Source: Sulfurovum sp.
GTDB lineage: Bacteria; Campylobacterota; Campylobacteria; Campylobacterales; Sulfurovaceae
NCBI GenBank assembly: GCA_027071315.1
Contig: JALSUP010000171.1
Coordinates: 1 to 54,898, forward strand
Reading direction: 5' to 3'
Length of the DNA stretch: 54,898 bases
The first letter of the stretch is position 1. The number at the start of each line of letters is the position of its first letter. Position numbers and translations under genes: made by a program. Below, in pieces: positions 1 through 54,898 of the stretch. The notes under the pieces are model-generated. The model made no database searches. It was not told the DNA's origin and saw only the letters and a list, made by a program, of their open reading frames with translations.

Positions 1-187
1 TTGTGTGTAGAAAATATTGCTTATGAAAATTGATGTCAAGTGATACAATGCAGCATCTCTCAGCGATAGCGATTAAGGGGGTTTTGGATAGAATTTACTT
101 AGATTTTAGGTGCGAAAGTTAAGTTATCATAGACAAAAAGATGTGCTGATAAACCTGCATAAACCACATCCTTCGAATATTTTGAAA

Positions 188-471
188 GTTTATCTTCTAG
201 AACCCTCTGAATACCCTAGACGTTCACAACATCGCTAGCTTTTCTCTAGGCTAGGCACTCTTTTGAAACCCTAGCCGTAGCTAAGGTGAGAAAGAGTAAC
301 GACGCATGGGGGAAAGCTAGTGATGCCCAAAGGGTGAGCTTTGCAAACGTAATCTTGCACAAGATATTTACTTCGTCTTAGCTATGGCTAGGACTCATAA
401 ATCTCTTGCACAATCTCACATTTGCAAAACTCATTGTGAATGTCTAGGGTATTCAGAGGGTTCTAATAAAC
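188..471. repeat. Nested inverted-repeat element (MITE-like)
   Basis: Positions 199-229 and 434-464 are reverse complements over 31 bases with one mismatch. The match continues weakly outward to 188 and 471 across a 4-base insertion. Further inverted pairs are nested inside: 230-243 with 312-325, and a CTAGCCGTAGCTAAG-like block near 271-285 with its complement near 377-391. There is no open reading frame, so this looks like a non-autonomous mobile element or a highly structured DNA/RNA. No clear target-site duplication was found. The rest of 1-501 shows no gene that I can recognise. Confidence 0.65.
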
Positions 472-501
472 AAATACGCGTAAAACTATTGGAGGTTTGC
501 A

Positions 502-843
502 ATGGCTAATACAATTGAATATAATGGGTATATCGGGAGTATCGAATACTCACCGGAAGACAAATGCTTTTTTGGAAAGTTGGAGATGATAGACGACCTT
601 GTGACATTTGAGGCAACAACAGCAGAAGAACTTGAAATCAACTTTCACAATGCTGTAGATGAATATGTAGAGACTTGTAAAATGTTGGGAAGAGCACCTC
701 AGAAGACCTATAAAGGCGTTTTCAATGTTCGGATCGACCCGCAGCTTCACAAAAAGATATATCAGGAAGCCTTAAAAGCAGGGCTCTCATTAAATGCTTT
801 TATACAGAAAACACTTTCCAAAGAAGTGCACGGAACAACTTAA
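502..843 (+). CDS. hicB: HicB-family antitoxin, apparently without HicA
   Basis: This 113-aa protein has the HicB layout. The N-terminal half is a partial RNase-H-like fold (a GYIGSIEYSPED-type start, then an EELEINFHNAVDEYVETC helix). The C-terminal half is a ribbon-helix-helix domain of the form FNVRIDPQLHKKIYQEALKAGLSLNAFI. A GGAGG ribosome-binding site lies 7 bases before the ATG. HicB normally neutralises the HicA mRNA interferase and represses the operon. No hicA is seen on either side. The inverted-repeat element at 188-471 ends only 30 bases upstream, where hicA would normally sit. It may be an orphan antitoxin or DNA-binding regulator. Confidence 0.85.
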   Translation: MANTIEYNGYIGSIEYSPEDKCFFGKLEMIDDLVTFEATTAEELEINFHNAVDEYVETCKMLGRAPQKTYKGVFNVRIDPQLHKKIYQEALKAGLSLNAFIQKTLSKEVHGTT

Positions 844-924
844 AAGTGTGATTTGACCCAAATATTAATGTTGAATTACATGATGATGTAGTCGCTATGG
901 AATAGCAGCTGTGTTACAGATATT

Positions 925-968
925 TTGACAATAGTATTTAATAATAGTATAATAAATAATATTATTAA
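925..968 (+). promoter_or_regulatory. Promoter and operator of the first MazEF-type module
   Basis: TTGACA (925-930) and TATAAT (948-953) are separated by 17 bases, a consensus sigma-70 promoter. The -10 lies inside an inverted repeat, TTAATAATA at 938-946 and its exact complement at 960-968. This is the expected place for autorepression by a toxin-antitoxin complex. The repeat is AT-rich, so chance pairing is possible. Confidence 0.65.
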
Positions 969-982
969 GTTAGGAGTATATC

Positions 983-1234
983 ATGATAACTATTAGTGCC
1001 AGTGACATTATAAAAAAGCCATCGTACATCACCAGACCTACTGAAATTACTTTGGTAGAGGATGCAAAAAAACATATAAAACGCAGTGTAGTACTTCCTT
1101 ATGAACTGTATGAAAGAGTACGGGAAAAGATAGAAGATGAAGTGTATATGATGAACAATAAACAGGCTTTATCAAACAAGGCATATGATGAGTTTTTGAG
1201 TATAGAAACCATCAGTGAAGCGTTGGTAAAATGA
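983..1234 (+). CDS. Antitoxin of a MazEF/PemIK-type module
   Basis: The 83-aa protein directly precedes a MazF-family toxin and overlaps it by four bases (ATGA), the usual translational coupling of type II toxin-antitoxin pairs. It is not a recognisable classical MazE. Its N-terminal DIIKKPSYI and central VEDAKKHIKR stretches resemble DIVRNPSLL and VEDKKAHKR in the antitoxin at 43113-43373, so the two seem to be paralogues. The first half may be the DNA-binding part and the C-terminal helix the toxin-wrapping part. This is inferred from family layout and not visible as a named domain. Confidence 0.75.
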   Translation: MITISASDIIKKPSYITRPTEITLVEDAKKHIKRSVVLPYELYERVREKIEDEVYMMNNKQALSNKAYDEFLSIETISEALVK

Positions 1235-1578
1235 AACGGGCTGAAGTTTACCTTGTAAATTTTGGTAAAAAGTACAATAGCGAGTTTGGTAAAATTCGTC
1301 CTGCGCTTATTATACAAAATGATGTTGCTAATAGAAATATAGACAGAGTAGATTTTAAAGGTGTAACAGTCATACCCATGTCTACAAATCTTTTTGGCGG
1401 TGACCTAAGAGTTCGGGTACAAAAAAGAGATAAGCTTGAACAGGCAAGTGAACTGTGTGTCAATGAACTATGTACTTTGGATATGAGTCGAATTTATCTT
1501 GATAATTTATTGACAGTATTGAGTGATGAAGAGCTGGAAGAGCTTGCGTTAAAGTTGAAAACCCATTTAAGTTTATAA
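1231..1578 (+). CDS. mazF: MazF/PemK-family mRNA interferase toxin
   Basis: The 115-aa protein has the MazF/PemK pattern: an N-terminal RAEVYLVNFG strand, then GKIRPALIIQND containing the conserved Arg-Pro, a VIPMSTN strand and a C-terminal helix. The family cleaves single-stranded mRNA at short sequence motifs. The start overlaps the stop of the upstream antitoxin, so the two are co-translated. The reading frame is intact and of normal length. The gene sits close to the inverted-repeat element and hicB, so the first 1.6 kb is a small accessory patch beside the polysaccharide genes. Confidence 0.88.
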   Translation: MKRAEVYLVNFGKKYNSEFGKIRPALIIQNDVANRNIDRVDFKGVTVIPMSTNLFGGDLRVRVQKRDKLEQASELCVNELCTLDMSRIYLDNLLTVLSDEELEELALKLKTHLSL

Positions 1579-1618
1579 ATATGGTATAATTTAACATTAT
1601 CTTTTTGGGGGAGAGTGT

Positions 1619-2638
1619 ATGTTTTTGGAATTGGGACTCATTTTTGTGCTTGCTATGGTATTGATAAAGTTGATCATTGTGAATGCCTTGCGCTTGGGGC
1701 TGGTTGATGTGCCCAATGAGAGAAGTATGCATATGCGCCACCATCCGCGCGGCGCAGGCATAGGGTTTTTCCTTGCCGTTGCCCTTGTTGAACCCTTTTT
1801 TCATGCACCACTCCTCACCGAGCACGTCTATCTGCTGCTTGCCATAGCGATGATCTTTGTAGTCGGGGTGCTCGATGACCATCAGGATACGGCTCCCAAT
1901 ACCAAATTCATTGTACTCGCCATTGCCTCTGTGCTGGTCTGTCTGGACGGCATCTGCATAGAGAACGTGGGAACATTTTTTGGGGTAGAGATGATGCTGG
2001 GATGGTTCGCCCTGCCTTTTACCGTGCTGTCGATCGTGGGCGTGACCAATGCCCTCAATCTTATTGACGGCCTGGACGGCCTGGCAGGCTCGATCAGTAT
2101 TGTGATACTTTTGACCTTTTTCGTGATCGGCATGGAACATCAAGATGCGCTTATGCTTATGCTCAGCGCGGCTTTCATCGTGTCACTTTCAGCCTTTCTG
2201 ATCTACAACTGGAACCCCGCGAGTATATTTATGGGAGACAGCGGTTCTCTCGTACTGGGGTTCGTCATTGCTGTCCTGGCCAGTAAAGCGACACACTATG
2301 TTCACCCGGTCTCGTTACTGTTCATTGTCGCCGTGCCTCTGATGGATACCTTTATCGTGATGATACGACGTAAAGTACAGGGAAGATCGATGTTTTCAGC
2401 AGACAAGACACACCTGCATCACATTATCTATGGTTTTTTCAATAAAGATATCAGAATGTCCACACTTTTACTGATCGTCCTGCAGGCGATCTATTCCATT
2501 ACGGGGCTGATGATCGTCGATCATGCCAATCAGACACTGAGCCTGATACTCTTTCTGCTGAATGTCATTTTACTCTATTTTATCACGACAGGGATACTGC
2601 GGCGTCAGAGTATTATTGATGCAAAATGCAAGCAGTGA
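1619..2638 (+). CDS. Polyprenyl-phosphate sugar-1-phosphate transferase (WecA/MraY family)
   Basis: The 339-aa protein is very hydrophobic with about ten membrane segments. It carries the family signatures: VLDDHQD (the DDxxD metal/substrate motif), NALNLIDGLDGLAG, a GDSGSLVLG loop, and KTHLHH near the C-terminus. These enzymes transfer a sugar phosphate from a UDP-sugar to undecaprenyl phosphate at the inner membrane, starting O-antigen, capsule or exopolysaccharide synthesis. The HIHH-type loop fits WecA better than MraY. A TATAAT box lies at 1585-1590 and a GGGGGAGAG ribosome-binding site precedes the ATG. The Wzc-type kinase downstream supports a polysaccharide role. The exact sugar is unknown. 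Confidence 0.9.
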   Translation: MFLELGLIFVLAMVLIKLIIVNALRLGLVDVPNERSMHMRHHPRGAGIGFFLAVALVEPFFHAPLLTEHVYLLLAIAMIFVVGVLDDHQDTAPNTKFIVLAIASVLVCLDGICIENVGTFFGVEMMLGWFALPFTVLSIVGVTNALNLIDGLDGLAGSISIVILLTFFVIGMEHQDALMLMLSAAFIVSLSAFLIYNWNPASIFMGDSGSLVLGFVIAVLASKATHYVHPVSLLFIVAVPLMDTFIVMIRRKVQGRSMFSADKTHLHHIIYGFFNKDIRMSTLLLIVLQAIYSITGLMIVDHANQTLSLILFLLNVILLYFITTGILRRQSIIDAKCKQ

Positions 2639-2718
2639 TAAATGCTGAAATACCTATGGTTAATAGGCAGTTAATTTATTAATGGGTATAATAATACTTA
2701 CATAAAAACTAAGGATCA

Positions 2719-3318
2719 ATGATGAAAAAAAGTATAATGTCACTGGCTGCAGTGGTTGCCATGAGTAGTTTCGGATTTGCAGGCGGGGACGTTGCTGTAA
2801 TACCTGTAGTGGTTGAAGAAGTGGATAACAGCAGCTTCTACCTTGGTCTCGGACTTGCTGCGGTCAGTACACGTGATGCAGAAGTATCGATGGATTTTTT
2901 TAATGATAAATCCGGACAGGGCAGACTGGGGAACATTGCATTTCAGGCAGGATATAACTACAATGAATATATTGCTGTTGAAGGCAGATACAGCACAACG
3001 ATCAGCAATGAAGACTCGGTTGAAATGAGCGGTTGGAGCCTTTTTGTGAAGCCGCAGTACCCGGTGACTGAAGCGTTTAACATTTATGCACTGCTAGGAT
3101 TTGGCGGGGTGACCATGGATGCGGTCAACGAAAGTGCTGTAGATGTGGATGACAGCGGTTTCCAGTGGGGTCTGGGTGCGAGCTATGACTTTACGGAAAA
3201 TGTCTCTGTCTTCTTTGACTACACCAGCCTTGCCTCCAATATGGACGGTATCTATGTTAATGGTGCGCTGGAAGCAGATGCCGATGCCTTTACGCTGGGT
3301 GTGACGTACACATTTTAA
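2719..3318 (+). CDS. Outer-membrane beta-barrel protein (OmpA/OmpW-like small porin)
   Basis: The 199-aa protein starts with a signal peptide (KKSIMSLAAVVAMSSFGFAGG). It continues with alternating hydrophobic/polar strands (FYLGLGLAAV, IAFQAGYNYNEYIAVEGRY, FQWGLGASYDFTENVSVFFDY) and ends in TLGVTYTF, the terminal aromatic typical of Bam-assembled barrels. It resembles the generic outer-membrane beta-barrel (OMP_b-brl) family. No ligand can be predicted. A TATAAT box at 2687-2692 suggests its own promoter, and a hairpin follows at 3333. It lies between the two polysaccharide genes, but no functional link is proven. Confidence 0.8.
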   Translation: MMKKSIMSLAAVVAMSSFGFAGGDVAVIPVVVEEVDNSSFYLGLGLAAVSTRDAEVSMDFFNDKSGQGRLGNIAFQAGYNYNEYIAVEGRYSTTISNEDSVEMSGWSLFVKPQYPVTEAFNIYALLGFGGVTMDAVNESAVDVDDSGFQWGLGASYDFTENVSVFFDYTSLASNMDGIYVNGALEADADAFTLGVTYTF

Positions 3319-3332
3319 TTTTTACCCGTATT

Positions 3333-3352
3333 GACAGGGACTTCTCCCTGTC
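3333..3352 (+). terminator. Hairpin after the beta-barrel gene
   Basis: GACAGGGA and TCCCTGTC form a perfect 8-bp stem with a CTTC loop, 15 bases after the stop codon. The following bases are not a clear T run, so this may be a weak terminator or an mRNA-stabilising hairpin. Confidence 0.5.
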
Positions 3353-3407
3353 GATATGTCCTTCTTAAGATCACTACAAAACTATATTTTCAAGGTTAGA
3401 CAGATAG

Positions 3408-5705
3408 ATGAACAATACACACATTGACGAAGATGAGATAGACCTCAAAGAAGTTTTCCGAACCCTCTCCCGCTACAAATACATGATCATTTCTCTGGTC
3501 CTGCTCTTTACGATCGCTGCGGGCGTATTTGCCTATTTTAAACCCAATATTTATCAGGCGTCATCGAGCATTGAAGTGACGGCAGACAGAAGGGCAGGCA
3601 ATCCTACTGATGTACTCTCCATGGCTATGGAGGGAAGTGCGGTCAATATCGATACCGAGATAGAGATCGTCAAGTCTGTCTCTCTGGCTGAAAAAGCACT
3701 GAAGCATGTGGATATGACCCATCATTACTACACCACACGAAGATATAAAAAAGTAGAACTTTATAAAGGTTCTCCTTTTGAAGTGGGTATGCTGAAAGGC
3801 TACGGCATAGGCTTTGAACTTTTCCCGATCAGCGACAAACACTACCGTCTTTTTGTCGACAAAGCGAAAGATGAGAACAAAAATGAGTGGCATTACGACA
3901 AGATACTCAGTTATGGGAAAGAGATCGTGAATGAACATTTTCACCTCAATGTCATTAAGACAGGAGAGATGAAAGATGAGTCGTATGCCTTTACGGTGAT
4001 CGACCCTGAGCAGGCGGGGCGTGTGGTTAGGGAAAATGTTTCTGTCAGCCAGCCATCGAAATTTGCCAGCGTCCTCAGCATCAGCTATACGGACAATGTC
4101 GCTTTGCGTACGCAGGAGTTCACCAATGCCCTGGCAGATGCCTATGTGGCACGCAGCATCAATAAAAAGACAAAAGAAGCGGACATTAAACTCAAGTTCA
4201 TCAATGCACAGATGAAGCGTATTAACGAGAATTTAAAGCGTTCTGCCACGAAACTTGAAGAGTTCAAACGTAGTTCAAATACCGTGGACCTGAGTGCCAA
4301 GGCAGAGCAGATACTCAGGCAGATGAATACTTTTGAAACACAGCTTACCAATATCTCGATCCAGCAGAAGATCCTTGATACGCTCTATAAAGAGATCAAG
4401 TCCGGTGACAATATAGAATCGATCTCTCTGGACAGTATGGATCAATCGGCGGTACAGACTTCACTCTCCAGGATGATACAGGATCTTCAACAAGCCATTG
4501 TACAGAAAAGAATTCTGCGTCAGGACTACACGGAAGTCTATCCGGGTGTGAGACGTTTGAAAAATAAAATAGCCGAACTGAAGACCATCATTATTTCCAA
4601 TATTAAAAGTCTGGCAGAGAATATTACCGAGAAACAGAAACTGCTGGAGAACTCCATTGCAGAACAGCAGAAACTCTTAAATACACTGCCTGCGGACCAG
4701 AAGATCTATGGTGAACTGGAACGCCGCTTTGCCGTCAATGAAAAAATTTACTCCTACCTGCTTGAAAAACAGTCTGAAACAGCCATTGTCAAAGCTTCTA
4801 CCGTGAGCAAGAACAGCATTATAGACAGAGCATTCTACCCGGAAGCGCCCATTAAACCGAAGCGAAAACTGATCGTACTGGTGGGGATGATACTGGGGTT
4901 GATCGTGGGTATTGCACTGGCTTTCCTGAGAGCCTTTCTGGATGACAGGATCAAAACAGAAGAGGAGATAAGCCATGCGACAGGTGTGCCTGTCCTGGGC
5001 GTCATACCGCATATCAAAAAAGATGAAGATGACATTAAAGTCTTTAACGCGCCCAAATCGTCTCTTGCGGAATCGTTCCGTAACTTGCGTACGAACCTGC
5101 AGTTCATGACGAGAGAAGGCGAGGGTGCCTACGTCATCGCTGTCAGTTCCACGGTCGGAGGAGAGGGGAAGACGACGGTCTCTACCAACCTTGCCGCCAT
5201 TATGAGTATGTCTGGGAAAAAGACCGTGATCATCAACTGTGATATGAGAAAACCAACCCTGCATAAGAAATTCTCTCTTCCCAATAAAGAGGGGGTCAGC
5301 AACCTTCTTTCCAATACGGCTCTGCTTGACGAGACCATACGAAAAACAAAATATGAGAACCTGGATGTCATCACTTCCGGACCTGTGCCGCCAAACCCTT
5401 CCGAGCTGATACAGGGCAAGCATATGGAGAAACTGATCGATGCACTTAAAAAGCGTTACGATGTCATTGTCATAGATACCCCGCCGGTCGGTCTTGTGAC
5501 AGATGCCCGCGCACTGATGCATTATGCTGATGCCACAGTTTATATTATGCGCTCGGAATATTCAAAGAAAGCGTATTTTAAAATGGTCAATAAACTGGCA
5601 GAAGAGGAGATAAGCAATTTCTCAATACTCCTGAATGACTTAAAAATGGAGCATGCCGGATACGGATATTACGGTTACGGCTACTATGAAGAGGATGGCA
5701 AATAG
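3408..5705 (+). CDS. Wzc/GumC-type polysaccharide co-polymerase and tyrosine autokinase
   Basis: The 765-aa protein has the full BY-kinase layout. The N-terminus is a Wzz-type domain with a first membrane helix at about residues 25-47. A long periplasmic coiled-coil region follows, then a second membrane helix near 485-507 preceded by a proline-rich KPKRKL turn. The cytoplasmic part carries Walker A (SSTVGGEGKTT, about 580-590), Walker A' (VIINCDMRKP) and Walker B (VIVIDTPPVG). The tail is a tyrosine cluster (GYGYYGYGYY), the autophosphorylation site of this family. It controls chain length and export of capsule or exopolysaccharide. No Wza, Wzx, Wzy or other glycosyltransferase gene is next to it. 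Confidence 0.92.
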   Translation: MNNTHIDEDEIDLKEVFRTLSRYKYMIISLVLLFTIAAGVFAYFKPNIYQASSSIEVTADRRAGNPTDVLSMAMEGSAVNIDTEIEIVKSVSLAEKALKHVDMTHHYYTTRRYKKVELYKGSPFEVGMLKGYGIGFELFPISDKHYRLFVDKAKDENKNEWHYDKILSYGKEIVNEHFHLNVIKTGEMKDESYAFTVIDPEQAGRVVRENVSVSQPSKFASVLSISYTDNVALRTQEFTNALADAYVARSINKKTKEADIKLKFINAQMKRINENLKRSATKLEEFKRSSNTVDLSAKAEQILRQMNTFETQLTNISIQQKILDTLYKEIKSGDNIESISLDSMDQSAVQTSLSRMIQDLQQAIVQKRILRQDYTEVYPGVRRLKNKIAELKTIIISNIKSLAENITEKQKLLENSIAEQQKLLNTLPADQKIYGELERRFAVNEKIYSYLLEKQSETAIVKASTVSKNSIIDRAFYPEAPIKPKRKLIVLVGMILGLIVGIALAFLRAFLDDRIKTEEEISHATGVPVLGVIPHIKKDEDDIKVFNAPKSSLAESFRNLRTNLQFMTREGEGAYVIAVSSTVGGEGKTTVSTNLAAIMSMSGKKTVIINCDMRKPTLHKKFSLPNKEGVSNLLSNTALLDETIRKTKYENLDVITSGPVPPNPSELIQGKHMEKLIDALKKRYDVIVIDTPPVGLVTDARALMHYADATVYIMRSEYSKKAYFKMVNKLAEEEISNFSILLNDLKMEHAGYGYYGYGYYEEDGK

Positions 5706-5751
5706 CCGATTTGGATCAAAAAAGAGAGCCTAAAAGTATAAAAAACAGGAA

Positions 5752-5783
5752 AAATGCCTGAAAGCCCCTTTCTTAGGGCATTT
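5752..5783 (+). terminator. Probable terminator after the Wzc-type gene
   Basis: AAATGCC at 5752-5758 pairs with GGCATTT at 5777-5783, with an inner GCCCC/GGG helix, followed by a T-rich stretch. It lies 47 bases after the stop codon and ahead of the HU promoter. Confidence 0.5.
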
Positions 5784-5804
5784 CTTCCGAAATTTCATGA
5801 TTCT

Positions 5805-5839
5805 TTAAGATTAGTTTATGCTATAATAGTTTATCTTAA
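5805..5839. promoter_or_regulatory. HU promoter with flanking inverted repeat
   Basis: TATAAT at 5822-5827 is a likely -10 box. TTAAGAT at 5805-5811 and its exact complement ATCTTAA at 5833-5839 bracket it symmetrically. This could be an operator for autoregulation or a 5' hairpin. The pairing is seen directly and its function is inferred. Confidence 0.45.
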
Positions 5840-5853
5840 AAAAAGGAAGAAGA

Positions 5854-6135
5854 ATGACAAAAGCAGATTTTGTAGAAATGGTACAGAAGAACGGTGAGTT
5901 TGAGAGCAAAGCAGCAGCAGAGAGAGCAGTAAAAGCATTTATTGATTCAGTGACTGAGGCATTGGTAAAGAAAGAGTCAGTTTCTTTGGTAGGTTTCGGA
6001 ACATTTTCAACAGTAGATGTCGCTGAGAAAAGCGGTAAGGTCCCGGGAACGGATAAGACTTATACCAAAGCGGCACACACTGCACCTAAATTCAAAATAG
6101 GTAAAACACTGAAAGACGCTGTAGCAAACGCGTAA
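5854..6135 (+). CDS. hup: HU-family nucleoid protein
   Basis: The 93-aa protein matches HU/IHF: an N-terminal helical dimerisation part (TKADFVEMVQKNGEFESKAAAERAVKAFIDSVTEAL), then the VSLVGFGTFS strands, a basic arm, and a PKFKIGKTLKDAV C-terminus. It binds and bends DNA as a dimer. The DNA-binding arm does not contain the usual RNPxTG tip. The equivalent position reads KVPGTDK, keeping the intercalating proline. A good AAGGAAG ribosome-binding site precedes the ATG. It is monocistronic, with a UUCG-capped hairpin just after the gene. Confidence 0.93.
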   Translation: MTKADFVEMVQKNGEFESKAAAERAVKAFIDSVTEALVKKESVSLVGFGTFSTVDVAEKSGKVPGTDKTYTKAAHTAPKFKIGKTLKDAVANA

Positions 6136-6154
6136 TTCATTTTTACTTTCCTGT

Positions 6155-6172
6155 TACTGACTTCGGTCGGTA
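6155..6172 (+). terminator. UUCG-capped hairpin after HU
   Basis: TACTGAC and GTCGGTA form a 7-bp stem closed by a TTCG tetraloop, 20 bases after the HU stop. No long T run follows, so termination efficiency is uncertain. The remainder up to 6300 shows no gene. Confidence 0.45.
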
Positions 6173-6305
6173 GCATCTTATACTCTCCCTACTATTCCCC
6201 ACTTTTACATTTTACACGTATTTATTAACCCCCACAATCAAAAGTTCATTAAAGTACCGTTTTCTTAAATAGAATTTCCTCCGTTCTACGCCTGTTCAAT
6301 TTTAT

Positions 6306-6348
6306 AATAACTCATATATTGGTTATTTCTGTAAAAATTCGGTATAAT
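6306..6348 (+). promoter_or_regulatory. hipBA promoter and operator candidate
   Basis: AATAAC (6306-6311) and its complement GTTATT (6322-6327) form an inverted repeat with a 10-base spacer. TATAAT at 6343-6348 lies just before the gene start, and another AATAAC half-site overlaps it. HipB-type repressors bind such inverted sites to autoregulate. The match is short. Confidence 0.45.
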
Positions 6349-6357
6349 AACTAAAAT

Positions 6358-6654
6358 ATGAGTGTAAAAGGAAGAAAAATGGATCTTGTAATTTTCACTG
6401 AAGTCCAGGAAGAGATCGCTGATAGGATCTATGATGCAAGAAAGTACCAAAAACTCACCCAGAAAGATATGTGTGAACGAACCGGTATCCCTCTCTCAAC
6501 TTATCAAAGACTGGAGCAGGAGGGCGAGGGGTCACTAAAGAATTTCGCAAAAATATTGATTGCATTGGGTAGACATAGCGAAATTAAAAGGATACTTAAT
6601 GTTCCCACAGGTGAAACTCCAATGGAAGTTTACGAAAGGATGAAAAATGGCTGA
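6358..6654 (+). CDS. hipB: HipB-like XRE-family antitoxin/repressor
   Basis: The 98-aa protein contains a helix-turn-helix of the XRE type (ARKYQKLTQKDMCERTGIPLSTYQRLEQEGEGSLKNFAKILIALG, about residues 25-75). It overlaps the downstream HipA-family gene by eight bases, so the pair is co-translated. The partner gene identifies it as HipB, which binds the operator and restrains the kinase. The first ATG lies only ten bases after the -10 box, so translation may begin instead at the ATG at 6379, where AAGGAAG gives a ribosome-binding site. Confidence 0.82.
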   Translation: MSVKGRKMDLVIFTEVQEEIADRIYDARKYQKLTQKDMCERTGIPLSTYQRLEQEGEGSLKNFAKILIALGRHSEIKRILNVPTGETPMEVYERMKNG

Positions 6655-7969
6655 AATATTACTTGTGCCTTCAATATATGGACAAAAGATCGGCGGAATC
6701 ATGGAAGACGCAAATGGCATTTCCTTTCAGTATCATAAAGACTTTGATTTTAATCTTCTTCCCGTCTCCCCTATATCGCTGCCATTTGACCCAGGCAGGG
6801 TATTTAATTACTATGATGCAATGCCGGCAAAAGGTTTGCCGGGGATCTTTGCCGATAGTCTTCCTGACAGTTTCGGAACGCTTGTGATCAGAGAATATTT
6901 TAAAAGAAAGCGCGGAAGTGGGTCCGATCATTTCAAATTAGGTTCTATCGAGATGTTGTCCTACATTGGGGATGATGGCATTGGGGCCATTGAATATGAA
7001 CCAACGAAAAAAAGGGAAACAGATATTGCCTTGGATATTAGAGCGTATGCTTCAGAGGTGAACAAGCTTTACTCCGGAAAAGCAGATGAAGTGATCAATG
7101 AAATACTTGCCCATGCTTCTCCAGGTGGTGCACGGCCTAAAGCTTCCGTGTTATGGAATAAAAAAGAGGGTACACTTTGCCTGTGTCATACATCAAACAT
7201 GAAAAAAGATATGGAAGCGTATATTATTAAGTTTGATGAGGTGGGGAAAGAATTGACCAGGATTGAGTATACCTATAATCAGATAGCCCGGAATGCCGGG
7301 ATCGACACGCCGGAAGTGTCTTTGATCCACTCTGGAAGGGATATGCATTTTGCTACAAAACGGTTTGACAGAGATGTGAAACAGGGTAAAAAGCTTCACC
7401 AGGCTACATTGGCGGGACTTACGCATGAAAATTTCATGAGCCGACTGTTCTCTTATGAAAGGTATATCCGAATTTCCAAAAGCTTGACAAAAAATCACAA
7501 GGCAGCGGAAGAAGCTTATAGAAGAATGGTTTTCAATGTAATTGGCCAAAACTGCGATGATCACATTAAGAATTTTTCTTTTCTCATGGATGAAAAAGGA
7601 AAGTGGTCTCTTTCTCCGGCATATGACCTTGTTCATTCCTATGGGCCTGCGACCTTTGGGCAGCACCGAATGACGATCAATGGTAAAATCGATAATATCT
7701 CTTTGGATGATCTGCTTATATGCGGATTGAATAGCGGTCTGGAACCAAATTTCATGAAAGGAACCATTGAAAAAATCAGTGACCTATTTTCCGGTTCAGG
7801 AATGGGTTTTGTTGATAATGGTGTTTCCGCAGAAACTGCAAAAGAGATCCTTCTCAGCGTGGAACCAATATCGGTATCAAATTTTTCTGATGCGCTAAAA
7901 AGAGCCAGGCAGCACAAACCAAAAAGAGCCAGTCGCAGGCAAGCAAATAAAAAGACACGTATTTATTAG
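6647..7969 (+). CDS. hipA: HipA-family serine/threonine kinase toxin
   Basis: The 440-aa protein has the HipA layout. The N-terminal barrel region includes the GIFADSLPDSFG segment typical of HipA N-terminal domains. The nucleotide-binding loop is SPGGARPKA at about residues 159-167. The catalytic loop is NCDDHIKNFSFL at about 303-314, and the metal-binding motif is LSPAYDL. HipA kinases phosphorylate glutamyl-tRNA synthetase or other targets and cause persistence. Length and motifs are intact, so it is probably active. It follows hipB with overlapping codons. A C-terminal tail rich in Lys/Arg (KRARQHKPKRASRRQ) is notable. Confidence 0.92.
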   Translation: MAEILLVPSIYGQKIGGIMEDANGISFQYHKDFDFNLLPVSPISLPFDPGRVFNYYDAMPAKGLPGIFADSLPDSFGTLVIREYFKRKRGSGSDHFKLGSIEMLSYIGDDGIGAIEYEPTKKRETDIALDIRAYASEVNKLYSGKADEVINEILAHASPGGARPKASVLWNKKEGTLCLCHTSNMKKDMEAYIIKFDEVGKELTRIEYTYNQIARNAGIDTPEVSLIHSGRDMHFATKRFDRDVKQGKKLHQATLAGLTHENFMSRLFSYERYIRISKSLTKNHKAAEEAYRRMVFNVIGQNCDDHIKNFSFLMDEKGKWSLSPAYDLVHSYGPATFGQHRMTINGKIDNISLDDLLICGLNSGLEPNFMKGTIEKISDLFSGSGMGFVDNGVSAETAKEILLSVEPISVSNFSDALKRARQHKPKRASRRQANKKTRIY

Positions 7970-8003
7970 CCCCACTAAGCTATACTTCTGTAAAGGAGAT
8001 ACT

Positions 8004-8801
8004 ATGGAACTTGAAAATGTGATAGGACTGGGGGTTGCAGGAAACTTTGCGCACCATTTGGAGCAGGCGGGAGAACTGGAAGATTTTAAAGATGTGGTGA
8101 CGACGGAGGCAGATGCGCCCAAAGGCATTTTCCCTTTTTACCTTCCGGGGTCTGACTGTTTTCTGGGACTCTACTCCATCGGTACGGACCTGCTGAACCT
8201 GCCGGAGTATGAAGCCAATGCGCAGGTGGAACCCGAGATCGCCGTACTCTTTGACATTGTCTATGACGAGGAGAAAAAAGTGACCGACCTGCATGCGGTG
8301 AAGTTCACGACCTTCAATGACTGTACCATCCGAAAAGAGGGTGCGAAAAAGATCTCCGAAAAGAAGTCCTGGGGCATGAACTCCAAAGGCATCGGGGACA
8401 AGTGGATAAACATAGACAAATTTGAAGAGGGCGGGGTGATGGACCACTACCACCTCTGCTCTTTTGTGAAGCGTGACGGTGTGCTGCATCCCTATGGGGT
8501 AGATGCCCCTCTGCCAGGCTACTCTTACTTCTACGGCAAGCTTAAAAGCTGGCTGATAGGGAAAATGAACGAACAGGCGGATTTCGGGCCGCTTGAGAAT
8601 ATTGCGCATCTTTTGAAAAAGTGCGGCTACCCTGAGCAGGCATTCGTCTCCATAGGGGCAACGGCCTATGCCGACTTTGGGGAGAACAATTACCTGAAGT
8701 CCGGAGATGAGATTTATGTGATCGCCTATGACGGGCGTGTAGATGACGACTCTCTGGAAGAGTCGCCTACGAAAGTAATGGTGGGTCAGAAGGTGCAGTA
8801 G
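8004..8801 (+). CDS. DUF5718 family protein
   Basis: The 265-aa soluble protein begins MELENVIGLGVAGNFAHHLEQAGE and contains the PKGIFPFYLPG and FTTFNDCTIR segments that I associate with the DUF5718 family. The overall pattern recalls fumarylacetoacetase-like hydratases, but a catalytic metal triad was not established. It has no signal peptide and no membrane segment. An AAAGGAG ribosome-binding site precedes the ATG. It stands alone between hipA and dnaJ, and a REP hairpin pair follows it. The function is unknown and the family call is from memory of its characteristic sequence. Confidence 0.65.
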   Translation: MELENVIGLGVAGNFAHHLEQAGELEDFKDVVTTEADAPKGIFPFYLPGSDCFLGLYSIGTDLLNLPEYEANAQVEPEIAVLFDIVYDEEKKVTDLHAVKFTTFNDCTIRKEGAKKISEKKSWGMNSKGIGDKWINIDKFEEGGVMDHYHLCSFVKRDGVLHPYGVDAPLPGYSYFYGKLKSWLIGKMNEQADFGPLENIAHLLKKCGYPEQAFVSIGATAYADFGENNYLKSGDEIYVIAYDGRVDDDSLEESPTKVMVGQKVQ

Positions 8802-8834
8802 CCGCTGCCTTCCGACACCGTAATACTATAGCTT

Positions 8835-8881
8835 GGGGATGCGACTTCAGTCGCATATCAGCGACTGAAGTCGCTGCTCCG
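8835..8881. repeat. REP hairpin pair, GGAG type (copy 1)
   Basis: Two adjacent palindromes share a GACTTCAGTC-type core: ATGCGACTTCAGTCGCAT and CAGCGACTGAAGTCGCTG. On the minus strand the unit starts with GGAG followed directly by the hairpin, the hallmark of REP elements mobilised by RAYT transposases. A 47-base relative is at 48807-48853. It sits between the converging DUF5718 and dnaJ genes and may also act as a terminator. Confidence 0.8.
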
Positions 8882-8889
8882 TGCTGCCC

Positions 8890-10017
8890 TTATTTGAACC
8901 AGTTTTTGACCCGGTCAAAGGCAGAGTCGAAAGTACTTTTGTGCGGACGGCTCTCTACCCCGTAACTCTCCTGAAGTTTTTCAAGCAGCTCTTTTTGTTC
9001 ATCGTTGATCTTTTTAGGGAGGATCATTTGTACCTGTGCGACCAGACGGCCTTTTCTGCCGCTGTGGACATCGGCGACCCCTTCCCCTTCAAAGACGAAC
9101 TGTTCTTTGTCTTTGGTACTCTGTTTCAGCTCAAGCTCCAGTTCCCCGTCGAGTGCCGGGATGGAGATCGTTTCCCCTAAAATGGCCTGTGTAAAGAAGA
9201 CCGGGACTTCGATGTAAATGTCGTTACCGTTACGGATGAAGTTCTCATCTTCTTCTACATAGAAAGTGAGGTAGAGGTCACCGCGCTCTCCATGTTTGCT
9301 TTCATTACCGTGACCCTGTACACGCAGTCGGTTACCTGAGTCAACCCCGGCAGGGATCTTGATGGTGACCGTGTCCTCTTCTTCATGGTAGCCTTTTCCG
9401 TGACAGGTGCTGCACTTCTCTGCGATCTTTTGACCTTCACCGTGACACTTCGGACAGGTTTGTGCGAACTGCATCGGCCCCTGTCTCATGAGTACCTGTC
9501 CCTGACCGCCGCAGTATTCACAGGTTTCCATTTTGGCATCTTTGGCACCGGTACCCTGACAGTCGCCACAAGGCGTTTTGTACCTGATGTCTATGCTCTT
9601 TTCACAGCCGAACACCGCTTCATGAAATGCCAGAGGGAGTTCTATTTCGAAGTCGAGTGCGTATTTCTGGCTCGGGTCACGTCTTGCACGGCCGAAACCG
9701 CCGCTGCCGCCGGCACCGCCGAACATGGAGTTGAAGATATCCATAAAGTCATCCATACCGCCGCCGCCGAAACCGCCGCCCATACCCTGACCCTGCAGAC
9801 CCTCTTTGCCGTAACGGTCATAAAGGGCACGCTTCTCTTCGTCACTGAGGACCTGGTAGGCTTCGTTGACGATCTTGAATTGCTCTTCCGCTTCATGGTC
9901 ACCCGGGTTTCTGTCCGGGTGGTATTTCATGGCCAGTTTTCTGTACGATTTCTTTAACTCTGCACCGCTGCAGTCTCTGCTGACTTCCAGTACTTCATAA
10001 TAACTCATATCTGTCAT
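8890..10017 (-). CDS. dnaJ: Chaperone DnaJ
   Basis: The 375-aa protein has all DnaJ parts in order. The J domain carries HPD (KYHPDRNPG, about residue 34). A Gly/Phe-rich linker follows ([24 protein letters not shown]). Four zinc-finger repeats come next ([32 protein letters not shown]), then the C-terminal substrate-binding domains. It is the Hsp40 partner of DnaK, which is encoded separately at 20749. It is monocistronic here. No HAIR or CIRCE element was seen in the 120 bases upstream, so it may not share dnaK regulation. Confidence 0.97.
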
Positions 10018-10142
10018 CTGTCTCTCCGTTGTATCGGGATTATTTTACTAAAGAAACAATCGGTAAACCGACTACTTCGTTTTGTTTTGGCGAATTCTAT
10101 CATAATTTGGCTATAATCACAACAAAAAATAAGTGAGTATTT

Positions 10143-10436
10143 ATGATCGTACATATCGTATTGTTTCAGTTCAAAGAGGAACATAAAAAAGCCAATATGA
10201 TCCAGGCAAAACAGATGCTTGAGAACCTGATGGGTGCCGTCCCTTCACTCAGAAGCATCGACGTCGGGATGAACTTTTCCGAAGAGGAGCGTGCCATGGA
10301 CCTGAGCATCATCACTGCTTTTGAGAGCAAAGAGGACCTTGAAGCCTACGCCGTGCACCCGGAACACCTCAAAGTGGTCGATTTCATCAAATCCGTCGTA
10401 GCATACTCCAAAGTCGTGGATTACACCAGAGCCTAA
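10143..10436 (+). CDS. Dabb-family stress-responsive alpha/beta barrel protein
   Basis: The 97-aa protein matches the dimeric alpha/beta barrel (Dabb) family. It has an N-terminal strand MIVHIVLFQFKEEH, a central SIDVGMNFSEEERAMDLSIITAFESKEDLEAY and a C-terminal HPEHLKVVDFIKSVV helix. These proteins form barrels from two ferredoxin-like subunits, and their substrates are mostly unknown. It has its own promoter region (TATAAT-like box around 10110) and is followed by a GTAG hairpin and recR. Confidence 0.85.
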   Translation: MIVHIVLFQFKEEHKKANMIQAKQMLENLMGAVPSLRSIDVGMNFSEEERAMDLSIITAFESKEDLEAYAVHPEHLKVVDFIKSVVAYSKVVDYTRA

Positions 10437-10437
10437 T

Positions 10438-10459
10438 GTAGGGTGCGTAGTCACGCACC
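10438..10459 (+). repeat. REP hairpin, GTAG type
   Basis: A GTAG tetranucleotide (10438-10441) is followed by the palindrome GGTGCGT-AGTC-ACGCACC. It belongs to the same GTAG-headed hairpin family as the copies at 20626, 22739-23068 and 43731-43936. It lies 15 bases before recR. Confidence 0.75.
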
Positions 10460-10473
10460 AAAAAAGAAAAAGA

Positions 10474-11043
10474 ATGAAAAAATACAAAATTGAAGCCTTT
10501 GAGAACCTGGTGGACGCCTTTGCCTCTCTGCCCTCCATCGGTAAAAAAACCGCCATACGTCTCGCCTACCATGCCGTGATGGAGGACGGGTTCTCCGCCA
10601 TGAAACTGGCCCATGCGCTGGAGACGGGCATCAACAGCATACAGAAGTGCAGCAAGTGCCACAACATGAGCGAAGATGAACTCTGCAGCATCTGCTCCGA
10701 CCCCTACAGGGACTCAGGCAAACTCTGCATTGTCCAGAGTGCCAAAGATATTTTGACCATTGAGGAGAGCGGACAGTTCAACGGGGTCTACTATGTCGTC
10801 TCTGAAGTACGTGATATGGATGAAGCCCACCTCTTCTATGCGGTCGGCGGGGTAGACGAGATCATCTTCGCCTTTCCGCCGAGCATTGCGACGGATACGA
10901 TGATACTCTACATTGAGGATAAACTTCAGGGCTTACATATTCGCTTCACAAAAATTGCACAGGGCGTCCCTACAGGCGTGGAGCTGGAAAATATAGACAT
11001 CATGTCCCTCTCACGCGCTCTGGAAGCGAGGGTGAAGATATAG
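10474..11043 (+). CDS. recR: Recombination protein RecR
   Basis: The 189-aa protein has the RecR layout. An N-terminal helix-hairpin-helix (LPSIGKKTAIRLAYH) comes first, then a C4 zinc finger (CSKCHNMSEDELCSIC, about residues 55-70), a Toprim domain beginning CIVQSAKDI, and a C-terminal region with GVPTGVELE. RecR forms a DNA clamp with RecO for RecF-pathway gap repair and RecA loading. It is slightly shorter than the usual ~200 residues. It converges with the response regulator gene, whose stop is 3 bases away. Confidence 0.95.
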   Translation: MKKYKIEAFENLVDAFASLPSIGKKTAIRLAYHAVMEDGFSAMKLAHALETGINSIQKCSKCHNMSEDELCSICSDPYRDSGKLCIVQSAKDILTIEESGQFNGVYYVVSEVRDMDEAHLFYAVGGVDEIIFAFPPSIATDTMILYIEDKLQGLHIRFTKIAQGVPTGVELENIDIMSLSRALEARVKI

Positions 11044-11046
11044 ATC

Positions 11047-11745
11047 TTAACGGGTATGAATACTGTAGCCCACGCCGTTGACATTGGTGATGATGTCCTC
11101 ATTGATGAGTGCGCGGAAGCGGTGTATGAGCGAGCGCAGGGTACTGTTGCTTTTCATATCGTTCCAGACATAGAGACAGATCTGTTCATTGGAGATGAAG
11201 TGGTCCCTGTTCCTGGCGAGCAGTTCGACCAGTCTCAGTTTTTTGGAAGAGAGGGGGATCTCTTTGTCCTGTTTGTAGAGGCGTCTCTCCCGGCTGTCAA
11301 AGACAAAGTCATGTTTCAGTCTGATGCGGCTGCTCTCCGCTTCTGGTGAATCCTCTGTCATCGGCTGCGCCTGCATAAGAGAAACCTGCAGGGTGGCAAG
11401 GATCTCCTGTTCTCTGTAGGGTTTCATCAGGTAGGCACAGGCTTTGGAACGGGCGGCATAGTCGACCATTTCCGGTTCTGCATAGGCGGTCAGAAAGATG
11501 ATCCTGATCTCCGGGTGTTCACGTTTGATCTCAATGGCCGCTTCACTCCCGCTCAGAACACCTTTGAGCATGATATCCATCAGGACCGCATCGGGTTTTT
11601 CTGTTCTGCACTTTTCTATGGCCGCTTCGGCCGTGTTGACAATGGCTGATACTTCATACGCTGCTTTTTGAAGCAGTGCTTTGAGATACTCCGCCGAGAG
11701 CAGATCATCTTCGACAATAAGAATGCTGTGTCTCTCCATGTTCAC
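11047..11745 (-). CDS. OmpR/PhoB-type response regulator
   Basis: The 232-aa protein has a receiver domain with the acidic pair E12-D13-D14, phosphoacceptor D57 (VLMDIMLKG), a Thr in FLTAYAE and the KP motif (LMKPYRE). A C-terminal winged-helix domain follows (ERRLYKQDKEIPLSSKKLRLVELLARN ... VNGVGYSIHTR). It binds DNA when phosphorylated. It is divergent from the histidine kinase at 11848, with about 100 bases of shared promoter region. The two therefore probably form a pair and share regulation. The target genes are unknown. Confidence 0.9.
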   Translation of the reverse strand: MNMERHSILIVEDDLLSAEYLKALLQKAAYEVSAIVNTAEAAIEKCRTEKPDAVLMDIMLKGVLSGSEAAIEIKREHPEIRIIFLTAYAEPEMVDYAARSKACAYLMKPYREQEILATLQVSLMQAQPMTEDSPEAESSRIRLKHDFVFDSRERRLYKQDKEIPLSSKKLRLVELLARNRDHFISNEQICLYVWNDMKSNSTLRSLIHRFRALINEDIITNVNGVGYSIHTR

Positions 11746-11847
11746 CCCCGTTTATTATAAACTATAAATATAGTGTATACTACAATGATAACATGAATTG
11801 AGGTCTAAATGCAACAAAGATGAAATTATCTTTTTGTATAGTGTGTC

Positions 11848-13026
11848 ATGCAGGTAAATAAAGTAGGGAACATGCATCTGGAAAGATTGACAAAATGGTT
11901 TAACAGCAGTGACTATAGAGATATTATGCTCAAGGGGCTCTTTCTCTCTTCTATTGTGATCTTCCTTTTTCTGGGAGTGATCTCCGGTCTGATGGGCTTC
12001 GCGCATATCTTCTGGACAAAAATGCTGGTTTCTTTTTTGAGTGCGCTCTTTTTCTACAGTTACCTCAAACAGGGAAAGATGAAGCTGCATGTTCTGCTTC
12101 TGGTACTGCTGGTCGAACTGGACAGTGCCTATGTGATGCTGGGGGAGCATGTCGACAATTTTGTGAGTATCTACCCCTATTTCATCATTTTCGGTTTTTT
12201 CTTCTTTTTTAAACTCAGAACCGCCATCTGGCTGACGCTGGCACATTTGCTCTACTGGCTTCTGGTCGGTCTCTACGGGCATATGCTTTTCCCGGATGAC
12301 CCCATCTTTACCATGGTCTCTCTGGCCAATGTTGCCGTCTGTTCGCTTATTGCGATGATCTTCGCCTATTTTTATTATATCTCCATAGAGTTGAGTTATG
12401 AGAAGCTGGCACATGCAGACCGCCAAAAAGCCATTTTACTCAAAGAGATACACCACCGCATCAAGAACAACCTGAATAAAACGTCTTCGCTGATCGGTCT
12501 GCAGATGATGCAGATGGAGCAGGAGGGTGAGGCGCAGGGCAGAGAAGTGCTGCAAAAAAGCAAGCTGCGCATAGAAGCGATGGCAATGGTCCATGATGTT
12601 CTGTATAAAAGCAATGATTTTGAAAAGATCGATTTTGAAGCCTATATCAGGAATCTTACGCAACTCATTAATCAAATGTATGGTAAAAACAGACCTGTAG
12701 AAATTCACTCCGGTGATATCTGTCTTCCCCTGGAAATAATGATGAAAATAGGTTTGATCATCAATGAACTTCTGACCAATTCCATTAAGCATGCCGGCAC
12801 AAATACCCATGAAGAGGCTGGACTTTTGATCACGCTGAACAGAGAGCATAATCACTGTGTTTTAATGTATCATCAGCAAAGCAACCAATCTGTCGATATG
12901 GATACTTTGGAAAAAAGCAATACCCTGGGCATGAAACTCATCGGACTCACCATAGAAGAGATGGACGGAGAGATGAAGATCTCTAATGGGGATGGATTGA
13001 AGTTTGTCATTCATTTTTCTTGTTAA
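11848..13026 (+). CDS. Membrane histidine kinase, HisKA_2 type
   Basis: The 392-aa protein has about six membrane helices in residues 30-180 and no large periplasmic domain. The phosphoacceptor region is LLKEIHHRIKNNLNKTSSLIGLQ, the HisKA_2 form, with the His in the HHRIKNN motif. The ATPase domain has an N box (LIINELLTNSIKHA) and a C-terminal GLKFVIHF strand, while the intervening glycine boxes are weak. HisKA_2 kinases often respond to light or stress. An alternative start is the ATG at 11872. It is divergent from and probably paired with the regulator at 11047. Confidence 0.88.
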   Translation: MQVNKVGNMHLERLTKWFNSSDYRDIMLKGLFLSSIVIFLFLGVISGLMGFAHIFWTKMLVSFLSALFFYSYLKQGKMKLHVLLLVLLVELDSAYVMLGEHVDNFVSIYPYFIIFGFFFFFKLRTAIWLTLAHLLYWLLVGLYGHMLFPDDPIFTMVSLANVAVCSLIAMIFAYFYYISIELSYEKLAHADRQKAILLKEIHHRIKNNLNKTSSLIGLQMMQMEQEGEAQGREVLQKSKLRIEAMAMVHDVLYKSNDFEKIDFEAYIRNLTQLINQMYGKNRPVEIHSGDICLPLEIMMKIGLIINELLTNSIKHAGTNTHEEAGLLITLNREHNHCVLMYHQQSNQSVDMDTLEKSNTLGMKLIGLTIEEMDGEMKISNGDGLKFVIHFSC

Positions 13027-13099
13027 AGTCTCTTTTTTTATTAATTTTTCCTTACTTTAAAAATGCAATATTTTTGAAATTCTTTAGCTATATCCTTAA

Positions 13100-13270
13100 T
13101 CATTAGTATGTTGTGACGGTACATGGAACAATGAAGAGAAGGAAGAGAACGGTATTAATTCTCCTTACCAATGGGGTGAAAATCCATCATGCATTGGTAA
13201 AGAAAGGTACAGATTGAAGTATTATCCAAAATTCAGGAAAATTCCCCTAAAAATGATAATAGCAGATTAG
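13100..13270 (+). pseudogene. Fragment resembling a DUF2235 (Tle-type phospholipase) N-terminus
   Basis: This open stretch has no start codon. It translates to SLVCCDGTWNNEEKEENGINSPYQ, very like the conserved N-terminal strand of DUF2235 alpha/beta hydrolases (vCCDGTWN...), and then loses similarity and ends at TAG. A stop lies just upstream of the motif. It is therefore a short gene relic, not a functional gene. It is bracketed by near-identical 19-base direct repeats (AAATGCAA-type, 13061-13079 and 13271-13289). The remaining bases of 13027-13359 hold an AT-rich promoter-like region for the next gene. Confidence 0.4.
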
Positions 13271-13359
13271 AAATGCAACATTTTTGCAACAATATTATAT
13301 TAAAATATATTAATCCATCATAAAAGATGGAAATTAAAATATAGTATAAGGAGTATAAG

Positions 13360-13824
13360 ATGGCTGATACAAAAAAAAGATTTACATTAGGGAATACCAC
13401 TGTAAATTTAGGTGAAATAGAAAAAACGGGTGGATTGATTGGATGTAGAGTATATAATACGTATCCATATTGTGCAAATCAAATAACACGATATGAGATA
13501 CCAGACATTACACAATTATGTAGATATCATACAATGGATATAACAATAACAGGGTGTCATGGTGTTACACTACCACGGACAACAACTTGGATGACTGACC
13601 GAATTCGAACAGTAGAACTTACACCACAACTAAGAATAGAAGAAATAGCAGGACTGAAAGAACAGCTAAAAGAAGATTTACAAGCTGTTGAAGCACATGA
13701 AGCAGTTGTGCGAAGTGCAGAAGTTCCACAAACGTTGGAAGAGATGAATCTTGTAGAGGAAAAATTAAAAGGCTCGTTGGCAGAAGTGCAAAAATTAAAA
13801 GAAGCATTAGCAGCACAAAAGTAA
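13360..13824 (+). CDS. Putative RiPP (lanthipeptide-like) precursor or substrate protein
   Basis: The 154-aa protein is not recognised by name. Residues 1-85 are rich in Thr and hold four cysteines (C29, C38, C54, C66), with segments such as CANQITRYEIPD and TITGCHGVTLPRTTTW. Residues 86-154 are highly charged, without Cys, and predicted helical/coiled-coil (VEEKLKGSLAEVQKLKEALA). It is followed after 29 bases by the lyase-like gene and then the kinase-LanC gene, so it is the best candidate substrate. The order is reversed from a normal leader-core peptide. It might therefore use a C-terminal follower, or it may be a scaffold. An AAGGAG ribosome-binding site is present. Confidence 0.5.
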   Translation: MADTKKRFTLGNTTVNLGEIEKTGGLIGCRVYNTYPYCANQITRYEIPDITQLCRYHTMDITITGCHGVTLPRTTTWMTDRIRTVELTPQLRIEEIAGLKEQLKEDLQAVEAHEAVVRSAEVPQTLEEMNLVEEKLKGSLAEVQKLKEALAAQK

Positions 13825-13853
13825 CAAATAGACATCTAAAAGGATGATATGTA

Positions 13854-15011
13854 ATGGTATCTAAAAATGATAGAGAGTATTTGAAAACAAGATATTTTAG
13901 GCTCTCTTCAGAGTATAGTTTAGTACCTTATAATAGGATAGAACAAAAACTTTATGCTCAAGTTGCAAGATATAAAATAAATGAGGATGAGGTTTTTGGT
14001 ATTCTGTATCATGAAAAGGATCATTCTTTTACTGTGATAGATCAAGATACAGCTCTATTGTTGTACACGATGAAAGAAGTGGGAAAACTACCTCATTATA
14101 TTCTGAATAATTGGGATGCAAGTATTGTGGCTGAATTAAAATTTATGTTGGGAAGAGGGGTTTTAGAACTTGAAATCTCTCACAAACATAAAGACTTTAT
14201 AAGTGGTACTGAGGCTCTAAAATTATTACAAAATACAGATAATTTTAGTATATCTGATATAAATAAAGATGCTATTTTTCACGCTATGAGCATGCTTCCT
14301 ACAGACTATATGACACTGAGTAGTATACTTTACTTATTTAATCGTAAACCAGTTTCTGCTTCTCTTAGTAAAACGCTATCCAATGCAAATAGTGTAAAAC
14401 AATTTTTGGGACTAAATGCTCATACAGCAAAAACAAAAAAAAATTCTACACAATGGACTATGCTACAAGATACAGAAGGGTGGATTGTTTTTCAAAGTAA
14501 AAAAGATTTTCAAAAGCCTAAACTAATATCAAATCAAACATATAAACTTTATATGAGTCCTAATTCATTAGATATATTTTCTAAAATCTTTTTTGATGTA
14601 GCAACACTATTATATAATTCAAAGGCATTCCAATTTAAAATAGGAAATGATGCTTTTGGATTGCAAAGACCTGATAAATGGGTAGCATATTTTTATGATA
14701 AAGCATCATTATTTGAGGCTATTGGATTACTAGAGGATAAAATGGGTGATATTTCTGCTCAAGAAGTACCTTTTAGCTGCCATAGTGATGTAAAATGGTT
14801 GAGTTGGGGGAAAGACCCTCAACAGTATGAATCAACAAGTTGGCGTTGGCTTATATGTAGCGAAATAGCACATGCAATTTTAGATGTTCCTGCACACGAA
14901 TTACCTAAGATATTATCTATGCAAGAAATTGAGACAACAGTTTGGCCATATATTAAAATACGACTAGAAAGAGAAGGTATTAATGCTGAAACGTTAGAAC
15001 CTATGGAATAA
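13854..15011 (+). CDS. Putative stand-alone phosphothreonine/serine lyase of a lanthipeptide locus
   Basis: The 385-aa protein has no name that I recognise with certainty. Residues 229-310 follow the pattern of the lyase domain in class III/IV synthetases (OspF/SpvC fold). These are YKLYMSP (K231, family K-x-H; here the His is Tyr233), then about 28 residues later FQFKIG (K262, expected general base), then RPDKWVAYFYD (R272), then VPFSCHSDVKWLSWGKDP. Residues 50-110 look like a PqqD-type winged helix (FTVIDQDTALLLYTM ... FMLGRGVLELE). It would remove phosphate from phospho-Ser/Thr to give dehydro residues. The proposal rests on motifs only. The gene is AT-rich like its neighbours. Confidence 0.45.
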   Translation: MVSKNDREYLKTRYFRLSSEYSLVPYNRIEQKLYAQVARYKINEDEVFGILYHEKDHSFTVIDQDTALLLYTMKEVGKLPHYILNNWDASIVAELKFMLGRGVLELEISHKHKDFISGTEALKLLQNTDNFSISDINKDAIFHAMSMLPTDYMTLSSILYLFNRKPVSASLSKTLSNANSVKQFLGLNAHTAKTKKNSTQWTMLQDTEGWIVFQSKKDFQKPKLISNQTYKLYMSPNSLDIFSKIFFDVATLLYNSKAFQFKIGNDAFGLQRPDKWVAYFYDKASLFEAIGLLEDKMGDISAQEVPFSCHSDVKWLSWGKDPQQYESTSWRWLICSEIAHAILDVPAHELPKILSMQEIETTVWPYIKIRLEREGINAETLEPME

Positions 15012-15026
15012 AGGAAATTAAATACG

Positions 15027-17408
15027 ATGGAACAATCAACATTTCAAGAATTAGTAAAAGGTGAATTGGTTCTTCCTAAAGAAGTGACGATAATAGATAG
15101 TGACACTTTATCAGAAGATGTAAAGAAAAAATTAGAAGTTGAGCATGGAGATAAACTACTGTCAAAAAGTTTTGCTAGGGAAACAACAAAAGTGATTAAT
15201 AGTGAATTTGCTGAAATACTTTCTGTATTTAAAACACCCAAAAGCTTAATTACTGTTGTACGAGAATATGCCAAAGAACATCAAGAGAATTCAGAAGAAT
15301 TACTCGATAGTTTATTTGAACCAATGATGGATATCATTCAAAAAGGTTTTTTGGTATCCAAAGAGACTATGCAAGAGGAGAATATATCGTTAATAACTAA
15401 TGATTTTTTTCAAGACTATAAAATATTATACGAGGTGCATCATACGGAAGATACAGAATTGTATCTTGCACAAGATAAAAATGATAGATTTGTAGCATTG
15501 AAAATTGGTGTTGCAAAAAACGTTAAAATTATAAAGTCTATGCTGGAACATGAAGTGGCTATTTTAAAAAAACTATCTGGAAAAGTGACTCCTGCGTATA
15601 TCGAGAGTAATCTTGAGAATAAACCTCCCTATATTGTGACAAAATGGATTCATGGTGTTTCTGCAATGCAATATGCTACTACACTTCGTTTAGAACATAA
15701 TGATAAGGCACTCATGTCATTATTGGATCATATTATTCAAGCCTATGCACAACTTCATAAAGAAGGGTGGTTACACCAAGATATTCATCCTGGAAACATT
15801 ATGTGCGATAAAGATGGAAATGTTACATTAATTGACTTTGGTTTGGCACAAAAGATTGATTATCCCTATCAAATCAGAGCAGGAGTTAATTTTTATATGG
15901 CACCCGAATCAATAGAAGTAAGTAATCTAGAAAAATCTAACTCTAATACTTTAAGTGAACAATATTCTATAGCTGCAGTACTTTATGAACTGTTTACTGG
16001 GGTACAGTATTGTAATTTTAGTTTAAGAACTGAAACAATGTTTGAACAAGTAAAAACAGAAACTCCAAGAAAGTTTGAATCATTGGATAAACAGTCTTTT
16101 TCTGCTTTAGAAAAAGTTTTTGCAAAAGCACTAGCAAAAAAACCGAAAGATAGATTTGATAATTTGAACCAAATGCATGATGCTATCCAAAATATTCAAT
16201 TTCCTAAACTACAATACCCACAAAAAGGGGATGATTTTGTATCATTAAGAAAAAATGTTGTTACACAACTGTTGAAACAATTTGATGTAACAGAACCATT
16301 ATATAATAATGGCTTACCACATGGACCATTGTCAAGTATTTATTATGGAGCAGCAGGAATTGCTTATGCTTTATATCGATTTTCCCTTGTATATGATAGT
16401 GCTTATTATTTATCATTAGCAGAGAAATGGTTACAAAAAGCTTTTCTTTATCTGGAAGATACTCAATCATTTTCTAACCCTTCATTTGAAATTGAAAATG
16501 ATCCAGTCACACAATATTCTACTTTTAATCATCTTCCTGGTCTCTATGGAGTACAAGCTATTATAAGTTATGCAAAAGGAGATTTTTTTAAATTCAACGA
16601 ATCTATTGTAGATATTCTCAAATTATCAGATACAAGTGAAGAAAATAATGATTTAACATTGGATGGTTTAGGTATTGCTTTATTGTTAATAAATATAGTT
16701 GAGTTGGATAATAATAGTTATATTGATAAAGAATTACAAAAAAAATTAGAAAAAAGAGTAGAAAAAATTCTTACGCCCATTCTGAAAAGAAAAGGTCTTC
16801 TTCAACAGTTTACTTTAGAACCTAGCGTGACAAATTTAGGTATTGCACATGGTATAGGAGGTAATTTATATATACTTTTAAGATGGTTTAATTATAAAAA
16901 AATTACATTACAGAAGCAATTTTTTGATCAACTTAATTTTGTAATTCAAAAAGAAATACCACAAGGATGTGGCGTATGTATTCCTTGGCAAACGAAAGAG
17001 GGTGAGAACGTATTTCATACTATGTCTGGATGGTGTAATGGATCTGCAGGTATCCTTATGCTTTTATGTGAGGTAGCAAAAGTAAGTAATCAAGAAAAAT
17101 ATTTAAATGATGCAGAACAATTTGCTTGGAATTGTTGGGAAGATATGGCTACTGTGCCCAATCTTTGTTGTGGTTTGGCTGGACGTGCTTATGCATTATC
17201 ATCTTATAGTCAAGCTACAAATAACAATGTTTGGCATGAGCGTGCATTGAAGCTTATGTCTCAGGCTATTGAACAAGGTGAACTTATTGATACAGAACAA
17301 ATGCCTATGCATAGTTTATATAAAGGTCAATTAGGTGTAGCCCTAGCCTTCACTGAAATTGCAACAAATAAAGCATATTCAATGCCATTTTTTGGAAGAG
17401 AAAATTGA
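15027..17408 (+). CDS. PqqD-like/kinase/LanC fusion: putative lanthipeptide synthetase
   Basis: The 793-aa protein has three parts. Residues about 45-115 resemble a PqqD/RRE winged helix (VINSEFAEILSVFKTPKSLITVVREYA). Residues about 128-395 are a Ser/Thr kinase with HQDIHPGN (D252) and IDFGLA (D270). Residues about 410-790 are a LanC-type cyclase with GAAGIAYAL (near 441), HGIGGNLY, WCNGSAG (C670), NLCCGLAG (C714, C715) and HSLYKGQLGVALAF. The zinc ligands would be three cysteines, as in promiscuous ProcM-type cyclases, rather than Cys-Cys-His. No lyase domain is fused, and the preceding gene may supply it. No transporter or protease follows. Confidence 0.8.
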   Translation: MEQSTFQELVKGELVLPKEVTIIDSDTLSEDVKKKLEVEHGDKLLSKSFARETTKVINSEFAEILSVFKTPKSLITVVREYAKEHQENSEELLDSLFEPMMDIIQKGFLVSKETMQEENISLITNDFFQDYKILYEVHHTEDTELYLAQDKNDRFVALKIGVAKNVKIIKSMLEHEVAILKKLSGKVTPAYIESNLENKPPYIVTKWIHGVSAMQYATTLRLEHNDKALMSLLDHIIQAYAQLHKEGWLHQDIHPGNIMCDKDGNVTLIDFGLAQKIDYPYQIRAGVNFYMAPESIEVSNLEKSNSNTLSEQYSIAAVLYELFTGVQYCNFSLRTETMFEQVKTETPRKFESLDKQSFSALEKVFAKALAKKPKDRFDNLNQMHDAIQNIQFPKLQYPQKGDDFVSLRKNVVTQLLKQFDVTEPLYNNGLPHGPLSSIYYGAAGIAYALYRFSLVYDSAYYLSLAEKWLQKAFLYLEDTQSFSNPSFEIENDPVTQYSTFNHLPGLYGVQAIISYAKGDFFKFNESIVDILKLSDTSEENNDLTLDGLGIALLLINIVELDNNSYIDKELQKKLEKRVEKILTPILKRKGLLQQFTLEPSVTNLGIAHGIGGNLYILLRWFNYKKITLQKQFFDQLNFVIQKEIPQGCGVCIPWQTKEGENVFHTMSGWCNGSAGILMLLCEVAKVSNQEKYLNDAEQFAWNCWEDMATVPNLCCGLAGRAYALSSYSQATNNNVWHERALKLMSQAIEQGELIDTEQMPMHSLYKGQLGVALAFTEIATNKAYSMPFFGREN

Positions 17409-17499
17409 AACTAAAAGTTTCGTAATTGTGGGAGAGACTGTAAAGAGGGAGTGTTAAAAATTCCGTGTCAGTCTGATAAAATACTATCAAGGACTGATA

Positions 17500-17815
17500 A
17501 TGAAAGAAGAAATAGAGTTTGATTTCGATGAGATACTCGACAAATTTAGAAGCGGTAAAAAACTTACAGGTATAGGTGGTCTTTTAGAGCCACTTATTAA
17601 ACAACTTACAGAAGCTGCACTGGAAGCAGAAGTAGAATCACATATCGCTAATGATGGACTTTAAGGTACAAGAAATAGACGTAATGGTTCTAATAAAAAA
17701 ACCATAAAAAGTACAGTGATGGTATTTTTGAACTAGAAACTCCAAGAGACCGAAATGGTACCTTCGAACCTCAGATTGTAAAAAAAACACCAAACCACTA
17801 TTAGTAAACCAAACA
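17500..17815 (+). pseudogene. Decayed IS256-family transposase
   Basis: ATG at 17500 opens a 54-codon frame (KEEIEFDFDEILDKFRSGKKL ... ALEAEVESHIANDGL) that is an IS256-family N-terminus. It stops in frame at 17662. Similarity resumes as GTRNRRNGSNKKTIKST, shifts frame to FELETPRDRNGTFEPQIVKK, and shifts again in an A8 run to KHQTTIS, after which it ends. Only about a quarter of a normal ~400-aa transposase remains. The preceding 17430-17480 (GTGTTAAAAATTCCGTGTC) looks like an IS256 terminal repeat. No further gene is visible up to 17904. Confidence 0.85.
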
Positions 17816-17904
17816 AAAAAGAAATTTTAGTATCGTTTTTGCTATAATATTTTAATAGGATAGAAGAATAAGAAGACAAGATTGACTTTGTTTACAACAC
17901 TGTT

Positions 17905-18945
17905 TTACTTCGTCTTCCCGTCAATGTAATTCTGTACGAACTTGCGTACGTCGGCATAGACGAACGAGTCTTTGTATCCGTCTATTTTACCGCCGCTGGC
18001 ATTGGGGTGTCCGCCGCCGTTGCCAACTTCGGCTGCCATTTGGGAGACGTCAAGTTTGTTGTTGGATCTGAGCGAAAAGTGGCCTCTGAAGTTGACATCC
18101 ATGTAAAAGTCATACTCGGGGTTGTTGAGCATACAGGTATTTCCTATGATGGAAGTGTTTCCGACGTTGTAACCCAAAATACCCTTGTAGCCTCTGTACG
18201 TAATGGTAAGACGCTGTTTGTCTGTGGTGAGCAGGTCTGTGACATAGTAGGCAACCAAATTGTCTTTGGTGTTGTTCTCTTCCTGGAGGAAGAAAGATTT
18301 TTTGATCTGGTGCAGGGCATCATCGAGGGCAATAGGTGCCTGCTCTTCTTCAATGAGGTTCTTTGCTGCCTCTATAAGGGAGAGTTTAAAGGCTCTGTCC
18401 TGTGCAGGGAATAGAATACGGTTGACTTCTCTCGCCCCGGAGATCATACCGAGCATCACTTTTCCGTATTCGAAGAGTGCATCGTCGGAGACCCAGATGT
18501 CTATGGCATTGATGGCTTTGACGATCCTGGCAAGGCTGTTCTCTTTGTCAAAGTCGTAATGTGTCTGCAGCCAGTCGTAGGTGATGAGTGTGGCACAACG
18601 GCTTGTGTCAAGTTTGTACCAGGCAAAACGTTCTGCTGCTTTTGACCCTGAAGCATGGTGGTCAAGGAGTTGCAGTTTGGCACCGATGCGTACGGCTTCT
18701 TTTTCTATCCAGTTTCCCTCTTTGGTCGTGAGGTTGAGGTCGGTGATGAGAATGAGTCGTTCTGTCTCCTCCCCCTGTATAAATTTGTCCTGCTCTATCT
18801 TTTTGACGATCTCACCCAAACGGGCAGAGACTTCCGGCCCGTAGTTGGCGTTGTAACATTCGATCTTTTCGAAGCACTGTGTAGAGAGATATTGGCATCC
18901 GTAACCGTCAAGGTCTATGTGTGATAAATGGTAAACGTGCTGCAT
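17905..18945 (-). CDS. DHH-family phosphoesterase
   Basis: The 346-aa protein has the DHH signatures: an N-terminal HIDLDGYG (metal binding), LITDLN, LLDHHASG (the DHH motif, about residue 95), and a C-terminal GNGGGHPNASGG of the DHHA1 domain. These enzymes hydrolyse nano-RNA, oligonucleotides or cyclic dinucleotides using Mn2+. It is longer than minimal NrnA but has no PAS or membrane part, so it is probably cytoplasmic. The start codon shares one base with the stop of the Rrf2 gene (TAATG), so the two form an operon. Confidence 0.9.
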   Translation of the reverse strand: MQHVYHLSHIDLDGYGCQYLSTQCFEKIECYNANYGPEVSARLGEIVKKIEQDKFIQGEETERLILITDLNLTTKEGNWIEKEAVRIGAKLQLLDHHASGSKAAERFAWYKLDTSRCATLITYDWLQTHYDFDKENSLARIVKAINAIDIWVSDDALFEYGKVMLGMISGAREVNRILFPAQDRAFKLSLIEAAKNLIEEEQAPIALDDALHQIKKSFFLQEENNTKDNLVAYYVTDLLTTDKQRLTITYRGYKGILGYNVGNTSIIGNTCMLNNPEYDFYMDVNFRGHFSLRSNNKLDVSQMAAEVGNGGGHPNASGGKIDGYKDSFVYADVRKFVQNYIDGKTK

Positions 18946-19349
18946 TATGCCTCCAATATGTCTGCGAGGGTCAGTCCCTTGAGGAAACCGTCGATCTTGC
19001 TTTGAAAATTCATAAGAAAAGGAGAGATGGCACAGGTACCGATGCTGCCGTTAGGGCAGGTACCGGCATAGGAAGTACAGTCGAAAACAGCGGGAGATTT
19101 TCCCTCTGCAGCGAGGATAATACTGTTAATACTGATCTCTTCAATGGTTTTTGCAAGAATGAATCCGCCATGTGCACCTTTGCGTGATTCGAGGATCCCC
19201 TGTTTTGCAAGACTTTGTAAGATCTTTGCCAAAAAACTTTTAGGGATACAGAGTTCATTTGCCAACTGTTCAGCACCCACAGGGCTTTCAGATTTTCTAA
19301 TGCGGTCTAAAGAGAGAAGCGCATATTCGCTTGCACGTGTTAATAACAT
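18945..19349 (-). CDS. Rrf2-family transcription regulator with IscR-like cysteines
   Basis: The 134-aa protein is a winged-helix Rrf2 member: LLTRASEYALLSLDRI at the N-terminus, recognition region CIPKSFLAKILQSLAKQGI, and wing SRKGAHGGFILAK. Three cysteines at C91, C98 and C106 match the spacing of the IscR [2Fe-2S] ligands (92, 98, 104). It probably senses Fe-S status, NO or redox. It is co-transcribed with the DHH gene and divergent from rpsO. A near-palindrome in its promoter (19369-19390) is a likely autoregulatory site. Confidence 0.88.
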   Translation of the reverse strand: MLLTRASEYALLSLDRIRKSESPVGAEQLANELCIPKSFLAKILQSLAKQGILESRKGAHGGFILAKTIEEISINSIILAAEGKSPAVFDCTSYAGTCPNGSIGTCAISPFLMNFQSKIDGFLKGLTLADILEA

Positions 19350-19368
19350 AATAGTGACCTTCGTTTTA

Positions 19369-19390
19369 ATTAGGAGTATTTTACTCTAAT
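19369..19390. promoter_or_regulatory. Palindromic operator candidate for the Rrf2 regulator
   Basis: ATTAGGAGTA (19369-19378) and TACTCTAAT (19382-19390) are inverted copies apart from one extra G. The site overlaps the expected -10 region of the rrf2 promoter on the minus strand, where an Rrf2 dimer would repress its own gene. Confidence 0.5.
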
Positions 19391-19505
19391 ATAGTTTAAA
19401 TGCCCATAAATCACCGGCTATGGGGTACTATAAGTCCCCGATAAGTTTATTATGCTATGATTGCGGACTCAATTTTGAGAATTTAATACCAATCAGGAGG
19501 TCATT

Positions 19506-19775
19506 ATGGCTTTAGATCAGGCGAAAAAAGCAGAAATTATTGCTAAATACGCAAGAGGCGAAAACGATACAGGTTCAACAGAAGTTCAGGTAGCACTTTT
19601 AACAGAGAGAATTACTTACCTTACAGAGCACCTACAGACAAACAAGAAGGATCACTCTTCAAGACTTGGACTACTTAAACTGGTAGGTCAGAGAAGAAGA
19701 CTTATGAGATACCTTAAAAACACAGATCTCACAAGATGGAACACTATCAAAGCAGACCTGGGTATTAGAAACTAA
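19506..19775 (+). CDS. rpsO: 30S ribosomal protein S15
   Basis: The 89-aa protein is a full-length S15: [36 protein letters not shown], then [29 protein letters not shown]. It binds 16S rRNA early in assembly of the small-subunit platform. An AGGAGG ribosome-binding site lies 7 bases before the ATG. It is monocistronic, with a hairpin terminator 15 bases after the stop. pnp does not follow, unlike in many bacteria. Confidence 0.97.
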
Positions 19776-19790
19776 TTTTTTAATACTTTC

Positions 19791-19815
19791 GCATCTCTCT
19801 TTTACAGGGAGATGC
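19791..19815 (+). terminator. rpsO terminator
   Basis: GCATCTC and GAGATGC form a stem around a T-rich loop, directly after the rpsO stop, with T-containing sequence downstream. Confidence 0.6.
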
Positions 19816-19934
19816 ACTTTCTACACGTTACAAACTCCCTTTACTCTCTTAAAACACACACTACACTCTATTTATCCATAGAAATGGTTAGCTTTTTTCT
19901 ATTATACTGTCACTATCTTTGTGTTAAATTTATA

Positions 19935-20015
19935 CTTGAGTCATATAGACTAAAGTTAATTTAGTAATTTTATTAAGTTAGGACTTGACAAAGTATCACT
20001 CAATGTTGTATAATA
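19935..20015 (+). promoter_or_regulatory. grpE-dnaK promoter with two HAIR (HspR) operators
   Basis: TTGACA (19986-19991) and TATAAT (20010-20015) with 18-base spacing form the promoter. CTTGAGT-N7-ACTAAAG at 19935-19955 matches the HspR inverted repeat HAIR (CTTGAGT-N7-ACTCAAG) with one mismatch. A second, weaker copy, CTTGACA-N7-ACTCAAT, at 19985-20005 covers the -35 box and spacer. The copies begin exactly 50 bases apart. HspR represses heat-shock operons in Helicobacter and Campylobacter. No hspR gene is in the window. Confidence 0.7.
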
Positions 20016-20069
20016 CTTTCAAGCATTAAAAAATGCATAGATAAAATAGTAAAAAAAGGAGGTCTGTTA

Positions 20070-20618
20070 ATGAGTCAGGAAAATGAAAATCTTGAAGAGT
20101 CCCAGACTGAAGCCGCAGCAGAAGAAGAGACAAAAGCACAGGAAAGTGCTGAAGTTGACCCTTTGGAAGCAGCACAGGCGGAAGCAGCTGACTATAAAGA
20201 TAAATATTTAAGAGCGCATGCAGATTTTGAAAATGCAAAAAAGCGTTTGGAAAAAGATAAGATGAATGCCGTCTCTTATGCCAATGAGAGTTTCGCAAAA
20301 GATATTCTGGCAGTACTTGATTCTTTTGACAATGCATTGAGCTCCATTGAAGGTGCAGATGAAGAGAATTCTTCAGAAGTACTTGAAAAGATGAAAGAGG
20401 GTGTCACGCTCACGCACAATCAACTCAAAAAGATCCTTGAAAAGAATCATATTAAAGAGATAGCATGTGAAGGTGAGTTCAACCCGGAAGTACATCAGGC
20501 GATCATGCAGGTCGACAGTGATGCGCATGAAGCAGGTGATGTGGTTCAAGTCATGCAAAAAGGGTATACCATTAAAGACCGTGTCTTGAGACCGGCAATG
20601 GTAAGTACCTGTAAATAA
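20070..20618 (+). CDS. grpE: Nucleotide exchange factor GrpE
   Basis: The 182-aa protein has an acidic, Glu/Ala-rich N-terminus, a long coiled-coil (DYKDKYLRAHADFENAKKRLEKDKM, about residues 48-75), and the C-terminal beta domain ending in the typical VVQVMQKGYTIKDRVLRPAMV. GrpE releases ADP from DnaK and acts as a thermosensor. An AAAGGAGG ribosome-binding site is present. It is followed by dnaK after 130 bases that contain a REP hairpin and a possible second promoter. hrcA, which precedes grpE in some relatives, is absent here. Confidence 0.95.
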   Translation: MSQENENLEESQTEAAAEEETKAQESAEVDPLEAAQAEAADYKDKYLRAHADFENAKKRLEKDKMNAVSYANESFAKDILAVLDSFDNALSSIEGADEENSSEVLEKMKEGVTLTHNQLKKILEKNHIKEIACEGEFNPEVHQAIMQVDSDAHEAGDVVQVMQKGYTIKDRVLRPAMVSTCK

Positions 20619-20625
20619 TTTGCGT

Positions 20626-20647
20626 GGTCGGCTGAAGCCAACCCTAC
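20626..20647 (-). repeat. REP hairpin, GTAG type, minus orientation
   Basis: On the minus strand, GTAG is followed by GGTTGGCT-TC-AGCCGACC (one G:T pair). It sits between grpE and dnaK, so it will form a hairpin in any read-through mRNA and could modulate the GrpE:DnaK ratio. Confidence 0.65.
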
Positions 20648-20748
20648 GAAAAAGTGACTCAATGCAACTAAAGTAGCATTGGATTTGACTTAGGTTTGCG
20701 TATAATATGTGTAGAAATAAAAATTAACAACGATAAAAAGGAAACGAT

Positions 20749-22623
20749 ATGGCAAAAGTATTAGGAATAGATTTAGGAACAACAAACTCTGCAATGGCAG
20801 TGTATACAAACGGTGAAGCGGCGATCATCGCCAATAAAGAGGGTAAAAATACAACCCCTTCAATTGTGGCATTTACAGACAAGGGTGAAGTACTTGTCGG
20901 TGAGTCTGCTAAAAGACAGGCGGTGACAAACCCGGAGAAGACCATTTACTCTATTAAGAGAATTATGGGTCTTATGTGTGATGAGCCTAAAGCGGCAGAA
21001 GCAAAAGAGAGATTACCATACCACGTGATCGACAGAAACGGTGCCTGTGCTATTGAAGTGGCAGAAAAAACTTATACACCTCAGGAAATTTCTGCAAAAG
21101 TACTCATGAAAATGAAAGAAGATGCAGAAGCATACCTGGGTGAGACGGTTACAGATGCTGTTATTACGGTACCTGCCTACTTTAACGATGCGCAGAGAAA
21201 AGCAACGAAAGAAGCGGGAACCATCGCAGGATTGAACGTACTGAGAATCATCAATGAGCCTACATCGGCTGCATTGGCGTATGGTCTTGACAAAAAAGAT
21301 GCAGAGCAGATCGTAGTGTATGACCTTGGTGGTGGTACATTTGACGTGACAGCACTGGAGACCGGTGACGGCGTGGTTGAAGTACTTTCAACAGGGGGTG
21401 ATGCATTCCTTGGTGGTGATGACTTTGACAACCGTGTCATTGACTTTGTGGCGGATGAGTTCAAAGCGGAGTCAGGCATAGATATTAAAGCAGACGTCAT
21501 GGCGCTTCAGCGTGTGAAAGATGCAGCAGAAGCAGCGAAAAAAGAGCTTTCATCTGCCACTGAAACGGAAATCAACCTTCCGTTCATTACAGCAGATGCT
21601 TCAGGACCAAAGCACCTGGTAACAAAAATTACCAGAGCAAAATTTGAGTCACTGGTTTCTGACCTTGTAGAAAAAACCATTGTCACGATCGCTTCTGTAC
21701 TTAAAGATGCCGGTCTTAGCAAAAATGATGTCAAAGAAGTCGTCATGGTCGGTGGTTCAACAAGAGTACCATTGGTTCAGGAAAAAGTACAGGCCTTCTT
21801 TAATAAAGAGCTTAACAAGTCAGTGAACCCGGACGAAGTCGTTGCACTTGGTGCCGCTATTCAGGGTGGTGTACTTGCGGGTGATGTGAAAGATGTATTG
21901 CTTCTAGATGTAACACCACTAAGCCTTGGTATTGAAACTTTGGGTGGGGTAACGACTAAAGTCATCGAAAAAGGAACAACGATCCCGGCGAAGAAGTCAC
22001 AGGTCTTCTCAACAGCAGAAGACAACCAGCCGGCAGTAAGTATTCACGTACTTCAGGGTGAGAGAGAGTTCTCCAAAGACAATAAGTCACTTGGTATGTT
22101 CGAGTTGAGAGATATCCCTGCGGCACCACGTGGTGTACCACAGATCGAAGTGACATTTGACATCGATGCTAACGGTATCCTGACTGTCTCTGCACAGGAT
22201 AAAGGTACAGGTAAGTCACAGGAGATCAAGATCACCGGTTCGAGCGGACTTTCTGACGAAGAGATCGAAAAAATGGTTCAGGATGCGGAAGCACACAAAG
22301 CGGACGATGAGAAGCGTAAAGAAGTCGTTGAAGCGAGAAACCAGGCAGATGCACTTGTTCACCAGACAAGAAAGTCATTGACTGATCTTGGTGAGAACTT
22401 TGATGCAGCAGAGAAAGAAGCTATCGAAGCAGCGATCACTGACCTTGAAGAGACATTGAAAGATGACTCTGCAACGAAAGAGCAGATCGAAGAGAAAGTA
22501 AAAGTCTTGACTGAAAAGTCACATAAACTTGCTGAAGCAATGTATGCGAAAGAGCAGGGCGGTGCGAATCCTGAAGCGAAAAAAGCGGATGATGATGACG
22601 TGATCGATGCAGAGGTTGAGTAA
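20749..22623 (+). CDS. dnaK: Chaperone DnaK (Hsp70)
   Basis: The 624-aa protein is a complete Hsp70. The nucleotide-binding domain starts [19 protein letters not shown] and includes [28 protein letters not shown] and [14 protein letters not shown]. The interdomain linker is [15 protein letters not shown], followed by the substrate-binding domain and helical lid. It ends in the acidic [11 protein letters not shown] tail. It folds client proteins with DnaJ and GrpE. It is co-regulated with grpE through the HAIR promoter. A possible weak promoter with TATAAT at 20701-20706 may add separate transcription. A strong terminator follows at 22657. Confidence 0.98.
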
Positions 22624-22656
22624 TCACCTCTGTATCGTCTAGCACTCTAGACTTTT

Positions 22657-22693
22657 AAAAGCCTGGCTCCTTTTTGGGAGTCGGGCTTTTTTT
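22657..22693 (+). terminator. dnaK intrinsic terminator
   Basis: AAAAGCC-T-GGCTCC, a T5 loop, and GGGAG-TCG-GGCTTTT form a long stem ending in a T7 run, 33 bases after the dnaK stop. Confidence 0.85.
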
Positions 22694-22738
22694 ATGCCGT
22701 TTTTTTGCTGATGTGTTTCATGTCAGATGATTTTTCGC

Positions 22739-23068
22739 GTAGGGTGGGATTTCCCACCGTATTAAATGAGTTTGATGTTCTTTCCAGATATATAACTTGT
22801 GGCTTTGTTTCTCTTTTCATTTTTTTAGAAAAAACGAAGCAAAAAATCGTTGTGGCTCTCGAATCGCTTCGCTTTCACGGGCGTTCGCCACAACAGGGCA
22901 CACTTTGTGTGATTAGATGGCTTGGCTTTCGCCGGATACAGAGTGTTTTGGATGTATTAGATATTGAAAAGCTGTAGGGTGTTGTGCCCTCACAACACCA
23001 AATATTTGTATGATTTAAAAATGGTTTTCTTGATGATATTTTGGTGCTGTCGGGGGACAGCACCCTAC
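22739..23068. repeat. REP hairpin cluster (BIME-like), copy A
   Basis: There are three GTAG-headed hairpins. First, GTAG + GGTGGGA-TT-TCCCACC (22739-22758, plus). Second, GTAG + GGTGTTGTG-CCCT-CACAACACC (22974-22999, plus). Third, GGTGCTGTC-GGGG-GACAGCACC + CTAC (23043-23068, minus). The same three types occur in the same order at 43731-43936. This fills most of the 480-base gap between dnaK and the next gene. The stretch 22820-22960 between the hairpins looks like degenerate filler, and no gene is supported there. Confidence 0.85.
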
Positions 23069-23106
23069 GGAAGCAAACTTTTTATAAACTTTATAGCTTG
23101 TAACGA

Positions 23107-24441
23107 TTAAAAATCAAACGGTTGGTACACCATGACCCAGAAATTGGTTCCTTCGTCTCCGTAGGCGACATCGATACGTACCGGTACTTCTGCTGCCATG
23201 GCACGCAGGGAGATTCCGGCATCGTACTTCATGTCGGTGAAGAGGTCCGTGTTGTAGCTGTCGCTGACACGTCCGGCTTCGGCGAAGAGGACAACCTGGA
23301 ACCAGTCGATGGCGACGGGTATGTATTTGTTCTTTCTGAAGGGGTTCCAGTCGAGTATGGCGCGGTACTCCGCTGTGGCATAGAGGGCTGCCTTGTCTGA
23401 GAAACGGTTGTTATCGTAGGCTCTCATACGGAAGAGACCTCCCAGTCTCGCACCCTCCCATGGAGGAGGACGGTGTGCATCTATGACCCCGTCAGCATCG
23501 ATCTGCGTGTCGTTGTCCCAGGAGAAGGAGTATCCGGTCCAGGCATTCAGTGCCAGTACATTCTGCTGTGTCCATGAGAAGGTCGGCAGGCTGATGTAGT
23601 GGCTGTATTTGGCTTCGAGGAAGTCCCAGCTCTGCAGAGAATCGCCGTCTCCGAAGTCTCTGGAGTACTGCAGGAGGAAGTTGTAGCCTCTGGAGGGGTT
23701 GAGGTCGTAATCGGTGTTGTCATGTTCAAGGAACAAGCGCAGACCGTAAGTTTCCCATTCCGGCAGCGGAGACTCCATCGTATTTTCATAAACATCTTTC
23801 TGGTAGAAAGTTCTCAGTCCCAGAGAGGTGAACCCTGTTACAAAAGGTGTTCCGCCTCCCAAACCTTCCCTGTTCATGGCAAAACCGTTTTTCAGTGTAT
23901 ATCGTCTCTCCGGATTGTCCAGTCCCTCTCCGATGGGAAGGACATATCTGAAGGTGGTGTTCAAAAAGTTGGAATCACCTGAAGAGACCAGTCTGTCTTC
24001 CTGTTTGGAGTCGTTGTATCCGTTGGAGAGGTAGCTTGTAGCGGAAGGGAAATAGCTTTTGAGTCCGTAGAGAGAGAAGAACGTTCTGTCTGTAAAGGGA
24101 AGTCTATAGTTGGAGAAGGAGATGAAGCCTCCTGAAAAATTGGCAGTCTCTTCCCTGCCGTTGGTGATAATGTCCTGCTCCGTACCGTACATCAGGGTTG
24201 CGATGAGTGTGGTATGCGGCTGGAAAAGTCCCTGTTTGATGACACCCACACCACCACTCAAGCCGGTAGAGTCCGTGGAAAAGGCATACGGCAGGACGAT
24301 CCAGTCTTTGACATGGGTAAGTTGAGAGATATTGATATCTTCGACCATCTCTGTGACGAAGTTCTCTTCGGCATAGGTAGAATCAGTCAATAAAAAAGCA
24401 GCGGTTAGACCAGAGAGTAGGAGTTGGGTTCTTGTTTTCAT
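23107..24441 (-). CDS. Omp85/BamA-superfamily outer-membrane protein (surface antigen domain)
   Basis: The 444-aa protein has a signal peptide (KTRTQLLLSGLTAAFLLTDSTYA) and then only barrel-like sequence with no POTRA domains. It includes FLEHDNTDYDLNPSRGYNFLLQYS, typical of the bacterial surface antigen (D15) barrel, and GGLFRMRAYDNNRF, the equivalent of the conserved VRGF/Y loop-6 motif. It ends in VYQPFDF with a C-terminal Phe. Such short Omp85 members may help export or insert specific lipids or proteins, but the partner is unknown. It is transcribed alone, toward the REP cluster. Confidence 0.85.
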   Translation of the reverse strand: MKTRTQLLLSGLTAAFLLTDSTYAEENFVTEMVEDINISQLTHVKDWIVLPYAFSTDSTGLSGGVGVIKQGLFQPHTTLIATLMYGTEQDIITNGREETANFSGGFISFSNYRLPFTDRTFFSLYGLKSYFPSATSYLSNGYNDSKQEDRLVSSGDSNFLNTTFRYVLPIGEGLDNPERRYTLKNGFAMNREGLGGGTPFVTGFTSLGLRTFYQKDVYENTMESPLPEWETYGLRLFLEHDNTDYDLNPSRGYNFLLQYSRDFGDGDSLQSWDFLEAKYSHYISLPTFSWTQQNVLALNAWTGYSFSWDNDTQIDADGVIDAHRPPPWEGARLGGLFRMRAYDNNRFSDKAALYATAEYRAILDWNPFRKNKYIPVAIDWFQVVLFAEAGRVSDSYNTDLFTDMKYDAGISLRAMAAEVPVRIDVAYGDEGTNFWVMVYQPFDF

Positions 24442-24525
24442 ACATCAATTATAGCCAAAGTATATTAGAGTTTTTAGGATATAATAATGAAAATATTGAT
24501 TCATTATTTATAAGAAGGAAAGACC

Positions 24526-24825
24526 ATGGAAATACAAAAATGTACCACACTGGAAGAGGCAAGAGAAAAGATAGACAAGGTCGATGAAGAGATCGTGAAG
24601 TTGATTGCCAAACGTAATGGTTATATTAAACAGATCGCACATTTTAAAACGTCTGTTGATGAGATAAAAGCAGAAGAGAGAATCGAAGATGTCATTTCAC
24701 GTGTAAGAGAACAGGCCATCTCTTTAGGACTCTCTCCCAACCTCATCAATGAACTGTATGTCAAGATGATCGATGCGATGGTAGAGAGTGAAGTCGCAGA
24801 GTTCAACAATGCGACAAGTTTTTAA
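24526..24825 (+). CDS. AroQ-type chorismate mutase
   Basis: The 99-aa protein is a single AroQ helical domain: LEEAREKIDKVDEEIVKLIAKRNGYIKQIAHFK, then ERIEDVISRVREQAISLGLSPNLINELYVKMIDAMVESEVAEF. This fold converts chorismate to prephenate (Phe/Tyr synthesis), or in PchB acts as isochorismate pyruvate lyase. No PDT or DAHP synthase part is fused and no siderophore gene lies nearby, so mutase activity is preferred. An AAGGAAAG ribosome-binding site precedes the ATG. It ends 4 bases before the convergent lipoprotein gene. Confidence 0.85.
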   Translation: MEIQKCTTLEEAREKIDKVDEEIVKLIAKRNGYIKQIAHFKTSVDEIKAEERIEDVISRVREQAISLGLSPNLINELYVKMIDAMVESEVAEFNNATSF

Positions 24826-24828
24826 CCC

Positions 24829-25014
24829 TTAGTCGTTCTTTTCGTCATCATCACCTGAAGTGGCAACATCTACGGCTGCACCTGCAACGGAGCCTGCAAC
24901 ATCAACAGTGGCAGAAACAGCAGAACCTGCTATGGAAATGGGGGCAGTGACAACTTGTGTGCATCCGGTCAAAAGGCTTAGGGTCAATAGGGTGTATAGG
25001 AGTGATTTTTTCAT
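24829..25014 (-). CDS. Small lipoprotein (NF038104-like)
   Basis: The 61-aa protein has a lipoprotein signal with lipobox LLTGC (Cys at about residue 18). A Gly/Ala/Val-rich mature region with repeated AGS/VDVAGS units follows (APISIAGSAVSATVDVAGSVAGAAVDVA), and the tail is acidic (DDDEKND). This resembles small lipoproteins known only as a family (NF038104). It would be anchored in a periplasmic membrane leaflet. The function is unknown. It is divergent from the response regulator at 25098, sharing the palindrome at 25037. Confidence 0.75.
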   Translation of the reverse strand: MKKSLLYTLLTLSLLTGCTQVVTAPISIAGSAVSATVDVAGSVAGAAVDVATSGDDDEKND

Positions 25015-25036
25015 GGCGAAAGTATAACGAAACTCT

Positions 25037-25058
25037 ACTGTGTACTCTTTTACACAGT
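25037..25058. promoter_or_regulatory. Perfect palindrome between divergent lipoprotein and response regulator genes
   Basis: ACTGTGTA-CTCTTT-TACACAGT is an exact 8+8 inverted repeat. Its centre is about 20 bases from likely -10 boxes on both strands (TAGAAT at 25067 on plus, TATACT at 25026-25021 on minus). It therefore overlaps both -35 regions and could control both genes. Confidence 0.55.
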
Positions 25059-25097
25059 GCTTATGTTAGAATACACCATACAACGAAAAGGGTTTAG

Positions 25098-25751
25098 ATG
25101 AAAATACTGTTACTTGAAGATGATGTCATACTCCAGGAGATCATAGAAGAGTTCCTGCTTGAAAATGCTTATGAAGTAGAGAGTTTTTTTGATGGGGAGA
25201 AGGCACTCGATGCCATTGGTGTCAATGCCTATGATATGCTTCTGCTCGATGTCAATGTACCGAACATCGACGGCTTTGAGATCCTCTCCTACCTCAGAGA
25301 TATCGGCAATACTACGCCGGCGATCTATATTACCTCACTTGCAAGTATTGATGACTTGAAAAAAGGCTTTGATCTGGGTGCGGATGATTACCTGAAAAAA
25401 CCTTTTGATCTGGAAGAGTTGAATGCCCGTATTCAGCGTATTGTCAAAGTACATCGTCTTCAGGAAGAGATAGAGTTCGACGGAATGAAATTCATCCCTA
25501 AAGCACATCAGATCATTATGGAAGACAAAGTGATCGATATGCGTCAAAAAGAAGCACAGGTTCTGGAGTATTTTGTGCGCAATACGGGAAAGATCATCTC
25601 CTGTGATGAGATCATTGAAAATGTCTGGGACGACGAGTCCATCCCCACCCATGCAACCATTCGTACCTATATTAAAAACCTGAGAAAAATGTTCACCAAA
25701 GAGTATTTTGACAACATAAAAGGAGAGGGTTATCGTTTTAACATCGTATGA
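25098..25751 (+). CDS. OmpR-family response regulator
   Basis: The 217-aa protein has a receiver (E7-D8-D9, phosphoacceptor D51 in MLLLDVNVPN, ITSLAS, KKPFDLEEL). A winged-helix output domain follows (EFDGMKFIPKAHQIIMEDKVIDMRQKEAQVLEYFVRNTGKII ... NIKGEGYRFNIV). It is the cytoplasmic DNA-binding half of a two-component system, and the sensor gene begins at or before its stop codon. The signal is unknown. It might regulate the adjacent lipoprotein through the shared palindrome. Confidence 0.93.
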   Translation: MKILLLEDDVILQEIIEEFLLENAYEVESFFDGEKALDAIGVNAYDMLLLDVNVPNIDGFEILSYLRDIGNTTPAIYITSLASIDDLKKGFDLGADDYLKKPFDLEELNARIQRIVKVHRLQEEIEFDGMKFIPKAHQIIMEDKVIDMRQKEAQVLEYFVRNTGKIISCDEIIENVWDDESIPTHATIRTYIKNLRKMFTKEYFDNIKGEGYRFNIV

Positions 25752-25803
25752 GCGTAAGTCTCTTGCCCGCTTCCTGACACTCTACCTGGGGTCTGTCTTT
25801 ATA

Positions 25804-26919
25804 TTGCTGGCGATCATCGGGTACCTCTTTTTTGAAAACAATAAAGCTTCCATGAAATCAGCCATGAAATTTGAAATGATGTATCAGGCACGTATGCTTT
25901 TTTCCGAGATCGTGCTCGAAGCGATGATGAATGTACCGCACGGAGTGAAAGTACAGGAGCGTGAAATGTTTCTGGAAAAGTTGAAACACTGCCGCTTCAA
26001 AGTGGGCTATTATGATGAAGACGGTAAAGCCATCTATACAGAAATTAAAGACCCGATACAGTTCGATAAAAATTTTTATATTGAAAATAACCAGTGTTTT
26101 ACGGTCACGGAAAATAAAACCGTGCATTTGGGTATTCAGTATATTGTCTTAAAAGAGAGTGACCTTTCCGGGAAGATCCAGGAGTTGCGTTTGAGGATCA
26201 TCGGGTACCTTATGCTCTCCTTTTTACTCATGGGTATCGTTGGTTATTTTCTGGGGAAACTCTTTCTCAAACCCGTCAGAGAACAGATAGAATCGCTTGA
26301 CCGTTTCATCTCCGATACGACCCATGAACTCAATACTCCCATCTCTGCCATTTTAATGACCACTCAGTCATTTAAAGACAAAGACGATAAAAAAATAAAA
26401 CGTCTTGAAGCTTCTGCCAAGCGTCTTTCTGTCATGTACAGCTCTTTAACCTATAGGCTGGAAGGGAAAGTAGAACCGGCAGAAGTATTGTGCTTCTCCG
26501 GTATCGTGGAAGAGCGTGTGGGGTATGTGAGGGAACTGATCGACTCCAAACGTTTGAACATCACCCTTGATCTGGAACCGATGGAAGTGTTGATGGCAAG
26601 ATCTTCTGCCCATCGGCTCATTGACAACCTGCTCTCCAATGCCATTAAATACTCCGATGTGGGGGACAGTATCGTCATTTCAACCAAAGCGCATGTGTTG
26701 ACTGTACGGGATACGGGCATAGGCATAGACGAAGCGGTACAGGAAGATATTTTCAAGCGTTACAGCCGTGCCAATGAGGAACGCGGCGGCTTTGGCCTGG
26801 GGCTCAATATTGTGCTTTCCATCTGTAAACAGTACAGGATCAAAATAGATCTGGAATCTGTCAAGGGAGAGGGGAGTACGTTCAGACTCACCTTCCCCAA
26901 GCGTAAAAAAGAGAAGTAG
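25804..26919 (+). CDS. Sensor histidine kinase (start codon uncertain)
   Basis: From the TTG at 25804 the protein has 371 aa. It has a periplasmic region, a second membrane helix (LRLRIIGYLMLSFLLMGIVGYFLG), HisKA (FISDTTHELNTPISAIL) and HATPase motifs (LIDNLLSNAIKYS, DTGIGI, GGFGLGLNIV). The true start is probably earlier. The frame is open from 25720 and codes for SYERKSLARFLTLYLGSVF, which completes the first membrane helix, but no ATG, GTG or TTG exists in frame there. The ATG overlapping the regulator stop (25748) is in another frame and closes after nine codons. A rare start or a frameshift is possible. Confidence 0.88.
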   Translation: MLAIIGYLFFENNKASMKSAMKFEMMYQARMLFSEIVLEAMMNVPHGVKVQEREMFLEKLKHCRFKVGYYDEDGKAIYTEIKDPIQFDKNFYIENNQCFTVTENKTVHLGIQYIVLKESDLSGKIQELRLRIIGYLMLSFLLMGIVGYFLGKLFLKPVREQIESLDRFISDTTHELNTPISAILMTTQSFKDKDDKKIKRLEASAKRLSVMYSSLTYRLEGKVEPAEVLCFSGIVEERVGYVRELIDSKRLNITLDLEPMEVLMARSSAHRLIDNLLSNAIKYSDVGDSIVISTKAHVLTVRDTGIGIDEAVQEDIFKRYSRANEERGGFGLGLNIVLSICKQYRIKIDLESVKGEGSTFRLTFPKRKKEK

Positions 26920-26920
26920 G

Positions 26921-27313
26921 CTACTCGACACTGTCCATCAGAATGCCGATAATGTCCGACATGGTCAGAATACCGTGGAGTTCGTTGTTATCTGTGATCA
27001 GCAGACGTTTGATACTGCTGGTGACCATCATCTTGGCTGCATACTTGACATTGAGTTCCGAAGAGACGGAAATGGCAGGGGTATTGGCGATATCGTAGAC
27101 ATTGAGCAGATCGATGTCACCGTCTTCCGAGACGATACTCTGCAGAATGTTCTTGAAGGTCAGCAGTCCGTAAGCACCGTCCGGGGTATTTTTGTCTACA
27201 ATGACCGAGCGTACCTTGTGTGTGCGCATTAGCTTCAGTGCTTCTCTGACAGTGGCCATAGGTGAAACCGAGATCAATTTTTCTTTGGGGGTCATCACTT
27301 CTTTTACTAACAT
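26921..27313 (-). CDS. CBS-domain pair protein
   Basis: The 130-aa protein consists of two CBS repeats: VKEVMTPKEKLISVSPMATVREALKLMRTHKVRSVIV, then VYDIANTPAISVSSELNVKYAAKMMVTSSIKRLLIT, ending in the typical LHGILTMSDIIGILM. CBS pairs bind adenine nucleotides and gate enzymes or transporters. It is last in an operon with a PII-like protein and a DUF1538 membrane protein. A role as a nucleotide-sensing regulator of that membrane protein is inferred. Confidence 0.9.
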   Translation of the reverse strand: MLVKEVMTPKEKLISVSPMATVREALKLMRTHKVRSVIVDKNTPDGAYGLLTFKNILQSIVSEDGDIDLLNVYDIANTPAISVSSELNVKYAAKMMVTSSIKRLLITDNNELHGILTMSDIIGILMDSVE

Positions 27314-27324
27314 TTTATCTCCTT

Positions 27325-27675
27325 TTAAATCATGGTTTTGATATTGTCTTCAAACGTATGAAGCTCTTCTGTGTCCAACCCTGCCACATGGGAAAGTGGA
27401 ATGGTAAAGGCATAGCCGCTGTTTTCATGGTTGTCAAGGTCAAAACGTTCTCTCAGGGCACGCATCACTTGCATGGAGAGTTTTCTCGGCAGTATGAAGA
27501 AGAGTGCGGAGACATTCTCTTCCAGTGTCAGGCCGAAAAAGACCTTCTTCTCTTTGAGCCCGATGTTTTTCCCGTGCAGGATGGTGACAGAACCTGCCCC
27601 TGCTTCTTTCGCGACTTTGATGGCTTCTTCTTCATCCGTATCCTGAATGACAGCGACCAGTGCGGTAAATTTCAT
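27325..27675 (-). CDS. PII-like signalling protein
   Basis: The 116-aa protein has the ferredoxin-like PII pattern: [37 protein letters not shown], then a T-loop region ([35 protein letters not shown]), ending in a third strand, [14 protein letters not shown]. It lacks the GlnB/GlnK uridylylation tyrosine motif, so it is a PII-like, not canonical, protein. It overlaps the upstream DUF1538 gene by four bases (ATGA). Co-translation suggests that it binds and regulates that membrane protein, as GlnK does AmtB. Confidence 0.8.
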
Positions 27676-29180
27676 TCTTTCTCCTTTTTATTTTTGTAAT
27701 ACTCAGCATGTATACCATAGCCCATGACCGTCAGCATGGGGAAGAGGGAGGCAAAAGCAATGAGCCCGAACCCGTCTATAAGGGGGTTTCTTCCTTCAAT
27801 GTTCTCTGCGAGACCCAGGCCAAGTGCAGCCACCAGCGGAACGGTCACGGTTGAGGTAGTTACTCCGCCTGAGTCATAGGCAATAGGCACAATGTATTTA
27901 GGTGCAAAGTAAGTGAAAATGATCACCAGGGTATAGCCTGCAATAATATAGTAATGAATAGGGTCTCCCGCAACAATGCGGTAAGAACCCAGCCCAATAC
28001 CGATAGCGACACCCAATGCGACTACCATTCTAAGTATATTTTGTTTAATGTTCCCTTCACTGACCTCTTCAGCTTTAATGGCAATGGCCAGAAGGGCAGG
28101 TTCAGCCATGGTGGTGGAAAAACCGATGAGGAAAGCAAAGAGGTAGATGAGCAGGTTATTCTTCATGTCGGTCAGCTGAAAGGCGATGGTCTCTCCGATG
28201 GGGAAGAGTCCCATTTCAAGACCGACGATGAAGGCATAAAGTCCAAAGATCACCATGATGATACCGATGACGATCTTGTGCAGGTGTGCCACCGGTTTTT
28301 TGATGATGGCATACTGAAAGAAGAAGATCACCAGCAGTATTGGGGCTACATCTTTTACAACCCCGAGCAGATCCATGAAGGCATCCCAGGCCGAAAAAGC
28401 GTAGTGCTGCACTACGGCTTGCGTCTCTTGTACCGGTATCTCTGTACTGAGTACAGGGGCGGAATCGCCAGCCATACTGTAGACGATAATGCCGTAGATC
28501 TGTACAAAGATCATGGGTGTCAGGGAGGCAAAAGCAATGAGCCCAAAGCCGTCAATGGCAGGGTTTCTCCCTTTGATGCTTGAAGCAAGCCCGATGCCCA
28601 GTGCGGCGACCAGCGGGACAGTGACGGTTGAGGTGGTCACTCCACCCGAGTCATAGGCCAGACCGATGATCTCAACGGGAGCAAAAAAAGTGATGATCAC
28701 CACTAAAATATATCCGGAAATAATGTAGTAGGCTATGGGGTGTCCTAAGAGAATACGCAGGGTTCCCAAAGCAATGGCAAAACCAACAGAGAGTGCCACG
28801 GTCATACGCAGCCAGAAGGCATCGATGAGTCCGTGGGAAATGGTTGCAGCTTTCGCTGCTATGGCAATGAGGGCGGGTTCGGCAACGGTGGTAGAGAAAC
28901 CGATGGTAAAGGCAAAGGTGAGCAGCCAGAAGACGGAGCCTTTACGTGCAAAATCAACAGCCAATCCTTCACCAATGGGAAAAATACCCAGTTCAAGCCC
29001 ACGAATGAAGAGTGCAAGTCCTACTGCCACAATGGTCAGACCAATGACAATGGAGCTCAGGTTCTCCGGAACAGCCCGAATGATCACTGCCTGGAAAAAG
29101 GCCACAACAATGATGATGGGAAGGAGGTCTTTAAACGAATTTTTCAGATCCCCGGCAAATATCTTCAAGCTATCTTTCAT
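27672..29180 (-). CDS. DUF1538 membrane protein (duplicated putative transporter)
   Basis: The 502-aa protein has about 12-14 membrane helices and an obvious internal duplication. [17 protein letters not shown] and [25 protein letters not shown] in the first half recur as [17 protein letters not shown] and the same YDSGG segment in the second. Each half also ends with a [11 protein letters not shown] motif. This is the DUF1538 family. The inverted or tandem repeat form and conserved polar motifs in helices suggest a transporter or channel, but the substrate is unknown. PII-like and CBS genes follow as an operon. Confidence 0.88.
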
Positions 29181-29194
29181 AGAAGAATTATAGC

Positions 29195-29827
29195 TTATAC
29201 AACTTCAGTTTGTTGCGTTAAAAGTTCGATCTTTCCCCGATGCAATGCAACTTTTCCTTTTTGTTCCAACTCTTTTAATATTCTGCTGATAACCACCCGT
29301 GAAGAGCCTAATTCATTAGCGATGAATTCATGGGTTGTGATCACAGGATTTGTCTGCTGTTTTGCAAGCCAGTCTAAAATACGTGCATCAAGACGTTTAA
29401 ATTTGATGTCATTGATGAGTGCTGCCAACGCATTAAAACGCAGTTGATAGAGCGAAAAGAGGTAAGACTGGTAGACATCGGAAATTTTAGAGAGTGCTTT
29501 AATGCTTTTGGCATCGATAAGATACCCTTCTATATCTGTTAACGTTTCAGCAGAAGCCACAGCATCGGTCTGTGACATGAGAGACGCGGTGTTGACGATA
29601 CACTGTTCACCCGGCTGCAGGGTGTAGAGTGTGATCTCTTCAATACCGTCCGCCTGTGTATAGAGTCGAACCTTCCCTTTGGTTAACAATAGTATATTGT
29701 CGCAAATGTCACCCTGATAAAAGAGAAGATTGCCAGCAGGTACTTTAATGGGTTTTAAGTGTTGTGTGAGAAATTCCCGGGCTTCGGGTTCGAGGGTATC
29801 CATAAAAGGATAGAGGCTGAGTTGCAT
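29195..29827 (-). CDS. Crp/Fnr-family transcription regulator
   Basis: The 210-aa protein has a cNMP-type sensor domain ([28 protein letters not shown], then [16 protein letters not shown]) and a C-terminal winged helix ([33 protein letters not shown]). It has no N-terminal cysteine cluster, so it is not an FNR O2 sensor. In the recognition helix SSRVVISR, the Glu that FNR and CRP use to read G in TTGAT/TGTGA is replaced by Val. Palindromes TGTAAC-N4-GTTACA upstream of nearby genes are the likely targets. Heme/NO-sensing members (DNR, NssR) have comparable size. Confidence 0.9.
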
Positions 29828-29882
29828 GTGTCTCTCCGTGCTGAATGTAAAGACACTCTAACACGGAAAAACTTAAATGTGC

Positions 29883-30080
29883 TTAATCTTTTTTGACTTT
29901 ACATCCTGAGTTAATACCCAAAAGTGCATAAGGTGGGCACCATCCAATAATCGCTGTGAAGAGAAGTATGCCTCCAACCACATCAGCGATGATGTTTCCG
30001 TTCATTACACCATAGGCTACAGCACCTGCACCTACGACCGCTCTGATAATTCTGTCAATTTTTCCAACATTACATGTCAT
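29883..30080 (-). CDS. DUF2892 (YgaP-type) small membrane protein
   Basis: The 65-aa protein has the DUF2892 pattern: MTCNVGKIDRIIRAVVGAGAVAYG, a second helix, and IIGWCPPYALLGINSGC with conserved Cys-Pro-Pro. There are two membrane helices. In other proteins this domain is fused to rhodanese (YgaP), and it is often linked to sulfur or NO metabolism. A palindromic TGTAAC site lies exactly one Crp-type spacing upstream of its -10 box. It is divergent from the cytochrome operon. Confidence 0.88.
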   Translation of the reverse strand: MTCNVGKIDRIIRAVVGAGAVAYGVMNGNIIADVVGGILLFTAIIGWCPPYALLGINSGCKVKKD

Positions 30081-30115
30081 GATAAATCCTTTGTGTTTAA
30101 TTTAATTACAAGTGA

Positions 30116-30158
30116 AGTATGACAAAATATCTCCGATTTGTGTGTAACCTCTGTTACA
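30116..30158 (-). promoter_or_regulatory. Crp/Fnr-type site and promoter of the DUF2892 gene
   Basis: TGTAAC-CTCT-GTTACA (30143-30158) is a perfect palindrome. On the minus strand a CATACT -10 box lies at 30121-30116, and the palindrome centre is 29.5 nt from its first base. That corresponds to about -41.5 from the start site, the class II activator position. A possible plus-strand promoter for 30274 (TATACT at 30236) lies much farther away. Confidence 0.65.
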
Positions 30159-30273
30159 TAATGCAAATTACATGAGGAAAAAATGAGAAAACGTGATTGT
30201 TATTTCATCTTCATACAATCTTGATAAAACTTTTTTATACTCCGTGAGTCAATTAAAAACCAAGGAATAAAAA

Positions 30274-31389
30274 ATGAACAAATTAACACAAATCACACTG
30301 GCAAGCATAGCTGCCTTAGCACTGATAGGATGTAGCGATAGCTATAGTGATAAAGATACAGCATATGGAACTACAGTAGATACACCTGTAGTAGCAGGTG
30401 CACTAAAAGCCAGCAACAGAAATGCTAAATTTTTGGTAGATACAGATGCAATAAGCCTGTATACTTTTGATAAAGACATGCTAAACACAAGCAATTGTGA
30501 TGCAGAGTGTCAAAAAATATGGCCTCTGTTCTTGGGTGCAGATACAGGAAGTGAAGACATTAAAGTCCTTCCAGGTACAGACCATTTGGCGTATAGAAAA
30601 CATCCATTGTATTATTTTGTAAAGGATAAGGCACCCGGTGATGTTCTGGGGAATAATGTCAAAGAAGTATGGCATTTAGTACATGCTCCTATAGGCTCTA
30701 CAGATAGTCAAACTGCACTTTCTGAAACAACGATAAAACAAATACTTCTAACCGATAAAGACCAAAGAGCCCTTTATGTCTTTGATAAAGACACACAAAA
30801 TGTGAGTAACTGTTATGATACGACACCGACATCAGGTACGGGATGTGAGAGTATATGGCCTGTATTTTACGTAAGTGACTTGGGAGCATTACCCGCTGGC
30901 ATGAATGCCGATGATTTTGGAGTGATCGATAGAGATAGCACAAGAGCTAAAGAAGGAGAACCAACAAAACAGGTGACGTATAAAGGTAAACCTCTTTACT
31001 ACTTTAGCCCGGATAATAAAGAAGCACTAAGTACCAAAGGTGACTGGGTAAAAGGTGTATGGCACTTAGTTGAACTTGCTTCTGAAAAAACACCAAGTCA
31101 ACCAACATCTCCTTATACTGCTGAAGCAGTAGCAAAAGGTAAAAGTATTTTTACAGACCCTGCTAAGTGTGCTTCTTGTCATGGGGCAGATGGACAGACA
31201 CCACCACTGGGTATAGATAATGTGATTGCCAGATATGGTGATGCTGCACTGATCACTCAAAAACTAAAAGATATGAGAGACAATGGCAACCCACAAGGAC
31301 GTAGTGATGTTATGGTAGGCGTTGCAGAGAAGCTTTCTGATGAAGCTATTATCAATCTTAGTGCTTTTATAGCAACCCTTAAGAAGTAG
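30274..31389 (+). CDS. Lipoprotein with COG4315 repeats and a C-terminal cytochrome c domain
   Basis: The 371-aa protein has a lipobox (LIGCSDS, Cys at about residue 20). It then has two secreted repeats of the YxFDKD type: LYTFDKDMLNTSNCDAECQKIWPLF and LYVFDKDTQNVSNCYDT ... CESIWPVF, each followed by a PLYYF and VWHLV segment. The C-terminal domain is a c-type cytochrome with CASCHG (about residue 300) and a Met-containing tail. It is a periplasmic or outer-membrane electron carrier. It is first of five genes in tight order (3, 18, 3 and -11 bases), which include a two-component system. Confidence 0.88.
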   Translation: MNKLTQITLASIAALALIGCSDSYSDKDTAYGTTVDTPVVAGALKASNRNAKFLVDTDAISLYTFDKDMLNTSNCDAECQKIWPLFLGADTGSEDIKVLPGTDHLAYRKHPLYYFVKDKAPGDVLGNNVKEVWHLVHAPIGSTDSQTALSETTIKQILLTDKDQRALYVFDKDTQNVSNCYDTTPTSGTGCESIWPVFYVSDLGALPAGMNADDFGVIDRDSTRAKEGEPTKQVTYKGKPLYYFSPDNKEALSTKGDWVKGVWHLVELASEKTPSQPTSPYTAEAVAKGKSIFTDPAKCASCHGADGQTPPLGIDNVIARYGDAALITQKLKDMRDNGNPQGRSDVMVGVAEKLSDEAIINLSAFIATLKK

Positions 31390-31392
31390 GCT

Positions 31393-32157
31393 ATGATGAG
31401 AAAAATTCAAAAAATTGTATTACTTTTATCTTTGCTACTTCTCTCTGAGGGAGCTTTGGCATTTGAAGCAGGACAGTTGAGTTTAGATACCCCAAATGTA
31501 CTTAAAAAGAGTGAGGGCTCTTTTGGAATACGCCATCGTTTTTATGGTAAAGCAGATGACTATGAAAAGTTTTTAGGTACTGATGATGGTGGAAATATGC
31601 ACTTTATCTTAAAATATGCGGTGATAGACAACCTGGTCATAGGTGTCGACCATACCCGAGACCAGAGTGGATATGGGCTTGGTATAGAGTATGCAAAAGA
31701 TTTTACAGAGTATGGTAGTGCAGGCATTCGCCTCAATACTTTTAGCATAGATGATTTTAATTTTGAGGATCGCCAAAAAAGTTATTTTATCAATGCTACG
31801 TATCAGACACCCAATTTTTTAGACCATGTACGCTTCACTGCCAATGCCGGTTATGATGCATACTATGAACACAATACACTAGGTATAGGGATTGACATTA
31901 ATATGAAAAACAATATCTCATGGCTCACCTTTACAGAAAACCTTTCATTGCTTGCAGAATATTATCCTCAGGTAGATAAAGTAGATGAAATTAGTGCTGC
32001 GAATGACAGTTATGCTTTTGGTATTAAGTTTCAAACATTTAAACATCATTTTGAGATACTTTTAACAAATGCGAGCAATATGGATCCACGTACTATGGCA
32101 TTAGGAACCAATAATGAAGATTTGCATTTTGGTTTTAATATCAATCGAAAATTTTAA
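31393..32157 (+). CDS. DUF5777 outer-membrane beta-barrel protein
   Basis: The 254-aa protein has a signal peptide (KIVLLLSLLLLSEGALA). Its strand-rich body has FGIRHRFYGKADDY, NLVIGVDHTRDQSGYGLGIEYAKDF and a final HFGFNINRKF. It matches the DUF5777 barrel family, often found beside c-type cytochromes. It lies between two heme protein genes, so it may be an outer-membrane partner in electron or substrate passage. The function is not established. Confidence 0.8.
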   Translation: MMRKIQKIVLLLSLLLLSEGALAFEAGQLSLDTPNVLKKSEGSFGIRHRFYGKADDYEKFLGTDDGGNMHFILKYAVIDNLVIGVDHTRDQSGYGLGIEYAKDFTEYGSAGIRLNTFSIDDFNFEDRQKSYFINATYQTPNFLDHVRFTANAGYDAYYEHNTLGIGIDINMKNNISWLTFTENLSLLAEYYPQVDKVDEISAANDSYAFGIKFQTFKHHFEILLTNASNMDPRTMALGTNNEDLHFGFNINRKF

Positions 32158-32175
32158 GATAGAAGGATCTATGAC

Positions 32176-32715
32176 ATGAAAAAAATATTTATTATATTTG
32201 CGTTAGGGAGTGTGTTTTGCACAGCTCTTTTTGCACAGTCCAAAAATATGAAAACAAAAGACAGCATCAGTACAGCAGAACTGAAAATGCCAGATAGCAA
32301 CCTGACATTTAAAATGATAGAAGGGTACCAGGACTATAAGATAGTTGCGACACATTATAGAACCGATAAAAATGAGTTACGCTATATACTGGCAAATCCT
32401 ATTGGGTATAATGCTTTAAAAGAAAAAGCTAAAGTCATGCCTGAAGGGTCTAAAATAGTAAAGATAGGATGGTCTATAAAAAAGATGCCTACTTTTCCAA
32501 ATGCCCTAGAAGCAGATGAAGTACAAAGGGTAGAGTATATGATAAAGGATTCTAAAAAGTTCAATGCCAACGGTGACCACTGGGGCTATGCACGTTTTGT
32601 TAAAAAAGAGGGCAAGTATGCCGCTTGGGATAAAGGTACAAAAGGATGTATCTCATGTCACAGTGCTGTTAAAGAGACAGACTATCTGTTTACCAAACTA
32701 CAAAGTACACACTAA
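32176..32715 (+). CDS. Cytochrome P460-family periplasmic protein
   Basis: The 179-aa protein has a signal peptide (IFIIFALGSVFCTALFA), a mostly beta central part (YQDYKIVATHYRTDKNELRYILANP), and a C-terminal heme site CISCH preceded by GYARFVKKEGKYAAWDKGTKG. This is the cytochrome P460 / c'-beta pattern. These proteins handle hydroxylamine or bind NO. It is third of five in the operon. The nearby NnrS gene and the Crp/Fnr regulator agree with a nitrogen-oxide theme, but that link is inferred. Confidence 0.85.
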   Translation: MKKIFIIFALGSVFCTALFAQSKNMKTKDSISTAELKMPDSNLTFKMIEGYQDYKIVATHYRTDKNELRYILANPIGYNALKEKAKVMPEGSKIVKIGWSIKKMPTFPNALEADEVQRVEYMIKDSKKFNANGDHWGYARFVKKEGKYAAWDKGTKGCISCHSAVKETDYLFTKLQSTH

Positions 32716-32718
32716 ATA

Positions 32719-33402
32719 ATGAAATATAAAATCCTCATTGTCGAAGATGAGCCTGACATCGTGAGGCTCATAGAAAATAGATTAGACAATGAGATATTTG
32801 ATGTCACTGTGGCACTGGATGGTGCAGAGGCATTGGCCACTATAGAACGACATCACTATGATCTGGTGACGTTAGACATCATGCTTCCTCATGTAGATGG
32901 CCTGACCTTGTGTGAAAATGTACGTCAACGTCATAAAGATTCACTGATACTCATCATCTCTGCACTTGATACACTAGTACAAAAAGAAAAAGCCTATACT
33001 TTGGGTGCAGATGATTACATCCCGAAACCTTTTTCACCTAAACTTGTAGCCATCAAGATAGAGTCTTTGCTTAAAAGACGCATAGAAATACTACAGGCAC
33101 CGCTCCCTTGTTATGCTACGATACAGCATGAGAGTGCTTTAAAGCAGTTTTATATCCATACCCATCCTCTTATGTTAACCGTCAGTGAATATACTATTTT
33201 TAAAATACTCTTTGAAACACCCAAGAAAGTATTTTCAAAAGAAGAGTTGTCACAAATATTGTATAATGAAGACATTGGGAATATTGACAAAGAGGGCATA
33301 GGCACGCATATTTATCAAATTCGTAAAAAAATAGCCCTACTAAATAAGGATGATATTATTAAAACCATAAGAAATATGGGGTACACACTCTATGAACGCT
33401 AA
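32719..33402 (+). CDS. OmpR-family response regulator
   Basis: The 227-aa protein has a receiver (E9-D10-E11, phosphoacceptor D53 in LVTLDIMLPH, IISALD, PKPFSPK) and a winged-helix domain (LKQFYIHTHPLMLTVSEYTIFKILFETPKKVFSKEEL ... TIRNMGYTLYER). It starts 3 bases after the P460 gene and overlaps the kinase gene by 11 bases. It therefore probably regulates the same cytochrome operon. Confidence 0.93.
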   Translation: MKYKILIVEDEPDIVRLIENRLDNEIFDVTVALDGAEALATIERHHYDLVTLDIMLPHVDGLTLCENVRQRHKDSLILIISALDTLVQKEKAYTLGADDYIPKPFSPKLVAIKIESLLKRRIEILQAPLPCYATIQHESALKQFYIHTHPLMLTVSEYTIFKILFETPKKVFSKEELSQILYNEDIGNIDKEGIGTHIYQIRKKIALLNKDDIIKTIRNMGYTLYER

Positions 33403-34399
33403 GATGTATCTGATAGTCTATTACTCCATCGCTGGGGTGATTATCTCTTTGTTTACAGCGGTGATGACCTATTGGATTATTGATGTACCCATTGGTCAGA
33501 AGATGATGTTTAAGATATTCTTGACCATTCTTGCAACACTACCCATTATTGGTCTGTTGAGTTATCTGATAGGTCGATGTCTATCTGAACGACTGGCAGC
33601 CATTAGCCACTGTCTTAATGACATTAGTGAAGATAAATTTTTAACAGATAAACACGACGAGAGTATCACCGATATTAATACCATACATGAGTCGATCCAT
33701 GAGCTTTCTCACCGTTTGGAAAACTCTATCACCACACTCAAAAAAAATAATGCCCAACTGAACAATATGATACTCTCCCTTTCCCATGATATCAAGACCC
33801 CTTTGACCATCATAGAAGGGTACTTGGAGGAGTTGGAAGATGATATCGTCACAGCAGAGCAAAAACCAGCTGTTATCGCCACACTCAAAAAAGAAACAGC
33901 ATATATCAACGAACTGAGTTCCGAAGTCATACATTATTTGCAGTCACTTGAAAACAGATCAGAACAAGAATCTATAGTGCTTAAAGATTTTTTAGACGAA
34001 GAAGTGTGTCCTTTAGTACATACTAAAAAAGAAGTTGCACTAAAATGTGAGGTAAAAGAGGGATTTGAAATAACCTTTGACCGAATAGCACTTAAAAGTA
34101 TTTTGCTTAATCTTATACATAATGCTACAAAACATACAGAAAAAGGCAGTATCTCAGTCAAGTTTTTTAATGAAGGTATCATCGTAGAAGATACGGGTTA
34201 CGGAATAGATAGTAAAGACAGTACAATGATTTTTGAACCTTTTTACTGTGTTGATGAGAGTAAAAACAGAGAAAAAAGTGGTTTTGGTCTGGGCTTGTCT
34301 ATTGCAAAGAATTTGGCTAAGAATAATGGGTATGACTTAGCACTGGACACAGAATATACTTCAGGGGCCCGGTTTGTATTACAAAGGAGCAATACGTAG
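33392..34399 (+). CDS. Sensor histidine kinase
   Basis: The 335-aa protein has two membrane helices close together (LIVYYSIAGVIISLFTAVMTYWI and FKIFLTILATLPIIGLLSYLIG), so almost no periplasmic domain. A HAMP-like segment follows, then HisKA (LSLSHDIKTPLTIIEGYLEEL) and HATPase (LLNLIHNATKHT, VEDTGYGI, KSGFGLGLSIAKNL). The GYGI box replaces the usual GxGI. It is last in the cytochrome operon and pairs with the regulator at 32719. With so little periplasmic sequence it may sense membrane or redox state. Confidence 0.92.
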   Translation: MNAKMYLIVYYSIAGVIISLFTAVMTYWIIDVPIGQKMMFKIFLTILATLPIIGLLSYLIGRCLSERLAAISHCLNDISEDKFLTDKHDESITDINTIHESIHELSHRLENSITTLKKNNAQLNNMILSLSHDIKTPLTIIEGYLEELEDDIVTAEQKPAVIATLKKETAYINELSSEVIHYLQSLENRSEQESIVLKDFLDEEVCPLVHTKKEVALKCEVKEGFEITFDRIALKSILLNLIHNATKHTEKGSISVKFFNEGIIVEDTGYGIDSKDSTMIFEPFYCVDESKNREKSGFGLGLSIAKNLAKNNGYDLALDTEYTSGARFVLQRSNT

Positions 34400-34434
34400 T
34401 CTGTCGTCAAGAAACTAATATTAATTATCATGTT

Positions 34435-35565
34435 TTAAAATTTAATCTTTTCACTTTTCATGATTCTGAACTTTTTGACCTCTTCATTGTCTTCAAGTCC
34501 GAGTGCTTTGGCACCTTTTTCTGTAAGGAGTTGTACGCCCAGTGTTAAGGTGAGCGTGTCTCCTTTTTGCAGGCTCTCATTAAAGTGTATTTTTTTCTCT
34601 TCGTAGAGCAGGGTATCTTTAAGTGTACCTGTTGCATTCCAGGGCATAGCCTCTTTTCCGTCTTTCGCCAAAATACGTGTAAAGATAAAGGGTTCAAGTA
34701 CGATCTCTTTTCTGTTTCTTTCAATGCTGGCTTTGAGAACCCCTTGTCTAAGTGCCTGTCCAAAGAGTGCATGGTTCGCCTGATTGTGTATATCTACTGT
34801 AAACCCTTTTTCCTCTTTTGAGACGTTAAAGTCAATATACTGTCCCATATCCTGGTTGCGGTGGAAAATACCGGAAATACCATGATAGGCATGGGTTTTA
34901 CTCTCAGCGAGCGTTACTTTAGACCCCGGTACCTGAGGCATATGGCAGGAGATACAGGTGTTTTTGTCATCCTTTTTAATGAGTGCATCGAGCATGACAA
35001 TGTCAAAACCGTGTTCATTGTTGGTGTGGGAGTGGCAGCCCATACAGACGTTTCCGTTGTAGTAGTTTTCATTGTTGTAGTCGATTTTATGGTAAGGTGA
35101 ATTTTTGGACGTTTTGACCAGACCGAACCAGGAAGATTCCGTTTCGAACTTGGCAACCTTTGTTCCTTTTTTGGTTTTGTCGGCAGAGAAGAACTCTTTA
35201 TGTTTGCCAGTACTGATGTTGGTATTGGAGAGTGAACCTTCATCTACATTTTTGATGGTATGGCAGAAGACACAGGAGATCGGTTCGTGCTTCTGTATGT
35301 CATTGTCTGTCAGAACACCCGTTTTCATGACTTCCTTGTCAGAAGGGGAGTGACACTTGGCACAGGTGTAACCATTTTCATCTTTGGGGTGTTTCTCCCA
35401 GTAGGCTTTGTGGATGGGATTGTTTATCACCGACGCTTTTCTGTGTGAAGACTGATAATACTCATTGTAAATGGTCGGGTGGCATTTTTGACAGATCTTG
35501 CTCTCGTTGGAGATCGCAAAAAGAGAGAGAGTGAAGGTGAGGAGAAAAAGAAGTACTTTTTTCAT
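34435..35565 (-). CDS. Periplasmic multiheme (pentaheme) cytochrome c
   Basis: The 376-aa protein has a signal peptide (KKVLLFLLTFTLSLFAIS) and five CXXCH sites in the first 210 residues: CQKCH, CAKCH, CVFCH, CMGCH and CISCH. The C-terminal ~150 residues are beta-rich without hemes (FNVSKEEKGFTVDIHNQANHALFGQ). This resembles the cytochrome c554 / multiheme sensor-like family in sulfur and nitrogen oxidisers. It is transcribed alone from a promoter with a perfect TGTAAC-type palindrome. The substrate is unknown. Confidence 0.88.
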   Translation of the reverse strand: MKKVLLFLLTFTLSLFAISNESKICQKCHPTIYNEYYQSSHRKASVINNPIHKAYWEKHPKDENGYTCAKCHSPSDKEVMKTGVLTDNDIQKHEPISCVFCHTIKNVDEGSLSNTNISTGKHKEFFSADKTKKGTKVAKFETESSWFGLVKTSKNSPYHKIDYNNENYYNGNVCMGCHSHTNNEHGFDIVMLDALIKKDDKNTCISCHMPQVPGSKVTLAESKTHAYHGISGIFHRNQDMGQYIDFNVSKEEKGFTVDIHNQANHALFGQALRQGVLKASIERNRKEIVLEPFIFTRILAKDGKEAMPWNATGTLKDTLLYEEKKIHFNESLQKGDTLTLTLGVQLLTEKGAKALGLEDNEEVKKFRIMKSEKIKF

Positions 35566-35604
35566 TAGTTATTCCTATGTTTTAGATACTTTTGTATTAT
35601 AGTG

Positions 35605-35652
35605 ATTGTAGATAAAAAAAGGGAGACCTTGTGTAACATGAGTTACACAAGG
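35605..35652 (-). promoter_or_regulatory. Crp/Fnr-type site and promoter of the multiheme cytochrome gene
   Basis: An exact palindrome with 11-bp arms (35627-35637 and 35642-35652) and ATGA spacer contains TGTAAC-N4-GTTACA, the same core as at 30143. On the minus strand, TACAAT at 35610-35605 is a -10 candidate whose first base lies 29.5 nt from the centre. A competing -10 (TATAAT, 35601-35596) fits the spacing less well. The long arms could also serve as a terminator for the gene at 35683. Confidence 0.65.
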
Positions 35653-35682
35653 TAGTAGAACAGACTTTAACAGTCTACTGTT

Positions 35683-35931
35683 TTAAGAAGCTTGGGCAAA
35701 TACAGCTACTCTAAAAAGATTGATATACCAATCTTCTCCTATCATCCAGTCTTCCAGATTTTGGAGTTCTATCTCCAAACCTTCATTGTTAAACTGTGCC
35801 TCTGCCACAAGAAAAAGAGGCAGATCCAGTACCTCTTCACAGTATTCAAGAACAAAAAGTTCTAGAGACCTGTCCGGCGGGTTCCATGCATTTTCGATCT
35901 TGTGATTGGGAATGACAAAATAATCTTCCAT
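35683..35931 (-). CDS. Hypothetical 82-aa acidic protein
   Basis: The 82-aa protein (MEDYFVIPNHKIENAWNPPDRSLELFVLEYC...) has no signal peptide and no membrane helix. It is acidic and rich in Leu, Glu and Trp, and ends EDWYINLFRVAVFAQAS. No family is recognised. A usable AAAGGA ribosome-binding site precedes the ATG. It may be a cytoplasmic accessory protein. It lies between the multiheme cytochrome gene and the Fur-like site, and is followed by the palindrome at 35627. Confidence 0.6.
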   Translation of the reverse strand: MEDYFVIPNHKIENAWNPPDRSLELFVLEYCEEVLDLPLFLVAEAQFNNEGLEIELQNLEDWMIGEDWYINLFRVAVFAQAS

Positions 35932-36007
35932 CGTTTATATCCTTTGTTGATAATTGATTTCAAAATTATAAGAGGAGTTTCCTTTAAGTATAGTTAAATT
36001 GAAAACA

Positions 36008-36020
36008 ATTATCATTTTTA
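36008..36020. promoter_or_regulatory. Fur-box-like site
   Basis: ATTATCATTTTTA occurs here and again, identically, at 40265-40277 upstream of the porin gene. It resembles part of Fur boxes (ATTATCATT). Being AT-rich, it could be chance. Confidence 0.3.
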
Positions 36021-36093
36021 TTTGCTCTTAAGTTTTACTCTGTCATACTGCCGTCAGCGAAAGTCATTTTCTAAAATTTTAAAGATTGAAACG

Positions 36094-36165
36094 AGGGAGG
36101 GGTATTTGTAATGTTTTGTGCGATTTTCATTACGTTTTGTATTTACTCCCCTTTACCCTCCCTCA
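36094..36165 (+). promoter_or_regulatory. Structured leader ahead of a 56-aa gene
   Basis: GAGGGAGGG (36094-36102) can pair with CCCTCCCTC (36157-36165). Inside, GTAATG (36109-36114) pairs with CATTAC (36129-36134). In an RNA this would form an extended hairpin ending 36 bases before the ATG at 36202. The G- and C-tracts stand out strongly in AT-rich surroundings. It is unassigned to any known riboswitch or terminator. No other gene is seen in 35932-36201. Confidence 0.45.
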
Positions 36166-36201
36166 TTTGAGTCTTTACTCGAATTAACATAAGGATAAAC
36201 C

Positions 36202-36372
36202 ATGGCAGATCTATTATTACTAAAAGAATCAAGAGCGATTATGAGAGAGATGAATCTCACAGAAAATAGAACAGGGCTTTTTTGTTCTGTGATGCGTGTG
36301 CTGAAAATGCGTCACACAGACCTTAATATTGCTCAGGCAAAAAGGGTACTGCAAGGAGTTATTGAGGAGTGA
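36202..36372 (+). CDS. Hypothetical 56-aa protein
   Basis: This small frame (MADLLLLKESRAIMREMNLT ... AQAKRVLQGVIEE) has a good AAGGATAAACC-type ribosome-binding region, no signal peptide and a helical, basic/leucine-rich sequence with one Cys. No family is recognised. It follows the structured leader and precedes the FNR-like promoter of the ABC transporter. Codon use is like its neighbours, and the start and leader arrangement supports a real gene. Confidence 0.55.
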   Translation: MADLLLLKESRAIMREMNLTENRTGLFCSVMRVLKMRHTDLNIAQAKRVLQGVIEE

Positions 36373-36380
36373 TATACTTC

Positions 36381-36423
36381 CTTGACTTAGATCAAGCGAT
36401 AATTAATATCAAAATCGTATAAT
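36381..36423 (+). promoter_or_regulatory. FNR/Crp-like site and promoter of the ABC transporter operon
   Basis: CTTGA-CTTAGA-TCAAG (36381-36396) resembles the FNR consensus TTGAT-N4-ATCAA. TATAAT at 36418-36423 starts 29.5 nt from the palindrome centre, the same spacing as the two TGTAAC sites, and consistent with class II activation. It lies right after the 56-aa gene. Confidence 0.65.
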
Positions 36424-36447
36424 CCGAAAAATTTATAAGGATTTTCT

Positions 36448-37431
36448 ATGAAAAAAATCATACTTTTACTTTCTGTACTGCTTTTACAGGCAGTAGCAAC
36501 AGAAAAACTTGACAAGATCATTATTGCAGGACCGCCTGCCAATGTTTCCCACCCCATCTTTAAAATGATAGAAGAGGGAGCACTCAAAGAGTATGCTGAC
36601 AAGGTAGAATTTGTCATGTGGAAAAACCCTGATCAGCTGCGTGCGATGATCATTAACAAAGAAGTGGACTTTGTCGCCATTCCTAGCAATGTCGCTTCCA
36701 TACTCTACAACAAAAAACAGCCCATTAAACTCCTTAATGTTTCTGTCTGGGGTATTTTGAAGATAATCTCAAGAGATGAAAACATTAAACACATCGAAGA
36801 CCTCAAAGGTGCTGAACTGGTCGTCCCCTGGCGTGGTGATATGCCGGACATTGTTCTGAGAAGTATTATGAAAAAGAAGGGCTTGGGTAAAAAAGATATA
36901 AAACTCATCTACGTCTCCAACCCGATGGATGCGGCACAACAGCTCATCTTGCGTCGTGCCGATAACATTTTACTTCCTGAACCTGCAACTTCCATGGTCA
37001 TGCGAAAGACAAAGTCTTTTCCTGTGAGCATCATTGCTCCGACTGTTTTCCGATCGGTCGATCTTCAGTCTGACTGGGGAGATGTCTATGAGAGAGAAGG
37101 AAAGATCCCTCAGGCAGGTATGGCTGTAGTCGGTGATATGCTGGAGAAAAAAGAGATCGTCAAAGCCTTTGAAGAAGCGTATGTTAAAGCAATGGCGTGG
37201 TACAAAACACATAAAAAAGAGGCAGGGGAGTTAGTAGCCAAAAACATTGATATGTTTGACCCTGCAGCCATTACAGACTCTATTGGTTTTGTGCAGCTTG
37301 ATGTGAAAAAAGCCATAGATTCCAAAGAGGAGTTGGACTTTTTCTTTAACGTCCTTAAAGAAGAGAATCCCAAGATCATCGGTGGTGCTTTACCCGATGA
37401 GAACTTTTACATTCAGGATGCCCAGAAGTGA
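36448..37431 (+). CDS. ABC transporter substrate-binding protein (NitT/TauT family)
   Basis: The 327-aa protein has a signal peptide (KKIILLLSVLLLQAVAT). The periplasmic binding-protein fold includes IIAGPPANVSHPIFKMIEEGAL, WKNPDQLRAMIINKEVDFVAIPSN (the SsuA/ThiY-like loop) and LLPEPATSMVMRK. It delivers a small ligand to the permease that follows. The family takes nitrate, sulfonates, taurine or thiamine precursors. The actual ligand cannot be deduced. The next gene starts at a GTG overlapping its stop by four bases. Confidence 0.9.
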   Translation: MKKIILLLSVLLLQAVATEKLDKIIIAGPPANVSHPIFKMIEEGALKEYADKVEFVMWKNPDQLRAMIINKEVDFVAIPSNVASILYNKKQPIKLLNVSVWGILKIISRDENIKHIEDLKGAELVVPWRGDMPDIVLRSIMKKKGLGKKDIKLIYVSNPMDAAQQLILRRADNILLPEPATSMVMRKTKSFPVSIIAPTVFRSVDLQSDWGDVYEREGKIPQAGMAVVGDMLEKKEIVKAFEEAYVKAMAWYKTHKKEAGELVAKNIDMFDPAAITDSIGFVQLDVKKAIDSKEELDFFFNVLKEENPKIIGGALPDENFYIQDAQK

Positions 37432-38210
37432 AATCCTTACTTAAAATACTGAGAGATTTCCCCGCTTACCTTTGGAGTGGCTGGGGTGCGCTTGCTTCCA
37501 TCTTCCTCTTTATCGCAGCCTGGGAGATAGGCAATCAAGTCTATGGTGATCTTATTTTACCCTCTCCTTTGGAAACATTTCAAACGCTGGGTGCCTTGTT
37601 TGGCGACTCTGAATTCATAGAAAACCTGATGATCACCCTCAAGCGTGCTATGGTCGGTTTTGGTGTTTCTCTTGTGTTGGGAACGGCATTGGGTCTTTTG
37701 GCAGGGTTTTTTGTGACGGCTTCCATTGTTTCCCGACCTATCGTGACCATCTTAATGGGTATGCCTCCCATCGCCTGGATCGTTTTGGCGATGATCTGGT
37801 TCGGTATGGGGGATGCCACGGTAGAGTTTACGGTTATTGTGGCTTCTCTGCCCATTGTCTTTGTGGGCGCACTTCAGGGAACACGTACCCTTGAAGACAA
37901 GTTTGAAGAGATGGCAGACATTTTCAAAGTACCAAAGATGATGAAGTTCTTCGACATCTACCTTCCACATATTTTCTCTTATGTGTTTCCTGCCTGGGTT
38001 GCTGCGCTTGGTATGGCCTGGAAGATCGTCGTTATGGCAGAACTCTTAGCCACAAGTGATGGTTTGGGTGCGGCACTTGCCATGGCCAGGTCTCAGCTCG
38101 ATACGGCCACAGCATTGGCAATCGTCGTAGCGATGGTCGGTCTGCTGATGGTAGCAGAGTACATTTTCCTTGAACCTATCAAAAGGGAGGTGGAAAAATG
38201 GCGAGATTAA
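37428..38210 (+). CDS. ABC transporter permease (NitT/TauT family)
   Basis: The 260-aa protein has about six membrane helices and the EAA-type cytoplasmic loop LEDKFEEMADIFKVPKMMKFFDIYLPHIFSYVF, which docks with the ATPase. It begins with GTG, overlapping the binding-protein stop (GTGA), and overlaps the ATPase gene by 13 bases. It is one of a homodimer in the inner membrane. The signature matches TauC/SsuC-like permeases. Confidence 0.92.
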   Translation: MKSLLKILRDFPAYLWSGWGALASIFLFIAAWEIGNQVYGDLILPSPLETFQTLGALFGDSEFIENLMITLKRAMVGFGVSLVLGTALGLLAGFFVTASIVSRPIVTILMGMPPIAWIVLAMIWFGMGDATVEFTVIVASLPIVFVGALQGTRTLEDKFEEMADIFKVPKMMKFFDIYLPHIFSYVFPAWVAALGMAWKIVVMAELLATSDGLGAALAMARSQLDTATALAIVVAMVGLLMVAEYIFLEPIKREVEKWRD

Positions 38211-38935
38211 AAGTAGAGAACCTTAGCTTCTCATTTGGCTATGAAACCATTCTGGATGATATCTCCTTTGAAGTGAATGAAGGGGAGGTCGTCTCCATTG
38301 TCGGGCCAAGTGGAGGTGGAAAAACAACACTACTAAGACTTTGTGCCGGTCTGCTTGACAGACAGGAGGGGAAGATAGAGAACAGTTTTGAGACCCAGTC
38401 CATTGCCTTTCAAGACCCGAGACTGCTTCCCTGGAAAAATACGCTTGACAATATCTCGTTTGGACTCAAGGCATTAGGCGTTCCCACAAAAGAGCGTGAT
38501 GCCAGAGCCCGAGAGATCGCTTTGCAATTCGACCTTGAAGAGAGTGACCTGACGAAATTCCCCAAAGAGTTAAGCGGGGGTATGAGTCAGCGGGTCTCTT
38601 TTGCCAGAGCCCTGGTGACCAAGCCAAAACTGCTTTTTTTAGATGAACCTTTTTCCGCACTGGACATCGGGCTCAAAAGAGAGTTGCAGGACCATGTCAT
38701 GAGACTCATAGACAAAAAAGAGATCACCATCTTTTTTATCACCCATGACATTATGGAAGCCATCAGGCTTAGTGATAAAATACTGCTGCTTGCACCCGAC
38801 CCGGGGCATATTGTCAAGATCTTTGAATTTGACAAACCACAGGCAGAGCGTAATGATGAGTACGTCTACGCAGAAACGGCAAAAATCCTCTCCGACAGAG
38901 AGATCATAGAAACATTTGAACTGGAGTTGAAGTAA
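38198..38935 (+). CDS. ABC transporter ATP-binding protein (NitT/TauT family)
   Basis: The 245-aa protein has Walker A (GPSGGGKTT, about residue 37), Q-loop (AFQDPRLLPWKN), signature (LSGGMSQR), Walker B (LLFLDEPFSAL) and H-loop (FITHDIMEA). It powers the upstream permease. The stop of this gene and the start of the NnrS gene share one base (TAATG), so all four genes are co-translated. Confidence 0.94.
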   Translation: MARLKVENLSFSFGYETILDDISFEVNEGEVVSIVGPSGGGKTTLLRLCAGLLDRQEGKIENSFETQSIAFQDPRLLPWKNTLDNISFGLKALGVPTKERDARAREIALQFDLEESDLTKFPKELSGGMSQRVSFARALVTKPKLLFLDEPFSALDIGLKRELQDHVMRLIDKKEITIFFITHDIMEAIRLSDKILLLAPDPGHIVKIFEFDKPQAERNDEYVYAETAKILSDREIIETFELELK

Positions 38936-40167
38936 TGGCAGCAACGAAACATTATGAGTCCTACCCTGAAGGTGACATTCCTGTCTACCTCGCTTACGGT
39001 TTCAGACCGGCATTTCTGCTGATGGCACCCTACATGGTGCTCTCCATCATTTTATGGGGACTCTTCTATTCCGGGTATATTACTCTGCCGTTCATCGGAG
39101 ACACTCTGAGCTGGCATATTTATGAAATGCTCTTTGGCGTGGGCTTCCTGGGAATGGCCGCTTTCATCTTTACCGGAGCACCTGAACTTTTCCCCGGAAC
39201 CGTGCCTATAGTAGGAAAGACCCTGCGAAACCTTATGCTCTTATGGATAGTTGCACGTATTGCCTTCTGGTTTATGGATATACTCACCCCATACCCTGCG
39301 GCCATACTTAACATTGCCATGTATGCCTGGCTGACTGCCCTGGTCGCCAAACCCATTTTCAAAGACCCGGCAAAAAGGCACCGTTCCGTGGCTTACGGTT
39401 TTGTGGCCGTTCAGGTGGCACAGGTCTGGTTCTACCTCTCTGTGACAGGCTGGGTTTCGACAGCACCTTTGGCAGTTTTAAAAGTATCGTTAGCTCTCTT
39501 TATGGTGCTCATTCTGCTTGCCATCAGACGTGTCAATATGGAAGCGGTCAATGAAATCATCGAGCTTGAAGAGAAGAATGAAGAGGTTTTTGTGGCCCGC
39601 CCGCCTGCCTATAACCTGACCATGTTCATGATACTCCTCTTTGCCACGGTAGAATTCTTTTTCCCCAGTAACAGAGTCTTAGGCTGGATCGCTTTGGGTA
39701 CGGCATCTGCCTCTTTGGCGATCTTGAATGACTTCATCGCTTATGGTGAAGAGAATATTTTGGGCAAACGTCTCATACGCGCACTCATCACTGTTCCTGT
39801 GCTCATCTCCATAGGCTATGGGCTGATAGGCTACAACTACCTGAGCGGCATGCACTACAACAACGGTGACTTCATCCATGTACTGACATCAGGTGCCTGG
39901 ACCCTGAGTTTTTACCTTGTGATGATCGTCGTCACCACTGTACACACCGGACGAGACATCTCTAAAGAGCGTAACAACTGGGTCTGTTTCAGTATCTTTC
40001 TCATTCTGCTTGCTACAGCCATGAGAACAGCTGTTGCATTTTACCCGGAGTACAGCTCACAACTTTACATGGGCTCCGCGTTAGTCTGGTCACTACCGTT
40101 TATTATCTATATCAAAATCTACTTCAAATGGTTGTTAACACCCAGAGTTGATGGTATTCCCGGATAG
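38935..40167 (+). CDS. NnrS-family membrane protein
   Basis: The 410-aa protein has about twelve membrane helices and matches NnrS: LAYGFRPAFLLMAPYMVLSIILW, LSWHIYEMLFGVGFLGMAAFIFTGAPEL, and HVLTSGAWTLSFYLVMIVVTTVHTGRD, with conserved His residues that may bind heme/copper. NnrS proteins protect cells during nitrogen-oxide stress. It is translationally coupled to the ABC ATPase gene, an unusual pairing, so the transporter may take up a nitrogen compound or metal needed for denitrification. This link is inferred. Confidence 0.9.
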   Translation: MAATKHYESYPEGDIPVYLAYGFRPAFLLMAPYMVLSIILWGLFYSGYITLPFIGDTLSWHIYEMLFGVGFLGMAAFIFTGAPELFPGTVPIVGKTLRNLMLLWIVARIAFWFMDILTPYPAAILNIAMYAWLTALVAKPIFKDPAKRHRSVAYGFVAVQVAQVWFYLSVTGWVSTAPLAVLKVSLALFMVLILLAIRRVNMEAVNEIIELEEKNEEVFVARPPAYNLTMFMILLFATVEFFFPSNRVLGWIALGTASASLAILNDFIAYGEENILGKRLIRALITVPVLISIGYGLIGYNYLSGMHYNNGDFIHVLTSGAWTLSFYLVMIVVTTVHTGRDISKERNNWVCFSIFLILLATAMRTAVAFYPEYSSQLYMGSALVWSLPFIIYIKIYFKWLLTPRVDGIPG

Positions 40168-40252
40168 AGAGCGTAAGCGCTTCTCTGTCTGACGACTAAA
40201 TACATATACTTTCTGCATACAAAATTTATACCCTGTCATTAGTCATTATTAT

Positions 40253-40279
40253 ATTTCAATAATTATTATCATTTTTAAC
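40253..40279 (+). promoter_or_regulatory. Fur-box-like AT-rich site before the porin gene
   Basis: The segment contains AATAATTATTATCATT, near the iron-regulator consensus of Campylobacterota, and the shared block ATTATCATTTTTA (also at 36008). It is about 85 bases before the porin start. The low complexity of the region limits confidence. Confidence 0.35.
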
Positions 40280-40358
40280 TTTCCTTAAGACAACTTCCGA
40301 TAAATTACGATTTAGATATTAATTATCAATTTAAAACAAGAAAAACAAGGACAAGAAA

Positions 40359-41615
40359 ATGACAAAGACATTCACAACATTGAGTTTAGCAGCCATACTG
40401 GCAACAGGAGCCATGGCTTCCTCTTTAGAAGAGAGAGTAGCAGCACTGGAGTCTCAGAACGAGACATTGACAGAAGAGGTATTGGCATCGCAGACAGGCG
40501 GGTTTACGCTGGTCGATACGGAAAAGACACACAATGGTATGGGGCCGGCAGCTTCAAAAGTCTATTACTCCAAAAACCCGCTTTCAATCGGTGGTTATGG
40601 TGAAATGTATTATGCAAAACCTGAAAACAGCGATGACTATGCAGATGTTTACAGATTTATTACCTACTTCGGTTACAAATTCTCGGACAATGTGATCTTG
40701 AATGCCGAAATAGAGTATGAGCACGGTGCCAATGCGGAAGACGGTGGTGAAGTGGTTATTGAATTTATGTACCTTGACTTTTTGGGAACAGAAGAGTTCA
40801 ACGGAAGAGTGGGACACGTGCTGGTACCTATGGGACTTGTCAGCCTCAGACACGAACCAACACTTTTTAACGCAGTACAAAGACCTGAAGTAGAAACGTA
40901 TCTTATTCCAAGTACCTGGCATGAGAATGGTGCTTTGCTTTATGGTCGTTTTGGAGATATCGGACTTGAATATACCGCAGGTGTGATCAATGCACTCAAT
41001 ATGAATACAGGAGATGCAAAAACAGCACAAAAAGGCTGGATAAGGGAAGCCCGTCAGCAAGCCTATGCCAAAGCTGCTTTTGCACCGGCATTTGTGGGAC
41101 GTTTGGATTATAAAGGGATTAACGGACTGGTTGCCGGTGCTTCACTTTATTATGGTACAGGTTCCAATATCAAAGACGGACAGAACAACCATGGCGAACT
41201 TGCAGACGATATTTCCGGTACCAATGTAACGATTTTTGATATTCATGCATCGTATGAAAACGGACCGTTCAAAGCTTCAGGGCTTTATACACAGACAAAT
41301 CTTGACGGTGCAGAAAAGTTTTCTCCTGAAGCGGTTGAAAAAGCAAGCGGATTCTATGTGAATGCCGCCTATGATCTCGGTGGCGTTGTAGGGATCGATT
41401 ACAAATTGCCGGTATTTGCACAGTATGAAAATTACAACCCGGTACAATCCACTGTCAATGGACTGAATGAAGATATCTATAAGACAGAAAAGACTACAAT
41501 CGGTTTGAACTTCTTCCCTGCAGATCAGGCTGTACTCAAAGTTGATTATGCATTCAAAGAGGTTAATAATATAGATGAAAATATCTTCTCTATGGGATTG
41601 GGTTTCATCTTTTAA
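40359..41615 (+). CDS. Porin (phosphate-selective-porin-like)
   Basis: The 418-aa protein has a signal peptide (TFTTLSLAAILATGAMA) and a short N-terminal coiled-coil (SLEERVAALESQNETLTEEV). A large barrel follows with NPLSIGGYGEMYYAKPENSDDYADVYRFITYFGYKFSDN and LGTEEFNGRVGHVLVPMGL, typical of OprO/P-type porins, and it ends in MGLGFIF. It forms a channel in the outer membrane. The following three genes have spacings of 13, 3 and -4 bases, so it starts an operon with the FMN-binding protein. Confidence 0.85.
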   Translation: MTKTFTTLSLAAILATGAMASSLEERVAALESQNETLTEEVLASQTGGFTLVDTEKTHNGMGPAASKVYYSKNPLSIGGYGEMYYAKPENSDDYADVYRFITYFGYKFSDNVILNAEIEYEHGANAEDGGEVVIEFMYLDFLGTEEFNGRVGHVLVPMGLVSLRHEPTLFNAVQRPEVETYLIPSTWHENGALLYGRFGDIGLEYTAGVINALNMNTGDAKTAQKGWIREARQQAYAKAAFAPAFVGRLDYKGINGLVAGASLYYGTGSNIKDGQNNHGELADDISGTNVTIFDIHASYENGPFKASGLYTQTNLDGAEKFSPEAVEKASGFYVNAAYDLGGVVGIDYKLPVFAQYENYNPVQSTVNGLNEDIYKTEKTTIGLNFFPADQAVLKVDYAFKEVNNIDENIFSMGLGFIF

Positions 41616-41628
41616 GTGAGGAAAATCA

Positions 41629-42159
41629 ATGCATAAAATTATCGTGACACTACTCCTTGGAATACTCTTTTCCCAGGGGCTTGCAGCTAAAAATACTGTT
41701 TCCATCGAAAAAGTGGTCAAGTCTTCTTTTTCGGGGGTAACAGCTGTAAAGCCCAAACAACTCATCCTCAGTAAAGCACAACACAGTGCCATTCAAAAGC
41801 GTGCCAAAACGGCAGTGCGTACGAAAATTTACCGTTATTATGCATTTAAGAGCGGTAGTAAACCTGTAGGATATGGTGTATTGATCTCGCGTAAAGTCCG
41901 TACCAAAAATGCCAATATCCTCTACGCATTCGACATGTCCGGAAAACTGAAATTTTCAGAGATCATGGGTTTTGGCGAACCACCGGAGTTCATCCCTAAC
42001 AAACAATGGATGGCACAGTTCAAAGAGAAGCCGCGTTCAGCAGCATTGACCATGGGAAAAGACATCCCGACGATTTCGGGTTCAACCCTTTCCGCACGTT
42101 GTGTCTCAGACTCTGCGCGTATTGCCAGAGCCATTTATGAAATTGTCTTAAAAAAGTAA
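41629..42159 (+). CDS. Periplasmic FMN-binding domain protein
   Basis: The 176-aa protein has a signal peptide (KIIVTLLLGILFSQGLAA). The FMN_bind pattern follows, with YRYYAFKSGSKPVGYGVLISRKVRTKNANILYAFDMSGKLKFSEIMGFGEPPEF and the flavinylation-type motif SGSTLSARC near residue 151, where the Thr would take FMN in a phosphoester bond. ApbE, the transferase that attaches FMN, is encoded at 43933. Such proteins carry electrons outside the cytoplasm. The operon includes a porin and two membrane proteins. Confidence 0.85.
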   Translation: MHKIIVTLLLGILFSQGLAAKNTVSIEKVVKSSFSGVTAVKPKQLILSKAQHSAIQKRAKTAVRTKIYRYYAFKSGSKPVGYGVLISRKVRTKNANILYAFDMSGKLKFSEIMGFGEPPEFIPNKQWMAQFKEKPRSAALTMGKDIPTISGSTLSARCVSDSARIARAIYEIVLKK

Positions 42160-42162
42160 ACT

Positions 42163-42636
42163 ATGAAATTCCTCGTTACAAAAGACCTCGCACATTCACA
42201 ACTGTTAGCCTACTTGATGGCTGCTGTGCTTGTTGCCATTCTTCTGTATCTGGGGCTTGACGTGGTTCTGCATGGCTACGTCATCGGTTCTGACCTGACT
42301 GCCATACAGACTACACTTTTTGGAAACATGGAAACTTTTGAAGAGCCTATTCTCATAGACTCGCTGCTGCTCCAGGTACACATTGACCTTTTTATGACCA
42401 TCTTTGTACTGCTGATACTCTCTTCCATCTATATACGCCTGCACGATAAAACAACAAGAATGAAATGGGTGCTGCATGCACTCTTTATAACAGGCCTGCT
42501 TGCACCTCTTTCATTACTGTTCGCCTATTTCTTGTCTGAAACTTTTGTCATGGTCTGGGTCGTCACCTTTTTACTCTGGCACCTCTTGGCTTTTGTTGTC
42601 GCTCTCAGTATCTTCCCCCGTCTCAACTTCCGATGA
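42163..42636 (+). CDS. Four-helix membrane protein, member A of a tandem pair
   Basis: The 157-aa protein has about four membrane helices and a few His residues inside or next to them (HSQLLAYLMAAVLVAILLYLGLDVVLHG, LLQVHIDLFMTIFVLLILSSIYIRLHD). No named family is recognised. The layout, with two short helical halves around a central loop and a helix carrying His, parallels the next gene and suggests tandem paralogues. It overlaps that gene by four bases (ATGA). A heme-type electron-transfer role with the FMN protein is possible but not shown. Confidence 0.65.
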   Translation: MKFLVTKDLAHSQLLAYLMAAVLVAILLYLGLDVVLHGYVIGSDLTAIQTTLFGNMETFEEPILIDSLLLQVHIDLFMTIFVLLILSSIYIRLHDKTTRMKWVLHALFITGLLAPLSLLFAYFLSETFVMVWVVTFLLWHLLAFVVALSIFPRLNFR

Positions 42637-43076
42637 AAAAGCTTTCATTTTTCAACATCCCCATTGCTTATCTGCTACTCTATACGGTAGTCATACTTGC
42701 AACGGGTATCTGGCTCTTTCTTCTCTCTCAAGGGTTAAATGATCTCGGCAGTATCAGCGCAACCGTTCAACACATTGTACACTCGCCTGAAGCCAAGAGT
42801 CTGCATAACCTCGTTGAAGTTGCCACGCCTCATATGTTTGCGATGGGCATGATGATCTTTGTGGTGGCACACTTTATGCTTTTCTCTACGAAGATATCTC
42901 AGAGAACGTCGCTCATTGTGGCTTTGATCTTATTTGCTTTGGCACTGTTTAACATTGTCTCTTACGGAGCCATTTCGTTTGGTTTGCTGATGACCGGGTG
43001 GGTTAAATTGATCTCTCTGTTTTTGTTTGTTGCTCTGTTTTTGATTTTATTATTGATGGTAGGTTTTTCTTTGTAA
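42633..43076 (+). CDS. Four-helix membrane protein, member B of a tandem pair
   Basis: The 147-aa protein has four membrane helices with His residues in the second region (SLHNLVEVATPHMFAMGMMIFVVAHFMLF). It is unnamed. The His spacing could bind heme. It is last in the porin/FMN-binding operon, and its ATG overlaps the stop of the preceding gene. Comparison with that neighbour suggests a shared ancestor. Confidence 0.65.
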   Translation: MKKLSFFNIPIAYLLLYTVVILATGIWLFLLSQGLNDLGSISATVQHIVHSPEAKSLHNLVEVATPHMFAMGMMIFVVAHFMLFSTKISQRTSLIVALILFALALFNIVSYGAISFGLLMTGWVKLISLFLFVALFLILLLMVGFSL

Positions 43077-43112
43077 ATATGCTATAATATTTGACATAAG
43101 TTTGACAAAGGA

Positions 43113-43373
43113 GTGACAATGACTGACATTTATGGTGCAAGAGATATTGTACGTAATCCTTCTTTACTGCGTATTGATCCCCTCGAAAGTTTTATTGTAG
43201 AAGACAAAAAAGCCCATAAGAGATTGGGTATTTATCTTGGTGTGGCGCTTGCCGAATCATTTTTTGAGTATAGAAAAAAAGAGGCACTTTTAAACTCTGC
43301 GAGAAAGATCAAAGAGAGTGCCGGTAAAGAAATGAATGATTTGGAAGGTACGGTCAGTGACGGATTATCGTAG
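43113..43373 (+). CDS. Antitoxin of the second MazEF-type module
   Basis: The 86-aa protein overlaps a MazF-family toxin gene. DIVRNPSLLRIDP and IVEDKKAHKRLGIYLG align with DIIKKPSYITRP and LVEDAKKHIKRSVVL in the antitoxin at 983, so this is a second member of one antitoxin family in the window. A TATAAT box at 43083-43088 and an AAAGGAG ribosome-binding site precede it. No named DNA-binding fold is recognised. Confidence 0.75.
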   Translation: MTMTDIYGARDIVRNPSLLRIDPLESFIVEDKKAHKRLGIYLGVALAESFFEYRKKEALLNSARKIKESAGKEMNDLEGTVSDGLS

Positions 43374-43701
43374 AGGTGACATTGTCCTTGTGAATTTCAA
43401 TCCACAAAAGCGTAAAGAAGAGATATCAAAAGTACGTCCTGCAGTAATTGTGTCAGATACTTCACTGAATGAAATACTTGATCTGGTAGCGGTTGTGGCA
43501 CTGACTACCAACCTCATTGAAGATGCGGGTATTTTACGTGTACGCATATTAAAAAAAGAAAATCTTGAGCAGGAGAGTGATGCCATGGTTGAGCAATTGC
43601 GTTCTGTTTCAAAGGAGCGTATTACAAAGATCATTGCAAGGGCCAGCAAAGAAGAGATGGCTCAGATAGAAGAGGGGATTAAAGCGATGTTGGTGCTTTA
43701 A
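43357..43701 (+). CDS. mazF: MazF/PemK-family mRNA interferase toxin
   Basis: Starting from the GTG at 43357 the protein is about 114 aa (MTDYRRGDIVLVNFNPQKRKEEISKVRPAVIVSD ...), the usual MazF length. The ATG at 43336 would add seven residues (MIWKVRS) not seen in the family. It keeps RGDIVLVNF, KVRPAVIV (the Arg-Pro motif) and the ALTTNL strand. It overlaps the antitoxin by 17 bases. It is followed by the REP cluster. Confidence 0.87.
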   Translation: MTDYRRGDIVLVNFNPQKRKEEISKVRPAVIVSDTSLNEILDLVAVVALTTNLIEDAGILRVRILKKENLEQESDAMVEQLRSVSKERITKIIARASKEEMAQIEEGIKAMLVL

Positions 43702-43730
43702 CCGGTATATATGTACGCATATTTTTTCGC

Positions 43731-43936
43731 GTAGGGTGGGATTTCCCACCATTGTCTTACATGCCTATTTTAATTTGACGGTGGATAAATCCACCCTATG
43801 CGATGTATAACATTATTTTGAAATTGAAATTGTAGGGTGTTGTGCCCTCACAACACCGAATATTCGCATTATGCCAAAATGATTTTGCTGATTGTATTGT
43901 TGGTGTTGTTGGTGTTGTCGGGGGACAACACCCTAC
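43731..43936. repeat. REP hairpin cluster (BIME-like), copy B
   Basis: There are four hairpins. First, GTAG + GGTGGGA-TT-TCCCACC (43731-43750). Second, GGTGGAT-AA-ATCCACC with CTAT (43780-43799). Third, GTAG + GGTGTTGTG-CCCT-CACAACACC (43832-43857). Fourth, GGTGTTGTC-GGGG-GACAACACC + CTAC (43911-43936). The order of the shared types matches 22739-23068, and the last hairpin differs there by a compensated C-G for T-A pair. The last CTAC supplies the stop codon of apbE. No gene is seen in this gap. Confidence 0.85.
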
Positions 43937-44901
43937 AGATGCATGAGGTTTTTGAAATCCCATTTAATGTTTATCAACCTTTTCAAATTCCCCGATAATA
44001 TATTCCCCTCAGGCTCAACCAACACATACCCGATCTCCTTATGCTCTTTTAAAAACATCAATGCCTTCTCCTTCGGCATCACCGAAACAGCCGTAGCATA
44101 GGCATCAATTTTACTATTATCTCCCAAGGTAAAAAGCGAAACAGAAACAAAAGCTCTCCCCTGCGAAGCCGTTTTTGGGTTTATGAGATGGTGTTCGGAC
44201 TTTTTTGTGGCGTAACGCCGATAAGTACCGGAAGTCGAGATGGAGGTATGTGGATGGAGGGTAGTCACTTTGGCAAAGGTGGCTTCAGAAAATGGCGACT
44301 GCAGGTAGAGTTTACAGCTGTTGAGACATTGTATGTCCCCGCTGAGGGCAATGACCCCTTTACTAATGTTTTGCTCTGTCAAATACTTCGCCACTTTGTC
44401 TACGGCATAGCCTTTCCCCATGCCTCCGAGATCGACCACAATATGTGTCTCTGTCGTAATAGTGTGTTCATTGAGGTGAATACCGTCAATATTGAGTACG
44501 GCTTTCTGCAAAGCTTCTTTCGAAGGAGAATAGGTCTTCTCTTCTCCAAAATGGTAAAGCTCTTTAGAGATAGAACCGATGGTGATGTCAAAGTAGCCAT
44601 TGGTCTCTTTGTAATAAGTTTTGGAGAGTCTGATCGCTTCAGCCAGATAGTTATCATAGGGGATGGTATGTGTTTTGTTGAGTTTTGACAAAGTGGCAGT
44701 TGGGTCATAGGTGGAGAGGGAGTCTTCTATGTCTTGTATGAGGTCAAAAGAGGCAGAGATGGCAGCGTTTTCTGTTTCCGGCAGGCTGATACTGACATAG
44801 GTTCCCATAAGGGCTCTGGTTCGTTTTAAAAGTGTCTCCTCTTTTGCACTCTCCTGGGCAAAGAGTGAGGAGATAAGCAGAAAAAACAGAAGGCCTTTCA
44901 T
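43933..44901 (-). CDS. apbE: FAD:protein FMN transferase (ApbE)
   Basis: The 322-aa protein has a signal peptide (KGLLFFLLISSLFAQ), then RALMGTYVSISLPETENA, VVDLGGMGKGYAVDKVAKYL and a C-terminal TLGDNSKIDAYATAVSVM, the ApbE catalytic and Mg-binding motifs. It attaches FMN from FAD to Thr of extracytoplasmic flavoproteins. The FMN_bind protein at 41629 is the obvious substrate. The stop codon TAG lies within the GTAG head of the REP at 43911. It may be co-transcribed with the downstream-strand DUF255 gene (14 bases apart). Confidence 0.93.
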   Translation of the reverse strand: MKGLLFFLLISSLFAQESAKEETLLKRTRALMGTYVSISLPETENAAISASFDLIQDIEDSLSTYDPTATLSKLNKTHTIPYDNYLAEAIRLSKTYYKETNGYFDITIGSISKELYHFGEEKTYSPSKEALQKAVLNIDGIHLNEHTITTETHIVVDLGGMGKGYAVDKVAKYLTEQNISKGVIALSGDIQCLNSCKLYLQSPFSEATFAKVTTLHPHTSISTSGTYRRYATKKSEHHLINPKTASQGRAFVSVSLFTLGDNSKIDAYATAVSVMPKEKALMFLKEHKEIGYVLVEPEGNILSGNLKRLINIKWDFKNLMHL

Positions 44902-44915
44902 GGTTGCAGTATTGA

Positions 44916-46856
44916 TCAGGATCTTCTTCTCTCTAACACTTCTTTGACACCCTCAAAATCTTTCTCATGTCCAAAACAGGCGTTTGAATTACAGATCATA
45001 TAACCGTCATTGGTATCACCTTTGATGAAGGTGAAGGGGTAGGGAAGTGCATCGACATCAGTAATGTGCTCTTTGAGCTTCTTCTCTTTGGCTTTGATGA
45101 TGATGTCATCTTTGAGGTAACGGATGACCATACGGGACATTTTAGGGGTAGAGATAGGCTGACGCATGACATCGTAAGAGTAAATTTCCAGGGTTTTGAA
45201 GACAAACTTCTTGTAGACCACATCGACCAGAGAAGAGATAGAATAGAGCACATTGAGCATGGTCGCGACAGAAGAAGGGTAGGAAGTATCGTAAATGTCT
45301 GCATTGGTTTCAAACTCTCCCCGTGAGAATTTCCAACGCCCGTTTTCATAATACTTCTCAATGGCTGCATTGACCAGTTTGGTCGCAGTAATGAGATAGA
45401 CTTCATCCAAAGTACTCTCATACGCTTCAATGAGTGCCTCGCTCAAGTAGGCATAGTCTTCTAAAAAGGCTTGTATCTTCGGCTCTTTTCCTATAAGTGT
45501 TGAGTGGAAGAGTTGGGAGTGTATGTACATGGTCTCAAGCAGTTTATCTAAGGCTTTCATGGCCGGTTTGAGGTAGCGGCTGTCGACACGTGCGGCTTTG
45601 AAGAGTGCTGTGACCATCATGGCATTCCAGGAGACAATGACTTTTTTGTCAATGAAAGGGTAAACGCGTTTCTCTTCTCTTCTTTTTTGTAAAGCGGCTA
45701 TGGCCTCGTTATAGTAGGGAATGTCAATTGATTTCGGGTCATCAACACGGACAATGTTCTTGCCTTCAAAATTCCCTTCCTTTGTAATGTGCAGGGCTTT
45801 TGCCAGTTTTTTATGTGCTTCTTCCGGAATGCCTGCCTTGCTGAAAGATTTGAGTGCTTTTTCATAAGTGTAAACGAAGTATTTTCCCTCTTCACCCTCT
45901 GTATCGGCATCGGAAGCGGAGTAGAAGAGTTTATCTTCAGACATCTTCTCAAGCATGAAATCCAGGGTTTCAAAGGCGACTTCTTTGTAGAAGTCATTGT
46001 GTGAAGCATGGTAAGCCTTGAGGTAGACACAAGAGAGCAGGGCATTGTCATAGGTCATCTTCTCAAAGTGCGGTACCAGCCACTCATTGTCTGTTGAATA
46101 GCGGCAGAAACCGCCATCGACCAAGTCACGTAGTCCCCCTTTTGCCATAGAAGAGAGTGAGAGCAATGCCATGTCCAGTGTCTCTTTGTTGTCTGTGAGT
46201 TGGTAAAGGTCTATGAGAAGGGAGAGCGTAGAAGCCTGCGGGAATTTAGGTGCCTTGTTGAACCCGCCGTTCTGGTTGTCAAAGAGCTGTTTTGACTGAT
46301 CTATCACACGTTCTATAATGCTCTCATCGAGTCGTGTTGCCTGTATCTTGTCCTCTTTGGGGTTGAGGTGTCCCAAAATTTTATCCGCTTCATCGACTAA
46401 AACATTTTTTTCATTTTTGTATTTGTCCGCAATGACTTCCAGCAGTGAGGTAAAGCTCATCAAACCGTATTTGGGTTCATCGGGAATGTAGGTGGCAGAG
46501 TAGAAAGGTTTGAGGTCATCGGTCAGAAAGATGGAGGTCGGCCAGCCGCCCGGACGGCCGTTCATGAGCTGATAGACATCCTGAAAATGTTTGTCAATGT
46601 CGGGGCGCTCTTCCCTGTCGACTTTAATGGCGACAAAATGTTTGTTGAGGATCTTGGCGCTCTTCTCATCTTCAAAAGATTCATGTTCCATCACATGACA
46701 CCAGTGGCAGGAGCTGTAGCCGATGGAGAGAAAAATTGCTTTATTCTCTTTTCTGGCCTTTTCAAAGGCTTTTTCGCCCCATGGGTACCAGTCTACAGGA
46801 TTGTCTGCATGTTGCTGAAGATAAGGAGAATTTTCGTTTTTAAGATGATTTGCCAT
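44916..46856 (-). CDS. DUF255 thioredoxin-domain protein (YyaL/spermatogenesis-associated 20 type)
   Basis: The 646-aa protein starts [31 protein letters not shown]. It has a thioredoxin-like N-terminal domain with [18 protein letters not shown] (CxxC at about residue 51) and then a large alpha-toroid of the glycosidase-like type, containing [16 protein letters not shown] and [15 protein letters not shown]. The family is widespread but its reaction is unproven. There is no signal peptide, so it is probably cytoplasmic. It is the first gene of a two-gene operon with apbE. Confidence 0.93.
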
Positions 46857-46967
46857 TGATTACTGTCCTGGGTTTGTGAATGATTAATACATTTTTGGTA
46901 ATATTACACAGCTTATACACATATCTTACTATAGAATGTTATAAAAGTTTAGCTAAAAAGAGAGAAT

Positions 46968-48764
46968 ATGGGAAATTTAATCAAAAAGTTACTAATTTTG
47001 AGTTTACTCCTCAGTACATTTGGATTCGGCGGTTTTCAGAGTGCTTTAAAGAAACAGAAGTTTTTGACCCCTGAAGAGGCTTTTCAAATTACGGCTGTTC
47101 AAAAAGGCGATGTGATTGAGACGAAGGTCACATTGGCCGATAAGATCCATGTCTATGATGATGACACATTTCACTACAGGATCACCTCTCCCTCTAAAGT
47201 GGAGCTGGATGTTAAAAGACCTGCTTCCCATGAACTGGATGGAGACAAAGTATTTGAAAAAGAGATCCGTATTGATGTTCCTGTCAAAGAGATTGAATCC
47301 AAGGTAAAAGGTGATTATACCCTGGAAATAGAAGTCCTGGGATGTAATGAGAGAGGTATCTGCTATCAGCCTTTTGTAAAATCTTTTCATTTCAAGGGTG
47401 CAGAAGCGGGTGTTTTTGACAAGATCTCTTCTCTGACAAAAGAAGGGAATACAGCCAAGATCGCAGATGTGCTCTCTTCTGAGAGTTCATTTTTCATCAT
47501 TTTGCTTTTCTTTATTTTCGGATTGCTCTTAGCCTTGACTCCCTGTGTCTTCCCTATGATCCCGATCTTGTCTTCTATTATTGTTTCGCAGTCAGGTGAA
47601 GGAAAACCAAGTGTTGCCAAAGCCTTTTTCACCTCTTTGGTTTATGTGGTTTCCATGGCATTGACCTACACGGTTGTGGGTGTGGTGGCAGGACTCCTGG
47701 GTGCAGATATACAGGCAGCCATGCAAAACCCCTGGGTCTTAACTGTCTTTGCCGCTATGTTCGTGGCACTTGCCTATTCACTCTTTGGTTACTACGAGAT
47801 CGGGCTTCCTGCATCCTGGCAGTCAAAACTCTCTAAAGCTTCTGATGAAGCAGGCCAAAAGGGTGGTATTTTAGGAACAGCCATTATGGGTCTGCTCTCT
47901 GCACTGATCGTCGGTCCCTGTGTTGCTCCTCCATTGGGTGGAGCAGTACTTTTCATCTCTCATACGGGTGATGCTCTTCTAGGGGGTATTGCACTCTTTG
48001 TCATGAGTATGGGTATGGGTGTACCGCTATTGCTTGTCGGTATCGGTGCGGGTAAATTCATGCCTAAGCCTGGTGGTTGGATGACAGTCGTGTCACAAGT
48101 CTTCGGTGTCATGATGCTTGGTCTTGCCATCTTCATGCTTGGCCGTATTTTACCGGACATAGTCACGATGATCCTCTGGTCTCTCCTCTTTATGGGGTCG
48201 GCACTCTACATCGGTGTCTTTGAACCACGTTCTGCTACCCAGGGTGCAAAAAAGCTTTTCCAGCTCTTTGCCATAGTCCTTCTTCTGTACGGTTCGTCTC
48301 TTTTTATAGGAGCTTTGAGTGGTTCAAGTTCCATCTTAAAACCGTTTGAACGCTTTACAGAATTGAGTGGAAGCAACACCAACGCCATGCTCATGAGTCA
48401 TGCTTCAGATGAGACTTCACACAGGGGTTACTCTGTGGAACGTCTTATGAAAGAAGTGGAAGCATCAGACAAACCTGTTGTCGTAGACTTTGGAAAAGAC
48501 TCCTGTACTGCCTGTGCAGAGTTGGAACACCTTACTTTCCCTGACCCTAAAGTACAGGAGCAGTTGAAAAACTTTACCTTTATCAAGGTAGACCTTACGG
48601 ACAATACGGATGATGACAAAGCATTACTGAAGAAGTTTGAACTCTTTGGTACGCCAAATATCATCTTCTTTGACAAAGACAATAAATACCTGCCTGAAAA
48701 ATCTTTAACAGGATTCGTAGGCCCGGAAGATTTTGCCAAGCATTTGAAAGATGTGTTGAAGTAA
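46968..48764 (+). CDS. dsbD: Thiol:disulfide interchange protein DsbD
   Basis: The 598-aa protein has all three DsbD parts. An N-terminal periplasmic domain has the redox pair in LGCNERGICYQP (about residues 126-135). An eight-helix membrane domain carries the two redox cysteines in LTPCVFPMIPILSS and IVGPCVAPPLGG. A C-terminal thioredoxin-like domain has DSCTACAELE (CTAC). It brings electrons from cytoplasmic thioredoxin to the periplasm, for cytochrome c maturation and disulfide repair. This fits a window with many c-type cytochromes. It is divergent from the DUF255 gene. Confidence 0.95.
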   Translation: MGNLIKKLLILSLLLSTFGFGGFQSALKKQKFLTPEEAFQITAVQKGDVIETKVTLADKIHVYDDDTFHYRITSPSKVELDVKRPASHELDGDKVFEKEIRIDVPVKEIESKVKGDYTLEIEVLGCNERGICYQPFVKSFHFKGAEAGVFDKISSLTKEGNTAKIADVLSSESSFFIILLFFIFGLLLALTPCVFPMIPILSSIIVSQSGEGKPSVAKAFFTSLVYVVSMALTYTVVGVVAGLLGADIQAAMQNPWVLTVFAAMFVALAYSLFGYYEIGLPASWQSKLSKASDEAGQKGGILGTAIMGLLSALIVGPCVAPPLGGAVLFISHTGDALLGGIALFVMSMGMGVPLLLVGIGAGKFMPKPGGWMTVVSQVFGVMMLGLAIFMLGRILPDIVTMILWSLLFMGSALYIGVFEPRSATQGAKKLFQLFAIVLLLYGSSLFIGALSGSSSILKPFERFTELSGSNTNAMLMSHASDETSHRGYSVERLMKEVEASDKPVVVDFGKDSCTACAELEHLTFPDPKVQEQLKNFTFIKVDLTDNTDDDKALLKKFELFGTPNIIFFDKDNKYLPEKSLTGFVGPEDFAKHLKDVLK

Positions 48765-48806
48765 ACACTTTATTGTAGAATGAAGTTGAGACAATAATAT
48801 AGCACA

Positions 48807-48853
48807 GGGGATGCGACTTCAGTCGCATTTCAGTGACTGAAGTCACTGCTCCG
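48807..48853. repeat. REP hairpin pair, GGAG type (copy 2)
   Basis: This is a 47-base relative of 8835-8881. The second hairpin reads CAGTGAC ... GTCACTG instead of CAGCGAC ... GTCGCTG: both strands of one base pair changed, so pairing is kept. One loop base also differs. It lies between dsbD and the CvfB-like gene. Confidence 0.8.
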
Positions 48854-48980
48854 AAATACTTAATGTAATGGCACTATTAGAAGTGTCAACATAAGTACCT
48901 ACAAACGCTGTATTTAAATTCAGCTATAATACTAAAAGAATTGTGGGAGTACCACAAAATTTAAACAAACGGAACAACAG

Positions 48981-49892
48981 ATGACAACAGAAAATACAAA
49001 AAATATCGAAAACACAGACACTACAACCCCTACAGAAAAAAAAATCAGAAATAAACAGATCAATATCGGTGAAATTAATACCCTTAAAATAGAACGTGAT
49101 ACGGACTTTGGTTACTACTTAACTGCAGAAGACTACAATGAAGTACTGCTTCCCAATGTCTATATCATGGAAGATGAGATGCCTATGGGGTCACTTTTGG
49201 ATGTCTTTGTCTATACGGACTCAGAAGACAGACCTGTTGCTACCACAAAAATGCCTTATGCAAAACTCGGAGAGTACGGTTACTTTACCGTCGTGGATTA
49301 TAAGTCTTACGGTGCCTTTGTGAACTGGGGTTTGCCTAAAGACCTTTTTGTCCCGCTTTCTCAACAGAAAGAGTATTTCACTATCGGTAAAAAGTATATG
49401 CTGAGAGTTTGCCTCGATGAACAGACGGGAAGACTCTACGGTACGCAAAAAATTGGTAAGTACTTCAATCGTGAAATGAAAGGCTTGCACCAGAACAAAG
49501 TCTTAGATGGCATCGTCCTTGCAAAAACACCGCTTGGCTTTAAAGTCATTGCAGACAATCAGTATGAAGGTATGCTTTTCACTAACGAAATTTTTGAAAA
49601 CATTAAAGTAGGTGACCGTAAAAAAGTCTACATTAAAGCTGTCCGTAAAGACTTTAAACTTGACCTCTCTTTGCAGCCTATCGGGAAAGAGGCGAAGATC
49701 GGTGAAGCCGAAGGGGTCATTCTTGAAGCTTTAAAAGAGGCAGGCGGTGAAATGCCTTATACCTATAAAAGTGATGCTGAAGAGATCAAAAAAGTCTTTG
49801 GTATGAGTAAGAAAAATTATAAACGTACGCTCACGATGCTTATTGAATCTAAAAAAATAGAACTGCTTGACAGTGCTATCAAATTACTCTAG
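48981..49892 (+). CDS. CvfB-like S1-domain RNA-binding protein
   Basis: The 303-aa protein begins with a Thr/Glu-rich tail of about 30 residues. It then has several S1-like/OB strands: GDINTLKIERDTDFGYYLTAE-type, GYFTVVDYKSYGAFVNWGLPKDLFVP (the classic S1 G-x-F-V-x-W form) and LDGIVLAKTPLGFKVIADNQYEGMLF. It ends in a winged helix (KKVFGMSKKNYKRTLTMLIESKKIELLDSAIKLL). This is the CvfB/YitL family, RNA-binding regulators. A downstream gene starts 9 bases later. Confidence 0.85.
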   Translation: MTTENTKNIENTDTTTPTEKKIRNKQINIGEINTLKIERDTDFGYYLTAEDYNEVLLPNVYIMEDEMPMGSLLDVFVYTDSEDRPVATTKMPYAKLGEYGYFTVVDYKSYGAFVNWGLPKDLFVPLSQQKEYFTIGKKYMLRVCLDEQTGRLYGTQKIGKYFNREMKGLHQNKVLDGIVLAKTPLGFKVIADNQYEGMLFTNEIFENIKVGDRKKVYIKAVRKDFKLDLSLQPIGKEAKIGEAEGVILEALKEAGGEMPYTYKSDAEEIKKVFGMSKKNYKRTLTMLIESKKIELLDSAIKLL

Positions 49893-49901
49893 GAGAATAC
49901 A

Positions 49902-50339
49902 ATGGAACTAATGGATATATTGAAAATAGGTGCAGAGCTTATTGAAGGTAATAACGATGATGCGACCACAGGTTTGGATATTGGAAAAATAACGAATGCC
50001 TTGAAGGGTTTGATCGCCAATAGTGACGGTTCTCTTGATCTGGCAACGATCGTGGGTAATCTTTCTAAAAACGGTTTAGGTGAAGTTGTCGGTTCCTGGC
50101 TTGGTATGGGAGAAAATAAAGCCATTTCCCCTGAAGATGTGAATGTCCTTCTGGGTGATGTAAAGATAGATGCTTTCGCAGAAGAGTTGGGCCTGGACAG
50201 AGAGAGTGCCAAAAGTGCTTTAGCCGATGCCTTGCCACAAGTCGTTGACAAAGCCACATCAGACGAACATAACATCGTAGACCAAATGGTCGGTGGCGGC
50301 GGAAATGCCATGGAAATGCTCAGTAAAATGTTCCGCTAA
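49902..50339 (+). CDS. YidB-like (DUF937) family protein
   Basis: The 145-aa protein is soluble and largely helical: MDILKIGAELIEGNNDDATTGLDIGKITNALKGLI, then GNLSKNGLGEVVGSWLGMGENKAISPEDVNVLLGDVKIDAFAEELGLDRESAKSALADALPQVVDKAT. The LGEVVGSWLGMGENKAISP motif is typical of DUF937/YidB. The biochemical role is unknown. It is transcribed with the CvfB-like gene and ends at a strong hairpin terminator. Confidence 0.85.
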   Translation: MELMDILKIGAELIEGNNDDATTGLDIGKITNALKGLIANSDGSLDLATIVGNLSKNGLGEVVGSWLGMGENKAISPEDVNVLLGDVKIDAFAEELGLDRESAKSALADALPQVVDKATSDEHNIVDQMVGGGGNAMEMLSKMFR

Positions 50340-50348
50340 ACACAGCTA

Positions 50349-50377
50349 AAGTGTTCAATCAAGAATATTGAACACTT
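50349..50377 (+). terminator. Terminator of the cvfB-like/yidB-like operon
   Basis: AAGTGTTCAAT (50349-50359) pairs exactly with ATTGAACACTT (50367-50377), followed by a CTTCTCTTCT stretch, 10 bases after the stop codon. Confidence 0.75.
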
Positions 50378-50439
50378 CTTCTCTTCTATAACACCCTCTC
50401 ATTTATGCTATTGGCACTTTTTTGTGCTACACTTTCTTC

Positions 50440-51987
50440 ATGCAAATACTATTGATCTTACTCATTCCTTTTTTACTGTGGGCTCAGCCAGTTAAAGTGG
50501 CTTCCTACAATGTGCAAAACCTTTTTGATGACAAGGTACAGGGTACGGAGTATGATGAGTATGTGCCGGGGAAACATAACTGGTCCACGCGGATGATGCA
50601 GATAAAAATAGATCATACGGCAGAAGTGCTGTGCGAACTCAATGCGGACATTGTCGGCTTGCAGGAAGTTGAGAATGCCTATGTTTTCGACTTGCTGATA
50701 AAACGTTTGAAACGGGTGGGGTGTGCGTATGGGTATTCGGCCATCAGTCATAAAAAAGGCTCTTCTATTCAAGTAGCTTTGTTGTCACGCTTTCCTATTA
50801 CTCACAGTAAAGATATTCAAGTAAGTTATGCACCAAGGGTGCGTAATATTTTGGAAGCAGAAGTCGACATAAAAGGAAAAGCACTCACACTCTTTGTGAA
50901 CCATTGGAAGTCCAAGGGGCGCAGGGGTTATGAGAGTAAACGTCTTGCCTATGCCAAAGCACTTGAGAAGCGTATTGGCTCTCTGCCTGCGAATAAAGAG
51001 TACATCATTCTAGGTGATCTCAATACCAATTATAATGCCCATTTGACTTTGAAAAAACGCCTGAATGATACGAACGGGGTCACAGGACTTAACCATATAT
51101 TGAAAACGGTCAGGTCAAACAGGCTGATTGACAAAGCAGAGATCGTCAAGGGGAAAAAAGGAGAACACTTCAACCTCTGGCAGGAACTCCCGTACAGGGA
51201 ACGCTGGAGTCACAAGTTTTACGGCAATAAAAGTACGCTTGACCACATTTTATTGCCACCTTCACTCTTTGACGGCAGGAACATTGACTATGTGAACCAC
51301 TCCTTTTCCGTCTTTAAGTCAACAACCCTTTTGGGTAAAAAAGGCTACGTGAACAGCTGGCAGATCAAAGGCAGCAGGCATACGGGGAAAGGCTATTCCG
51401 ACCATCTGCCTGTGTATGCCTATGTTGACCTGAAACCTTTTGCAACTTCCAAAAACAGTGTGAAGAAAAAAGCCGTCATCACAAAAACGATCGATGATCT
51501 CTATGGCGTTGAACGTCTGGATGCAGCAGTTGTGCTAAAAGATGCCGTGGTGGTTTTGAAACGGGGTAAATATGCGGTCATCAAACAGAAACCCCGGGGC
51601 AGGGGGATCTTTCTCTATGGTACGGTGAATGATCTGGAAGAGGGGAAGAAGTATGATTTCAGGGTGCAGGAGATCAGCAGCTATAAAGGCTTAAAAGAGA
51701 TCACTGCTTTGGTGAAATTGAAAGAGAAAGGGTCTGTGGATCTAAGACCCTATTATCAGCGTTTAGAGATAGGCAGACAGAATGAAGTGCTGAGAGATCT
51801 TACTGCTGTGTATAAAAACAGGCATTTATACGTCAATGGTCAAAAGATTCCTGTCTACTTTAGAAATAAAAAACTGAGGCCAAAAAACGGTGCCAAACTA
51901 AAGATACACTATGCACATCTTGGGTATTATAAGAAATTACAGCTGGTGATATACAGCAAGAAAGATTTTGAAATACTGGAGAACTGA
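50440..51987 (+). CDS. Secreted endonuclease/exonuclease/phosphatase-family protein
   Basis: Starting from the ATG at 50440 the protein is about 515 aa, beginning with a signal peptide (QILLILLIPFLLWA). The earlier ATG at 50422 would add only six residues before the hydrophobic core. Motifs in order are VASYNVQNLFDD, IVGLQEVEN, LFVNHWKSKGRRG, ILGDLNTNYN, STLDHILLPPS and YSDHLPVYAYV, the full DNase I-like set. The C-terminal ~160 residues form a basic OB/nucleic-acid-like add-on. It is probably a periplasmic or secreted nuclease. The next gene starts two bases later. Confidence 0.9.
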   Translation: MQILLILLIPFLLWAQPVKVASYNVQNLFDDKVQGTEYDEYVPGKHNWSTRMMQIKIDHTAEVLCELNADIVGLQEVENAYVFDLLIKRLKRVGCAYGYSAISHKKGSSIQVALLSRFPITHSKDIQVSYAPRVRNILEAEVDIKGKALTLFVNHWKSKGRRGYESKRLAYAKALEKRIGSLPANKEYIILGDLNTNYNAHLTLKKRLNDTNGVTGLNHILKTVRSNRLIDKAEIVKGKKGEHFNLWQELPYRERWSHKFYGNKSTLDHILLPPSLFDGRNIDYVNHSFSVFKSTTLLGKKGYVNSWQIKGSRHTGKGYSDHLPVYAYVDLKPFATSKNSVKKKAVITKTIDDLYGVERLDAAVVLKDAVVVLKRGKYAVIKQKPRGRGIFLYGTVNDLEEGKKYDFRVQEISSYKGLKEITALVKLKEKGSVDLRPYYQRLEIGRQNEVLRDLTAVYKNRHLYVNGQKIPVYFRNKKLRPKNGAKLKIHYAHLGYYKKLQLVIYSKKDFEILEN

Positions 51988-51989
51988 CA

Positions 51990-52424
51990 ATGGCATACTA
52001 TACCTGGATACTGGCCTTTCACGTGATGAGTTTTACCTCATGGATGGCGATGCTTTTTTACCTTCCGAGACTCTTTATTTACCATCGGGAGCACTCAGAC
52101 AATGTGGCTTTTGGAAAAGTGGTTGAGGTGCAGGAGTATAAACTCTATGCCTATATAGGGGTACCTGCGATGTGGGCAACCATTCTTTCCGGTGCGGCGA
52201 TGATCTATCTCAACCCCCATCTGTTTCAGAGCGGGATGTGGCTGCATGTCAAACTGACCGTTTTGGCTTTTTTGATCGCTTACAGTTTTTCATTGAACAG
52301 TATCCGTAAAAAACTGATAGACAACCCGGAGTATAAAAGCGGAAAGTATTTCAGGTTTTACAATGAAGTACCGACCCTGCTGATGATCGTTATTGTGATT
52401 ATGGTGGTTGTAAAACCATTTTAG
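51990..52424 (+). CDS. hemJ: HemJ-type protoporphyrinogen oxidase
   Basis: The 144-aa protein has about four membrane helices and the HemJ pattern: WILAFHVMSFTSWMAMLFYLPRLFIYH, then EYKLYAYIGVPAMWATILSGAAMIYL, LHVKLTVLAFLIAYSFSLNSIRKKL and YFRFYNEVPTLLMIVIVIMVV. His near residue 11 and His in FIYH/LHVK positions fit the heme/substrate-binding residues. HemJ converts protoporphyrinogen IX to protoporphyrin IX in bacteria lacking HemG/HemY. Its gene begins directly after the nuclease gene. Confidence 0.9.
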   Translation: MAYYTWILAFHVMSFTSWMAMLFYLPRLFIYHREHSDNVAFGKVVEVQEYKLYAYIGVPAMWATILSGAAMIYLNPHLFQSGMWLHVKLTVLAFLIAYSFSLNSIRKKLIDNPEYKSGKYFRFYNEVPTLLMIVIVIMVVVKPF

Positions 52425-52481
52425 CATATAACTAAAAGCTTTTGTGTTATAATAACCGAACCAAATATATAAGGAAGAAAA

Positions 52482-53390
52482 ATGACATTACCTGAACTAC
52501 CATTTAAAATACCGGAAATCCCACTCCCCTTTGATATTCCTACTCTGATGCACCCTCCTGTCGTGCACTTTATGATCGCATTGCCGGTGATCGTTCTTTT
52601 ACTGGAGCTTATAAACCTTGTTGTTAAAAAAAGAACCATAGGTTTTACTGCATTCTTTTTAATCGTGTTAACAGTGGTGGCAGCAGCGGCAGCATATTTG
52701 ACAGGAAGCACGGACGGTACAGCGGCCTGGGACCTTTTAACACAGGATGCACAAAGTGCACTGAAAGCACATAAACTGTTCGGTACTTACCTCTTGTTGG
52801 CATCAGGAATCCTGTTTGTCTTTAAACTGCTTTCTGCACTTATCAACAGAGGTTTGATGAAGGCAATGTATCTACTTGTGCTTATTATCTTTGTTGCGGG
52901 AATTCTTAAGCAGGGTAAAGAGGGTGGTGAACTTGTATATGTTCACGGTGCGAACGTGAAAATAGTCAAGATCAAGGATGACAAGCTGTTTGATTGTCAG
53001 GATGATCTGAGTGATTATGTCGCTGAAGAGAAAGAGGCTGAAGAAGAAGCGGCCAAAGCGGCAGAAGAAGCTAAAAAGGCAGAAGCAGCCAAAGCGGCTG
53101 AAGAAGCGAAAAAAGCAGAGGAAGCAAAAGCAGCAGCTGAAGCCAAAAAAGCGGAAGACGCGAAAGCGGCTGAATCAGCCAAAGCAGAAGAACCTGCTTC
53201 AACAGAGGCTGTGACTGAAGAGAAAGTGGAAACACCTGCAGCAACAGAAGAGGCACCTACAGTAGAAGCAGAGACTCCGGTTGCTGAAACTGAAGCAGCG
53301 GGTACTGAAGAAGCTGCACCGGCAGAAGCAGTAGAAGTTGAAAAAGTTTCTCCTCCGGCTGAAGCACAACCGGAAGTAGCAACACACTAA
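52482..53390 (+). CDS. DUF2231 membrane protein with Ala/Glu/Lys repeat tail
   Basis: The 302-aa protein begins with DUF2231: HPPVVHFMIALPVIVLLLELINLVV and three or four helices, with TGSTDGTAAWDLL between. From about residue 190 it is a low-complexity tail of KAAEEAKKAEA-type repeats and then Glu/Ala/Pro/Val-rich sequence (VETPAATEEAPTVEAETP). The domain may bind heme or act as a membrane sensor, and the tail is probably an extended, flexible helix. The tail repeats could vary in length among strains. Confidence 0.82.
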   Translation: MTLPELPFKIPEIPLPFDIPTLMHPPVVHFMIALPVIVLLLELINLVVKKRTIGFTAFFLIVLTVVAAAAAYLTGSTDGTAAWDLLTQDAQSALKAHKLFGTYLLLASGILFVFKLLSALINRGLMKAMYLLVLIIFVAGILKQGKEGGELVYVHGANVKIVKIKDDKLFDCQDDLSDYVAEEKEAEEEAAKAAEEAKKAEAAKAAEEAKKAEEAKAAAEAKKAEDAKAAESAKAEEPASTEAVTEEKVETPAATEEAPTVEAETPVAETEAAGTEEAAPAEAVEVEKVSPPAEAQPEVATH

Positions 53391-53423
53391 AGAGAAGTGA
53401 TTCCCTTTTGGGAATTACCTCTA
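53391..53423. terminator. Bidirectional terminator between convergent genes
   Basis: AGAG-AA-GTGATTCCC and GGGAATTACCTCT form a stem with a TTTT loop and lie between the DUF2231 gene and the convergent cytochrome c gene. Confidence 0.65.
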
Positions 53424-53428
53424 CCTCC

Positions 53429-53785
53429 TTACGACGAACCATCTCCCGTATTATCATAACTGTCCAGTTCATAGGTCTCTTCAGGGATGATCCTTTTCAT
53501 TTGAGAAAGGTATTTTGCCATTTCAATGGTTTGATTTTCATCTAAAGACTTTGCAAAAGAGACCATAATAGTGCCAAAAGCAGAACGTGTTTTCCCTTTT
53601 TGGAGATCTTTGAGACGTCGCAGAAGTACCCCTTCTCTCTGCCCCTGCAGTCTTGGGGAGGCACCCATACCCTCACCATACATACCATGACAAGAGTTAC
53701 AGGCATTCTTTAAGTAAAGGGCTTCCATATCATTGGAGGCAGACAAGAGAAGTGAAAAACCTGCGAAAAGTAAAAATTTATGCAT
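53429..53785 (-). CDS. Class I cytochrome c
   Basis: The 118-aa protein has a signal peptide (HKFLLFAGFSLLLSAS). A single c-type heme site CNSCHG lies at about residue 33 (LKNACNSCHGMYGEGMGASPRLQGQ), and a probable axial Met is in TIMVSF. It has about the size of small soluble cytochromes c553. It is a periplasmic electron carrier. It converges with the DUF2231 gene. Its C-terminal tail (ETYELDSYDNTGDGSS) is polar. Confidence 0.92.
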   Translation of the reverse strand: MHKFLLFAGFSLLLSASNDMEALYLKNACNSCHGMYGEGMGASPRLQGQREGVLLRRLKDLQKGKTRSAFGTIMVSFAKSLDENQTIEMAKYLSQMKRIIPEETYELDSYDNTGDGSS

Positions 53786-53913
53786 GAGTGATATTCCTGT
53801 TTTTGTAGTATTTTAGCTAAATATCTTCAATCTGTGAAATTATATTGATATAGCTATCAATATAAGTCATGCATAAGTATAATTTATGTAGAATATTTTC
53901 TGTTCTGATGTTA

Positions 53914-53984
53914 AAAAGCCAAACTTACTGTGAAGTAAGGACGGAAAGTTATGGATCTTATTGTTAAGACCGCCAGACTACCAG
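53914..53984 (+). promoter_or_regulatory. Probable cyclic di-GMP-I (GEMM) riboswitch
   Basis: The leader reads GCCAAAC, then a perfect 6-bp hairpin CTTACT-GTGA-AGTAAG with a GNRA loop, then GGACGGAAAG, a second hairpin (TCTTA-TTGT-TAAGA with GG/CC below), and finally GCCAGACTACC. The order of conserved blocks (CAAAC, GNRA stem, GACGxAAAG, second stem, CC...TACC) fits GEMM-I. The usual GACGCAAAG is here GACGGAAAG. It ends about 55 bases before the start of the next gene. A covariance search would be decisive. Confidence 0.75.
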
Positions 53985-54039
53985 TAAATAGTTGTGTACA
54001 GCTTTGTATGTAGCCGTTTATAGTTCAAAGGAGTATTAT

Positions 54040-54858
54040 TTGTCATTTAAGTCACTCAAAAAAACCATCTACACGCTACTCATAACAACCCTTCTTACGA
54101 CAGCTTTACATGCAATTGAAATTAAAAATCTATCTGTTGCTGTTGATGTTGCAGGTAAACAGAGAATGTTCACCCAGCGTATGCTGAAAGATTATGCCAT
54201 GGTCGGGTTGGAAAACCACTTTGGCAACCCCGGAGAAGATTTGAATCAAACCATGCAGCAGTTTGAAACACACTTGTCTGCATTAATTGTTTTCAATAAA
54301 GAGAAAGCAACAGAAGAGAGTTTGTTGAAGGTACAGAAAATGTGGGTACCGCTAAAATCCAAACTGCAGGAAAAGCCCAGCAAAGAGAAAGCAGGGAAAA
54401 TGCAGGAAGCGCTTGAGGCACTGTTAAAACAGTCCAATGAAGCGGTAGGTCTTTTTGCCAAACAGACAGGGAAAGCTTCCGGTGAGATCATCAATATCTC
54501 GGGACGGCAGCGTATGCTTTCCCAGAGAATGGCCAGTCTGTATATGCTGAAAGTGTGGGGTATAGATGATCCACAATTTAAAGAGAAAATGATGAAGGCA
54601 ATGGACCTTTACCGTACATCCCTGGAAAAACTGAAAAAATCCGACATGAATACAGAAGAGATCATGGTGTTACTGAAAAGGTCGGAAAGAGGCTTTAAAT
54701 TTTTCCAGATCATGAACAAGTCAAGCACTAAATTCATTCCTTCTTTGATCTATAAGAAGTCCAATGATATGCTTAAGGGCACCTCTAAAAATACCCTCCC
54801 AATTCCAAAATCAGAACCTAAAGTCATTATTCCTCAAATGATGCCTTCATTCATTTGA
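54040..54858 (+). CDS. Periplasmic protein with two PilJ/NarX-type N-domains
   Basis: The start is taken as the TTG at 54040, 6 bases after AAAGGAG. The frame is open upstream to 53992, but that region belongs to the leader. The ~272-aa protein has a signal peptide (SLKKTIYTLLITTLLTTALHA) and two copies of the PilJ N-domain: VDVAGKQRMFTQRMLKDYAMVG (about 25) and INISGRQRMLSQRMASLYMLKVWG (about 150). This four-helix domain senses nitrate-like ligands in NarX and PilJ. There is no signalling domain attached. The riboswitch upstream suggests c-di-GMP control. Confidence 0.85.
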   Translation: MSFKSLKKTIYTLLITTLLTTALHAIEIKNLSVAVDVAGKQRMFTQRMLKDYAMVGLENHFGNPGEDLNQTMQQFETHLSALIVFNKEKATEESLLKVQKMWVPLKSKLQEKPSKEKAGKMQEALEALLKQSNEAVGLFAKQTGKASGEIINISGRQRMLSQRMASLYMLKVWGIDDPQFKEKMMKAMDLYRTSLEKLKKSDMNTEEIMVLLKRSERGFKFFQIMNKSSTKFIPSLIYKKSNDMLKGTSKNTLPIPKSEPKVIIPQMMPSFI

Positions 54859-54898
54859 GAGAAATTCTATAAAATCAATAGAAAAAATTCTTCCATAA

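What the first reader, a model, noticed from the sequence alone, without database searches (positions are those of the whole stretch)
13360..17408. Putative lanthipeptide locus with kinase and cyclase fused but lyase separate
The 793-aa protein shows PqqD-like, Ser/Thr kinase and LanC parts. The class III/IV lyase domain is missing from it. The preceding 385-aa protein has the K-x-(H/Y), F-K and R-P-D-K positions of an OspF/SpvC-type lyase. Classes III and IV fuse lyase, kinase and cyclase in one chain, and class V has separate kinase and lyase and no fused LanC. The arrangement here (substrate, lyase, RRE-kinase-LanC) fits none of them exactly. RiPP loci are also rarely noted in this phylum. 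Motifs were read by eye.
Basis: partly seen in the sequence, partly recalled or inferred. Interest (0 to 1): 0.9.

Follow-up and report, generated by a model that had tools for sequence, protein, structure and literature searches.

The report
Two-enzyme lanthipeptide maker with RRE domains
Three adjacent bacterial genes encode a peptide substrate and a two-protein machine that probably turns it into a ring-bearing (lanthionine) peptide; the parts are split between the proteins in a way that fits none of the described classes, and the same set occurs in at least eight other bacterial phyla.

Summary
The finding holds and extends beyond one locus. Window 13360-17408 encodes a Thr/Cys precursor (154 aa), a stand-alone phosphoSer/Thr lyase (385 aa) and an RRE-kinase-LanC fusion (793 aa). 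The lyase model matches LxmY (class V), HopA1, OspF/SpvC and class III lyase domains in the PDB; it has no usable Pfam hit. The 793-aa N-terminus folds like PqqD-type RREs, its kinase motifs are intact, and its LanC has three Cys ligands. The same lyase/kinase-LanC pair was found in 26 other loci from about nine other phyla plus one archaeal MAG contig, always adjacent or one gene apart. A helical 'follower' profile built without the window recovers the 154-aa protein (E=3.4e-9). New points: the lyase carries a second, divergent RRE-like domain; precursors have an N-terminal F-x-x-K-D-L-like motif; cores place Ser/Thr 3-4 residues AFTER Cys (97 of 136, 43 expected), which predicts reversed rings. 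The window copy is a low-GC insertion with an IS256 remnant, absent from six congeners. No described class (I-VI) has this architecture, and an open paper states that class II-V enzymes have no identifiable RRE. Most likely a new lanthipeptide synthetase class; the product and its chemistry are untested.

The parts
13360..13824 (+). Precursor peptide, 154 aa: degenerate N-terminal motif (aa 7-17), Thr/Cys core (about aa 23-85; C29, C38, C54, C66; 13 Thr, no Ser), helical C-terminal follower (aa 88-154)
   Evidence: follower profile built without the window finds it at E=3.4e-9; blastp to L010 precursor follower 35% over 49 aa, E=5e-6
13378..13410 (+). Leader-like motif RFTLGNTTVNL, aligned with F-x-x-K-D-L-x-V-x-I of the other precursors (candidate RRE-binding strand); degenerate in this copy
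13426..13614 (+). Core region; every Cys has a Thr 4 or 5 residues downstream (C29-T34, C38-T43, C54-T58, C66-T70)
13621..13821 (+). Follower: two predicted amphipathic helices (LKEQLKEDLQAVEAHEA ... LVEEKLKGSLAEVQKLKEAL)
13854..15011 (+). Stand-alone phosphoSer/Thr lyase, 385 aa
13875..14228 (+). N-terminal RRE-like domain of the lyase (aa 8-125), homologous to the RRE of the 793-aa protein
   Evidence: hhalign prob 64-71, P 4-7e-5; controls at most 3.2%; same order of strands and helices
14436..15011 (+). OspF/SpvC/HopA1-fold lyase domain; candidate catalytic residues K231, Y233, K262, R272, Y279, D321, R331
   Evidence: positions matched to SpvC/ThurKC/CaoY by spacing (PMC9486802, PMC10604976)
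15027..17408 (+). RRE-kinase-LanC fusion, 793 aa
15063..15380 (+). N-terminal RRE (PqqD-like) domain, about aa 13-118
15408..16208 (+). Ser/Thr protein kinase domain, about aa 128-394; K159, E176, H250-x-D252, N257, D270-F-G intact
16335..17381 (+). LanC cyclase domain; H608 and the Zn-ligand positions C670, C714, C715 (three Cys)
17500..17733 (+). Broken IS256-family transposase remnant at the right edge of the insertion
11047..13026 (.). Response regulator (11047-11745, -) and HisKA_2 histidine kinase (11848-13026, +): also absent between recR and the DHH gene of congeners; link to the peptide genes unproven

Best explanation
It is a two-protein lanthipeptide synthetase with its substrate, acquired by horizontal transfer. 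Proposed order of events: (1) the N-terminal strand motif and/or the helical follower of the 154-aa precursor is held by RRE domains, one on each enzyme (inferred; the RRE folds are supported by models and profile comparison). (2) The Ser/Thr kinase domain of the 793-aa protein phosphorylates Thr in the core (inferred from intact kinase motifs). (3) The separate 385-aa OspF/HopA1-fold lyase removes the phosphate by beta-elimination, leaving dehydrobutyrine; K231, Y233, K262, R272, D321 and R331 take the roles of K104, H106, K136, R148, D201 and R213 of SpvC (inferred from fold and conservation). (4) The LanC domain, with a three-Cys zinc site, adds the four Cys thiols to these residues and makes methyllanthionine rings. 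In the family as a whole the Ser/Thr lies 3-4 residues after the Cys, so rings probably run in the reversed direction (statistical inference). The shared RRE type on both enzymes would replace the physical fusion that couples lyase and kinase in classes III and IV. Export, proteolysis and biological activity are unknown: no transporter or protease gene lies in the unit.
For: Kinase and LanC domains by Pfam. RRE by fold: PqqD 5sxy (TMt 0.72), TbiB1 5v1v (0.74), LasB1 6jx3 (0.73), MibB, TruD. Lyase by fold: LxmY 9dk2/9dk3 E=9.6e-8, HopA1 4rsx 1.4e-7 and 4rsw 6.3e-6, SalKC 7.7e-4, SpvC/OspF/ThurKC 1e-3 to 4e-3; lyase domain against actinobacterial PF17914 proteins by hhalign prob 95, P=2.8e-8, controls at most 0.3%. 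Catalytic positions invariant in 19 lyases; kinase residues invariant in 16 fusions and the three Zn Cys in 15 of 16. Lyase and fusion adjacent, or one gene apart, in all 20 loci and in six further acidobacterial loci. Precursor homology blind to the window, E=3.4e-9; the same profile also found two precursors in L008 that were not in it. Core Ser/Thr spacing 97 of 136 Cys at +3/+4, 42.8 expected, z 10.7, 16 of 17 cores. Insertion: GC 31% against 47-52%, empty site in congeners, IS256 remnant.
Against: No activity, product or expression data. The window precursor's N-terminal motif is degenerate (GNTT where others have KDLM). Foldseek E-values for the RRE are modest (best 3.5e-3), as is usual for this small fold. 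Query-normalised TM for the lyase is 0.36, because only about half of the protein aligns. The core boundaries used in the spacing test were set by eye. The cluster is minimal, so the route of maturation and export is unexplained.
Confidence: 0.85

Rival explanations
1. A class III/IV-like (LanKC/LanL) system whose fused lyase domain split off into its own gene: a rearranged known class, not a separate one.
For: Kinase-LanC order and zinc-site LanC resemble LanL; the best full-length NCBIfam match is class IV LanL (132 bits). K231 at the SpvC K104 position is Lys, as in OspF/LanKC, where class V and the HopA1-type proteins have Arg (PMC9486802).
Against: LanL score far below its cut-off of 650 bits. 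The lyase is closest to LxmY/HopA1, not to LanKC lyases. Both proteins carry RRE-like N-termini not identifiable in classes II-V (PMC10604976). Precursors have no known family.
Confidence: 0.2
2. A variant class V system (LanK/LanY) in which the kinase gained a LanC domain.
For: The lyase is a structural and profile relative of LanY/LxmY, and kinase and lyase are separate chains.
Against: The kinase is a Ser/Thr protein kinase (PF00069) rather than an APH-type LanK; no LanX was seen; LanC is fused; an RRE is present.
Confidence: 0.12
3. The enzymes only dehydrate or phosphorylate the peptide and LanC is idle or structural, so the product is not a lanthipeptide.
For: L022 lost the LanC zinc ligands, so the unit can exist without cyclisation.
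Against: Zinc Cys and H608 kept in 15 of 16; Cys-rich cores with non-random Cys-to-Ser/Thr spacing.
Confidence: 0.08
4. The window copy is a dying or chimeric fragment and not a working locus in this genome.
For: IS256 remnant, low GC, degenerate leader motif, single occurrence in the phylum.
Against: All three ORFs intact with all invariant residues; the flanks are the genes that adjoin each other in congeners, so the join is a real insertion site and an assembly chimera is unlikely.
Confidence: 0.1

Closest known systems
Class V lanthipeptide dehydratase LanK/LanY (CaoK/CaoY, LxmK/LxmY)
   Same: Separate lyase of HopA1 fold; LxmY is the top PDB match; K262-R272-Y279 has the same spacing as CaoY K219-R229-Y236.
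   Different: Kinase here is a PF00069 type fused to LanC, not APH type; RRE domains present; Lys, not Arg, at the SpvC K104 position; no LanX seen; unrelated precursors.
Class III/IV LanKC and LanL
   Same: Ser/Thr kinase joined to a C-terminal LanC; lyase of the OspF superfamily.
   Different: Lyase is on another chain and of the HopA1/LxmY branch; an RRE sits where the fused enzymes have the lyase; LanC has three Cys at the zinc site, unlike the metal-free class III.
Class VI LanKCb of streptococci (He et al. 2023, as described in PMC10676316)
   Same: An unusual rearrangement of kinase, lyase and cyclase.
   Different: Class VI keeps truncated lyase and cyclase with the kinase in one synthetase; here lyase and LanC are full length and on two chains.
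OspF/SpvC and HopA1 phosphothreonine lyases
   Same: Fold and catalytic positions.
   Different: Linked to a biosynthetic partner and, where the flank is held, a precursor gene; extra N-terminal RRE-like domain.

Membership tests
Lanthipeptide biosynthesis (general) | LanC-type cyclase with zinc ligands and catalytic His | tested here: met
   H608, C670, C714, C715 in 15 of 16
Lanthipeptide biosynthesis (general) | Ser/Thr dehydration enzymes present | tested here: met
   kinase and lyase fold by homology; activity not tested
Lanthipeptide biosynthesis (general) | Product contains (methyl)lanthionine | not testable with these tools
   needs mass spectrometry
Class III/IV (LanKC/LanL) | N-terminal lyase, kinase and LanC in one chain | tested here: not met
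   N-terminus is an RRE; the lyase is a separate gene in all loci
Class III/IV (LanKC/LanL) | NCBIfam equivalog cut-off (575 or 650 bits) | tested here: not met
   107.7 and 132.2 bits
Class V (LanK/LanY/LanX) | HopA1-family lyase as separate protein | tested here: met
   fold and profile relation; the window protein itself has no PF17914 match and only 2 of 19 homologues match weakly, best E 0.029
Class V (LanK/LanY/LanX) | APH-type kinase LanK | tested here: not met
   PF00069 at 5.7e-25, PF01636 only 6.8e-7 over 45 aa
Class V (LanK/LanY/LanX) | No LanC; separate LanX-type cyclase | tested here: not met
   LanC is fused to the kinase
Class VI (LanKCb) | Kinase with truncated lyase and cyclase domains, streptococci only | tested here: not met
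   full-length LanC, no lyase in the chain; definition from PMC10676316
RiPP recognition element (PqqD-like) | beta-beta-beta then alpha-alpha-alpha winged helix | tested here: met
   model order of strands then three helices, PDB matches to RREs
RiPP recognition element (PqqD-like) | Binds leader or follower of the precursor | not testable with these tools
   needs binding assay or complex prediction
OspF/SpvC/HopA1 lyase superfamily | Fold plus catalytic Lys pair and phosphate-binding Arg | tested here: met
   the His106 position is Tyr

The most novel reading that the evidence does not exclude
A seventh class of lanthipeptide synthetase, spread over some ten phyla: an RRE-kinase-LanC fusion plus an RRE-bearing HopA1-fold lyase, both addressed by the same precursor motif, making mostly reversed (Cys N-terminal to dehydro-residue) rings on large precursors that also carry a helical follower.
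Probability: 0.6. Interest if true: 0.85.

Novelty: new variant of a known kind. Interest (0 to 1): 0.76.

Why it matters
Lanthipeptide classes are defined by how dehydration and cyclisation domains are combined. This is a combination not found in the papers read, widespread, and invisible to family searches because the lyase and precursor families have no Pfam or NCBIfam model. It ties the HopA1-type (class V) lyase and the kinase-LanC (class III/IV) architectures together, which bears on how those classes arose. It also offers a natural two-component, RRE-directed system for making rings, with precursors carrying from 3 to about 29 Cys and a predicted reversed ring direction that one co-expression experiment can test.

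Tried and rejected
Pfam, NCBIfam and a PDB sequence profile for the lyase: nothing usable, so fold and profile-profile comparison were needed. PDB search for the fusion gave only kinases and LanC proteins. Plasmid search with the precursor: none. PF17914 in nine producer genomes: none, so this family is not reached by that model. Pfam on the transposase remnant: none, but tblastn identified IS256. Idea that the 154-aa protein is an adhesin fragment (Cbp1, E=0.0098 against a 90-bit cut-off): rejected as helical low-complexity similarity. Idea that neighbours supply a shared export gene: no conserved transporter or protease in the flanks sampled. One HopA1 locus (L041) was first read on the wrong strand and corrected. 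Literature: full text of open papers only; subscription journals and most preprints were not searched.
Full report
WHAT IS THERE. Three ORFs lie head to tail on the + strand with gaps of 29 and 15 nt: 154, 385 and 793 aa. The 793-aa protein has a kinase domain (149-378, E=5.7e-25) and a LanC domain (437-785, E=4.7e-38). Its first 135 residues, predicted at mean pLDDT 88 from 15 homologues, match RRE domains in the PDB: PqqD, TbiB1, LasB1, TruD, MibB, ThcOx, TigE. So the place held by the lyase in LanKC and LanL is held by an RRE.

THE LYASE. The 385-aa protein is not recognised by Pfam, NCBIfam or a PDB sequence profile. Its model (pLDDT 87) has as best PDB matches the class V lyase LxmY (E=9.6e-8), HopA1 (1.4e-7, 6.3e-6), the class III synthetase SalKC (7.7e-4), and then VirA/SpvC, ThurKC, OspF. 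Independent of the model, a profile of its C-terminal domain aligns with actinobacterial PF17914 proteins at 95% probability, P=2.8e-8; seven control profiles give at most 0.3%. Across 19 homologues K231, Y233, K262, R272, D274, K275, Y279, D321 and R331 are identical. By spacing these match SpvC K104, H106, K136, R148, D201, R213 and CaoY R187, K219, R229, Y236 as given in PMC9486802 and PMC10604976. The family has Lys at the K104 position like OspF/LanKC, and Tyr at the H106 position like the HopA1-type proteins seen here.

A SECOND RRE. Residues 1-128 of the lyase and the RRE of the fusion align over 94 columns, hhalign 64-71%, P=4-7e-5; 18 control comparisons between non-matching segments give at most 3.2%. 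The order of strands and helices is the same in the two models. I take this as likely but weaker than the first RRE. In Cupriavidus the same domain also stands in front of a 2OG-Fe(II) oxygenase, so it behaves as a movable recognition unit.

HOW WIDE. tblastn found pairs on plasmids of Paenibacillus peoriae and Cupriavidus oxalaticus. One scan of 84,980 species genomes gave 18 more lyase loci from Acidobacteriota, Armatimonadota, Eremiobacterota, Bacteroidota, Actinomycetota, Elusimicrobiota, Verrucomicrobiota, Pseudomonadota and one MAG labelled archaeal. All have the fusion next to the lyase, or one gene away in Cupriavidus. A survey of 396 genomes of the phylum of L006 gave six genomes, one of them already known, and every lyase locus again has the fusion. 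In total about 27 loci including the window, with no lyase found alone. Kinase catalytic residues are invariant in 16 aligned fusions; LanC Cys ligands and His are kept in 15 of 16.

THE SUBSTRATE. Precursors in these loci share an N-terminal F-x-x-[KR]-[DE]-L-x-[VI]-x-[IV] motif, a Cys/Ser/Thr core and a charged helical C-terminus. A profile of the C-terminal part built without the window finds the 154-aa protein among 5,658 ORFs at E=3.4e-9 and two further precursors not used to build it; blastp against the L010 precursor gives 35% over 49 aa, E=5e-6. The window's N-terminal motif is degenerate. Its core has four Cys, 13 Thr and no Ser.

RING DIRECTION. Over 17 cores, with repeated Cys contexts counted once, 97 of 136 Cys have Ser/Thr 3 or 4 residues downstream against 42.8 expected (z 10.7; 16 of 17 cores above expectation); the usual arrangement, Ser/Thr 3-4 residues upstream, is not enriched (38 against 42.6). 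Core limits were set by eye and some cores are repetitive, but the effect holds in the non-repetitive ones. It predicts mostly Cys-first rings, which from my own knowledge are rare in known lanthipeptides (cinnamycin type). In the window every Cys has Thr at +4 or +5.

ORIGIN IN THIS GENOME. GC falls from 47-52% to about 31% over 13000-17500. In six congeners recR and the DHH gene adjoin or nearly so (gaps of 6-181 nt; 2.4 kb of unrelated DNA in one), without the peptide genes or the two-component pair. A broken IS256 transposase lies at 17500-17733. The lyase is found in 1 of 397 and LanC in 1 of 347 genomes of the phylum, in each case this genome. The organism looks campylobacterotal (inference from housekeeping proteins; not named by any tool).

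WHAT IT IS AND HOW NEW. The best reading is a two-chain lanthipeptide synthetase: kinase and cyclase on one chain, lyase on the other, both with RRE-type domains. It fails the defining features of class III/IV (fused lyase), class V (APH-type kinase, no LanC) and class VI (truncated lyase and cyclase in one chain; PMC10676316). PMC10604976 states that none of the class II-V enzymes contains an identifiable RRE. A 2025 survey of RREs (PMC12710340) has no occurrence of kinase, HopA1 or lyase in its main text. I found no open paper describing this arrangement, but subscription papers were not searchable, so prior description elsewhere cannot be excluded. I file it as a new variant of a known kind, probably deserving its own class.

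SHOWN AND INFERRED. Shown: ORFs, domains, folds (models), invariant residues, linkage, precursor homology, insertion. Inferred: phosphorylation, elimination, cyclisation, RRE-precursor binding, ring direction. Unknown: export, proteolysis, function of the product.

Noticed in passing
L004 4277-7441 and L013 5249-8416: In Cupriavidus the unit sits beside a full class I-type LanB dehydratase (PF04738 + PF14028), a Cupin_8 protein, and an oxygenase (L013 9927-11060) carrying the same RRE as the fusion: two dehydration chemistries in one cluster.
   Followed up: partly
L003 7026-7778: Paenibacillus peoriae precursor is a polyprotein with three near-identical units, each with its own leader-like motif (MFRTVDLAANV), core (NDCGITCLASCG) and follower helix.
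   Followed up: partly
L014 7733-8470: Precursor with tandem leader and follower units; contig labelled Nitrososphaerales archaeon, which may be transfer or binning error.
   Followed up: no
L022 9156-11711: Sphingomonas parva fusion whose LanC domain lost all zinc Cys and the active-site His, next to a precursor with one Cys: a possible dehydration-only branch.
   Followed up: no
L008 2258-3178 and 3195-4058: Two adjacent precursors of about 290-305 aa, one with 29 Cys, in an Armatimonadota MAG: unusually large candidate lanthipeptide precursors.
   Followed up: no
L043 328-3356: Micromonosporaceae-family genome: a HopA1-family (PF17914) protein directly followed by a separate LanC-like protein, a further arrangement of the same parts.
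   Followed up: no
window 11047-13026: Divergent response regulator and HisKA_2 histidine kinase also inserted at the recR-DHH site; may regulate the peptide genes or be a separate insertion.
   Followed up: partly
L038 8968-11401: Another congener has a different 2.4-kb insert, with a REP-type transposase-like ORF by eye, at the same recR-DHH site, which may be an insertion hot spot.
   Followed up: no
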